This document shows, piece by piece, positions 1-35,031 of a stretch of 35,031 nt of DNA; position 1 is the stretch's first letter, and every line of letters begins with the position of its first letter. Both the position numbers and the translations under genes were made by a program. A model generated the notes under the pieces. The model was given only the letters and a program-made list of their open reading frames with translations. It had not been told where the DNA came from and made no database searches. Origin of the DNA: a virus; the IMG/VR virus record IMGVR_UViG_3300042914_000150, positions 1-35,031 of that record; one strand, written 5' to 3'.

Positions 1-60
1 ACAAAAGATATGAAATACGATAGAATTGAAAAATTTAGAAACGCTTTATTAAACAAATAA
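1..60 (+). CDS. 3' end of the scaffold-like gene (partial)
   Basis: The first 20 codons encode the C-terminus ...MKYDRIEKFRNALLNK and a TAA stop. They repeat the end of the complete gene at 34360-34950. This is the same gene seen twice because the circular map was cut here. Three of the first five codons specify the same residue or differ only silently (Thr, Met, Lys), while codons 2 and 3 read Lys-Asp here against His-Ser in the distal copy. The copies therefore look like two natural alleles rather than sequencing noise. Confidence 0.85.
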   Translation, partial: TKDMKYDRIEKFRNALLNK

Positions 61-72
61 AAATAAAATAAA

Positions 73-1026
73 ATGGGATTTGATGTATCTGCATTAGCAA
101 ACTATACAAAAGAAAACGAAGCTCTACTTGTAACTTCATCTGTATTGGGTGCAAAAACTGCTACTCTTATTAAGAGTGCAGGAAACGTTATGGTTGGTGT
201 AAAGTCAAGCGAAAAAATCAACATTATGGAAACTGACGCTATCTTCCAAGATGGTGCTTCTTGTGGCTTTAATGCTTCTGGTTCTACTACCTTTACTCAA
301 AGAACTGTAACTCCTGGTAAAATTAAAGTAAACGAAGCTCTTTGCCCTAAGGACTTAGAAGCTAAGTATTTACAGAAGGCTTTACCTACTGGTTCTATGT
401 ATGACAGTATTCCTTTTGAGCAAGAGTATAGCGAAAAGAAAGCTAAGACTATTGCTGCTCAATTAGAAACTGCTTTATGGCAAGGTGACACTACAAGTGT
501 AAACGTAAACTTAAACAAGTTCGATGGTCTTGTTAAGTTAATCGGTGCTGCTTCTGGTGTTGTTGCTGCAAACGCTTCTACTTTTATTAGTGGTGCTCCT
601 TTATCAAGCATTACTGATGCTAACGTAATCTCTATCTTTGATGGTGTTTACAAAGCAATTCCTGCAAAAGTTGTAGCTGCTGACGATATGACTATCTTCT
701 GTGGTCAAGATTTATTCCGTACTTACACTATTGCTCTTAAAAACAGCGCTTCTTTCAATTACCAAATTGATGTAAAAGCTGATAGCGAATTTGTACTTCC
801 TGGTACTACAATCAAAGTTGTAGCAGTTGCAGGTCTTAACGGAACAAACAAAGTTTACGCTATGCGTTTATCTAACTTGTTCTTAGGTACAGACTTATTG
901 AACGAAGAAGAGAAGTTTGAGATTTTCTATGCAAAAGAAGCAGATCAAGTACGTTTTGTATCTGAGTTTAAGATGGGTGTAAACATTGCCTTCCCTGACG
1001 AAGCAGTGAAGTTTATCCTTGCATAA
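73..1026 (+). CDS. Major capsid protein
   Basis: This 317-residue protein is the likely capsid subunit. It lies directly after the protease and scaffold-like genes and is followed at once by a strong intrinsic terminator, as expected for a highly expressed head gene. The N-terminus begins MGFDVSALANYTKENE and resembles coat proteins that I associate with Bacteroidota phages; an HK97-type fold is inferred from family and position. There is no signal peptide or membrane segment. The ATG follows an A-rich leader (aaataaaataaa) without a Shine-Dalgarno site. Protease-scaffold-capsid order and protein length support the call more than any single motif. Confidence 0.8.
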   Translation: MGFDVSALANYTKENEALLVTSSVLGAKTATLIKSAGNVMVGVKSSEKINIMETDAIFQDGASCGFNASGSTTFTQRTVTPGKIKVNEALCPKDLEAKYLQKALPTGSMYDSIPFEQEYSEKKAKTIAAQLETALWQGDTTSVNVNLNKFDGLVKLIGAASGVVAANASTFISGAPLSSITDANVISIFDGVYKAIPAKVVAADDMTIFCGQDLFRTYTIALKNSASFNYQIDVKADSEFVLPGTTIKVVAVAGLNGTNKVYAMRLSNLFLGTDLLNEEEKFEIFYAKEADQVRFVSEFKMGVNIAFPDEAVKFILA

Positions 1027-1032
1027 TTTATA

Positions 1033-1063
1033 GGGTAGGTTGAAATATACCTACCCATTTTTT
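1033..1063 (+). terminator. Intrinsic terminator after the capsid gene
   Basis: An 8-bp perfect stem, GGGTAGGT (1033-1040) with ACCTACCC (1049-1056), encloses an 8-nt loop and is followed by ATTTTTT. It sits 6 bp after the capsid stop and probably sets capsid mRNA level or 3' stability relative to downstream genes. Confidence 0.85.
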
Positions 1064-1086
1064 CAAACTAATTTAATTCAATAACA

Positions 1087-1608
1087 ATGGCTTGTGCTTT
1101 AACTCAAAATTATACCTTAGACTGTAAAGACAGTTTAGGTGGTATAACCGAAGTTTATTTTATGGCAGCAGGAGATGTTACCTCTACAACTGAGGCGAGT
1201 GGTGTAATTACTGCTCTTGTAAAAGCATCTGGCAAGAAGTTCTTTAAGTACGAACTTGTAAAAGGCACTTCTCAATTAGTTGAGAATGTTAATGCAAACG
1301 TACAGAACGGAACTATCTTTTATGCTCCTGAACTAACTATCATATTAAACAAATTACAGGCTAACACAAGAAACGAAATCTTGTTATTAGCTCAAAACAC
1401 ATTAGTAGCAGTAGCCAAAGACAACAATGGCAAATACTGGTACTTAGGTAAAACAAGAGGCTTAGACCTTACCGCAGGTAATGCAGGTACAGGTACTGCC
1501 GAAGGAGATAGAAGTGGTTACACTTTAACCTTCACAGGTGCGGAAGCAGCCCTTGCACCAGAGGTAAACTCTACTGTGGCAGGTCAATTAACTACCGCAG
1601 GTTCTTAG
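1087..1608 (+). CDS. Probable major tail tube or head decoration protein
   Basis: This 173-residue protein is rich in Ala, Thr, Gly and Leu and has no membrane segment or signal peptide. Its start MACALTQNYTLDCKDS and central ILNKLQANTRNEILLLAQN resemble an abundant virion protein found beside the capsid gene in Bacteroidota phages; this is recalled family knowledge, not a search. It is isolated between two strong intrinsic terminators, which suggests its own high, set dosage. A tail-tube role is the best guess because no other tube candidate is evident; a capsid cement protein is the main alternative. Confidence 0.55.
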   Translation: MACALTQNYTLDCKDSLGGITEVYFMAAGDVTSTTEASGVITALVKASGKKFFKYELVKGTSQLVENVNANVQNGTIFYAPELTIILNKLQANTRNEILLLAQNTLVAVAKDNNGKYWYLGKTRGLDLTAGNAGTGTAEGDRSGYTLTFTGAEAALAPEVNSTVAGQLTTAGS

Positions 1609-1632
1609 GTTGTTTTGGTTTTGTATATAGAT

Positions 1633-1664
1633 GCCCTCGTCTTTAATTAGGCGGGGGTTTTTTA
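1633..1664 (+). terminator. Intrinsic terminator after the tail-tube-like gene
   Basis: CCCTCGTC (1634-1641) pairs with GGCGGGGG (1650-1657), including two G-U pairs, around an 8-nt loop. A run of six T follows. It closes the capsid/tube transcription segment. Confidence 0.85.
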
Positions 1665-1666
1665 TT

Positions 1667-1695
1667 TTGCAAACAATCATCATAGTTTATATTTA
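1667..1695 (+). promoter_or_regulatory. Candidate promoter for the portal operon
   Basis: TTG at 1667-1669 is followed after 18 bases by TATATTTA (1688-1695), one base from the Bacteroidota TAnnTTTG -7 consensus. It lies between a terminator and the GTG start at 1701, so transcription would begin close to the start codon and give a leaderless or nearly leaderless mRNA. Confidence 0.45.
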
Positions 1696-1700
1696 TAGTT

Positions 1701-2075
1701 GTGATAAGACTTAACAAGGGGCAAACCCAAAATATAATCCTTACCTTGACTGAGAAGCAGCTTTTAACAAGTCCGAACTATTTATTCATTTTCGAGAATA
1801 GATCAACGAATACGGACATTAAATTTGTAAGGCTAAACAATACGGATATAAGTGCTTACAAAGAAAGGTACAACGAGTTTACTATTGTTGTAAATAGCTT
1901 CTTTAATACGGCATTAAACGGGCAATACACCTATACAATCTACGAACAAGCAAGTACTACCAACACAGACCCGACAGGCTTAAACTTGCTAGAAACCGGC
2001 ATTATGGAGCTAACGGGAACTACTATATCATTCACAGAATACGAAACAACAAGCACATTCACAATTAGACAATAA
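1701..2075 (+). CDS. Small virion-associated protein of unknown function
   Basis: This 124-residue protein starts with GTG, the only reasonable start in frame. The sequence looks beta-rich, with alternating polar and hydrophobic residues, no signal peptide and no membrane helix; the C-terminus is Thr-rich. Its stop overlaps the portal ATG by one base (TAATG), so translation is probably coupled to the portal. Position between the tube-like protein and portal suggests a head, neck or tail-tip component, but I recognise no domain. Confidence 0.75.
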   Translation: MIRLNKGQTQNIILTLTEKQLLTSPNYLFIFENRSTNTDIKFVRLNNTDISAYKERYNEFTIVVNSFFNTALNGQYTYTIYEQASTTNTDPTGLNLLETGIMELTGTTISFTEYETTSTFTIRQ

Positions 2076-4051
2076 TGGAAATACAAGTATTGACATTTGC
2101 GGAAGCAAAGCAACCAGAATATAAAGAGAAAAAAGGCGAAGGTTATATGCAGTATGGTCAGAATAATGACTATCCGCAATACCTTTTAGACTTGTTTAAC
2201 AAATCAGCCAAGCATAATGCTATCATTAGAGGCAAAGTGAACTACATTGTAGGGAACGGATGGGTAGGCGAAGAGGCTATTGTTAAGAAGGTAAATAGAG
2301 AGGAAACCTTAAACGACCTTACTAAAAAGGTTGCTTTGGACTTAGAGTTGTTTGGCGGTGCTTACATTCAAGTTATATGGAGTGTAATGGGTGCGCAGAT
2401 TGCTGAGTTATGGCATTGTGATTATACAAAGATTAGAACTAACAAAGACAACACTCAGTTTTGGTATAAGGAAGATTGGAAGGCTACACGCAATCAAGAA
2501 AAAGCAGAGGTATACAATGCGTTCAACCCTGCTAACCCACAAGGAGTTCAAATACTTTATGTAAAGGAATACAGACCGGGAATGAACGTTTATAGCCTTC
2601 CGGGTTATTTCGGTGCGCTTAATTACATTGAAAGTGATGTAGAAGTAAGTAAGCACGTCTTAGGTAATGCACAGACCGGGTTTTCTGCTAGTAAACTTAT
2701 TACATTACCAAACGGAGAGCCAAGCCCTGATGAGAAACGTGCAGTAAGCAGACAGTTCGACAATATGTATACAGGTGCAGACGGCAAAAAGTATTTACTT
2801 GCTTTTGTAAACGATGCAACTAGAAAGCCTATTGTTGATGATTTAGGTGCGAGTGATTTAACCAAAGAAGATTTTAGTAGAGTAGATGAGTTAATTCAAA
2901 CTAATATATTTAGCGGACACCAGATTACAAGCCCTGACTTGTTTGGTATCGCAGTGCCGGGTCAATTAGGCAACCGCCAACAAATGAGAGATAGCTACGA
3001 AATCTTTAACAACACCTATGTTAAATACAAACAAATGCAGATTGAAGGTGTATTTAATATGCTCGGTCAGTATGCAGGAGTTACAGTAGAGTTAAAGTTG
3101 CAGCCGGTAGACCCTATCGGAATAGATTTTAGCGAGAACGTTATTTTACAGGTAGCACCAAAACAATGGATTTTAGAGAAGCTTGGTATAGACCCTACAC
3201 AATACGGAATGCCTCTTGAAACAGAGCAACCAATGGCGGCAAGTCCTTTAAATGTTAATGAGCATATTAAAGGCTTAAAGGGTCGTGAGTGGCAAAATAT
3301 GCAGCGTATCATTAGAGAATTTAACAAGGGTAAGATAAGCAGAGAACAAGCTACTGCGATGTTAAAAGCAGGATACGCTTTAACTGATGATGAAGTTAGT
3401 ACTTGGTTAGGTGCAGAAGAAGAACAATTTAGCGAAGCTGATTTTCAAGTTTTCTTTGAGTTTGGAGAAGATAGAAGTGGTTACAATGTTCTTAAAAGCA
3501 AAACAAGATTTAGTGATGATGAGGACTTTCAGGCTTTTGCTGATGTAACTCAGTTGCAGTCTAATATTTTAGATTTAATTGTTAAGGATAAAAGAATTAC
3601 CCCAGAAGTAATTGCTGACACTTTGAAGGAAGATGTAGGAGCAGTTAAGCGTGTTATTGATATTTTAATCGAGAAGGGGTTTATTAAGACTACCGAAGTA
3701 AAGCAAGGTAAAGGTATTGATAGCAACGTTATTATTGAGAGACAATTAACTCAGCCTATTAGTAAGATTGTAGAAGCTATAAAGCCTGAGACTACTCAGA
3801 TTTTAATTAGATACAGTTATGAGTGGAAGGCAGGTTTTAATGATGGCGATTTAAATACAAGCAGACCTTTTTGCAAATATTTAGTTACTGCTAATAAGTT
3901 TTATACCCGTAGCGAGATTGAGCAAATGAGTGCTAGACTTGGCTATTCTGTATGGGATAGAAGAGGCGGCTGGTATACTAAGCCGGGTACAAATACACAT
4001 TCTCCAAGTTGCAGACACGAGTGGCGTTCAAACATAGTTAAAAGAAAATAA
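2075..4051 (+). CDS. Portal protein with winged-helix insert and MuF-like C-terminus
   Basis: Residues 1-370 look like a portal protein: YGQNNDYPQYLLDLFNKS near residue 27, followed by the IIRGKVNYIVGNGW segment typical of Bacteroidota phage portals. The portal is the dodecameric ring through which DNA enters and leaves the head. Residues about 400-450 form a helical linker. Residues about 491-540 read as a winged helix (LQSNILDLIVKDKRITPEVIADTLK, with a following recognition-like helix). Residues about 575-655 carry RPFCKYLV, RRGGWYTKPGTN and PSCRHEW, a Cys/His-rich tail like that of MuF-type minor head proteins. At 658 residues it is longer than a simple portal, consistent with fusion. It is coupled to the upstream gene through TAATG. 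Confidence 0.85.
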   Translation: MEIQVLTFAEAKQPEYKEKKGEGYMQYGQNNDYPQYLLDLFNKSAKHNAIIRGKVNYIVGNGWVGEEAIVKKVNREETLNDLTKKVALDLELFGGAYIQVIWSVMGAQIAELWHCDYTKIRTNKDNTQFWYKEDWKATRNQEKAEVYNAFNPANPQGVQILYVKEYRPGMNVYSLPGYFGALNYIESDVEVSKHVLGNAQTGFSASKLITLPNGEPSPDEKRAVSRQFDNMYTGADGKKYLLAFVNDATRKPIVDDLGASDLTKEDFSRVDELIQTNIFSGHQITSPDLFGIAVPGQLGNRQQMRDSYEIFNNTYVKYKQMQIEGVFNMLGQYAGVTVELKLQPVDPIGIDFSENVILQVAPKQWILEKLGIDPTQYGMPLETEQPMAASPLNVNEHIKGLKGREWQNMQRIIREFNKGKISREQATAMLKAGYALTDDEVSTWLGAEEEQFSEADFQVFFEFGEDRSGYNVLKSKTRFSDDEDFQAFADVTQLQSNILDLIVKDKRITPEVIADTLKEDVGAVKRVIDILIEKGFIKTTEVKQGKGIDSNVIIERQLTQPISKIVEAIKPETTQILIRYSYEWKAGFNDGDLNTSRPFCKYLVTANKFYTRSEIEQMSARLGYSVWDRRGGWYTKPGTNTHSPSCRHEWRSNIVKRK

Positions 4052-4053
4052 AG

Positions 4054-4635
4054 ATGAGCTTAAACACATTATTTATAAGCGTACAGAATATAAAAGATAG
4101 GTCTGGCTTACACGCTAACGTTGATGAGAAACTTGTATTACCTGAGATTAAAACTGCACAGGATATTTACATACTTCCTGCGCTTGGTAGTGCTTTATAT
4201 AACAGACTACAAGCAGGGATAACGGATAACAATTTAAACGCTAATGAAGTTATTTTATTAGACCAATACATAGCAGATACTTTGGTGCATTATGTACTTA
4301 GTGAACTGCCAATGGGTTTATCTTATCAGTTCTATAACAAAGGCTTGTTAAGGAAGGGTGGCGAGAATACTGAGAACCCGTCTATGCAAGACATGATTGA
4401 TGTGGCTAATAGATACAAGACCCGTGCTGAGTTCTATAAGCAAAGAATGATTAAATACTTAAAAGAATATTCTACACTTTATCCTGAGTACTTGAATCCG
4501 GGAAGCGGCATTGATGCAATACACCCTGAGAACGATGCTTACACAACGAGCATCTGGCTAGGAGATTTTGATTGCTGTGCAGGTAAAAGCTTTGAGGAAT
4601 TATATCAAGGAAACAGAGGTTGTAGCGACTGTTAA
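4054..4635 (+). CDS. Head-tail connector (adaptor) protein
   Basis: This 193-residue protein follows the portal by two bases. It is predominantly helical, with the segment VLPEIKTAQDIYILPALGS near residues 28-46, typical of the connector that docks under the portal in Bacteroidota siphophages. A second helical region, RYKTRAEFYKQRMIKYLKEY, lies near residues 119-138. The C-terminus contains five Cys (DFDCCAG and GCSDC), which could bind metal or form cross-links. Connector assignment rests on position, size and recalled family resemblance. Confidence 0.65.
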   Translation: MSLNTLFISVQNIKDRSGLHANVDEKLVLPEIKTAQDIYILPALGSALYNRLQAGITDNNLNANEVILLDQYIADTLVHYVLSELPMGLSYQFYNKGLLRKGGENTENPSMQDMIDVANRYKTRAEFYKQRMIKYLKEYSTLYPEYLNPGSGIDAIHPENDAYTTSIWLGDFDCCAGKSFEELYQGNRGCSDC

Positions 4636-4637
4636 AT

Positions 4638-4769
4638 ATGAGCAAAGTAACAACAATAAAGAACCAAAATAAACTGCGTGTTTATTTAGAAAAAATTAAG
4701 AATGAGCCTGAGCCTAAACCAAATTGTAAAGCAAATAACGACACTCGGAAACGACCACGAACAAATTAA
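4638..4769 (+). CDS. Possible small basic protein in the neck module
   Basis: A 43-codon ORF (MSKVTTIKNQNKLRVYLEK...) starts two bases after the connector stop and overlaps the next gene by 68 bp in another frame. It is basic, with one predicted helix. Small Lys/Arg-rich ORFs at this place occur in related phages by my recollection, and it fills the only gap in an otherwise tight operon. The overlapping C-terminus (KANNDTRKRPRTN) may be just a by-product of the next gene's coding. Confidence 0.45.
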   Translation: MSKVTTIKNQNKLRVYLEKIKNEPEPKPNCKANNDTRKRPRTN

Positions 4770-5145
4770 CTTTGTTTACTTCGGCGATGTGTGGGAACGT
4801 TTAAGCAACGGAGAGGTAACCTATCCGGCTATGTTCTACACTTTAACGGGTGCAACTATAAACGCTAAAAATATTACTTATAATTTTAGCCTTTATTTTA
4901 TGGATAGAATGCTAATGGAAGAGAGCAACGAAACGGAAGTTTTGTCTGATATGACATTAGTAGGTCAGGATATAGTAGCGCAGTTAAGATACCCCAAAGC
5001 GATATGGGATATTGGCGAAACTGCACCTATGACTTATTTTACCGAAAGCGACCCTGACTATCTAGCCGGAGTTAAGATAGATATAACAATGGAATTACCT
5101 TACCTAAACGATAGATGCCAAGTGCCTTCTATTTATACATACTAA
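4702..5145 (+). CDS. Tail completion/terminator-like protein
   Basis: This 147-residue protein lies between the connector and the tail fibre. Its pattern (an N-terminal helix, then strands VTYPAMFYTL, NITYNFSLYFMDRM and a DMTLVGQDIVAQLRYP helix) resembles the tail-terminator fold that caps the tail tube at the head-tail joint. It has no signal peptide or membrane segment. Size and position fit; no catalytic motif is expected. A different neck protein is the alternative. Confidence 0.6.
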   Translation: MSLSLNQIVKQITTLGNDHEQINFVYFGDVWERLSNGEVTYPAMFYTLTGATINAKNITYNFSLYFMDRMLMEESNETEVLSDMTLVGQDIVAQLRYPKAIWDIGETAPMTYFTESDPDYLAGVKIDITMELPYLNDRCQVPSIYTY

Positions 5146-5146
5146 G

Positions 5147-8100
5147 ATGATAGGAAAAAAGATTAACCAATTAGCTACTGAGTTAGCTCCTGAGAGTACA
5201 GATTTAACTATTATAGGTGACCCGACAACCGGAGTAAGTAAGAAGATTACTATTGCGCAATTAGGGGCTATTTTTAGCGGTGCAGTTAGCTTTTATACTA
5301 ACCTTGCAGCCTTCCCCGTTACTGGCGATATTAACGTTATTTATTGCGCCAAAGACACGCAGAAACTTTACTTATGGTCTGGCTCTGCTTATGTAGAGGT
5401 ATTCCCGTCACAAGCTTTGTTAGATACTTATCAGCTAAGAAGTGAGAAAGGTAACGCTAATGGCTATGCTTCTTTGGATAGTTTAGGTAAAGTTCCTATC
5501 AGTCAGCTACCGAGTTCAATTATGGAATATAAGGGAACTTGGAACGCAGCGACTAACACCCCTACACTTGCAAACGGAACAGGAGATACAGGAGACGTTT
5601 ATATTTGTAATGTAGCCGGAACAGTAAACTTTGGAGCTGGTCCTATTACTTTTGCAGTAGGAGATTATGTAATTTATTCAGGAACTATATGGCAGCGTTC
5701 AAGCGGTGCGGTTGGTACTGTAACAAGTGTAGCTGCATCTATTACAGGAAATAGCGTTTCAATAAGTGGTTCTCCTATCGTTACATCAGGCACGTTGGCA
5801 TTTTCTTTTGCAGGTAACGCTACTCAGTATGTAAGAGGAGATGGTGCTTTAGCTACGTTACCTACGAATGGTGGCGGCGGTGGTGCTTCTGTATCTTACT
5901 ATTTAAACGGCTCTATCAATCAAGGTACAATAGGCGGTGTTACTTATTACGAAATGAATAAGACACCTATTATCGGAGCAGGTACAGATTTTACTACAAG
6001 CTCAAACGGATATATTGCATCATTTTTAACTGATGCTAACGACCCTGCTTTATTGAATATTCCTGCCGGAAACTTTAATTTTGAAACATACTTTGAGGCT
6101 TCAAGCGGTGGCGGTAGTCCAACTTTTTATATTGAGTTGTATAAATACGATGGAACTACTTTTACACTAATTGCTTCTAATAGTGGAAGTCCTAAGTTAA
6201 TTAATGACGGAACAAATATAGAGGCTTATTTTAGTGCCTTAGCAGTTCCGCAAACAACTTTAACTTTAACGGATAGGTTAGCTATTCGCATCTATGTTAC
6301 TACGGCAGGTAGAACGATTACTCTACACACAGAGAACGGACATCTTTGCCAAGTTATTACTACCTTCACAACAGGCTTAACGGCTTTAAATGGCTTGACT
6401 GCACAAGTACAATACTTAGCGACAGGAACAAGCGGAACTGATTTTAACATAGCAAGTGCAAGTGCTACACATACTTTTAATCTACCTACGGCATCGGCTA
6501 CTAATCGTGGTGCTTTATCAAGTGCAGATTGGACTACGTTCAATAACAAACAAAACGCTTTAACCTTAACAACAACGGGTTCAAGTGGTGATGCTACCTT
6601 AGTAGGTGCTACTTTAAACATTCCTAATTATGGAAGTGCGCTTACAGGATATGTTCCGTACACAGGCGCAACGGGTAACGTTAATTTAGGTACTAATGAT
6701 TTTCTAACCAGAAGTGTTTTTATTGAAGGTGCTACTAATTACCAAGCAGGGCTTTTAATGAAGCAGTATAGTGTTTATAATTTCGTTACAGGAGCTTACA
6801 CTCAGATAGCGCCAAGTACTGCAACGGAGTTAAACATAGTACATAACCAAGCAAACACAACAAGGCGTAGATATGCTTTAAGTGTAGCTGCTTTACAAGA
6901 CGGAGATACCTTCCAATATTTAGTACCGAGAGCAAGTGGAACATTAGCTTTAACAAGCGATTTAGGAGCTTACCTTCCGTTAGCAGGTGGTACTATGACA
7001 GGTGCTATAATTGGTACTACTTCTACTTTTACAAATGCAGGAAGTGGCATAGGTGTAGAAATTACAAATAGTAGCACAGGCGATGGCTTAAAAATTAATC
7101 ATTCGTCAGGTAGAGCATTAAACATAGCATCAAGTGGAAGCGGCTTTGGTATTATCATAAATAATACAACGGCATCTACATCTGCACCTTTTACAATTCA
7201 AAAGCAAGGTAGTAGCGTTATTACTTTGTCAGACAACGGAGCAGCTAACTTTGCAGGTCAGCTTACATTAGGTTCTACAATTACAAACGGAACAAACACC
7301 TTTACACTACCGGGAGCTTCTGGAACATTAGCTTTAACAAGTGCAATCCCTGCTAATCCTGTTGGCGGTACAGGTACTACTAACTACCTACCTAAGTTTA
7401 CAGGTACAAGTACAATAGGAGATAGTGTAATTCAAGAAGCAAGTTCTAATATTGGTATAGGTGGCAGTCCTTCTACTAAATTACATTCATTTGGAACTAT
7501 AAGAAGTTCTAATGCAGGTAATACTATTAATACTGAATTGCAAAGTGATGGTGTTTATTCTACTGCAACTGATTTATATTTATTAGCACCTTCTACAAAG
7601 TCAATTATTTTCTATACAAATAATGTACCTGCAATGCTGTTAAACGCTTCTGGTAATTTATCAATAGGAAACACTAATGATACTTTTAAACTTGATGTAT
7701 CAGGTACGGGTAGGTTTACAACTACTTCAACAAATAGAGCAATATTAGTTACATTACCCGGAAACGCAAATGCAACTATTTTAGAAGCTAATAGTGGTAA
7801 TGCAGGTTTTGGTTGGAAATTACAACAAGAGGAAGTAAGCACAGGAGATTTTAGAATATTTAGAAGGGAGTCAAGTGTAGATTATCAAGTTCTAAATCTT
7901 GCTCGTTCAACAGGAGCAGCTACATTTTCAAGTAGTGTAACGGCTTATGGACCGGCAAATGATTGGGGATTAAGTATATGGGGAAGTACAACAACAGGAC
8001 AATCTTACGGAGGTATTGTAAGAGGCGGTACAAATTCTAGTGATGTAGCATTTAAAGTAAATAACGCTGCTAATACTATTCCATATTTTAACATTAGAGG

Positions 8101-9013
8101 GGATGGTTACGTAGGTATAGGTACTGCAAATCCTACTGAAAGATTGCATATAAATAATAGTAGTACAAATGCTGCTTTTATTAGATTTCAAAACACAGGT
8201 GGAGATGGAGTATATGTTGGTGGTAGAAATAATGATTTAGAATTATACGCAGGTGGAAGCTTAAAAGCGATAATATTAAGTGGGGGTAACGTAGGTATAG
8301 GTACTACAAATCCATTTAGTCAAGGAACTGGTGCAACTACAATGGAATTAGCTGGTAATACTTATGGTCAATTCTTTGTAAGTGCAAACTCCGCATCTAT
8401 TAGAGGAGTTGTAATGGCAAGAGCAAGTACATTAAATGATGTTTATATAGCATCAATTACAAACTCACCTTTAGCATTCGGAACAAACGACACCGAACGT
8501 ATGCGCATAACAAGTGGGGGGAATATTCTAATCGGCACAACAACAGACACGGGGCAAAAGTTACAAGTAAATGGAAATATAGTTTCTCAATCAACAAGCA
8601 ATCCGTTTTTTGGTAGTCAACGAAATGGCGGCAATCAATATGGATTTTATTCAGACGGTGCCGGAAGTTTAATATTAGTTGATTTTGGAGTTGCAGTAAG
8701 AGGAAATTTTAATATGGGAAGTGGGGTTTATACTGCTACATCTGATATAAATAAAAAGAAAGATTTTGAATTAAGCAATTTAGGTTTAGATGCTATTTTA
8801 GGTTTGAAACCTACTTTATACAGAATGAAAGAAGATAAAGAAGATAGCAATAAATATTTAGGTTTTTTAGCACAAGAGGTAAAAAATTATATACCACAAG
8901 CATTTATAGAAAAAGAAGATTTTATAGGTTTAGATTATCAACCTATTGTTGCAACATTAGTAAATGCAATAAAAGAACTTAAACAAGAATTAGACACTTT
9001 AAAAAACAAATAA
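5147..9013 (+). CDS. Tail fibre with C-terminal S74 intramolecular chaperone
   Basis: This is the largest protein, 1288 residues, and probably the trimeric receptor-binding fibre. The N-terminus (IGKKINQLATEL) probably attaches to the tail. A Gly-rich hinge (NGGGGGAS, near residue 241) separates it from a long shaft with fibre motifs repeated several times: YVPYTGATGNVNLGTNDF, SGTLALTS (two copies) and GNVGIGTTNP-like turns. The last 90 residues form a peptidase S74 domain: S1199-D1200 with KKK, then LGFLAQEV and a terminal coiled coil. In this family the domain directs trimer folding and cuts itself off at the Ser. It is the likely main host-range determinant. Confidence 0.9.
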   Translation: MIGKKINQLATELAPESTDLTIIGDPTTGVSKKITIAQLGAIFSGAVSFYTNLAAFPVTGDINVIYCAKDTQKLYLWSGSAYVEVFPSQALLDTYQLRSEKGNANGYASLDSLGKVPISQLPSSIMEYKGTWNAATNTPTLANGTGDTGDVYICNVAGTVNFGAGPITFAVGDYVIYSGTIWQRSSGAVGTVTSVAASITGNSVSISGSPIVTSGTLAFSFAGNATQYVRGDGALATLPTNGGGGGASVSYYLNGSINQGTIGGVTYYEMNKTPIIGAGTDFTTSSNGYIASFLTDANDPALLNIPAGNFNFETYFEASSGGGSPTFYIELYKYDGTTFTLIASNSGSPKLINDGTNIEAYFSALAVPQTTLTLTDRLAIRIYVTTAGRTITLHTENGHLCQVITTFTTGLTALNGLTAQVQYLATGTSGTDFNIASASATHTFNLPTASATNRGALSSADWTTFNNKQNALTLTTTGSSGDATLVGATLNIPNYGSALTGYVPYTGATGNVNLGTNDFLTRSVFIEGATNYQAGLLMKQYSVYNFVTGAYTQIAPSTATELNIVHNQANTTRRRYALSVAALQDGDTFQYLVPRASGTLALTSDLGAYLPLAGGTMTGAIIGTTSTFTNAGSGIGVEITNSSTGDGLKINHSSGRALNIASSGSGFGIIINNTTASTSAPFTIQKQGSSVITLSDNGAANFAGQLTLGSTITNGTNTFTLPGASGTLALTSAIPANPVGGTGTTNYLPKFTGTSTIGDSVIQEASSNIGIGGSPSTKLHSFGTIRSSNAGNTINTELQSDGVYSTATDLYLLAPSTKSIIFYTNNVPAMLLNASGNLSIGNTNDTFKLDVSGTGRFTTTSTNRAILVTLPGNANATILEANSGNAGFGWKLQQEEVSTGDFRIFRRESSVDYQVLNLARSTGAATFSSSVTAYGPANDWGLSIWGSTTTGQSYGGIVRGGTNSSDVAFKVNNAANTIPYFNIRGDGYVGIGTANPTERLHINNSSTNAAFIRFQNTGGDGVYVGGRNNDLELYAGGSLKAIILSGGNVGIGTTNPFSQGTGATTMELAGNTYGQFFVSANSASIRGVVMARASTLNDVYIASITNSPLAFGTNDTERMRITSGGNILIGTTTDTGQKLQVNGNIVSQSTSNPFFGSQRNGGNQYGFYSDGAGSLILVDFGVAVRGNFNMGSGVYTATSDINKKKDFELSNLGLDAILGLKPTLYRMKEDKEDSNKYLGFLAQEVKNYIPQAFIEKEDFIGLDYQPIVATLVNAIKELKQELDTLKNK

Positions 9014-9015
9014 AA

Positions 9016-9423
9016 ATGGCAACAACTTACAAATGGGTAATAAGCGCACTTGAATCATACCCGAAAAATGCAGAAGGTTTAACAGACGTTATCTGTATAG
9101 TACATTGGAGATACCAAGCGGAGCAAATAGAAAACGAAAAGACATACTTTGCAGATGTATACGGAACGTTAAGCGTAGCTGCTCCTGACCCGGCAAACTT
9201 TGTACCTTATGAAGATGTTACCTATGAAATGGTATGCGGTTGGTTAGAAGCAGGACTTGACAAACAAGCCTTAGAGCAGAACTTAGATAGCCAGATAGCA
9301 GACCAAATCAATCCAAAAATTGTAACATTACCTTTGCCGTTTAGCAATCCACAATTATCTTTACAAACAAAAACAAACGAAAATGAAGAACAAACAACTG
9401 CTCCAATTAGTAAGCAACCTTAA
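9016..9423 (+). CDS. Conserved tail-fibre-associated protein, unknown function
   Basis: This 135-residue protein starts three bases after the fibre stop. The pattern TYKWVISALESYP...GLTDVICIVHWRY...YFADVYGTLS...VCGWLEAGLD matches a family I recall immediately after phage tail fibres. It has no enzyme motif, signal peptide or membrane segment; the C-terminus is polar and Asn/Gln/Thr-rich. A role in fibre assembly or attachment is plausible from position alone. The final 41 bases overlap the next gene. Confidence 0.65.
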   Translation: MATTYKWVISALESYPKNAEGLTDVICIVHWRYQAEQIENEKTYFADVYGTLSVAAPDPANFVPYEDVTYEMVCGWLEAGLDKQALEQNLDSQIADQINPKIVTLPLPFSNPQLSLQTKTNENEEQTTAPISKQP

Positions 9424-9769
9424 TGCCGTAATCGGTAACAGCGAAACAAAGACCCAAAAGAAGCTCGTTAAAATTTATGAACGAGTTAAAAAGCATCACG
9501 AGGACTATCAAGCCGAAGTTGAGATTTTACGTTTAGACAATGCGAGTACCGATGATAAGGACTGCTTATTATTAGACGAGAAGGGAAATTACAAATTCTC
9601 AAAGGAAGGCATTAAGAAGCTGACAAAAGATATTGAAGCCTTAAATGATAAAGAATTTGATTTTCAAATAATTAACGTGGTTAATCAATCTGGCTTAGAG
9701 AATTTTACATTCTTAGAAGATTGGACTACCGGCATAGAATTTAACAAACAAGAAGAAGAAGAACTATAA
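9383..9769 (+). CDS. DUF1617-like phage protein
   Basis: This 128-residue protein is highly charged and helical. It has an N-terminal coiled-coil-like region, then LLLDEKGNYKFSKEGIKKLTKDIEALNDKEFDF, which resembles the small DUF1617-type phage proteins, and an acidic C-terminus ending EEEEEL. It overlaps the preceding gene by 41 bp. Proteins of this type are found between tail and lysis genes; their molecular role is not known to me. Confidence 0.6.
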   Translation: MKNKQLLQLVSNLNAVIGNSETKTQKKLVKIYERVKKHHEDYQAEVEILRLDNASTDDKDCLLLDEKGNYKFSKEGIKKLTKDIEALNDKEFDFQIINVVNQSGLENFTFLEDWTTGIEFNKQEEEEL

Positions 9770-9940
9770 ATGGAAAATAACCACCAAGCAGACCAATCAA
9801 CAATGGTATCATTAGTAAGTGCAACAATTAGCATTACAAGTATTCAACCACTATTCACATTGATTGCAAGTTTGGTGGCTATTGTTTCTGGCGGTATGGC
9901 TATACGCTATTACTATAAAATGACTAAGAAACTAAAATGA
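9770..9940 (+). CDS. Small membrane protein, holin candidate
   Basis: A 56-codon ORF begins directly after the preceding stop. It has one hydrophobic stretch (about residues 27-45, LFTLIASLVAIVSGGMAIR) followed by a positively charged tail, YYYKMTKKLK. That predicts an N-out, C-in single-span membrane protein. Its TGA overlaps the ATG of the spanin candidate as ATGA, indicating translational coupling within the lysis module. Small size, topology and context suggest a holin or a holin partner. Confidence 0.6.
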   Translation: MENNHQADQSTMVSLVSATISITSIQPLFTLIASLVAIVSGGMAIRYYYKMTKKLK

Positions 9941-10368
9941 GATTAATACTTTTAGCCTTATTACTTACTTCGTGTGCCTCAGTTAAGAAGGCATCGGAGC
10001 GTCTAGATAGCACAGTTGTAAAAACATTTGATTCTGTGCGTGTAGTCGTTTTAGATAGCGTTACTAAAATAGTAGAAAAAGAGGAGTATTTTACCAAGAC
10101 CATTACTTACTACGATACTTTGTGGGTTACTAAGGATAGTATGATAACAGTTCCTAAGTACACCGAGACCTACACAAGAGGCACAAAAGAGAAACAAACG
10201 GATAGTAAGCAGACCAAGACTGATTCAATGGCTCTAAATCGAACAGAAACAACCCAAATTTCGAAGATAACTAAAAATAAGGATAAGTCCTTTGGTGAGT
10301 TCTATAAGGCTCTAATAGCCCTTATATTGATAATAACGCTAATCTTATTCTTTTGGAGACGTAAATAA
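9937..10368 (+). CDS. Putative unimolecular spanin
   Basis: This 143-residue protein begins with a lipoprotein signal, MRLILLALLLTSC, with lipobox Cys13. It continues with a long polar, beta/coil-prone region rich in Thr, Ser and Lys, and ends with a transmembrane helix (about residues 122-140) followed by RRK. An outer-membrane lipid anchor plus a C-terminal inner-membrane helix is the defining architecture of a u-spanin, which fuses the two membranes at the end of lysis. Coupling to an upstream holin-like gene and a nearby lysozyme supports this. No enzyme motif is seen. Confidence 0.7.
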   Translation: MRLILLALLLTSCASVKKASERLDSTVVKTFDSVRVVVLDSVTKIVEKEEYFTKTITYYDTLWVTKDSMITVPKYTETYTRGTKEKQTDSKQTKTDSMALNRTETTQISKITKNKDKSFGEFYKALIALILIITLILFFWRRK

Positions 10369-10369
10369 T

Positions 10370-10642
10370 ATGGCAAAAGCAGCAAAAAGCGTAAACGTAT
10401 CGGCAAACCCGTTACCTATTACATTCAAGGAATTTAGTAAGAACCCTGTTGTTGGTATGCTATTTTTATGTATCTGTGGCATCAGTTACTTGTATATAGA
10501 CAATGCAAAGCGTAACGAAAAGCAAGACGAAAAGATAGGGAGCTTGTATGAAATGGTGCGTAAAAGTGATAGCAGCAACGCAGCAAGTACGGCTCGTTTG
10601 GAAATGGCAGTAGACTTAAAGGCTTTAAAAAAGTTTAAGTAA
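10370..10642 (+). CDS. Single-span membrane protein in the lysis module
   Basis: This 90-residue protein has a cytoplasm-like N-terminus, one membrane helix (about residues 28-45, VVGMLFLCICGISYLYID) and a polar C-terminal helix with coiled-coil character (NEKQDEKIGSLYEMV). That resembles the inner-membrane subunit of a two-component spanin, or a holin regulator. The next gene is a lipoprotein, so the pair could be an i-spanin/o-spanin system alongside the u-spanin candidate; function is inferred from topology only. Confidence 0.6.
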   Translation: MAKAAKSVNVSANPLPITFKEFSKNPVVGMLFLCICGISYLYIDNAKRNEKQDEKIGSLYEMVRKSDSSNAASTARLEMAVDLKALKKFK

Positions 10643-10933
10643 ATGCGTTATTTGATATTGGTAGCATTAATAGGTTGCGGAGTTAAACAAGACACGCAAT
10701 TAGAAACGCTTAAAAATAAAGTAGAACAAAGCCAGATGCAGAGTGTAGAGGTGCAAGGGGTAGCAGCTCAGGATAATAAAAAGGTAATTACTAAGACAGT
10801 AAAAACAATAGTTACCTTAAAGGAAACAGTAAAAGAATTAAAAACAGAACTAAATGAAGTTAAGGCTAAATTGGATTCTGCTAATTCTGTCGATACTAAT
10901 AGCACCAAGTTTCAGCTTCGCCCAATACGTTAA
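10643..10933 (+). CDS. Small coiled-coil lipoprotein, o-spanin candidate
   Basis: This 96-residue protein has a short lipoprotein signal, MRYLILVALIGC, with Cys12 as the likely lipidated residue. The mature part is an almost continuous amphipathic coiled coil rich in Lys, Glu and Val. It starts one base after the preceding gene and its last 80 bases overlap a second reading frame that begins with a signal peptide. Its size and architecture fit an outer-membrane spanin subunit; an unrelated envelope lipoprotein is possible. Confidence 0.6.
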   Translation: MRYLILVALIGCGVKQDTQLETLKNKVEQSQMQSVEVQGVAAQDNKKVITKTVKTIVTLKETVKELKTELNEVKAKLDSANSVDTNSTKFQLRPIR

Positions 10934-11294
10934 AAAGATAGGCGGTGAGGACAAGATTGTTATTAGCCGGTCAGAAGGCGAGAAGATTAACAACTCTTTT
11001 GATAGTCTAACTAATTTAGTAAGCTACCAGAACACCCGTATAGATAGCTTATTAAGAGCTAACATTAAGACAAGAGATAGCCTACGCATTGACTTACTTA
11101 CCTTAAAAGATACTTTAACACAACGCAATAAAATTGCGATTGATACGTTAAGCGATTATCGAAACAGGTACTATAAAAATATAGCAATTTATGAGCAGTA
11201 TGAAAAAGCGGTGCAGTTTGAAATAAAACTACACAGGCTTAACTCTGTTCTGTTTGCTATGCTAACTTTATTTTTATACTCACAAATAAATTAA
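10854..11294 (+). CDS. Exported coiled-coil protein with C-terminal membrane helix
   Basis: This 146-residue protein has a clear Sec signal peptide (MKLRLNWILLILSILIAPSF, probable cleavage after SFA). A long coiled-coil region follows, with repeated DSL motifs (SFDSLTNL, RIDSLLRA, TRDSLRID), and a C-terminal hydrophobic stretch, LNSVLFAMLTLFLYSQ. The first 80 bases lie within the lipoprotein gene in another frame, reminiscent of nested Rz/Rz1 genes. It is probably periplasmic and anchored at its C-terminus, and may help envelope disruption. Exact function unknown. Confidence 0.6.
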   Translation: MKLRLNWILLILSILIAPSFSFAQYVKKIGGEDKIVISRSEGEKINNSFDSLTNLVSYQNTRIDSLLRANIKTRDSLRIDLLTLKDTLTQRNKIAIDTLSDYRNRYYKNIAIYEQYEKAVQFEIKLHRLNSVLFAMLTLFLYSQIN

Positions 11295-11295
11295 A

Positions 11296-11742
11296 ATGCA
11301 ATTAAACGACAGAGGCAAAGACCTAATCAAATTATTTGAGGGCTGCAAATTAGTAGCTTACAAATGCAGCGCAGCAAAAGATACTATCGGCTATGGTAAC
11401 ACCTTTTATGAAGACGGAACACCTGTAAAACCAGGAGATAAGATTACGCAACAAAGAGCAAATGAGTTATTTGAAATTATAGCCAAAGAGTTTGCTGATA
11501 AGGTTGCTCCATTAGTTAAGAGTACAGTTACACCTAATCAGTTCGCAGCACTTACAAGCTTTGCCTATAACGCAGGTATCGGTAATCTTAGAAGCTCTAC
11601 TTTATTAAGAAAAGTAAACGCTAACCCTAACGACCCTACAATAGCTCAGGAGTTTGCTAAATGGAACAAGGCTGGGGGCAAAGTATTAGCAGGACTTACC
11701 AGACGTAGAGATGCAGAATCTAAATTATACTTCACACCTTAA
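11296..11742 (+). CDS. GH24 lysozyme (endolysin)
   Basis: This 148-residue enzyme should cleave the glycosidic bond of peptidoglycan at the end of infection. The N-terminal motif LIKLFEGCKLVAY supplies catalytic Glu15, followed nine residues later by Cys24 and six later by Thr30 in KDTIGYGN. The family triad is E-8aa-D/C-5aa-T, and this protein carries the Cys version. The C-terminal half has the typical NQFAALTSFAYNAGIG and LTRRRDAESKLY segments. There is no signal peptide, so release depends on a holin. It overlaps no neighbour and sits between holin and spanin candidates. Confidence 0.92.
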   Translation: MQLNDRGKDLIKLFEGCKLVAYKCSAAKDTIGYGNTFYEDGTPVKPGDKITQQRANELFEIIAKEFADKVAPLVKSTVTPNQFAALTSFAYNAGIGNLRSSTLLRKVNANPNDPTIAQEFAKWNKAGGKVLAGLTRRRDAESKLYFTP

Positions 11743-11751
11743 ATTAAAAAT

Positions 11752-11970
11752 ATGAAATGGTTAGCCAACTTATTAGCAGACGAGAGAGGTAGCGTATCTA
11801 CAAAGCGTGTTATTGCTTTACTATCGGCTTTATTTATTTGTATTACCTTATTAGCTAATAGCTTTACGCATCAAGAGATTGCCCCTTCGGATAAACTTGT
11901 AGATGCCGTTATGGTTATTTGCATAGCTGCGATGGGTACTACTACAATAGATAAATTCAGCCAAAAATAA
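11752..11970 (+). CDS. Two-span membrane protein, holin candidate
   Basis: This 72-residue protein follows the lysozyme by nine bases. It has two hydrophobic segments (about residues 20-36 and 50-62) separated by a polar loop containing APSDKLVD, and charged ends. Two-helix proteins next to a signal-less lysozyme are classical class II holin candidates. The DERGSVSTKRVI segment before the first helix resembles a family found by lysozymes in other Bacteroidota phages. It competes with the small ORF at 9770 for the holin role. Confidence 0.65.
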   Translation: MKWLANLLADERGSVSTKRVIALLSALFICITLLANSFTHQEIAPSDKLVDAVMVICIAAMGTTTIDKFSQK

Positions 11971-11973
11971 ACA

Positions 11974-12708
11974 ATGCTAAAATCAAAACGCAAACGACTA
12001 TTCTTTGACATCGAAACTTCGCCAAACGTTGGCTTCTTCTGGTCTGCCGGATATAAGCTAAACGTAACTGCTGACAGCATCATTAAAGAACGTGCAATCA
12101 TTTGCATCTGCTATAAGTGGGAAGACGAAAAAGAGGTTTACCACTTACAATGGGATAGCAAACAAAACGACAAACGAATGCTACAAAGTTTTATAGAAGT
12201 AGCAAACACGGCAACGGAGTTAGTAGGACACAATGGAGACAAGTTCGACTTAGCGTGGATAAGAACACGCTGCTTGTTTCACGGCATTGAGATGTTTCCT
12301 AAGTACGTTACTATTGACACGTTAAAGGTTGCTCGTCAAAAGTTTAGATTTAATAGTAATAAGCTTAATTACATAGCTGACTATTTAGGCATTGGCACTA
12401 AGATTAAAACAGAATATAGTTTATGGAAAGACATAGTTCTGCATAAGGATAAAGTAGCTATGGCTAAAATGATTAAGTACTGCCAAAAGGATGTGGTTTT
12501 ATTGGAGCAGGTATTTAACGCACTTAAAAACCATATCGAACCTAAAACACATTACGGGGTTATCTTCGGTCAGGATAGAGGAACTTGCCCTGAGTGTGGC
12601 AGCGATGAGATAACAATACAAATGAGGCGGACAACCGCAACAGGAGTAAAGAAGATTTTATATAAGTGTAAGACTTGTTTTAAGATACATAGCAAAACAG
12701 ACAAATAA
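11974..12708 (+). CDS. DnaQ-like 3'-5' exonuclease with zinc ribbon
   Basis: This protein of about 244 residues has the RNase H-like exonuclease motifs in order: FFDIETSP (Asp12, Glu14; Exo I), HNGDKFDLAWI (about 85-95; Exo II) and YCQKDVVLLEQV (about 168-179; Exo III). It has a C-terminal zinc ribbon with CPEC and CKTC pairs. The fold is that of the RNase_H_2/YprB-type exonucleases. It probably processes phage or host DNA during replication or nucleotide salvage. It is located between lysis and nucleotide-metabolism genes. Confidence 0.85.
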   Translation: MLKSKRKRLFFDIETSPNVGFFWSAGYKLNVTADSIIKERAIICICYKWEDEKEVYHLQWDSKQNDKRMLQSFIEVANTATELVGHNGDKFDLAWIRTRCLFHGIEMFPKYVTIDTLKVARQKFRFNSNKLNYIADYLGIGTKIKTEYSLWKDIVLHKDKVAMAKMIKYCQKDVVLLEQVFNALKNHIEPKTHYGVIFGQDRGTCPECGSDEITIQMRRTTATGVKKILYKCKTCFKIHSKTDK

Positions 12709-12912
12709 ATGGATAGCAAAATACTAGCAGCAGTTATAGAAGATATGCGTAGCCGGGAGCAAGTAGGCAAAGTTAAATACGGAACTACAATGGATAGAGA
12801 AGATCTAACAACAGGTCAATGGATAACGCATTTGAAACAAGAACTGCAAGATGCGATTCTTTACCTTACTAAACTTGAACAAATACACAATGCGCCTCAA
12901 AAAGATATTTAG
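12709..12912 (+). CDS. MazG-like nucleotide pyrophosphohydrolase-related protein
   Basis: This 67-residue protein starts immediately after the exonuclease stop. Its pattern GKVKYGTTM...QWITHLKQELQDAILYLTKLE resembles the helical metal-binding half of MazG/dUTPase-like pyrophosphohydrolases, where acidic residues in EL.DAI..L bind Mg. It is shorter than full MazG domains, so activity would need oligomerisation and is uncertain. A phage enzyme of this type would sanitise or adjust dNTP pools or lower ppGpp signalling. Confidence 0.5.
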   Translation: MDSKILAAVIEDMRSREQVGKVKYGTTMDREDLTTGQWITHLKQELQDAILYLTKLEQIHNAPQKDI

Positions 12913-13318
12913 CTTTGGTAATATCTTAGACCGAGAAACCTACGAGCAACTTAGGGAACTAGACTATAACAACCCAAACTTTAAGGGTTGCGGAGATGAG
13001 TTTCAGTTCAACCGGGAGTGGTGGGTTATGCTTGATGAAGGCGAGATTGTAGCTTATTGCGGTTCTATTTATTCCAAAGGAATCTGCATATTTAACAGGG
13101 CTTGGGTTAAAAAATCACATAGAGGGCAAGGCATACAAAGGCGAATGATTAAGACCCGGCTCAAAGCTGCATCTACTTTTTGCCACATAGCTATCACTTA
13201 CACAACATTAGACAATTTCCCTTCCGCTAATAACCTTATTAATTGTGGGTTTAGACTATACCTGCCGGAGTATTCATACGGGGGTTCTGACAAACTTTAC
13301 TTCCAGAAGCTGCTATAA
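12890..13318 (+). CDS. GNAT-family acyltransferase
   Basis: I chose the ATG at 12890 (MRLKKIFSFGN), giving 142 residues; an upstream ATG at 12851 would overlap the previous gene much more. The acetyl-CoA binding motif A is clear: RAWVKKSHRGQGIQRRMI. The downstream YTTLDNFPSANNLINCGFRLY matches the Asn-containing motif B of GNATs. It should transfer an acetyl or related acyl group, but the substrate is unknown. Phage Mom-type DNA modification proteins have a GNAT-like fold, so DNA modification is one option; protein or small-molecule acetylation is another. Confidence 0.8.
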   Translation: MRLKKIFSFGNILDRETYEQLRELDYNNPNFKGCGDEFQFNREWWVMLDEGEIVAYCGSIYSKGICIFNRAWVKKSHRGQGIQRRMIKTRLKAASTFCHIAITYTTLDNFPSANNLINCGFRLYLPEYSYGGSDKLYFQKLL

Positions 13319-13341
13319 AAGGTAGTATTTTTACTACTTTT
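13317..13341 (+). terminator. Hairpin terminator at end of the late operon
   Basis: GTAGTA (13322-13327) and TACTAC (13332-13337) form a 6-bp stem with a TTTT loop, flanked by AAAA upstream and TTTT downstream. It directly follows the GNAT stop and marks the boundary with the control region. Confidence 0.65.
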
Positions 13342-13361
13342 GGCTGCATTTTACTTCCGAC

Positions 13362-13418
13362 TTTGTCAAGTTTTAGCTTTACTTTATTACATAATTTGTA
13401 AAGTTTTAGCTTTACTTT
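13362..13418. repeat. Two 24-bp direct repeats with 33-bp period
   Basis: Bases 13362-13385 and 13395-13418 share TTTGTnAAGTTTTAGCTTTACTTT with one mismatch. The 33-bp spacing is close to three helical turns, so bound proteins would sit on the same DNA face. They look like iterons or operators. Confidence 0.85.
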
Positions 13419-13449
13419 GTACGTTATTTTGTACGTTTCTGCGTACATA
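13416..13449. repeat. TTTGTACGT repeats and inverted partner
   Basis: TTTGTACGT occurs at 13416-13424 and 13428-13436, with a 12-bp period. An inverted version, CGTACATA (13442-13449), follows. The first copy overlaps the end of the longer direct repeat. Confidence 0.7.
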
Positions 13450-13463
13450 ATTGGTAATAAACT

Positions 13464-13483
13464 GCACAATTTGATGTGCTTTT
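13464..13483. other. Short hairpin with T-tract
   Basis: GCACA (13464-13468) and TGTGC (13475-13479) can pair around a 6-nt loop and are followed by TTTT. It could be a weak terminator or a protein-binding site. Confidence 0.4.
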
Positions 13484-13505
13484 ATCCTATATAAGACACA
13501 TTATC

Positions 13506-13520
13506 TGCAACCTTGTTGCA
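13506..13520. promoter_or_regulatory. Palindromic operator candidate, copy 1
   Basis: TGCAACCTTGTTGCA is a perfect inverted repeat with 6-bp arms and a 3-bp centre. It is followed by AAAATAAT and lies 24 bp upstream of a TAnnTTTG element. A closely similar site is found at 25646-25660, also beside a promoter. Confidence 0.6.
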
Positions 13521-13527
13521 AAAATAA

Positions 13528-13551
13528 TTGTAAAATATTTTAATACTTTTG
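13528..13551 (+). promoter_or_regulatory. Candidate early promoter P1
   Basis: TACTTTTG (13544-13551) fits the Bacteroidota -7 consensus TAnnTTTG exactly. The nearest upstream TTG (13528-13530) is only 13 bases away and the next (13516-13518) 25 bases, so the -33 spacing is not ideal. Confidence 0.5.
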
Positions 13552-13581
13552 CACTTTGTATTGTTAATTGTAGTAGATTTG
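13549..13581 (+). promoter_or_regulatory. Candidate early promoter P2
   Basis: TTG (13549-13551), 22 bases, then TAGATTTG (13574-13581) fits both the -33 and -7 elements and their spacing. Transcription would start about 10 bases before the ATG at 13599. Confidence 0.5.
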
Positions 13582-13598
13582 TGCAAACAAAACACAAA

Positions 13599-13805
13599 AT
13601 GACACATTTAACCACCTACCAGAAGTTCCAATATCAGCGATACGGGAACATCTTACTGCCTAATGGGAGCAGTACACAAAACCCCAATGACCCTCAATTA
13701 CTGCCTAAAAACTACGACTACGAAGATGACGATTACACGTTTAGTCGTTGGGTAGAAAATCAATCAGAGCTTGAACTATTAAAAATGCAAGACCATGAAA
13801 ATTGA
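13599..13805 (+). CDS. Hypothetical early protein
   Basis: I use the ATG at 13599 (MTHLTTYQKFQYQRYGN), 68 codons. It follows the promoter elements closely, while the upstream frame is hydrophobic and promoter-like DNA. The protein is polar, with an acidic patch DYEDDDYTF, and has no membrane segment or known motif. As first gene of the early operon it could be a host-takeover protein, but that is inference from position. Its end overlaps the next ATG by 11 bp. Confidence 0.6.
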   Translation: MTHLTTYQKFQYQRYGNILLPNGSSTQNPNDPQLLPKNYDYEDDDYTFSRWVENQSELELLKMQDHEN

Positions 13806-13980
13806 TTTTGTAAAAGAAACCAAGCCAGACGGAACAATATTCTACTACACCTTAGTAGATAACAAATATGATAGTTCTAGTATGTACTTAGAATACTCAC
13901 AGGCTTACGAATACTTTGTGAGCCTTAAAAAAAGACAAGAACCTATCATCGAAATTTTAGAACATTATACAATCCAATAA
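13795..13980 (+). CDS. Hypothetical early protein
   Basis: This 61-residue protein (MKIDFVKETKPDGTIFYYTLVD) has an alternating strand pattern followed by a helix, SQAYEYFVSLKKRQ. There is no signal peptide, membrane segment or metal motif. It overlaps the first early gene by 11 bp and the next gene begins two bases downstream, so it is part of the same operon. I do not recognise the family. Confidence 0.6.
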   Translation: MKIDFVKETKPDGTIFYYTLVDNKYDSSSMYLEYSQAYEYFVSLKKRQEPIIEILEHYTIQ

Positions 13981-13982
13981 CA

Positions 13983-14201
13983 ATGAAAAAGAAAATAGAA
14001 GATTTATTAAATTTAGATTTAGACCTAGAACAATTTTACTGCGTAACAGTTTTTTACGGAATACAATTACAAGGATATGCTAGTAATTCTTTAATGAATG
14101 ATTTAGGCAAAAAAGGATACCAATTCGATTTTGACAAAGAGAATAATTGGTTTATATCTAAAAAAGAAAACGTAAAAATTACCTTAATTTTAAATAATTA
14201 A
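13983..14201 (+). CDS. Hypothetical early protein
   Basis: This 72-residue protein starts with a charged helix (MKKKIEDLLNLDLDLEQF), followed by beta-like segments with several aromatic residues and a Lys-rich end. No domain is recognised. It sits one base before the ERF gene, so expression together with recombination functions is likely. Confidence 0.6.
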   Translation: MKKKIEDLLNLDLDLEQFYCVTVFYGIQLQGYASNSLMNDLGKKGYQFDFDKENNWFISKKENVKITLILNN

Positions 14202-14202
14202 T

Positions 14203-14736
14203 ATGAGCCTAATAAAAATACAACAGGAACTAAAAGCACCTAAGAACCAATTTAACGCTTTTGCTAAATACAAATACCGAAGTGCAGAAGATATTATCGA
14301 AGCTGCAAAACCTATCTGCCATAAATATGGCTACGCTTTAATGTTAAGCGATGAGGTTATAGAAGTAGGCGGCCGGGTATATGTAAAGGCTACTGCTTGT
14401 CTATCTAACGGAGATGACAATATTACCTGCACAGGTCTTGCTCGTGAAGAGGAAAATAAAAAGGGAATGGACGCTTCACAGATTACCGGAGCAGCAAGTA
14501 GCTATGCGAGGAAGTACGCGCTTAACGGACTGTTTGCAATAGACGATACCAAAGATGCAGATGCTACTAATGAGCATAAAGACGAGGTCAGCGAAGGACA
14601 AAAAGCGTTCTTGATTGAGCAGCTAGATAAAACTAAATTTACCGAAGACCAGAAGGTAAAGGCTGCCATTAAAATCAATAGCATCAAGACCTTAGACGAA
14701 TTTAACAAGATTAAAGAAACCATAAAGAAAAGCTAA
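14203..14736 (+). CDS. erf: ERF-family single-strand annealing protein
   Basis: This 177-residue protein matches the ERF superfamily: N-terminal KIQQELKAPKNQFNAF and YRSAEDIIEAAKPI, then the core motif GAASSYARKYALNGLFAIDD at about residues 96-115. ERF proteins form rings that anneal complementary single strands and support recombination and genome circularisation. The C-terminal 50 residues are charged and helical. The gene is in the early operon close to other replication genes. It ends on the ATG of the next gene. Confidence 0.88.
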   Translation: MSLIKIQQELKAPKNQFNAFAKYKYRSAEDIIEAAKPICHKYGYALMLSDEVIEVGGRVYVKATACLSNGDDNITCTGLAREEENKKGMDASQITGAASSYARKYALNGLFAIDDTKDADATNEHKDEVSEGQKAFLIEQLDKTKFTEDQKVKAAIKINSIKTLDEFNKIKETIKKS

Positions 14737-14984
14737 TGAAAACAGCTATTGAAAAATTAGAAGCATTATTTTACAATGAAGCAGACCCTACAATTAATAG
14801 TAGTAGTTGGGTAATACACGAAAGAACATTAAAAAAATTAATTTTAGCTGCTAAGGAAATAGAAAAAGAGCAGATAATACAAGCAAGAATTGATGGAGAC
14901 GAAAACTACTCTTTAATTGGTGGAAAGCGTTACGAATACGCAGAACAATATTACAATGAAACATATAACCAAAACAAAAGCTAA
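14736..14984 (+). CDS. Hypothetical protein
   Basis: This 82-residue protein is helical: AIEKLEALFYNE and LKKLILAAKEIEKEQIIQAR, followed by a polar C-terminus with EQYYNETYNQ. The combination KEKEQII...G....EQYYNE is a pattern I recall from many small Bacteroidota phage proteins of unknown function. It overlaps ERF by one base and the next gene by one base (TAATG), so it is translated in a coupled operon. Confidence 0.6.
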   Translation: MKTAIEKLEALFYNEADPTINSSSWVIHERTLKKLILAAKEIEKEQIIQARIDGDENYSLIGGKRYEYAEQYYNETYNQNKS

Positions 14985-15223
14985 TGAGAGAGTTGCTACC
15001 ATTTGAAAGGCAGATGCTTCTGGCAGAAGTTTACCACTATGCTTGGTATAACGAAGATGCATACGAGGACTTATTAGCCTTTATTAAAAAGTATGAAAAC
15101 AAATTAGACAAACCAGTATTTTTTAACCCAATCAATAACAATGACACAGAAACAACAAATCTTGAACCACTTGCTTACGGGCAAGACCTTGACACCAATT
15201 CAGGCATTGACGAAGTACAATAG
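14984..15223 (+). CDS. Hypothetical protein
   Basis: This 79-residue protein starts with MRELLPFERQMLLAEVYHYAWYNEDAYEDL, a plausible helical and aromatic N-terminus. The last 27 residues are Asn/Thr/Asp-rich and coincide with an 83-bp overlap with the HTH gene in another frame. The start is well placed (TAATG). The overlapping tail may be an unconstrained by-product. No function recognised. Confidence 0.55.
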   Translation: MRELLPFERQMLLAEVYHYAWYNEDAYEDLLAFIKKYENKLDKPVFFNPINNNDTETTNLEPLAYGQDLDTNSGIDEVQ

Positions 15224-15350
15224 TCTGAGATTAGCAGCAGTAGTATTTGAATTAAAACGCAAAGGCTACAAAGTACAAACGGAATTAATTAACGTTGGTA
15301 CTAAAAAACAAACTAAATTAGTAGCTCAATATTCAATTAAAATCAAATGA
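15141..15350 (+). CDS. Helix-turn-helix protein (phage HTH_39-like)
   Basis: This 69-residue protein reads as a winged helix: MTQKQQILNHLLTGKTLTP (helix 1 and turn), IQALTKYNSLRLAAVVFELKRKG (recognition helix and helix 3), then wing strands YKVQTELINVG and TKLVAQYSIK. Small HTH proteins of this type recur in phages and are presumed DNA binders. It could recognise the palindromes or repeats in the phage control regions, but no direct link is shown. It begins inside the previous gene and overlaps the next by four bases. Confidence 0.7.
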   Translation: MTQKQQILNHLLTGKTLTPIQALTKYNSLRLAAVVFELKRKGYKVQTELINVGTKKQTKLVAQYSIKIK

Positions 15351-15550
15351 CACCAGAAGACATGGCAATAGAGTTAGTAGATAAATACATGCTACAAACC
15401 GATTGTTTAAGTAAAGCAAAAGAATTAGCAATAGCAGCAGTAGAAAAAACAATAAAATCTTCTTATGCTTATTCTTGCTCGGAAGCTTATGGCAGATTTA
15501 TGGAAGACCCTTTTTTAACAGAGGTAATAGAAGAAATTAATAAACTATAA
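15347..15550 (+). CDS. Small MTPxxxA-family protein, copy 1
   Basis: This 67-residue protein (MTPEDMAIELVDKYML...KAKELAIAAVEKTI...LTEVIEEINKL) belongs to the same short helical family as the two tandem genes at 26834 and 27028. Common features are the MTPxxxA start, a central alanine-rich helix and a C-terminal helix ending in a xINKL/xIKKL motif. Function unknown. It overlaps the HTH gene by ATGA. Confidence 0.6.
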   Translation: MTPEDMAIELVDKYMLQTDCLSKAKELAIAAVEKTIKSSYAYSCSEAYGRFMEDPFLTEVIEEINKL

Positions 15551-15561
15551 AAACAAAAAAA

Positions 15562-15780
15562 ATGACAGAGAAAAAATGGAGTACAGGCGGTTGGAAAAAC
15601 ACTACCGCAAAAGGAGAAGTAATTAATTTTACAATCAATGATGTAAAATATTCAATGTGGAAAAATGCTTATAAGACAGAAGATAAGCAGCCGGACTACA
15701 AAATTTACATTAATGATTTTAACCCTGAAAACAAAACCTATTCAAAACCAAAAGATGATACGGAAGGACTGCCGTTTTAA
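15562..15780 (+). CDS. Small protein with SSB-like acidic tail
   Basis: This 72-residue protein has a Trp-rich, beta-type body (KKWSTGGWKN, YSMWKNAYKT, PDYKIYIND) and ends in DDTEGLPF. The tip resembles the acidic-Pro-Phe tail with which bacterial SSB recruits repair and replication proteins. A small single-strand DNA-binding function is plausible, as it lies between recombination and replication genes. The fold itself is not certain from the sequence alone. Confidence 0.5.
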   Translation: MTEKKWSTGGWKNTTAKGEVINFTINDVKYSMWKNAYKTEDKQPDYKIYINDFNPENKTYSKPKDDTEGLPF

Positions 15781-15782
15781 TT

Positions 15783-16211
15783 ATGCTAACTAGAAAAAGA
15801 GATATATCAATAAGACAGTTAAAGGAGCTTTATTATGCGCAACGCAACACACACTTGCAGCTTCACGAAATGATGCAGCAGTTAGGGTTGTTAGGCATAG
15901 AAGATAAAGAGCCTTTGGGTTTAGACATTGGTGCAAGAACGATTGTCAAATTGGTAGACGAAGAGTTTGAGTGCGATGTTCTGGTAAAGGATAGGAGCTT
16001 AAAAACAACGTTCGGTCGCAAGGCTGCTGCTTATTTACTAAGAAGGTACACAAAGTTGAGCCTCAAAGAGATAAGCCAGTACACAGGAACAAGCGACCAC
16101 ACGACTGCTATCCATAACATAAAACAAGCGAATAACCTAATTGAAACTGAGGATTGGTTTAAAACAAAGCTAAAAAAACTTTGTATAAAATTAGAACTTA
16201 AAGAGATTTAG
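15783..16211 (+). CDS. DnaA domain IV-like protein without ATPase
   Basis: This 142-residue protein has an N-terminal helical region and a C-terminal DnaA DNA-binding domain: RKAAAYLLRRYTKLSLKEIS, then the signature GTSDHTTAIHNIK (DHTT at 105-108). In cellular DnaA this domain reads the DnaA box. No Walker A/B ATPase is present, so it is not a stand-alone initiator; it may bind the phage origin and recruit host factors, or act as a regulator. A stop is followed within three bases by a promoter element for the downstream RNA. Confidence 0.8.
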   Translation: MLTRKRDISIRQLKELYYAQRNTHLQLHEMMQQLGLLGIEDKEPLGLDIGARTIVKLVDEEFECDVLVKDRSLKTTFGRKAAAYLLRRYTKLSLKEISQYTGTSDHTTAIHNIKQANNLIETEDWFKTKLKKLCIKLELKEI

Positions 16212-16213
16212 TG

Positions 16214-16221
16214 TATATTTG
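16214..16221 (+). promoter_or_regulatory. Promoter -7 element before the structured RNA
   Basis: TATATTTG matches TAnnTTTG exactly and starts two bases after the DnaA-like gene stop. The expected -33 position reads TTAG (about 16191-16194) rather than TTG, so strength is uncertain. Predicted RNA start is about 16227-16230. Confidence 0.5.
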
Positions 16222-16227
16222 CAGATA

Positions 16228-16322
16228 TAAAAGACGCATAGACGAAGTACGAACCGACTATGTGTTTAGTGGTTAAATAATAATAGCCCTGATAGTTCGT
16301 ACCTATCGGGGTTTATTTTTTT
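16228..16322 (+). ncRNA. Candidate structured RNA or attenuator with kissing hairpins
   Basis: Hairpin 1 pairs 16232-16241 with 16258-16267 (10 bp including two G-U) and has a 16-nt loop. Hairpin 2 pairs 16287-16295 with 16303-16311 (9 bp, one G-U) around the 7-nt loop TTCGTAC. All seven loop bases are complementary to GTACGAA (16247-16253) in loop 1. Hairpin 2 is followed by TTTATTTTTTT (16312-16322), a terminator tract that ends directly at the ATG of the next gene. This predicts either an approximately 95-nt stand-alone RNA or a leader controlling the replication protein. Confidence 0.55.
16286..16322 (+). terminator. Intrinsic terminator directly before the replication gene
   Basis: Stem CCCTGATAG with CTATCGGGG, extendable by G-U and A-U pairs, loop TTCGTAC, followed by an 11-base T-rich tract. 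The ATG at 16323 begins immediately after the tract. Confidence 0.8.
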
Positions 16323-17111
16323 ATGGCAAAACGATTTACAGACACGGAGAAATGGAAAAAACCTTTTATCCGTAAACTATCAGCACCTTACAAACTTTTA
16401 TGGCTTTACATCTGTGATGACTGCGACCACGCAGGAATCTGGCAAGTAGATATTGATGTAGCCAGAATAAGAATAGGCGAGGATATTAACGAGCAAGATG
16501 CGGTTAAATTTTTTGGAGACAAGCTGGTAAGGATTGATAACGGAAATAAATGGTATATACCTTCCTTTATAGATTTTCAATATCCAAGCGGACTTAACCC
16601 AGACAACAAAGCACACGGAGGAATCATCAAAATTTTACAAAAATACAATTTGTTAGATGATGAATTTAAGCCCCTTGTAAGCCCCTTATATGGTGCTATG
16701 GATATGGATAAGGAAATGGATATGGATAAGGATAAGGTAATGGTAAAGAAAAAACTTGCAGAAAATACAAATTCAAAATGTACTTTTGAAGAGGTTTACG
16801 AATATATGGCAATCCGTATAGGAACAGAACAGGCAAAGGTAGAAGCCGAAAAATTTGTAAATTACTACACGAGCAACGGGTGGAGAGTAGGTAAGAACCC
16901 AATGAAAAGTTGGACACACGCAGTAAATAATTGGATAACAAACGCTAAACAATATGCAAAAGGAACTTCAAATAATCAACGAAAACTTGATAAGCACGAA
17001 CTCGAAAACCTTAAAAACTACAACTTTATCTACTCTACTTCCTACGGAGCAGGAGATTATGACCGCATTTTCGGGGGAGAGAGTCCGGAATCTAAACTCT
17101 ATCATATTTAA
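16323..17111 (+). CDS. Replication initiator/replisome organiser-like protein
   Basis: This 262-residue protein begins MAKRFTDTEKWKKPFIRKLSAPYKLLWLYICDDCDHAGIW, which matches the N-terminal domain of phage replication proteins in Bacteroidota. Residues 126-144 are a low-complexity linker (MDMDKE MDMDKD) made by an 18-bp tandem duplication. The C-terminal domain (about 150-220: FEEVYEYMAIRIGTEQAKVEAEKFVNYY ... NPMKSWTHAVNNWI) resembles the DNA-binding/DnaT-like domain. It probably binds the origin and recruits host helicase. Its end overlaps the following gene. Confidence 0.75.
   Translation: MAKRFTDTEKWKKPFIRKLSAPYKLLWLYICDDCDHAGIWQVDIDVARIRIGEDINEQDAVKFFGDKLVRIDNGNKWYIPSFIDFQYPSGLNPDNKAHGGIIKILQKYNLLDDEFKPLVSPLYGAMDMDKEMDMDKDKVMVKKKLAENTNSKCTFEEVYEYMAIRIGTEQAKVEAEKFVNYYTSNGWRVGKNPMKSWTHAVNNWITNAKQYAKGTSNNQRKLDKHELENLKNYNFIYSTSYGAGDYDRIFGGESPESKLYHI
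16698..16733 (+). repeat. 18-bp tandem duplication in the replication gene
   Basis: ATGGATATGGATAAGGAA (16698-16715) is followed by ATGGATATGGATAAGGAT (16716-16733), differing in the last base. It codes for MDMDKE/MDMDKD in the linker and may vary in length between strains. Confidence 0.85.
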
Positions 17112-17712
17112 CCAAAACCTTATTTATTTGATGCAGCTCGTAGGCATTAACAATCCCGGCGAAGTTAAGTTAGCAATTTTAGAGGATTGGATAAGGACTG
17201 AATACGGTGGCTTTACAATAAACGAGATTAAAGTAGCGTTTAAGCAAATGGTAGCTAATGACTTCATAGACCATTACCAAAATTTTAGCCCGGCTTATTT
17301 TAGTCAGGTTATGGATAGATACAAGAAAAAAGCAAACGAAGTAAGAAAAATGATACCACAGGAACGAGAACAAGCAATACCACATTTGACTGATTTAGAG
17401 ATAATTGATTACAGTTATCAGGAATATAAGGTTCTAGAAAATAGAACTTTTGACAGATTGTTTAACCCTTTATCAGTATTTACAAAGCTGCATAATTCTG
17501 GCATTAAGACTTGGACCAAAGAAGATGGGGCAGTTGCTAAAAAGAAACTAATGGAAATCATTACCTACAAGGCTAATAAAATGGATATAATTAGCGCAAA
17601 GCAGTACAGAGATGAATGGACTGAACAATGGTTAAAGAACCAAGCCAGAGCCGTAGCAGTAGCTTTATTTTTTGAGGAACAAATAAAATTAGGCAAAGTT
17701 TCATTTTCTTAG
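17059..17712 (+). CDS. Replication-associated protein (helicase-loader-like)
   Basis: I prefer the ATG at 17059 (MTAFSGERVRNLNSI), preceded by GGAGCAGGAG; it gives 217 residues. An earlier start at 16954 is possible and would overlap the upstream gene by 158 bp. The body is helical: LAILEDWIRTEYGGFTINEIKVAFKQMVANDF, then FSPAYFSQVMDRYKKKANEVRK, a pattern seen after replication initiators in related phages. No Walker motif is present, so it is not an ATPase; a helicase-loading or initiation partner role is inferred from position. Confidence 0.6.
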   Translation: MTAFSGERVRNLNSIIFNQNLIYLMQLVGINNPGEVKLAILEDWIRTEYGGFTINEIKVAFKQMVANDFIDHYQNFSPAYFSQVMDRYKKKANEVRKMIPQEREQAIPHLTDLEIIDYSYQEYKVLENRTFDRLFNPLSVFTKLHNSGIKTWTKEDGAVAKKKLMEIITYKANKMDIISAKQYRDEWTEQWLKNQARAVAVALFFEEQIKLGKVSFS

Positions 17713-17726
17713 TATAGTTTTGTATT

Positions 17727-18032
17727 ATGACCGCAAACGAATTAACCAAAGAAGCAATAAAGACCTTAAACAAAAACGGGTGCTTTGTATGGCGCAATAA
17801 CAATCTTGCGGTTAGAGGTCGCACATTCATAGGACTAAAAGGAGTTCCAGATGTAGTAGGATTCCACACACAAACAGGAGTAGCGGTATACTGCGAGACG
17901 AAAGCAATAGGAGATAAACTCAGCAGCTATCAAATAGCATTTTTAAATTTAGCAAAGACTTCAAATTGTTTCTGCTACATAGCAACCGAAGAGAACGGCA
18001 AACTAACCTTAAAAGAATATGAACAAGAATAG
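17727..18032 (+). CDS. VRR-NUC domain nuclease
   Basis: This 101-residue protein matches the compact phage VRR-NUC fold (PD-(D/E)XK superfamily): GLKGVPDVVGF (Pro41-Asp42), YCETKA (Glu57, Lys59) and YQIAFLNLA with Gln69. Such enzymes cut branched DNA such as Holliday junctions or flaps. The early context with ERF and replication genes fits resolution of recombination intermediates before packaging. It overlaps the next gene by 14 bp. Confidence 0.88.
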   Translation: MTANELTKEAIKTLNKNGCFVWRNNNLAVRGRTFIGLKGVPDVVGFHTQTGVAVYCETKAIGDKLSSYQIAFLNLAKTSNCFCYIATEENGKLTLKEYEQE

Positions 18033-18495
18033 CATCATATTAGAACTTTGGGAAAGCCGAGAATTAAAGGAAGCAATAGATAAGATGCAGCCGGAAGACC
18101 TGCGAGAAGATTTAAGAAGTGAACTATTTAAAGTGCTATGTGAAATGGATGAGGAACGCATAATAGATATGCGAAAAAGAAACGTATTAAAGTTCTACTT
18201 GGTTCGCACTATGATTAACATGATGCAGAGTAATACTAGCCAATTTTATAGGACTTATAGAAAGCCATTAGAAGTAGAGTTAATAGCACACGATAGAGAT
18301 GAGGACTTGCTTAACAAAGTAGAAGACGAGTTATCTAAGATGCATTGGTACAAAGCAGAACTATTAAGAGTGTACGCTATCAAGCATAACTGCAACGCAA
18401 AAGAACTTAGCAGGGTAACCGGCATACCTTATATGTCAATACATAGGGAACTTAAACTAACTAAACGAGAACTTAAAAAACAATTACGCAAATGA
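18019..18495 (+). CDS. Sigma-70-region-like transcription protein
   Basis: This 158-residue protein has a helical N-terminal half (ELFKVLCEMDEERIIDMRKRNVLKFYLVRTMINMMQS) like region 2 of ECF sigma factors, and a C-terminal HTH: HNCNAKELSRVTGIPYMSIHRELKLTKRELKK, like region 4. Similar proteins in Bacteroidota phages are commonly called sigma-like. It could redirect host RNA polymerase to middle or late phage promoters. A non-sigma HTH regulator is the alternative. It is coupled to the next gene by ATGA. Confidence 0.65.
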   Translation: MNKNSIILELWESRELKEAIDKMQPEDLREDLRSELFKVLCEMDEERIIDMRKRNVLKFYLVRTMINMMQSNTSQFYRTYRKPLEVELIAHDRDEDLLNKVEDELSKMHWYKAELLRVYAIKHNCNAKELSRVTGIPYMSIHRELKLTKRELKKQLRK

Positions 18496-18725
18496 TAATT
18501 ATAGCTGCGATATGCTTTGCAATATTCTTTGTAGAGATACATCAATTTCATAGGAAGTGGAAACTAGATTTTAAGCCGTTTAGCTGCATAAGTTGTTTAG
18601 CAGCATGGACAGGTTTGGCTTTATATTTACTACCTGCAATATGTACCGATATTATTGCGTTTGTATTTATACCGGGAGTGGCAGCACCTTTACTATCTAA
18701 ACTAATGTGGAACTTATGGAAATAG
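18492..18725 (+). CDS. DUF1360-like small membrane protein
   Basis: This 77-residue protein has three hydrophobic stretches (residues 1-14, 36-55 and 54-72) and the motif KPFSCISCLAAWTGLALYLL. The PF-C-x-x-C-L-A-x-W signature is typical of a small family of membrane proteins in phages and bacteria with unknown role. A membrane-located host-takeover or superinfection function would be a guess. Start overlaps the previous stop (ATGA). Confidence 0.65.
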   Translation: MIIIAAICFAIFFVEIHQFHRKWKLDFKPFSCISCLAAWTGLALYLLPAICTDIIAFVFIPGVAAPLLSKLMWNLWK

Positions 18726-18961
18726 AACACAGAAAATTTTTAGATGATAACGTTGGTAATTGGCACACAGTCCAGAATGGTTATGTGCGTAACATTGACT
18801 TAGACATCTTAAAAATGTACGAGCATATTTATCGCAAGTATATGAGTGCAGATTTTATCTTAACAGTATGGTGCGGTAATTGTATATTTGATATGATTAA
18901 ACGCTTATATACTTGGTACGAAGAACAACCAAAACCTAAACGTAATGCAAAGAGTAATTAA
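18716..18961 (+). CDS. Hypothetical protein
   Basis: I use the ATG at 18716 (MEIEHRKFLDDNVGNWHTV), 81 residues; a GTG nine bases upstream is less likely. The protein is helical and aromatic (LDILKMYEHIYRKYMSADFIL), with a Cys pair in WCGNCIFDM and a basic C-terminus PKRNAKSN. The Asn/Lys-rich end overlaps the PP-loop gene by 17 bp. No function recognised. Confidence 0.6.
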   Translation: MEIEHRKFLDDNVGNWHTVQNGYVRNIDLDILKMYEHIYRKYMSADFILTVWCGNCIFDMIKRLYTWYEEQPKPKRNAKSN

Positions 18962-19649
18962 TTTTAGCGGTGGCAAAACTTCTGCTTATATGACTATCAA
19001 AGAATATAAGCCAGGAGACATAGTATTGTTCTGCGATACTATGAGGGAACACCCTAAGACCTATAAATTTATTAATGACTTTGAGGCTTTTGAAAATATA
19101 CCTGTAACAAGAATAAGTTATGAAGGTGGCTTTACGGGAATGTTAAAAAAGAATAAAGCTTTACCTAATCAGTTCAAAAGATTTTGCACAATAGAATTAA
19201 AGATTAAAACTGCTAAAAGATATTTAAGAAGCATAGGAGTTAGAGAATTTGAAAACTTAGTAGGGTTTAGATATGACGAACCAATGCGAGTTAGCAGACG
19301 CACTCAAAGATTTAAGAAGGTACACGATAAGTTTCCTTTGTTTGAAAACAAGGTAACCAAGCAAATGGTAAATGAGTATTGGAGCAAAAAGCCTTACACT
19401 TTGGAAATACCTTCTATATTAGGCAACTGCACTTTGTGTTTTATGAAAGGTAAAAACGCTATATTAGCAATATTAAGAGAGTTTCCAGAACTTGCAGACG
19501 AATGGATAAATGACGAAAAGAATAGCAAATACACTTACTTTAACGGAGTAACAATAGAAACGCTTAAAAGTATATCACAGAATAACTTGTTTAAGGAATT
19601 TGATTTAGATAACATAAACCCTGCGTATGACTGCGCTTGTACTACTTAA
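18945..19649 (+). CDS. PAPS-reductase-like PP-loop enzyme
   Basis: This 234-residue protein has the PP-loop SGGKTS (residues 8-13) of the adenine nucleotide alpha-hydrolase/PAPS reductase family, which activates a substrate with ATP or binds adenylylated sulfate. Further features are FCDTMREHP, RFCTIELKIK and CTLCFMKGKN, a likely metal or thiol site. The C-terminus ends DCACTT with two further Cys. In phages these enzymes have been suggested to take part in sulfur transfer or nucleic-acid modification, but the substrate here is unknown. It leads a cassette with an acyltransferase and two glycosyltransferases. Confidence 0.85.
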   Translation: MQRVINFSGGKTSAYMTIKEYKPGDIVLFCDTMREHPKTYKFINDFEAFENIPVTRISYEGGFTGMLKKNKALPNQFKRFCTIELKIKTAKRYLRSIGVREFENLVGFRYDEPMRVSRRTQRFKKVHDKFPLFENKVTKQMVNEYWSKKPYTLEIPSILGNCTLCFMKGKNAILAILREFPELADEWINDEKNSKYTYFNGVTIETLKSISQNNLFKEFDLDNINPAYDCACTT

Positions 19650-19651
19650 CT

Positions 19652-20131
19652 ATGGCAAACTTTATCCACCCTACCGCTATTATAGGCGATAACGTAATTA
19701 TCGGAGATGGCAACTACATCGGTCCTTATTGTATTATCGGAGACAAAGCAGAGCATAAAAAGTTCTGGCAAAAAGAAAAAGGCAAAGTATATATAGGCGA
19801 TAACAATATTATCACAGGACTTGTAACAATAGATGCAGGAACAGAAGATGTTACCTATATCCAAAATAATTGTTTCATAATGAAACACGCACACATAGGA
19901 CATGACTGCTCAATCTTTGATAATGTTACAATAAGCTGCGGAGCAAAAATAGGTGGACACTCGATTATAGAAGAAGGAAGCAATATAGGACTTAACGCAG
20001 TATTACATCAGTTTACACACGTTGGCGTAAATTGTATGATAGGAGCAAGTGCTTTCTTAAAAGGCGAAGCAAAAGCAAATACTAAATACGCAGGAGTTCC
20101 GGCAAGGGAAATCGGCTCAAACATAAGATAA
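19652..20131 (+). CDS. Left-handed beta-helix (LpxA-like) acyltransferase
   Basis: I use the ATG at 19652 (MANFIHPTAIIGDN), 159 residues; a TTG 15 bases upstream is not needed. Hexapeptide repeats run through most of the protein: VIIGDG, YIGPYC, VYIGDN, AHIGHDCSIFDN, KIGGHSIIEEGSNIG. That is the left-handed beta-helix of LpxA/sugar O- or N-acyltransferases, which work as trimers. It is shorter than LpxA, lacking its usual helical C-terminus. The His in the KHAHIGHDC segment is a candidate catalytic residue. Substrate may be a nucleotide sugar or surface sugar. Confidence 0.85.
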   Translation: MANFIHPTAIIGDNVIIGDGNYIGPYCIIGDKAEHKKFWQKEKGKVYIGDNNIITGLVTIDAGTEDVTYIQNNCFIMKHAHIGHDCSIFDNVTISCGAKIGGHSIIEEGSNIGLNAVLHQFTHVGVNCMIGASAFLKGEAKANTKYAGVPAREIGSNIR

Positions 20132-20814
20132 TGAAAGTAGCTATTTTATTACTTACACAAAACAGGCACGACTTAACGCAGCGTGTAATTAACCAGAACT
20201 TTTATAACTCAGGTTACAATGCAGACTGCTTCTTAATAGATAACGGCAGCGACACTCACGAGAACTTTAACTACCCGTTTGCCGGATATGATTTATCAAA
20301 AGAAAAGCGAGGCATAGCAGCCGGAGTAAATGCAGGACTTAGGATAACACAAAACTATGATGCGGTTTGTTTATTAGCCAATGACATTTTATTACCTGAG
20401 AATTGGTTAGCTAAGTTTGTTTTATTTGCAGAACGAATAGAAAAGACGGGCATAATAGGAATACATTGTGTTGAGGAGCTGCCACCAATAGTAGACGGAG
20501 TTCATAAAACGCATACACCTTTTGGAGATAACTTTATCACTCGTGAGCTAATAGATGCAGTTGGCGGTTACAACGAAGAGTATGACCCCTACGGAATGCA
20601 GGATAGAGATTACGGAGAACGAGCAACTATTACAGGCTTTACAAATTACTACCTGCCGGATATGAGGTCAGAACATATAGGACACGATGTAGGCAACGGA
20701 ACAGATTACAGACGAATGAAAGACGAGAGCTTAGCAAGGGCGCAAAGCGTGTGGGATAAATACCAAGACATCTATCACAACCAAAAAAATATAAGATGCG
20801 AATACTTTGTATAA
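20131..20814 (+). CDS. GT2-family glycosyltransferase
   Basis: This 227-residue protein is a GT-A fold: VAILLLTQNRHDLTQRVI at the nucleotide-binding start, FLIDNGSD, the AAGVNAGL segment and LLANDILLP, where ND stands in for the DxD metal site. DAVGGYNEEYDPYGMQDRDYGERA is the acceptor/catalytic part, with Asp/Glu-rich residues typical of family 2. It begins on the last base of the acyltransferase gene. It may glycosylate phage DNA, virion protein or host surface polysaccharide. Confidence 0.85.
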   Translation: MKVAILLLTQNRHDLTQRVINQNFYNSGYNADCFLIDNGSDTHENFNYPFAGYDLSKEKRGIAAGVNAGLRITQNYDAVCLLANDILLPENWLAKFVLFAERIEKTGIIGIHCVEELPPIVDGVHKTHTPFGDNFITRELIDAVGGYNEEYDPYGMQDRDYGERATITGFTNYYLPDMRSEHIGHDVGNGTDYRRMKDESLARAQSVWDKYQDIYHNQKNIRCEYFV

Positions 20815-21791
20815 CTTCTGCTAACTCAGGTGTAGGCTTCCACAGAATAATGATGCCAATAGTACACTTGGAAAAGGAGTACGCACTTATAACCGACGTA
20901 TTGAATGACGAACTATTAGAGCAAGGGTGGGATATTGTGTTAATGAACAGAATGCTTAATGAGATAGATGCAAAGCAAATGGACACTTGGAGGACTAAGT
21001 ACTGCTTTAAGTTGGTAGTAGATAATGATGACTATTGGGAACTTAACGAAAGCCATTTGTTGTATTTAAGATACAAGCTCAATAACATACCTAAACTTAT
21101 TACTGACTATTTAGAAATTGCAGACCTTTGTACCTGCACTCACGAAAGACTAGCAGCAGAGATAAGTACATACAGTAAGAACATTCACATATTACCGAAC
21201 GCTTTACCTTATGGAGACGAGCAATTTAGAGACGAGAAGTTAGATAGCGACAAGGTTAGACTATTCTGGTCCGGCAGCGGAACACACGAACGAGACTTAG
21301 ATTTAATTAGACACCCTTTTAAAAGGTTGCAAGGTATGAATATAAGAACTGTAATAGCCGGGTACAACGATGGCGAAAAGCCGGTATGGGATAAAATGAT
21401 AGATGCGTTTACTTGTGGACTAAAACTTAACCCTACTATTTACAACTATGCAAAGGTCACAGAATATATGGGAGCTTACACAGATAGCGACATTTCAATC
21501 ATACCTCTGGTAGATAACAAGTTTAACGCTATGAAGTCAAATTTAAAAGTATTAGAAACGGCTGCTAAAAAGAACCCTGCCGTTGTTAGCTATGTCAATC
21601 CTTACCTAGATATGCCGGTGCATTACGTTAAAAGCCAGAAGGATTGGTATAAGCATATCAAAGATTTAGTTAATGATGAGCAGATGCGAAAGGAAAGCGG
21701 AGAGAAGCTTTTTGAGTTCTGCAAAAAGAACTATAACTTTGAGGAGATAAATTTAGACAGAAAGTATATTTATAGTAAACTATGCCAGTAA
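20796..21791 (+). CDS. GT4-like glycosyltransferase (GT-B fold)
   Basis: This 331-residue protein begins MRILCITSANSGVGFHR with an N-terminal Rossmann domain; ADLCTCTHERLAAEISTYS and IHILPNALPYG mark the hinge typical of GT4 enzymes. The C-terminal domain has VRLFWSGSGTHERDLDLI, SDISIIPLVDN and SNLKVLETAAKKNPAVV, the nucleotide-sugar-binding region. It overlaps the GT2 gene by 19 bp. The two transferases probably act on the same substrate in sequence. Substrate unknown. Confidence 0.85.
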   Translation: MRILCITSANSGVGFHRIMMPIVHLEKEYALITDVLNDELLEQGWDIVLMNRMLNEIDAKQMDTWRTKYCFKLVVDNDDYWELNESHLLYLRYKLNNIPKLITDYLEIADLCTCTHERLAAEISTYSKNIHILPNALPYGDEQFRDEKLDSDKVRLFWSGSGTHERDLDLIRHPFKRLQGMNIRTVIAGYNDGEKPVWDKMIDAFTCGLKLNPTIYNYAKVTEYMGAYTDSDISIIPLVDNKFNAMKSNLKVLETAAKKNPAVVSYVNPYLDMPVHYVKSQKDWYKHIKDLVNDEQMRKESGEKLFEFCKKNYNFEEINLDRKYIYSKLCQ

Positions 21792-22204
21792 TAAAATGCT
21801 CAAACGGTAAATTTCGGATTGGTAACGGAGATTGTGTTTACGATACCGAAGAGAAGGCTAATAAGGTTTGGAAGGCTATTTTGGCAGGTGGCAAGTTTGC
21901 AGATAGCTATACCGATTACCCAGAATCAGCAACTAATAACGCAAAGAGAGCTTTGGAGTGGGTAGAGAAACACGGGTGGGGTTCATGTGGAGAAGCAACC
22001 GGCAAAGCAAGAGCAAGGCAGTTAGCAAACAGAGAGCCAATAAGCAGAGACACTATTGCTCGTATGGCTTCCTTTAAAAGACATCAGCAGCATAAAGATG
22101 TTCCATATAGCGAAGGTTGTGGTGGTCTTATGTTTGACGCATGGGGCGGTACGAGTGGGATTGAGTGGGCTATTAACAAACTAAAAGAGATAGACGGAAA
22201 ATAA
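21782..22204 (+). CDS. Conserved phage protein with YPExxxNNAKRAL domain
   Basis: This 140-residue protein contains YTDYPESATNNAKRALEWVEKHGWG, GEATGKARARQLANREPISRDTI and GGLMFDAWGGTSGIEWA. I recall this domain in many phages, alone or fused to head-maturation or other virion proteins; its role is not established. The first 40 residues (IKCSNGKFRIGNGDCVYDTEEKANKVWKAIL) form a separate small domain with two Cys. It overlaps the GT4 gene by 10 bp and is followed by a hairpin that includes the next start codon. Confidence 0.65.
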   Translation: MPVIKCSNGKFRIGNGDCVYDTEEKANKVWKAILAGGKFADSYTDYPESATNNAKRALEWVEKHGWGSCGEATGKARARQLANREPISRDTIARMASFKRHQQHKDVPYSEGCGGLMFDAWGGTSGIEWAINKLKEIDGK

Positions 22205-22207
22205 TTT

Positions 22208-22262
22208 GCATAGTTAAATTTTTAATTATTAATCAACGGAAAATTTAATGGGGAAACTATGC
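22208..22262 (+). promoter_or_regulatory. Nested hairpin covering the HNH start codon
   Basis: GCATAGTT (22208-22215) pairs with AACTATGC (22255-22262), and TAAATTTT (22215-22222) with AAAATTTA (22240-22247), with a small bulge on the right side. The ATG at 22259-22261 lies in the basal stem, so folding could hide the start of the HNH gene. There is no strong T-tract, which argues against a terminator. Confidence 0.5.
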
Positions 22263-22531
22263 AGAGACACACTTTAAACTATTTACAAGGAATGGGGTTT
22301 GATTCGTCAGATACCATTCTTTGTGAAGTGTGTGGCAAGGTAGCGGTAGATATAGCGCACATAGTTGCAAGGTCTAAATTCGGCAGTAAAAGAAAACAAC
22401 TGCAAGACCATATAACTAATTTATGTGCTATGTGTAGAGAGTGCCATTACGATTATGATTTTAAAAATAGGTGGACTGCTGAGGAAATATTTGAGATACA
22501 TTTAAAAAACATACCAAATGGCAAAAGGTAG
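22259..22531 (+). CDS. HNH endonuclease
   Basis: This 90-residue protein has the compact HNH fold: CEVCGK (Cys22, Cys25), VDIAHIVARSK (His34), NLCAMCRECHYDYD (Asn54, Cys56, Cys59, His63). The Cys pairs hold a structural zinc, while His34 and His63 form the catalytic centre. HNH nucleases next to terminases often help make the packaging cut; here the terminase is 1.6 kb downstream. Free-standing homing nuclease is the alternative. Its start codon sits in a predicted hairpin. Confidence 0.88.
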   Translation: MQRHTLNYLQGMGFDSSDTILCEVCGKVAVDIAHIVARSKFGSKRKQLQDHITNLCAMCRECHYDYDFKNRWTAEEIFEIHLKNIPNGKR

Positions 22532-22640
22532 CGAGAACAAAAATAAAATTAGCTTTGGGAAAAGAAAGCGAGGCTCTGCAAAGAAGTCCTTTAACAAGCA
22601 CACGCCAAGAGAAAAAGCATATAGAGGTCAAGGACGATGA
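22518..22640 (+). CDS. Small basic conserved phage protein
   Basis: A 40-codon ORF overlaps the HNH 3' end by 14 bp. The protein is very basic (ISFGKRKRGSAKKSFNKHTP and REKAYRGQGR). The SFGKR...KKSFNKHTP...YRGQGR layout is a short protein I recall as widespread in Bacteroidota phages. Its stop overlaps the next ATG as ATGA. The composition suggests nucleic-acid or ribosome binding, but no function is known. Confidence 0.7.
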   Translation: MAKGSENKNKISFGKRKRGSAKKSFNKHTPREKAYRGQGR

Positions 22641-22858
22641 GAAAATTAACTGCTATATGGCTGCTCCTTACACATAAGGCTTACTTCGTGGCAGTATGTA
22701 AGACAGGTATGAATGGAGACGATATGACAACCATAGGCAACTACACCTATGCGATGGCAGAAACTTTAATCAATAAGCACATAGCAGACGTAGACACTTA
22801 CTTAGACCAGGAAGACGCAATAGACCAAGCAAACGATATAATTAACGGAATACTATGA
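22637..22858 (+). CDS. Hypothetical protein
   Basis: This 73-residue protein begins MRKLTAIWLLLTHKAYFVAVCK, a hydrophobic but not clearly membrane-spanning start, and continues with an acidic helical region (DVDTYLDQEDAIDQANDII). It overlaps both neighbours through ATGA junctions. The N-terminus could be a beta-rich sheet or a weak membrane anchor. No family assigned. Confidence 0.6.
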   Translation: MRKLTAIWLLLTHKAYFVAVCKTGMNGDDMTTIGNYTYAMAETLINKHIADVDTYLDQEDAIDQANDIINGIL

Positions 22859-24132
22859 TACAAAACGTACCAATCAACACAGTTAAAGCAAATCCGAACA
22901 ACCCCAGAATAATAAAAGACGATAAGTTTGCAAAGCTTGTAAAGTCAATAAACGAGTTCCCGCAGATGCTAAACCTAAGACCTATTGTTGTAAATGACGA
23001 TATGGTAGTTCTAGGTGGCAATATGAGATTAAAGGCTTGTAAAGAAGCAGGACTAAAAGAGATACCAATCATTAAGGCAAGTGAACTAACAGAGCAGCAG
23101 CAAAAGGAGTTTATAGTTAAAGATAATGTAGGATATGGCGAATGGGATTGGGATGACCTTGCTAACAATTGGGATGTAGATGAGTTAACCGAATGGGGAT
23201 TAGATATTCCAGGATTTGTTAATGAGGAAACAATACCAGAAGTTGAAGAGGATGACTTTGATGTTCCAGAAGGTGGCATTGAAACAGATATAGTTCCAGG
23301 AGACCTATTTGAAATCGGACAACATAAATTACTATGCGGAAGTTCAACAGAAACAGATACCTGGGAAAGATTGTTTGAGAAAGAATTATGCGATATGGTT
23401 ATGACAGACCCACCATACAATGTAAACTATGAAGGTGGTACAGGTTTAAAGATTATGAATGACCAAATGACAAACGACTCCTTTTATCAATTTTTATATG
23501 ATTTCTATACTGCATTAGGAAGTTATACAAAACCAGGTGGTGCTTGGTATGTATGGCATGCAGATAGCGAAGGAGCAAATTTTAGACAAGCATTTAAGGA
23601 CTCAGGATTATTATTAAAGCAATGCTTAATATGGGTTAAGAACGCATTGGTAATGGGTAGACAAGATTATCACTGGAAACACGAGCCTTGCCTTTATGGT
23701 TGGAAAGAAGGAGCAGCACATTACTTCACAGACGATAGAACCAAAACAACTGTTATTGAAGATATTGCAGATTACAGAAAACTAAGTAAAAAAGAATTGC
23801 TTGACTTAGTTAAGGAGATGACATCAGACAAACAAAAGACAACAATAATACATTGCGATAAGCCTTCTAAAAATGATGTTCATCCTACAATGAAGCCAAT
23901 TAAACTATTAGCACCATTGATTGAGAACTCGTCTAAAATAGGAGAATTGGTAGCAGACGGATTTTTAGGTTCAGGTTCAACAATGGTAGCAGCACATCAA
24001 CTCAAAAGAAGATGTTACGGCACAGAACTTGACCCAAAGTACTGCCAGGTTATAGTAGACCGAATGATTAATCTCGACCCGACATTAGAAATTAAAAGGA
24101 ATGGTCAACCTTATGTTAAAACAGAAGCGTAA
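22855..24132 (+). CDS. ParB-like nuclease/DNA methyltransferase fusion
   Basis: This 425-residue protein has an N-terminal ParB/Srx-type domain (VPINTVKANPNNPRII, VVLGGNMRLKACKEAG, residues about 1-90) and a C-terminal DNA methylase of the N4/N6 type. Catalytic motif DPPY is at 185-188, and the AdoMet-binding DGFLGSGSTMVAA at about 368-380, in the beta-class order. HPTMKPIKLL lies between. It probably methylates phage DNA at A or C and so protects it from host restriction. Between the two domains is an acidic linker (about 122-150). Confidence 0.9.
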   Translation: MIQNVPINTVKANPNNPRIIKDDKFAKLVKSINEFPQMLNLRPIVVNDDMVVLGGNMRLKACKEAGLKEIPIIKASELTEQQQKEFIVKDNVGYGEWDWDDLANNWDVDELTEWGLDIPGFVNEETIPEVEEDDFDVPEGGIETDIVPGDLFEIGQHKLLCGSSTETDTWERLFEKELCDMVMTDPPYNVNYEGGTGLKIMNDQMTNDSFYQFLYDFYTALGSYTKPGGAWYVWHADSEGANFRQAFKDSGLLLKQCLIWVKNALVMGRQDYHWKHEPCLYGWKEGAAHYFTDDRTKTTVIEDIADYRKLSKKELLDLVKEMTSDKQKTTIIHCDKPSKNDVHPTMKPIKLLAPLIENSSKIGELVADGFLGSGSTMVAAHQLKRRCYGTELDPKYCQVIVDRMINLDPTLEIKRNGQPYVKTEA

Positions 24133-24136
24133 CAGA

Positions 24137-24496
24137 ATGAGCAAAGAACATTTAATACCATTCAAACCAGGACAATCGGGAAACCCAAACGGCAGACCCA
24201 GGAAGTATGTAAGCCTACTCAAAGAGCAAGGCTATAAACTTGCTGAGATAAACGATACCATACAAGCTATGATGTCTATGGATTTAGAGGAACTAAAAAC
24301 AGTATGGGATAACCCCAAGGCAACAATACTTGAAAAGACGATAGCAGCAGCTATGCGTAAGAGTTTAGAGAAGGGCAGCCTTTATAGTTTAGAAACTTTA
24401 CTTACCCGTGTTTATGGTAAGCCAAAAGAACAAATGGACATACAAACAGATAACAGAATAGAGATAGTATTTGTAGACGGCAAGACAATTCTTTAA
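24137..24496 (+). CDS. Terminase small subunit-like protein
   Basis: I use the ATG at 24137 (MSKEHLIPFKPGQSGNPNGRP), 119 residues; the frame extends upstream into the methyltransferase gene. The FKPGQSGNPNGRPRK motif is common in a family of small phage DNA-packaging proteins (DUF5681-type), and the rest is helical. It directly precedes the large terminase with a TAATG junction. In terminases the small subunit recognises the packaging site. The assignment relies mainly on position and motif. Confidence 0.65.
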   Translation: MSKEHLIPFKPGQSGNPNGRPRKYVSLLKEQGYKLAEINDTIQAMMSMDLEELKTVWDNPKATILEKTIAAAMRKSLEKGSLYSLETLLTRVYGKPKEQMDIQTDNRIEIVFVDGKTIL

Positions 24497-25644
24497 TGCG
24501 GATAGAACTACCGAACGGACATATAAACCAAAAGAAGATACTTGACTGCGAAGCTAGGTACATAGTTGTGATGTGCGGTAGAAGGTTCGGCAAATCGGAA
24601 CTCAGCCAGATTAAATGTATTACAACCGCAATCAAAGGCGGACAGGTTGCTTACATAACCCCTACCTATAAATTGGCTAAGGTATTTTTTGAGAAGCTAT
24701 GCAATAGCCTTCCGTTCCCTAATAACAAATCGGACTTAAATATCAGCTTCCCTAATGGTGGCAAGGTGGAGTTCTTTACAGGGGAACGCTTAGACAACCT
24801 GAGAGGTAGAAAGTTCAATCTGGTAATAGTAGACGAGGCTTCCTTTATACCTAACCTTGAAGACGGGTGGCTTAACTCAATAAGACCTACTTTAACTGAC
24901 TACAAGGGTAAAGCTATATTCCTTAGCACACCAAAAGGCAAGAATTACTTTTTTAGTTTGTTTAGCAAAGCAGAGCCGGATTGGCAGAGCTTTAAGTTTA
25001 CCACATACGATAACCCGTACATAGACCCACAGGAGATAGACGATGCTAGAAGGCAATTACCAGAGGTTGTATTTGAGCAGGAGTATATGGCAAACCCGGC
25101 AGAGAACGCAGCTAACCCTTTTGGCAGCCAACATATACGCAAGTGCTTACACCCGGTTACAACAATGCCGGTAGTAGCTTATGGGATTGACCTTGCCAAG
25201 TCAGTCGATTGGACTGTAATAGTAGGCTTAGACGAAGACGGAAACGTGGCTTATTTTGACCGCTTCCAAATGGATTGGCATAATACTAAGCAAACTATCC
25301 TTAGACTGCCTAAATGCCCTATCCTAGTCGATTCTACGGGGGTTGGTGACCCTATCTTAGAAGACCTGCAAAGAGAAGGGGTAATGATACAAGGCTTAAA
25401 ATTCACAAGTTCAAGTAAGCAACAACTAATGGAAGGATTACAGGCTGCGATACATCAAGGTAAGATAGGCTATCCTGAGGGGATAATAAGTCAGGAGCTT
25501 GAAGTCTTTGAGTATCAGTATACGGCAACGGGGGTAAAGTACTCAGCACCTTCCGGCTTCCACGATGATGCCGTTATGGCTCTGGCTTTGGCTTGGCAGA
25601 ATTTCAGCCTTAAACGTGGCACGGGTAGGTATGCCTTCCTTTAA
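24496..25644 (+). CDS. terL: Terminase large subunit
   Basis: This 382-residue protein powers genome packaging. The ATPase domain has Walker A CGRRFGKS (27-34), a coupling-like ITPTYKLAKVFFEK and Walker B LVIVDEAS (109-116). FLSTPKGKNYF at about 142-152 is motif III. The RNase H-like nuclease has acidic residues Asp232 (YGIDLAKS), Asp279 (LVDSTG) and Asp357/358 (FHDDAVMA). It is short for a TerL but all key residues are present. Packaging is followed by headful or site-specific cutting; which one cannot be seen directly. Confidence 0.93.
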   Translation: MRIELPNGHINQKKILDCEARYIVVMCGRRFGKSELSQIKCITTAIKGGQVAYITPTYKLAKVFFEKLCNSLPFPNNKSDLNISFPNGGKVEFFTGERLDNLRGRKFNLVIVDEASFIPNLEDGWLNSIRPTLTDYKGKAIFLSTPKGKNYFFSLFSKAEPDWQSFKFTTYDNPYIDPQEIDDARRQLPEVVFEQEYMANPAENAANPFGSQHIRKCLHPVTTMPVVAYGIDLAKSVDWTVIVGLDEDGNVAYFDRFQMDWHNTKQTILRLPKCPILVDSTGVGDPILEDLQREGVMIQGLKFTSSSKQQLMEGLQAAIHQGKIGYPEGIISQELEVFEYQYTATGVKYSAPSGFHDDAVMALALAWQNFSLKRGTGRYAFL

Positions 25645-25672
25645 TTGCAACAAGGTTACAAAAATATATTTG
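25645..25672 (+). promoter_or_regulatory. Candidate promoter after the terminase gene (upstream)
   Basis: TTG (25645-25647), 17 bases, then TATATTTG (25665-25672), an exact -7 match. It begins one base after the terminase stop and overlaps the second palindrome copy. Confidence 0.55.
25646..25660. promoter_or_regulatory. Palindromic operator candidate, copy 2
   Basis: TGCAACAAGGTTACA has the same arms as copy 1 except for one base and is followed by AAAATAT. It overlaps the -33 element of the upstream promoter, an ideal repressor position. See 13506-13520. Confidence 0.6.
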
Positions 25673-25699
25673 GTGGATTGTGTAGAACTTGTATATTTG
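25670..25699 (+). promoter_or_regulatory. Candidate late promoter
   Basis: TTG (25670-25672), 19 bases, then TATATTTG (25692-25699): an ideal Bacteroidota promoter layout. Transcription should start near 25706, 20 to 25 bases before the first small ORF at 25728. Confidence 0.7.
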
Positions 25700-25727
25700 G
25701 TTATTATTTAATCAAAACACAAACACA

Positions 25728-25814
25728 ATGAAAAAAGAAACCGCACAATTTTTAGCAGTATTAGTAGCAGCTTGTTACATTTTAGGGCAACTTCAAGACA
25801 TCTATTCAAAATGA
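25728..25814 (+). CDS. Tiny membrane protein
   Basis: A 28-codon ORF (MKKETAQFLAVLVAACYILG...) is the first frame after the best promoter. It is a single hydrophobic helix with a charged N-terminus and polar C-terminus. The TGA overlaps the next ATG (ATGA), so coupled translation is likely. It could be a tiny inner-membrane protein. Function unknown. Confidence 0.5.
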   Translation: MKKETAQFLAVLVAACYILGQLQDIYSK

Positions 25815-25936
25815 TCTACGCTATCTGCCTTCTGCTAATTGCAACAGGTTTTGTAATGGCAGCTTTATTTGACTACACAATTAAAAACTATGACCCAAAG
25901 CAACAAAGAATACATAGACAAATATTACGCAAGTGA
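25811..25936 (+). CDS. Tiny membrane protein
   Basis: A 41-codon ORF (MIYAICLLLIATGFVMAALF...) begins with a hydrophobic helix, followed by a basic tail rich in Lys, Arg and Gln. It is coupled to the previous ORF by ATGA and overlaps the next gene. The overlapping C-terminal part may be unconstrained. Confidence 0.5.
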   Translation: MIYAICLLLIATGFVMAALFDYTIKNYDPKQQRIHRQILRK

Positions 25937-26102
25937 GCCTATCAGCATAATGATGGCTAACATAGATGCTACCTATCTGGAAATACTTACATACTGTAAC
26001 GAGCAAGGCTATGAGCCTTCTAAACGCAGAATGAGAAAGCCAGAAGATAAGTCACAAATTGGCTTTTTTGACATTGAGAACTACAAACCCGAAACAATAT
26101 GA
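25890..26102 (+). CDS. Hypothetical protein
   Basis: The ATG at 25890 (MTQSNKEYIDKYYASEP) gives 70 residues; a TTG upstream is less likely. The protein is polar, with a helical centre (ISIMMANIDATYLEILTYCNEQ) and a basic segment KRRMRKPEDK. No membrane segment or known motif. It belongs to the operon starting at the 25.7-kb promoter. Confidence 0.55.
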   Translation: MTQSNKEYIDKYYASEPISIMMANIDATYLEILTYCNEQGYEPSKRRMRKPEDKSQIGFFDIENYKPETI

Positions 26103-26185
26103 GTGTTTTATTAATAATTGCAATATGGGAACTACTAAAAAAAATAGTAAAGACAATAGTTTACAAGCACTTAAATTCAAAATAG
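26099..26185 (+). CDS. Possible tiny membrane protein
   Basis: A 28-codon ORF (MSVLLIIAIWELLKKIVKTIVY...) starts with an ATGA overlap to the previous gene. It is hydrophobic then basic, and overlaps the next frame by 61 bp. The coupled start is the main support; the overlap makes it uncertain. Confidence 0.35.
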   Translation: MSVLLIIAIWELLKKIVKTIVYKHLNSK

Positions 26186-26268
26186 CTTTTTTTACTATTG
26201 GCATCTTAGCTTATATTGGGTTATTAATAATGGCTATTATACAAAAACTAAACATCTTAAAAAAATAA
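26125..26268 (+). CDS. Small membrane protein
   Basis: I use the ATG at 26125 (MGTTKKNSKDNSLQ), 47 residues; the upstream frame has only a TTG start within the preceding gene. One membrane helix (about residues 20-40, FKIAFFTIGILAYIGLLIMAI) is followed by a short basic end. Function unknown; it may act in the membrane with the neighbouring tiny ORFs. Confidence 0.5.
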   Translation: MGTTKKNSKDNSLQALKFKIAFFTIGILAYIGLLIMAIIQKLNILKK

Positions 26269-26271
26269 CAA

Positions 26272-26736
26272 ATGGAACTACAATTAATTTTTGAAACAAC
26301 AAAAGAACAAAGGGTGGAGTTTACACATCAAGTAATTGAACGCTTAAACGCAGGGGAGCTTGACCCGTTAAAAACGCATATACAGGTAAAAGCCTTAGAG
26401 GATATGCTAGAAACATTAAAGAACAACAAGGACTATAAAGATGCGGTATTACAAGCAGCCGTATTAAATGGCAAGGATTTTGAGTATATGAGTGCTAAGT
26501 TTAACATTAGAGAGGTAGGGGTTAAGTATGACTTCTCTAAATGCGAAAGCACAGACTACGAGGAGATAATGGCTGACTTTAACGATGCCACCAAACGTAA
26601 GAAGGACATGGAAGAGTTCTTAAAGAAAGTACCGCATCAAGGTCTTGAAATTATTAACGGAGTTACAGGCGAGGTTAAAAAAGTTTACCCTCCGGCAAAG
26701 AGTAGCACCACAAACGTAGCCGTATCATTAAAATAA
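26272..26736 (+). CDS. Hypothetical conserved phage protein
   Basis: This 154-residue, mostly helical protein starts MELQLIFETTKEQRVEF. A central segment, DAVLQAAVLNGKDFEYMSAKFNIREVGVKYDFS, resembles a family I have seen in Bacteroidota phages without known function. The C-terminus is Lys-rich and then Ser/Thr-rich. It begins four bases after the previous gene. There is no signal peptide or metal motif. Confidence 0.65.
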   Translation: MELQLIFETTKEQRVEFTHQVIERLNAGELDPLKTHIQVKALEDMLETLKNNKDYKDAVLQAAVLNGKDFEYMSAKFNIREVGVKYDFSKCESTDYEEIMADFNDATKRKKDMEEFLKKVPHQGLEIINGVTGEVKKVYPPAKSSTTNVAVSLK

Positions 26737-26837
26737 TAAAAATATTATACTTCTTTGCAATTTGCTTACCTTTGGCAGCGTTATGCTACATAGGTGGGCA
26801 TCTTGCTTATGAGATAATGTTAAAACTACGCAAATGA
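26727..26837 (+). CDS. Possible small membrane protein with non-ATG start
   Basis: The frame from 26706 to the TGA at 26835-26837 encodes a clear membrane-protein-like sequence (KIIKILYFFAICLPLAALCYIGG...) but lacks ATG, GTG or a suitable TTG. An ATT at 26727 would give a 36-residue single-span protein. It overlaps the end of the previous gene and its TGA overlaps the next ATG (ATGA), which is why I suspect it is translated. A slip from the preceding frame is another possibility. Confidence 0.35.
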   Translation: MKIIKILYFFAICLPLAALCYIGGHLAYEIMLKLRK

Positions 26838-27031
26838 CACCAAAAGAAAAGGCAGATAAATTATGTATTGATTTTTTAATGAAGCCTAATAATACGGATA
26901 TTAGGTTTGGTATGGATAAGCAATTAGCTAAACAATGCGCCTTAATAGCAGTAGACGAGATATTAAAAACTAATCCGTATAAAGCTAGAAATTACTGGCA
27001 AGAAGTTAAAAAAGAAATAAAAAAATTATGA
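26834..27031 (+). CDS. Small MTPxxxA-family protein, copy 2
   Basis: This 65-residue protein begins MTPKEKADKLCIDFLM and has the CALIAVDEIL helix and C-terminal YWQEVKKEIKKL. It is adjacent and homologous to the next gene, with which it shares MTPKEKA, QCALI(A/S)V and the same end, so the two arose by tandem duplication. Another copy is at 15347. Function unknown. Confidence 0.65.
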   Translation: MTPKEKADKLCIDFLMKPNNTDIRFGMDKQLAKQCALIAVDEILKTNPYKARNYWQEVKKEIKKL

Positions 27032-27225
27032 CACCCAAAGAAAAGGCAGAAAAACTATTTAATAAATTTGCGAATGTTATATATGATAGAGCATTAACTG
27101 TAATGCAATATGAAATATGTAAACAATGTGCATTAATATCAGTTGAAGAATTATTATATTATAGTGAAGACCCTGAATCATATATAGAATTTGAAGAAAT
27201 TAAGCAAGAAATAGAAAAATTATGA
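27028..27225 (+). CDS. Small MTPxxxA-family protein, copy 3
   Basis: This 65-residue protein (MTPKEKAEKLFNKFANVIYD...CKQCALISVEELLYY...FEEIKQEIEKL) is the duplicate of the gene immediately upstream and overlaps it by four bases. It has diverged more in the middle, with several Tyr residues. It also overlaps the next gene by ATGA. Function unknown. Confidence 0.65.
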   Translation: MTPKEKAEKLFNKFANVIYDRALTVMQYEICKQCALISVEELLYYSEDPESYIEFEEIKQEIEKL

Positions 27226-27914
27226 CTTGGAACGAATTAACAGTATGGCAGTACCAACAAATCTATCCAATAGTTACTAAGCCTGAAAAGGATTGGACTA
27301 ACTTAGATGTAGAGAGTAAGCTAGTAGGCATAATCTACAACCTTACAGACACTCAGGTGGATAGCTTGACTATTCAGCAGTTCAATAATCTAAGGGCTAC
27401 ACTAAGTTTTTTAGACGATAAGATAGAAGGTAAGCCGGTTAAGTACACAGAAGTAAACGGCAAACGTTATAGATTTATCTATGATGTTCAGCAGATCAAA
27501 GCAGCCAGATACATCGAGAGCAAAGTATTTAGCACCGACTTAGTTGGTAACCTGCACAAGTTAGCAGCCTCAATGGTTATGCCTCAGCGTAGGACTTGGT
27601 GGGGCAAATGGGTAGACGATACTTACGATGCTGCCAAGCATAGCGATTATGCAGCAGACCTACAAGCCTCTAATTTTGTTCACATCTATCATTCGGTTGT
27701 TTTTTTTTATCATGTATACAGAAATTGGATAGAAGTTTCTCAGGCTTATTTGATACAGGAAATGATGGCGAAGGGAATGACACCGGAATTAGCACAAGAG
27801 GCGGTTCAAATTTTATGCAGCAGTTTGGATGGCAATATTGTGCCAAATCTGTTGCCGACCACGAAAATATCACAGTTGACCAAAGCTATGAACTTACAAC
27901 AATCCAATTCTTAA
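27222..27914 (+). CDS. Tail assembly chaperone, short (gpG-like) product
   Basis: This 230-residue protein lies a few genes upstream of the tape measure, where most siphophages encode a tail chaperone. It is helical, with NELTVWQYQQIYPIVTKPEKDW at the start and several aromatic residues. A run of nine T at codons 160-162 provides a -1 frameshift site. The zero-frame end (MMAKGMTPELAQEAVQILCSSLDG...) is the short product; frameshifting gives a longer form. Chaperones of this kind coat the tape measure before tube polymerisation. Confidence 0.75.
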   Translation: MTWNELTVWQYQQIYPIVTKPEKDWTNLDVESKLVGIIYNLTDTQVDSLTIQQFNNLRATLSFLDDKIEGKPVKYTEVNGKRYRFIYDVQQIKAARYIESKVFSTDLVGNLHKLAASMVMPQRRTWWGKWVDDTYDAAKHSDYAADLQASNFVHIYHSVVFFYHVYRNWIEVSQAYLIQEMMAKGMTPELAQEAVQILCSSLDGNIVPNLLPTTKISQLTKAMNLQQSNS

Positions 27915-27979
27915 ATACCCTATCCTACTTAAAAGCAAAAGCTGACTTCGATAAGGAGCAGCATAGGAAACTCAAATAA
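27222..27979 (+). CDS. Tail assembly chaperone, -1 frameshift (gpGT-like) product
   Basis: Shifting by -1 within the T run at 27700-27708 joins the first about 162 residues to a second open frame that runs to 27979. That frame has no stop from the slip site on and encodes FDTGNDGEGND, SNFMQQFGWQYCAKSV and LNTLSYLKAKADFDKEQH, the typical T-domain end found in such fusion proteins. The final product would be about 252 residues. The T domain is expected to bind tail-tube subunits. Confidence 0.8.
27700..27708 (+). other. Programmed -1 ribosomal frameshift site
   Basis: Nine consecutive T contain the canonical slippery heptamer T TTT TTT in the zero frame (V-V-F-F). The -1 frame stays open from here to 27979. 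No strong downstream stem was identified by eye. Confidence 0.75.
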
Positions 27980-27984
27980 GACCG

Positions 27985-28017
27985 ACCCTGCCAATTTTGG
28001 TGGGGTTAGTTATTTTT
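27985..28017 (+). terminator. Intrinsic terminator after the chaperone gene
   Basis: ACCCTGCC (27985-27992) pairs with GGTGGGGT (27999-28006), including two G-U pairs, around a 6-nt loop. TTATTTTT follows at a short distance. It separates chaperone transcripts from the tail genes. Confidence 0.7.
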
Positions 28018-28027
28018 AGACCTTCCT

Positions 28028-28035
28028 TATATTTA
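28028..28035 (+). promoter_or_regulatory. Promoter-like TATATTTA element
   Basis: TATATTTA is 13 bases before the GTG start at 28041, exactly as at 1688-1695 before the GTG at 1701. There is no suitable TTG upstream at normal spacing, so a promoter role is tentative. Confidence 0.3.
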
Positions 28036-28040
28036 TTAGC

Positions 28041-28709
28041 GTGAGCATATCAAGGGCGCAAATAGAAGCATTAAGGAACGGCTTTATACAAAGTATAGGA
28101 AGCTCAGCGTTTAGTGCAGTAAAGCCAGGAGAACTGCCGGTATTAGAGGAAACCCTTGCCTTGTATGGTAAGGCTTTTAATGATGCCTTAGTTAAGATAT
28201 TAGACCAAGACAATATCACAAGCTCTGGTAAGTTAGCAGAACCGGCTTTGCCTATCATTACAAAGTTTGGCACAGGTTATGTTTTGAGCTTAGGTTATGA
28301 GCCAGGAAGCGAAGCAGCTAAATACTATGACTTTGTCAATAAAGGGGTTAAGGGTACTAAGAACGTAAAGGCAGATAGCAAAACACCATACGCTTTTAAG
28401 AGCAGTAAGAAAGCCGTGCCGGTTAGCTCAATAGAAAAATGGCTTAGTTACAACAAGCTCAAATCAGTATCGGTATCAAGATACACAAGACTAGGAACTG
28501 AGAGAAAGGCAATAGAAGGCAAGAAGTCCTTAGCTTTTTTAATTGCTAAAAGCATACACAGGAAAGGTCTAAAATCTACACACTACTTTGACAGAGCAGT
28601 AGCTCAAATATTTAATAAAGAATTTATCCAAAATTTAGCAGTCGCATTAGGTGGCGATGTGCAAATTCAAATCAAACAAGCAATCAATGGCAATAACAAT
28701 AACAAGTAG
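28041..28709 (+). CDS. Tail completion/neck protein (HK97 gp10-like)
   Basis: This 222-residue protein starts with GTG (MSISRAQIEALRNGF). Features such as EAAKYYDFVNKGVKGTKN, PYAFK and the LAFLIAKSIHRKGLKSTHYFDRA segment resemble gp10-type neck proteins. Such proteins connect the head and tail. No signal peptide, and the end is Gln/Asn-rich. It is separated from upstream genes by a terminator. Assignment is by resemblance and position. Confidence 0.55.
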   Translation: MSISRAQIEALRNGFIQSIGSSAFSAVKPGELPVLEETLALYGKAFNDALVKILDQDNITSSGKLAEPALPIITKFGTGYVLSLGYEPGSEAAKYYDFVNKGVKGTKNVKADSKTPYAFKSSKKAVPVSSIEKWLSYNKLKSVSVSRYTRLGTERKAIEGKKSLAFLIAKSIHRKGLKSTHYFDRAVAQIFNKEFIQNLAVALGGDVQIQIKQAINGNNNNK

Positions 28710-29901
28710 CCCTGCGCCTTATTCGTCAATGCACGATAACTTGTGGTTCGTTTCAAGTTCTACTAATAGCGGAACTACAAACTTTAAGTTTGTTTATGAT
28801 GTCTATATAAACGGCAGTCAGGTAATTAGGTCAAAAGTATTCCCTGCTCCAAGTGCAGAAGGTAGCTATGGAGTGTTTAACGCTTCTCCAATGGTTAGAA
28901 GTTTCGTAACTAATTACTTTGAGCCTTCTGGCAACTCAATACTTGTAGCATCAAACGATAAAATCAAAGTAGATTATCAAGTAAGGATAGGCGAAGAGGT
29001 AAGTGGGGTAACAACTACTAACTTAGCTTCCGGCAGCTACTCAGCTTACAACTTTGTACCGCCATTGTTTGCCGATGTGTTCCTGACAAAGAACCAGACC
29101 CCGTTAGTATTATCTGACTATTACGATAATTTACTATTAGAAAACTTTACTGATGACTTTTTGACTGAGAGAGATACAGACGAGATTACCTTAGAATACG
29201 GAGATAATTTTTACATAACGTTCCTTCGCATATCAACAGGCGGTTATTCAGCTTGGGTAGAAGTACTAGGACCAGGAGATGTAGTTACTAACACAGTATC
29301 GGGCAATATAACCCTTGCCGGTCAGTTCAATATGTTTAACCTACAAGCAGCACATATTAATGACTTTGCTTCTGGAACTATAATAAATGAAGATACTTAC
29401 GGCTATAACTTCTATTTGAAAAGAGGTGCTGCAAAGACGAGGGTTATTAAGATAAGACATAAGTGTTATCCTAAATACCAACAATTTAACTTAGAGTTCC
29501 TAAATAGATTAGGCGGTTGGGATACAAAGAAGTTTGCCCTTGTAAATAAAAGGTCAAGCGAGTATCAAAGAGCATCATACAGGCGAAGCGATTGGCAGCT
29601 TGTAGGTGGACAAATGACAAACATAGATGGATATAACAGATATAATGAAACAACTTTCAACTATGCTATTCAGCATAAAGATAGATATAGGCTTACTTCT
29701 GATTGGGTTAGCGAACAGGACTATGCGTGGTTGGCTCAGCTTGTATCAAGTCCTATTGTATATATGGAGGTTCTTGGTGCATACTTCCCTGTTACCATAA
29801 CTGTAACAAATTACGAATACAAGTTAGAAAGTGCAGACAAACTATTTAACTTCGATATAGAGGTAGAAGTAGGTAAATACTTAACAAGCCAATTCAGATA
29901 A
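28687..29901 (+). CDS. Tail structural protein (unknown, distal-tail candidate)
   Basis: I use the ATG at 28687 (MAITITSSPAPYSSMHDNLWF), 404 residues; the longer frame would overlap the previous gene further. The protein is beta-rich and lacks signal or membrane segments. SKVFPAPSAEGSYGVFNASPMVR and similar segments recall a conserved Bacteroidota phage tail protein. It overlaps the next gene by one base. It may form part of the distal tail or baseplate. No enzyme motif is seen. Confidence 0.6.
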   Translation: MAITITSSPAPYSSMHDNLWFVSSSTNSGTTNFKFVYDVYINGSQVIRSKVFPAPSAEGSYGVFNASPMVRSFVTNYFEPSGNSILVASNDKIKVDYQVRIGEEVSGVTTTNLASGSYSAYNFVPPLFADVFLTKNQTPLVLSDYYDNLLLENFTDDFLTERDTDEITLEYGDNFYITFLRISTGGYSAWVEVLGPGDVVTNTVSGNITLAGQFNMFNLQAAHINDFASGTIINEDTYGYNFYLKRGAAKTRVIKIRHKCYPKYQQFNLEFLNRLGGWDTKKFALVNKRSSEYQRASYRRSDWQLVGGQMTNIDGYNRYNETTFNYAIQHKDRYRLTSDWVSEQDYAWLAQLVSSPIVYMEVLGAYFPVTITVTNYEYKLESADKLFNFDIEVEVGKYLTSQFR

Positions 29902-31952
29902 TGATTAGCACAGAGATATATATAGAAGAGCAGAAGATTGATCTATTGCAGGATATATCTACTGAGTTCACTTATGCCATTGACGATGTAAGTGAGTTCG
30001 GTAGCCGCAATACTTCTTATAGCAAAACGATTAGCATTCCGGGAACGGCAAATAACAACCTTGTCTTTGGTTACATCTTTGAACTTAACAATGCTAACTT
30101 CACAGACAACACGCTTCCGAACGTAGGCTATAATTTCAACGTAACTAAACAAGCTAACTGCAAAATCTTTATTGATAAGGTGCAGATATTTAAAGGCACT
30201 TTGCGAATATTAGAGATAGTTATAGACAAAGAAACTATTGAATACCAATGTAGCGTAGTAGGAGAGCTTGGAGGGTTTATTAATCAGTTAGGAAATAAGC
30301 GTTTAGAAGATTTAGATTTTAGCGCATACAACCATACTTATAGTGTTGCAAATATTAGTGGGAGTTGGGATAATGCCGGAGGCTCTGGTTACTATTATCC
30401 TTTGATTGATTACGGAAACGTTAGCACAGGAGTTAATGGGGTAGCTAAAAAGGACTTTCAATATACAACGTTTAGACCGGCTTTATATGTTAAGGAGTAT
30501 ATACAAAAGATATTTGCCGGAACAGATTATACATTTGATTGCTCGTTCTTTAATACGGCTTTATTTAACCGCTTGATTATACCGCATAACCAGACAAACA
30601 TAACGGCTTCTAATAATACAAGTTTTAGTGCTACTGCTAATAACAGGACAATGAACTTAACAAGCGAACCTTATGTCAGATATACTATAACAACGGCAGG
30701 TAGCTTTACGGCAGATGCCTTTGGAGAAGTATTTACTTATACAGGTTCTAGTATCAGCACAAGTATAAGAGTAACGTTAAGCGGTTTTGTAAATTCATTC
30801 AATCCTTCTAACTCTAACTTTTCTGTTATATTAAGAAAAAATGGAGTTCCAATAGGTAGTCAAGATTTTGATGCAAGTATTAGAAGAATTATAGCTTGTG
30901 ATTTCACAGTAGATAATATAACTTTTGTTAATACAGATTATATACAGGTTGAGATACTTGGTACATTAATGGAGGTTGAAATATTTACAGGTAACTTAAC
31001 TATCACAACTGCAAAACCTACATTAGTACAAATTAATTTAGGAGAAAATATTAAGATAAACGAAACAATACCAAGAGGCATATTTCAAAGAGATTTCTTT
31101 TTGAGTATAGTTAAGATGTTTAACCTTTACGTTTATGAGAATAAGTTTAACGACAAGGAGCTGGTTATTAGTCCGTATGTGGACTTCTATCCTGAGGTAT
31201 CGGCTAATGCAGAAGATTGGACTAACAAAATAGATAGAGCAAAGCCTTTTAGTATTAAGCCAATGAGTGAGATTAATGCTCGTTACTATAACTACAAGTT
31301 CAAGCCTGATAATGATTTTTATGGCGAAAACTACCGCAAGAAGTACACAGAAGGCTATGGAGATTTTATTTATGATACTGAGTTTGACTTTGTAAAAGAA
31401 ACCGACACCTTAGAAGTTATATTTGCTGCTTCTACATTGTTCCAAGCAACAGGGCAAGACAAAGTATTCCCGGCAATCTATAAGAAGTCCAACACGAATA
31501 ACGCAGAGGACAGAATGGATAGCATAATAAGAATTATGCAGGTTAAAAAAATAACAGAAGTTAGTAGTTGGAACATAATGAATGGAGCAACTGTTTTAGC
31601 ATCTTACACAAGCTATGGTTATGCCGGACATTTAGATGACCCAATTAACCCTACAAATGATATTAACTTTGGCGCACCAAAAGAGATACAATTTAGCCCT
31701 AACACATATCCAAGCACAAACGTATTTAATGCTTATCATAGTCCTTATATTGCAGAGATAACAAGCAAGGATAGTAAGCTATTAACCTGCTTTGGTTTAC
31801 TTGATATTATAGACATTTTCAACTTAGATTTTAGTAAGTATGTATATATAGACGGGGTATTATTTAGGCTCAACAAAGTAGAGAACTTTAACCCTATGGA
31901 ATACGACACTACTAAACTATCATTTCTTAAAGTAATAGAAACACAATACTAA
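29901..31952 (+). CDS. Tail-tip/baseplate structural protein
   Basis: This 683-residue protein begins MISTEIYIEEQKIDLLQDIS and is beta-rich with many Asn, Thr and Phe residues. Segments such as SYSKTISIPGTANNNLVFGYIFE and KINETIPRGIFQRDFFLSIVKMFNLYVYENKF resemble a large conserved tail protein found before the tape measure in Bacteroidota phages. It overlaps both neighbours by one base (TAATG junctions). A tail-hub or baseplate role is inferred; no catalytic motif is visible. Confidence 0.6.
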   Translation: MISTEIYIEEQKIDLLQDISTEFTYAIDDVSEFGSRNTSYSKTISIPGTANNNLVFGYIFELNNANFTDNTLPNVGYNFNVTKQANCKIFIDKVQIFKGTLRILEIVIDKETIEYQCSVVGELGGFINQLGNKRLEDLDFSAYNHTYSVANISGSWDNAGGSGYYYPLIDYGNVSTGVNGVAKKDFQYTTFRPALYVKEYIQKIFAGTDYTFDCSFFNTALFNRLIIPHNQTNITASNNTSFSATANNRTMNLTSEPYVRYTITTAGSFTADAFGEVFTYTGSSISTSIRVTLSGFVNSFNPSNSNFSVILRKNGVPIGSQDFDASIRRIIACDFTVDNITFVNTDYIQVEILGTLMEVEIFTGNLTITTAKPTLVQINLGENIKINETIPRGIFQRDFFLSIVKMFNLYVYENKFNDKELVISPYVDFYPEVSANAEDWTNKIDRAKPFSIKPMSEINARYYNYKFKPDNDFYGENYRKKYTEGYGDFIYDTEFDFVKETDTLEVIFAASTLFQATGQDKVFPAIYKKSNTNNAEDRMDSIIRIMQVKKITEVSSWNIMNGATVLASYTSYGYAGHLDDPINPTNDINFGAPKEIQFSPNTYPSTNVFNAYHSPYIAEITSKDSKLLTCFGLLDIIDIFNLDFSKYVYIDGVLFRLNKVENFNPMEYDTTKLSFLKVIETQY

Positions 31953-33703
31953 TGGCACAAGAGAACGTAGGTATAAATATAACAGTAGGCGGCAACACAG
32001 AACAAGCCTTAGGCTCTTTAAAATCGCAGTTAAGACAAGCAACGGCAGAGGTACAAACTTTATCTGATAAGTTTGGTGCAACATCTGAACAAGCAGTCGC
32101 AGCAGCAAAGAGAGCAGCAGAACTAAAAGACCAAATTGGAGATGCTAAGAGTTTAGTAGATGCGTTTAACCCAGATGCTAAGTTTAAAGCTTTATCTGCA
32201 TCATTAAGCGGTGTAGCAGGTGGCTTTGCAGCCGTACAAGGTGCAGTAGGTTTATTCGGTAAAGAAAGCGAGGATTTACAAAAGACACTTGTAAAAGTTC
32301 AATCCGCTATGGCTTTATCGCAAGGCTTACAATCAGTAGGAGAGAGTATCGATAGCTTTAAGCAATTAGGAGCAGTTATTAAAACGCAAGTAGTAACTTC
32401 TTTTACTACATTAAGAGGAGCAATCATAGCAACAGGTTATGGAGCATTAGTTGTTGGGATTGGTTTATTAGTAACCAACTTTGAAGCGGTTAAAAAAGCA
32501 GTTTTAAATTTATTCCCTGGACTTGCTCAAATAGGTAAATTCTTTGGAGATATTATAAATAAGGTTACTGACTTTGTAGGTGTAACATCGGAAGCATCAA
32601 GGGCATTAGATAAATTAGAAAAAACAACTAAGAGAGGAAACGAAAGTATTGAGGCTAGAATTAAAATACTTACTGCACAAGGCGGCAAGGAAAAGGAAAT
32701 ATTTGAGCTATCAAAAAAGCAAGGAGAGAATGAGCTTGATTTTTTAAGAGCAAAACTTAAAACAAAAGAAGGATTAAATGCAGAGGAACTTAAAAAGTTT
32801 AGAGACCTTAAAACTGAACAAGCTGTTTTAGATGCGCAAGAACAAAAGAGAAGAGAAGATAATGCAAAACAAGCCGGAGAAAAATCTAGGGAAATATCAA
32901 ATAAATTAGCAGAAGAAGAAGCTGCAAGATTACAAAAGCAAATTGATGACGAAAAGAAACTTACAGAAGATTTATTAGCTGAATATGATAAGAGAAGAAA
33001 AGATGCCCTAAATGCTAAAATTCTAACACAAAAAGAATTAAATGATTTAGATGCTGCACAAGCAGCAGAAACTGCAAGGAAGCAGCAGGAAATAGATGAT
33101 AAAAGAATAGAGCAACAAAAAAAGGTTGTGGCTTCTACTACCAACTTTACTTTACAAGCTATTCAAACTCAACAGAAGGCAACTGAGGACTCAGCTCAAA
33201 ATGTAAACTCTGTAAATAAATGGTTAGCATCTGAGGATAAGAAAAGATTAGATGCAAAGGTTGCAGATACACAAAGCGCATTATTTTTACTTAGTGCAAT
33301 AGTAGACCAGAATAGTGTAGCCGGAAAAGCTATTGCGGTTGCACAAGCAATCATTAATACTTATCAAGGTGCTACAAAGGCATTAGGTCAGGGCGGTGTT
33401 CTTGGTTTTGTAGGTGCTAGTGCGGTAATTGCTGCCGGTTTAATAAACGTTAAAAAGATTGTTAGCACAAATATTCCTTCTGCAAAGGGTACAGGTACAG
33501 TAGGCGGTGGAGCATCTGCACCAAGCCTATCAGCCGGAGCGCCAATAGCACCCCCACAACCACAAGCACAAACAACTACCTTAGATAACCAGACAATCAA
33601 CGCAATAGGCAACCAAGCCGTTAGAGCTTACGTTGTAGAGAACGATGTAACGAGTAACCAACAACGTATCGCAGCTATAAGACAAAGGGCAAGGTTCGGT
33701 TAA
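31952..33703 (+). CDS. Tape measure protein
   Basis: This 583-residue protein sets tail length. The first 170 residues are Ala/Gln-rich helices (NTEQALGSLKSQLRQATAEVQTL), residues about 148-175 form a hydrophobic segment (LRGAIIATGYGALVVGIGLLV), and residues 230-400 are long coiled coil with many Lys and Glu. A second hydrophobic region lies near 450-510 and the end is Pro/Gln-rich. Length, composition and its place two genes after the neck fit. It is short for the family, implying a modest tail length. Confidence 0.85.
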   Translation: MAQENVGINITVGGNTEQALGSLKSQLRQATAEVQTLSDKFGATSEQAVAAAKRAAELKDQIGDAKSLVDAFNPDAKFKALSASLSGVAGGFAAVQGAVGLFGKESEDLQKTLVKVQSAMALSQGLQSVGESIDSFKQLGAVIKTQVVTSFTTLRGAIIATGYGALVVGIGLLVTNFEAVKKAVLNLFPGLAQIGKFFGDIINKVTDFVGVTSEASRALDKLEKTTKRGNESIEARIKILTAQGGKEKEIFELSKKQGENELDFLRAKLKTKEGLNAEELKKFRDLKTEQAVLDAQEQKRREDNAKQAGEKSREISNKLAEEEAARLQKQIDDEKKLTEDLLAEYDKRRKDALNAKILTQKELNDLDAAQAAETARKQQEIDDKRIEQQKKVVASTTNFTLQAIQTQQKATEDSAQNVNSVNKWLASEDKKRLDAKVADTQSALFLLSAIVDQNSVAGKAIAVAQAIINTYQGATKALGQGGVLGFVGASAVIAAGLINVKKIVSTNIPSAKGTGTVGGGASAPSLSAGAPIAPPQPQAQTTTLDNQTINAIGNQAVRAYVVENDVTSNQQRIAAIRQRARFG

Positions 33704-33738
33704 ATGATAACAAATTAAAACACTTAATATTTAAGATT

Positions 33739-34323
33739 ATGGACTTACCTGTTTATTTATTAGACATTAGCGAGGATATGAATGACGATGCAGAAGTAGA
33801 TTACGTTGCATTAGTTGACAGACCGGCTATACAAAAGAATTGGAATGCTTTTAAGAACCAACAACGCTTTGAAGTGGTTAGCGAAGATAAGCGCATTATC
33901 TCTGGACCTCTTATGTTGGCTGATGTACCTATTTTTCGCAGCGACGCTACTTATGGCGATTATTATGTGGTGTTTAGTAAAGATACCATTTTTAAGATTG
34001 CTCAAAAGTTTTTCAAAAGAGGCTACCAATCAAACGTTAATTTGATGCACTCTCCTGACGCACAGGTTGAAGGTGTTACTATGTTTGAGAGCTTTATTAC
34101 AGATCAAAGCAGAGGCATACAACCAATGAAGGGTTTTGAAGATGCTCCTGACGGCTCTTGGTTTGGCTCTTTCAAAGTAGATAATGAGAACGTGTGGAAC
34201 GATGTAAAAGAGGGCAAATTTAAGGGGTTTAGCGTAGAGGGGTTGTTTACCTACAAGACTAAGCCAAGCAAAGAACAAGAACTTATGAATGCAATAAAGG
34301 AAATATTGCAACGAGTTAAATGA
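33739..34323 (+). CDS. Prohead maturation protease (XkdF-like)
   Basis: This 194-residue protein has the serine-protease pattern of XkdF/S78-type head maturation enzymes: NLMHSPDAQVEGVTMFESF with His104, then PDGSWFGSFKVDNENVW and GKFKGFSVEGLF with Ser165. It probably removes the scaffold before packaging. It is first in the head morphogenesis group protease-scaffold-capsid. The C-terminus is a charged helix (QELMNAIKEILQRVK). Confidence 0.82.
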   Translation: MDLPVYLLDISEDMNDDAEVDYVALVDRPAIQKNWNAFKNQQRFEVVSEDKRIISGPLMLADVPIFRSDATYGDYYVVFSKDTIFKIAQKFFKRGYQSNVNLMHSPDAQVEGVTMFESFITDQSRGIQPMKGFEDAPDGSWFGSFKVDNENVWNDVKEGKFKGFSVEGLFTYKTKPSKEQELMNAIKEILQRVK

Positions 34324-34359
34324 TAAACAAAATCTTTTATTAATATTTAATCAAAAAGA

Positions 34360-34950
34360 ATGATGAACGCAAAAGATGCAATTATGCAAATTAGGGCTTT
34401 GTTCGAGGATATGCCACCGGTAGAAGTACCTGCTCCTGTTGAAGAGGCTATTGACGAAGTACCTGTTACATTTTCTGAGTATAGTCTTATGGATGGTACA
34501 AAGATTATGATTAGCGAATTAGCTATCGGTGGAGAGGTTACATTAGCAGACGGAAGTCCTGCTCCTGTTGGCGAACACCAATTAGCAGACGGCACTAAAA
34601 TAGTATTAGACGAAGCCGCTAAAATTTTATCTATTGAAACACCAGAAGCAGAAGCAAAAGAAGCTGACGAAACACCTGCTGAAATGGGTAATAAAATGGA
34701 TGAGAAAATGGCTGACGAAATCGCAAGTTTAGTAGCTGAAAATGAAAATCTTAAAACACAAGTAGCACAATTAGAGGCAAAAGTTAAGAATGGTTTTAGT
34801 CAAGTAGCTGAACTTATAGAAGCACTTACTAAGACACCTAACGCTGAACCTATTGCGCAGCCAAAAAACAACTTTGGTTCTAACGTAACAACTCACTCTA
34901 TGAAGTACGATAGAATTGAAAAATTTAGAAACGCTTTATTAAACAAATAA
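34360..34950 (+). CDS. Scaffold-like protein upstream of the capsid
   Basis: This 196-residue acidic protein lies between protease and capsid, the usual scaffold position. Residues 40-100 hold two similar DGT/LADG repeats (MDGTKIMISE and LADGTKIVLDE) and look beta-rich. Residues 110-155 are a coiled coil (EIASLVAENENLKTQVAQLEAKV). The C-terminus YDRIEKFRNALLNK is basic, as expected for capsid binding. The same end is repeated at the start of the window. Confidence 0.7.
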   Translation: MMNAKDAIMQIRALFEDMPPVEVPAPVEEAIDEVPVTFSEYSLMDGTKIMISELAIGGEVTLADGSPAPVGEHQLADGTKIVLDEAAKILSIETPEAEAKEADETPAEMGNKMDEKMADEIASLVAENENLKTQVAQLEAKVKNGFSQVAELIEALTKTPNAEPIAQPKNNFGSNVTTHSMKYDRIEKFRNALLNK

Positions 34951-35031
34951 AAATAAAATAAAATGGGATTTGATGTATCTGCATTAGCAAACTATACAAA
35001 AGAAAACGAAGCTCTACTTGTAACTTCATCT
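34906..35031. repeat. Terminal overlap equal to bases 16-141
   Basis: The last 126 bases equal bases 16-141. This joins the ends into one circular map of 34,890 bp; the first 15 bases differ at several positions from the homologous place (34891-34905). Confidence 0.95.
34963..35031 (+). CDS. 5' end of the major capsid gene (partial)
   Basis: The first 23 codons of the capsid gene, starting MGFDVSALANYTKENEALLV, repeat the gene that is complete at 73-1026. It is truncated by the window end and not a second capsid gene. Confidence 0.9.
   Translation, partial: MGFDVSALANYTKENEALLVTSS

Follow-up and report, generated by a model that had tools for sequence, protein, structure and literature searches.

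The 111-base gap between two phage genes, one for a 142-aa protein that carries a DnaA C-terminal DNA-binding domain and the other for a 262-aa replication-module protein, encodes a small RNA with two hairpins whose loops are complementary to each other. That this kissing-loop structure is real is near certain, and the loop-loop pairing is preserved by evolution, as judged from the sequences of relatives; conservation and covariation settle the RNA element as real. Its probable role is to adjust the level of transcription of the replication gene, and the function we infer for it, with a confidence just above even, is that of a cis-acting leader that attenuates transcription of the replication-initiation operon. 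The window, i.e., the whole stretch of DNA analysed, is the virus record IMG/VR IMGVR_UViG_3300042914_000150 (positions 1 to 35,031; 35,031 bases).

Anatomy of the element and chance controls

The features of the locus are as follows.

15783 to 16211, plus strand: upstream gene, 142 aa, DnaA C-terminal DNA-binding domain
16191 to 16194, plus strand: TTAG, a -33-like element separated by 19 nt from the -7 box
16214 to 16221, plus strand: -7 box TATATTTG, exact match to the TAnnTTTG element (Bacteroidota-type promoter)
16233 to 16266, plus strand: hairpin 1, with a 9-bp stem (16233-16241/16258-16266), then a 1x1 mismatch, CG/CG (16243-16244/16255-16256) and a 10-nt loop
16247 to 16253, plus strand: loop-1 kissing sequence GTACGAA (complementarity and covariation)
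16267 to 16284, plus strand: linker with the GTTTAGTGGTTAAAT core, conserved across type A
16285 to 16313, plus strand: intrinsic terminator hairpin, 11 pairs including G-U (16285-16295/16303-16313), 7-nt loop
16296 to 16302, plus strand: kissing sequence TTCGTAC of loop 2, which fills the whole terminator loop and is complementary to loop 1
16312 to 16322, plus strand: terminator T-tract, ending directly before the ATG at 16323
16323 to 17111, plus strand: downstream replication-module gene, 262 aa, matching PHROGs of unknown function

An earlier note on this DNA had described an exact TAnnTTTG element, two hairpins, a GTACGAA stretch complementary to the whole 7-nt loop of the terminator, and a T-tract ending exactly at the next ATG, all of which are in place; its hairpin 1 had to be redrawn, in that the 9-bp stem stands and the inner 2-bp CG/CG extension had been counted as loop. 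Transcription is expected to start near 16226-16230 from the TATATTTG box, and most transcripts would end as a stable RNA, about 92 nt long, that has a hairpin at either end. Early on it was suggested that the region yields either a small RNA of about 95 nt or a kissing leader ahead of the replication gene; these are probably not alternatives, since the terminated product of the leader would be that RNA.

The element folds more stably than expected by chance (z = -3.1; 0 of 200 shuffles as stable), and its terminator has the most pairs and the most G-C pairs among 11 terminator-like sites between 10 and 28 kb. A loose descriptor of kissing hairpins, applied to all loci, gave too many chance matches, and a scored version with shuffles was used instead. 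By this score the hairpin pair is the top kissing candidate on both strands of the whole 35 kb (33.1 vs 26.1 for the best unrelated site), and none of 400 shuffles of the region reached 33.1. Elsewhere in the window, two tandem TATATTTG boxes lie behind the terminase gene at 25665-25699, the second with TTTG 19 nt upstream, and this is a consensus Bacteroidota-type promoter, probably for the genes after it. At 27981-28018 a hairpin followed by T-rich sequence, overlapped by a weak match to the type-A model, is probably an ordinary terminator.

Relatives, covariation and further forms

Homologues of the form present in the window (type A) were gathered by scans of viral contigs with the two flanking proteins and the linker as queries. 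Loci overlap and contigs recur, such that copies do not equal independent phages; the distinct core sequences number 61. Perfect loop-loop complementarity of 7-8 nt is found in 242 of 246 copies. Six loop pairs occur: GTACGAA, CTGCGAA, GAGCGAA, CTACGAA, AGTCCAG and AGTCGAG, each with its complement. Three of the remaining four copies carry one loop-loop mismatch, L203 and L114 being the same contig; such copies are seen at L273:155-242, which looks like a recombinant in which hairpin 1 of one allele is joined to the terminator of another, and at L203:579-670.

The covariation check on the intergenic regions of relatives, proposed in the earlier note, was carried out on an alignment of 59 distinct type-A sequences. 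With the kissing included, 98.7% of the cells of the full structure are paired; the values are 99.2% for hairpin 1 and 97.7% for the terminator hairpin, with three compensatory pairs each. The kissing helix itself is 99.5% paired, as compared with 26-33% in slid controls, and five of its seven pairs have changed on both sides with no one-sided change; these counts treat related sequences as separate and thus overstate the independent events, so that the number of loop pairs, at least 20 different ones over all forms, is the safer measure. Taken with the covariation of type C, this places the loop-loop pairing of the proposed structured RNA under strong selection.

The promoter is kept along with the structure. 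The -7 box TATATT[TC]G is present in 285 of 285 type-A copies, and TTG or TTAG stands 19 nt upstream of it in 42 of 50 distinct promoters (TTG in about half). The ATG follows the start of the T-run by 6-15 nt in all type-A copies measured. The GTTTAGTGGTTAAAT core of the linker is invariant in the alignment, partly as a selection effect of collecting copies by that very core; a divergent copy found by protein (L467) has TTTTAGTGGTTAAGTAATA in its place. In each of the ten type-A records that are near-complete, the phage has a single strong copy. The host of these phages is probably a member of the Bacteroidota, as inferred from the promoter type and the phage setting.

The feature is more widespread than is visible from the window alone. 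Further kissing RNAs of little or no sequence similarity precede related replication genes as well as two other replication modules that turned up beside type A, and the same layout of promoter, hairpin 1, linker, terminator and ATG precedes at least three N-terminal modules of replication genes. Type B, with the loops GTGGAT/ATCCAC, is probably related to type A, since the type-A model detects it (E 1e-4 to 1e-3); at the place of the candidate antiterminator of type A it carries a linker hairpin whose pairs change together. Type C comprises 68 copies with 30 distinct cores and 9 loop pairs, all with perfect complementarity of at least 7 nt; the promoter box TAnnTT[TC]G is present in 67 of the 68, several gene classes occur both upstream and downstream, and the second hairpin is nested inside a longer terminator stem. 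In an alignment of 12 type-C sequences all cells are paired, with compensatory changes in 3 of 7 kissing pairs, 3 of 4 pairs of hairpin 1, 5 of 6 of hairpin 2 and 2 of 4 of the outer terminator stem. Types D (L360), E (L362), F (L475) and G (L487), as well as L482, are represented by single or few examples each. In a shuffle test of types B to E, the observed kissing score was reached by 0.5-2.3% of shuffled regions each for B, C and D and by none for E; types with single or few examples therefore rest on layout and position as much as on score. Type G repeats the fine architecture of the type-A hairpin 1, and L471 and L486, as possible further types, were left out of the count. The type-F RNA has a tRNA gene some hundreds of bases upstream of it (L475:249-321).

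As regards the neighbouring genes, the product of the 262-aa gene gave no Pfam match; its C-terminal part recurs in relatives after other N-terminal modules. These modules are swapped among at least three unrelated types (16323-17111 and relatives), namely RFTDTEKWKK, MAKDPAFLFY and MAKDTFYFS, the last similar to DUF4373 proteins. In many relatives HNH or GIY-YIG nuclease-like genes sit exactly between the T-tract and the replication gene (e.g., L168, L349), and the junction of RNA and replication gene, 16323 in the window, is a hot spot of gene swapping. The RNA is kept while the 3' neighbours (type A) or the neighbours on both sides (type C) change. In some relatives a protein gene stands directly before the replication gene and the RNA is absent; a small protein gene, HTH-like by eye, replaces the RNA in L050-L058, L061, L064, L079 and L080. 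Of the two genes between which the earlier note placed the element, it is the downstream replication gene to which the RNA is linked; the DnaA-like gene is always upstream of type A and not upstream of type C, and in other phages RNAs of this kind come after genes unrelated to it.

Searches beyond these phages returned little. In Rfam 15 the window gave no match at gathering score, with weak sub-threshold matches only, and the RNA of types A to G and of L471, L482 and L486 likewise gave no match at that score, tRNA being all that was found; no cobalamin aptamer of the corrinoid riboswitch kind was matched. The class looks viral, since models of types A and C found nothing convincing in 296 Bacteroidota genomes. 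Six weak matches were obtained there, and the stretches read among them were plain terminators or coding-like sequence; at L587:1450-1580, in a Bacteroidota genome, the kissing descriptor gives a high score to a terminator region through an AU-rich match, GCTTTAA. Upstream of the related replication genes of Pseudanabaena phage Pan5, Flavobacterium phage 1/32 and Porphyromonas phage005b a kissing RNA was not found. A scan of genome contigs returned only seven distant replication proteins, and no such RNA was recognised upstream of the six that were checked.

Candidate modes of action

The terminator lies between promoter and gene, with no other promoter between. Since the gap from T-run to ATG is too short for a promoter, every transcript that carries the start codon of the replication gene, whether begun at 16214 or further upstream, has crossed the terminator; the element is thus in effect an attenuator. 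A polymerase starting from TATATTTG would make hairpin 1, then the conserved linker and then the intrinsic terminator. The linker may pair first with the 5' arm of the terminator (UAGUGGUUA with UAGCCCUG), which would delay termination for as long as the terminator has not closed; the outcome would then be fixed by the kiss with hairpin 1, which most likely stabilises the terminator as soon as loop 2 emerges. A phage factor, a host factor or the concentration of the RNA could shift read-through and with it the dose or timing of the replication proteins.

The candidate antiterminator, 16267-16275 with 16284-16291 in the window, has moderate support. Such pairing is possible in 12 of 12 distinct terminator arms (-3.7 to -7.1 kcal/mol), and shuffled linkers are as stable in 0.7-4% of cases for 11 arms and in 11% for one; it does not covary in type A and rests mainly on the unvarying linker, which counts against it. 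When transcripts are cut off at loop 2, the pairing of loop 1 with loop 2 around the candidate antiterminator hairpin is preferred in several alleles, as drawn by a program that cannot represent pseudoknots. Judged from sequence, kissing could promote either outcome; the terminator is favoured over the antiterminator on the model of the Priestia megaterium corrinoid riboswitch (PMC10653944).

Attenuation is supported by the loop-loop covariation, which was set against slid and shuffled controls and is seen in two families of unrelated sequence, by the shared layout, the kept promoter box, the short gap between T-run and ATG and the single copy per phage, as well as by the ability of all 12 arms to pair with the linker and by the covarying linker hairpin of type B. 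Against it stand the unrelated HNH and GIY-YIG genes directly after the RNA and the related phages in which a small protein gene replaces the RNA and the replication gene is kept; furthermore, attenuation by itself leaves the many discrete loop alleles without explanation.

The changing neighbours may also point to a free-standing small RNA, a stable 92-nt product that acts elsewhere via its linker or a protein and owes its position to packing. Its own promoter and terminator, its retention next to exchanged genes (on the 3' side in type A, on both sides in type C) and the recurrence of the linker core in every type-A copy are all consistent with this, yet it appears rather unlikely: the next gene invariably starts 6-15 nt after the end of the RNA, sequence-unrelated forms recur before replication modules, which a free RNA does not need, and the linker differs in types C to G. 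Antisense targets of the linker were sought in the window, and only exact matches of 9-10 nt, the longest complement being 10 nt, were found.

A further conceivable design is a family of attenuators whose terminator loop is recognised by a hairpin on the RNA itself or on a sister RNA, the loops having diversified into specificity groups that keep the replication-gene control of co-infecting phages free of cross-talk; this proposal is unlikely. Self-sensing, in which loops pair between RNAs, existing RNA shifts the termination of the nascent leader and alleles form incompatibility groups like those of plasmid copy control, is kept alive at low probability because a cis role leaves the discreteness of the alleles without explanation. 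The 20 or more loop pairs, the 7-nt type-C loops that are fully complementary on both sides and the type-A kissing helix, free of G-U pairs and one-sided intermediates as if specificity had been selected, would fit; with both loops on one RNA, however, cis pairing should win, and neither a second RNA nor an allele-specific extra target was found in phage flanks totalling about 1.5 Mb. Octamers of each phage's own loop allele showed no excess there beyond the element itself, which speaks against a trans-target of the loops. Minus-strand TAnnTT[TC]G boxes that might drive a second RNA across the leader occur within the next gene at 16645, 16806 and 16841; none has a -33 TTG at 17-23 nt, and no convincing antisense promoter was seen.

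An RNA that alters RNA polymerase after its synthesis, like HK022 put, for processive antitermination of the early operon would have about the right size, two hairpins and a nearby promoter; it is very improbable, as a put-like structure has no terminator, whereas the second phage hairpin is one with a T-tract, the loops kiss and their sequences vary freely. A DNA-level element, with the loop octamers as inverted protein sites of an operator or origin and the hairpins incidental, is already disfavoured and scarcely credible: the loops are inverted repeats in DNA and a DnaA-like gene is adjacent, but the stems around both loops covary with G-U pairs allowed, the T-tract is on one strand only, the alleles do not recur elsewhere in the genomes and type C is not adjacent to a DnaA-like gene.

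Comparison with known systems

In antisense-RNA attenuators and copy-control RNAs of plasmids, such as the ColE1 RNA I/II, pT181 and icsA-RnaG systems, kissing of complementary loops controls a leader, often that of a replication gene and with many specificity alleles, and the loops reside on two RNAs from opposite strands; the phage element, in contrast, has both loops on one sense RNA. Packaging RNA of the phi29 type is likewise a phage RNA with covarying complementary loops, which pair between molecules in the packaging ring, whereas the present element adjoins replication genes and ends in a terminator. The present phage RNA, with its conserved kissing loop on a terminator, is apparently undescribed.

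The put RNA of HK022 consists of two stem-loops in ~70 nt, and kissing is not mentioned for it in PMC9378689. It shares with the present element the small size, the two stem-loops and the proximity to an early promoter; unlike it, putRNA acts on RNA polymerase, does not end in a terminator hairpin and has no kissing described.

The recurring design is one in which forms of little or no sequence similarity share a slot before replication-initiation genes and a single tertiary contact. If attenuation is indeed the function, phages would possess a compact, RNA-only way of setting replication-gene expression. The element would then also be a natural test bed for the effect of a loop-loop contact on intrinsic termination, which was named previously unknown for transcriptional riboswitches (PMC10653944); the covariation supplies ready-made pairs for swap and rescue, and with the models other viromes can be screened for the class. 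Another close comparison is the corrinoid riboswitch of Priestia megaterium, in which kissing promotes termination (PMC10653944). In both, a loop of the upstream leader kisses a loop in the expression-controlling part and shifts terminator formation, an effect that is presumed for the phage RNA. In the L5-L13 contact of the riboswitch, however, the partner belongs to P13, a stem of its own next to the terminator, the base pairs that matter number 3-5 and a large ligand-binding aptamer is required (PMC10653944), whereas in the phages the loop sits on the terminator itself or on a hairpin nested within it, the match extends over 6-9 bp, an aptamer-sized domain is absent and the loops vary from phage to phage.
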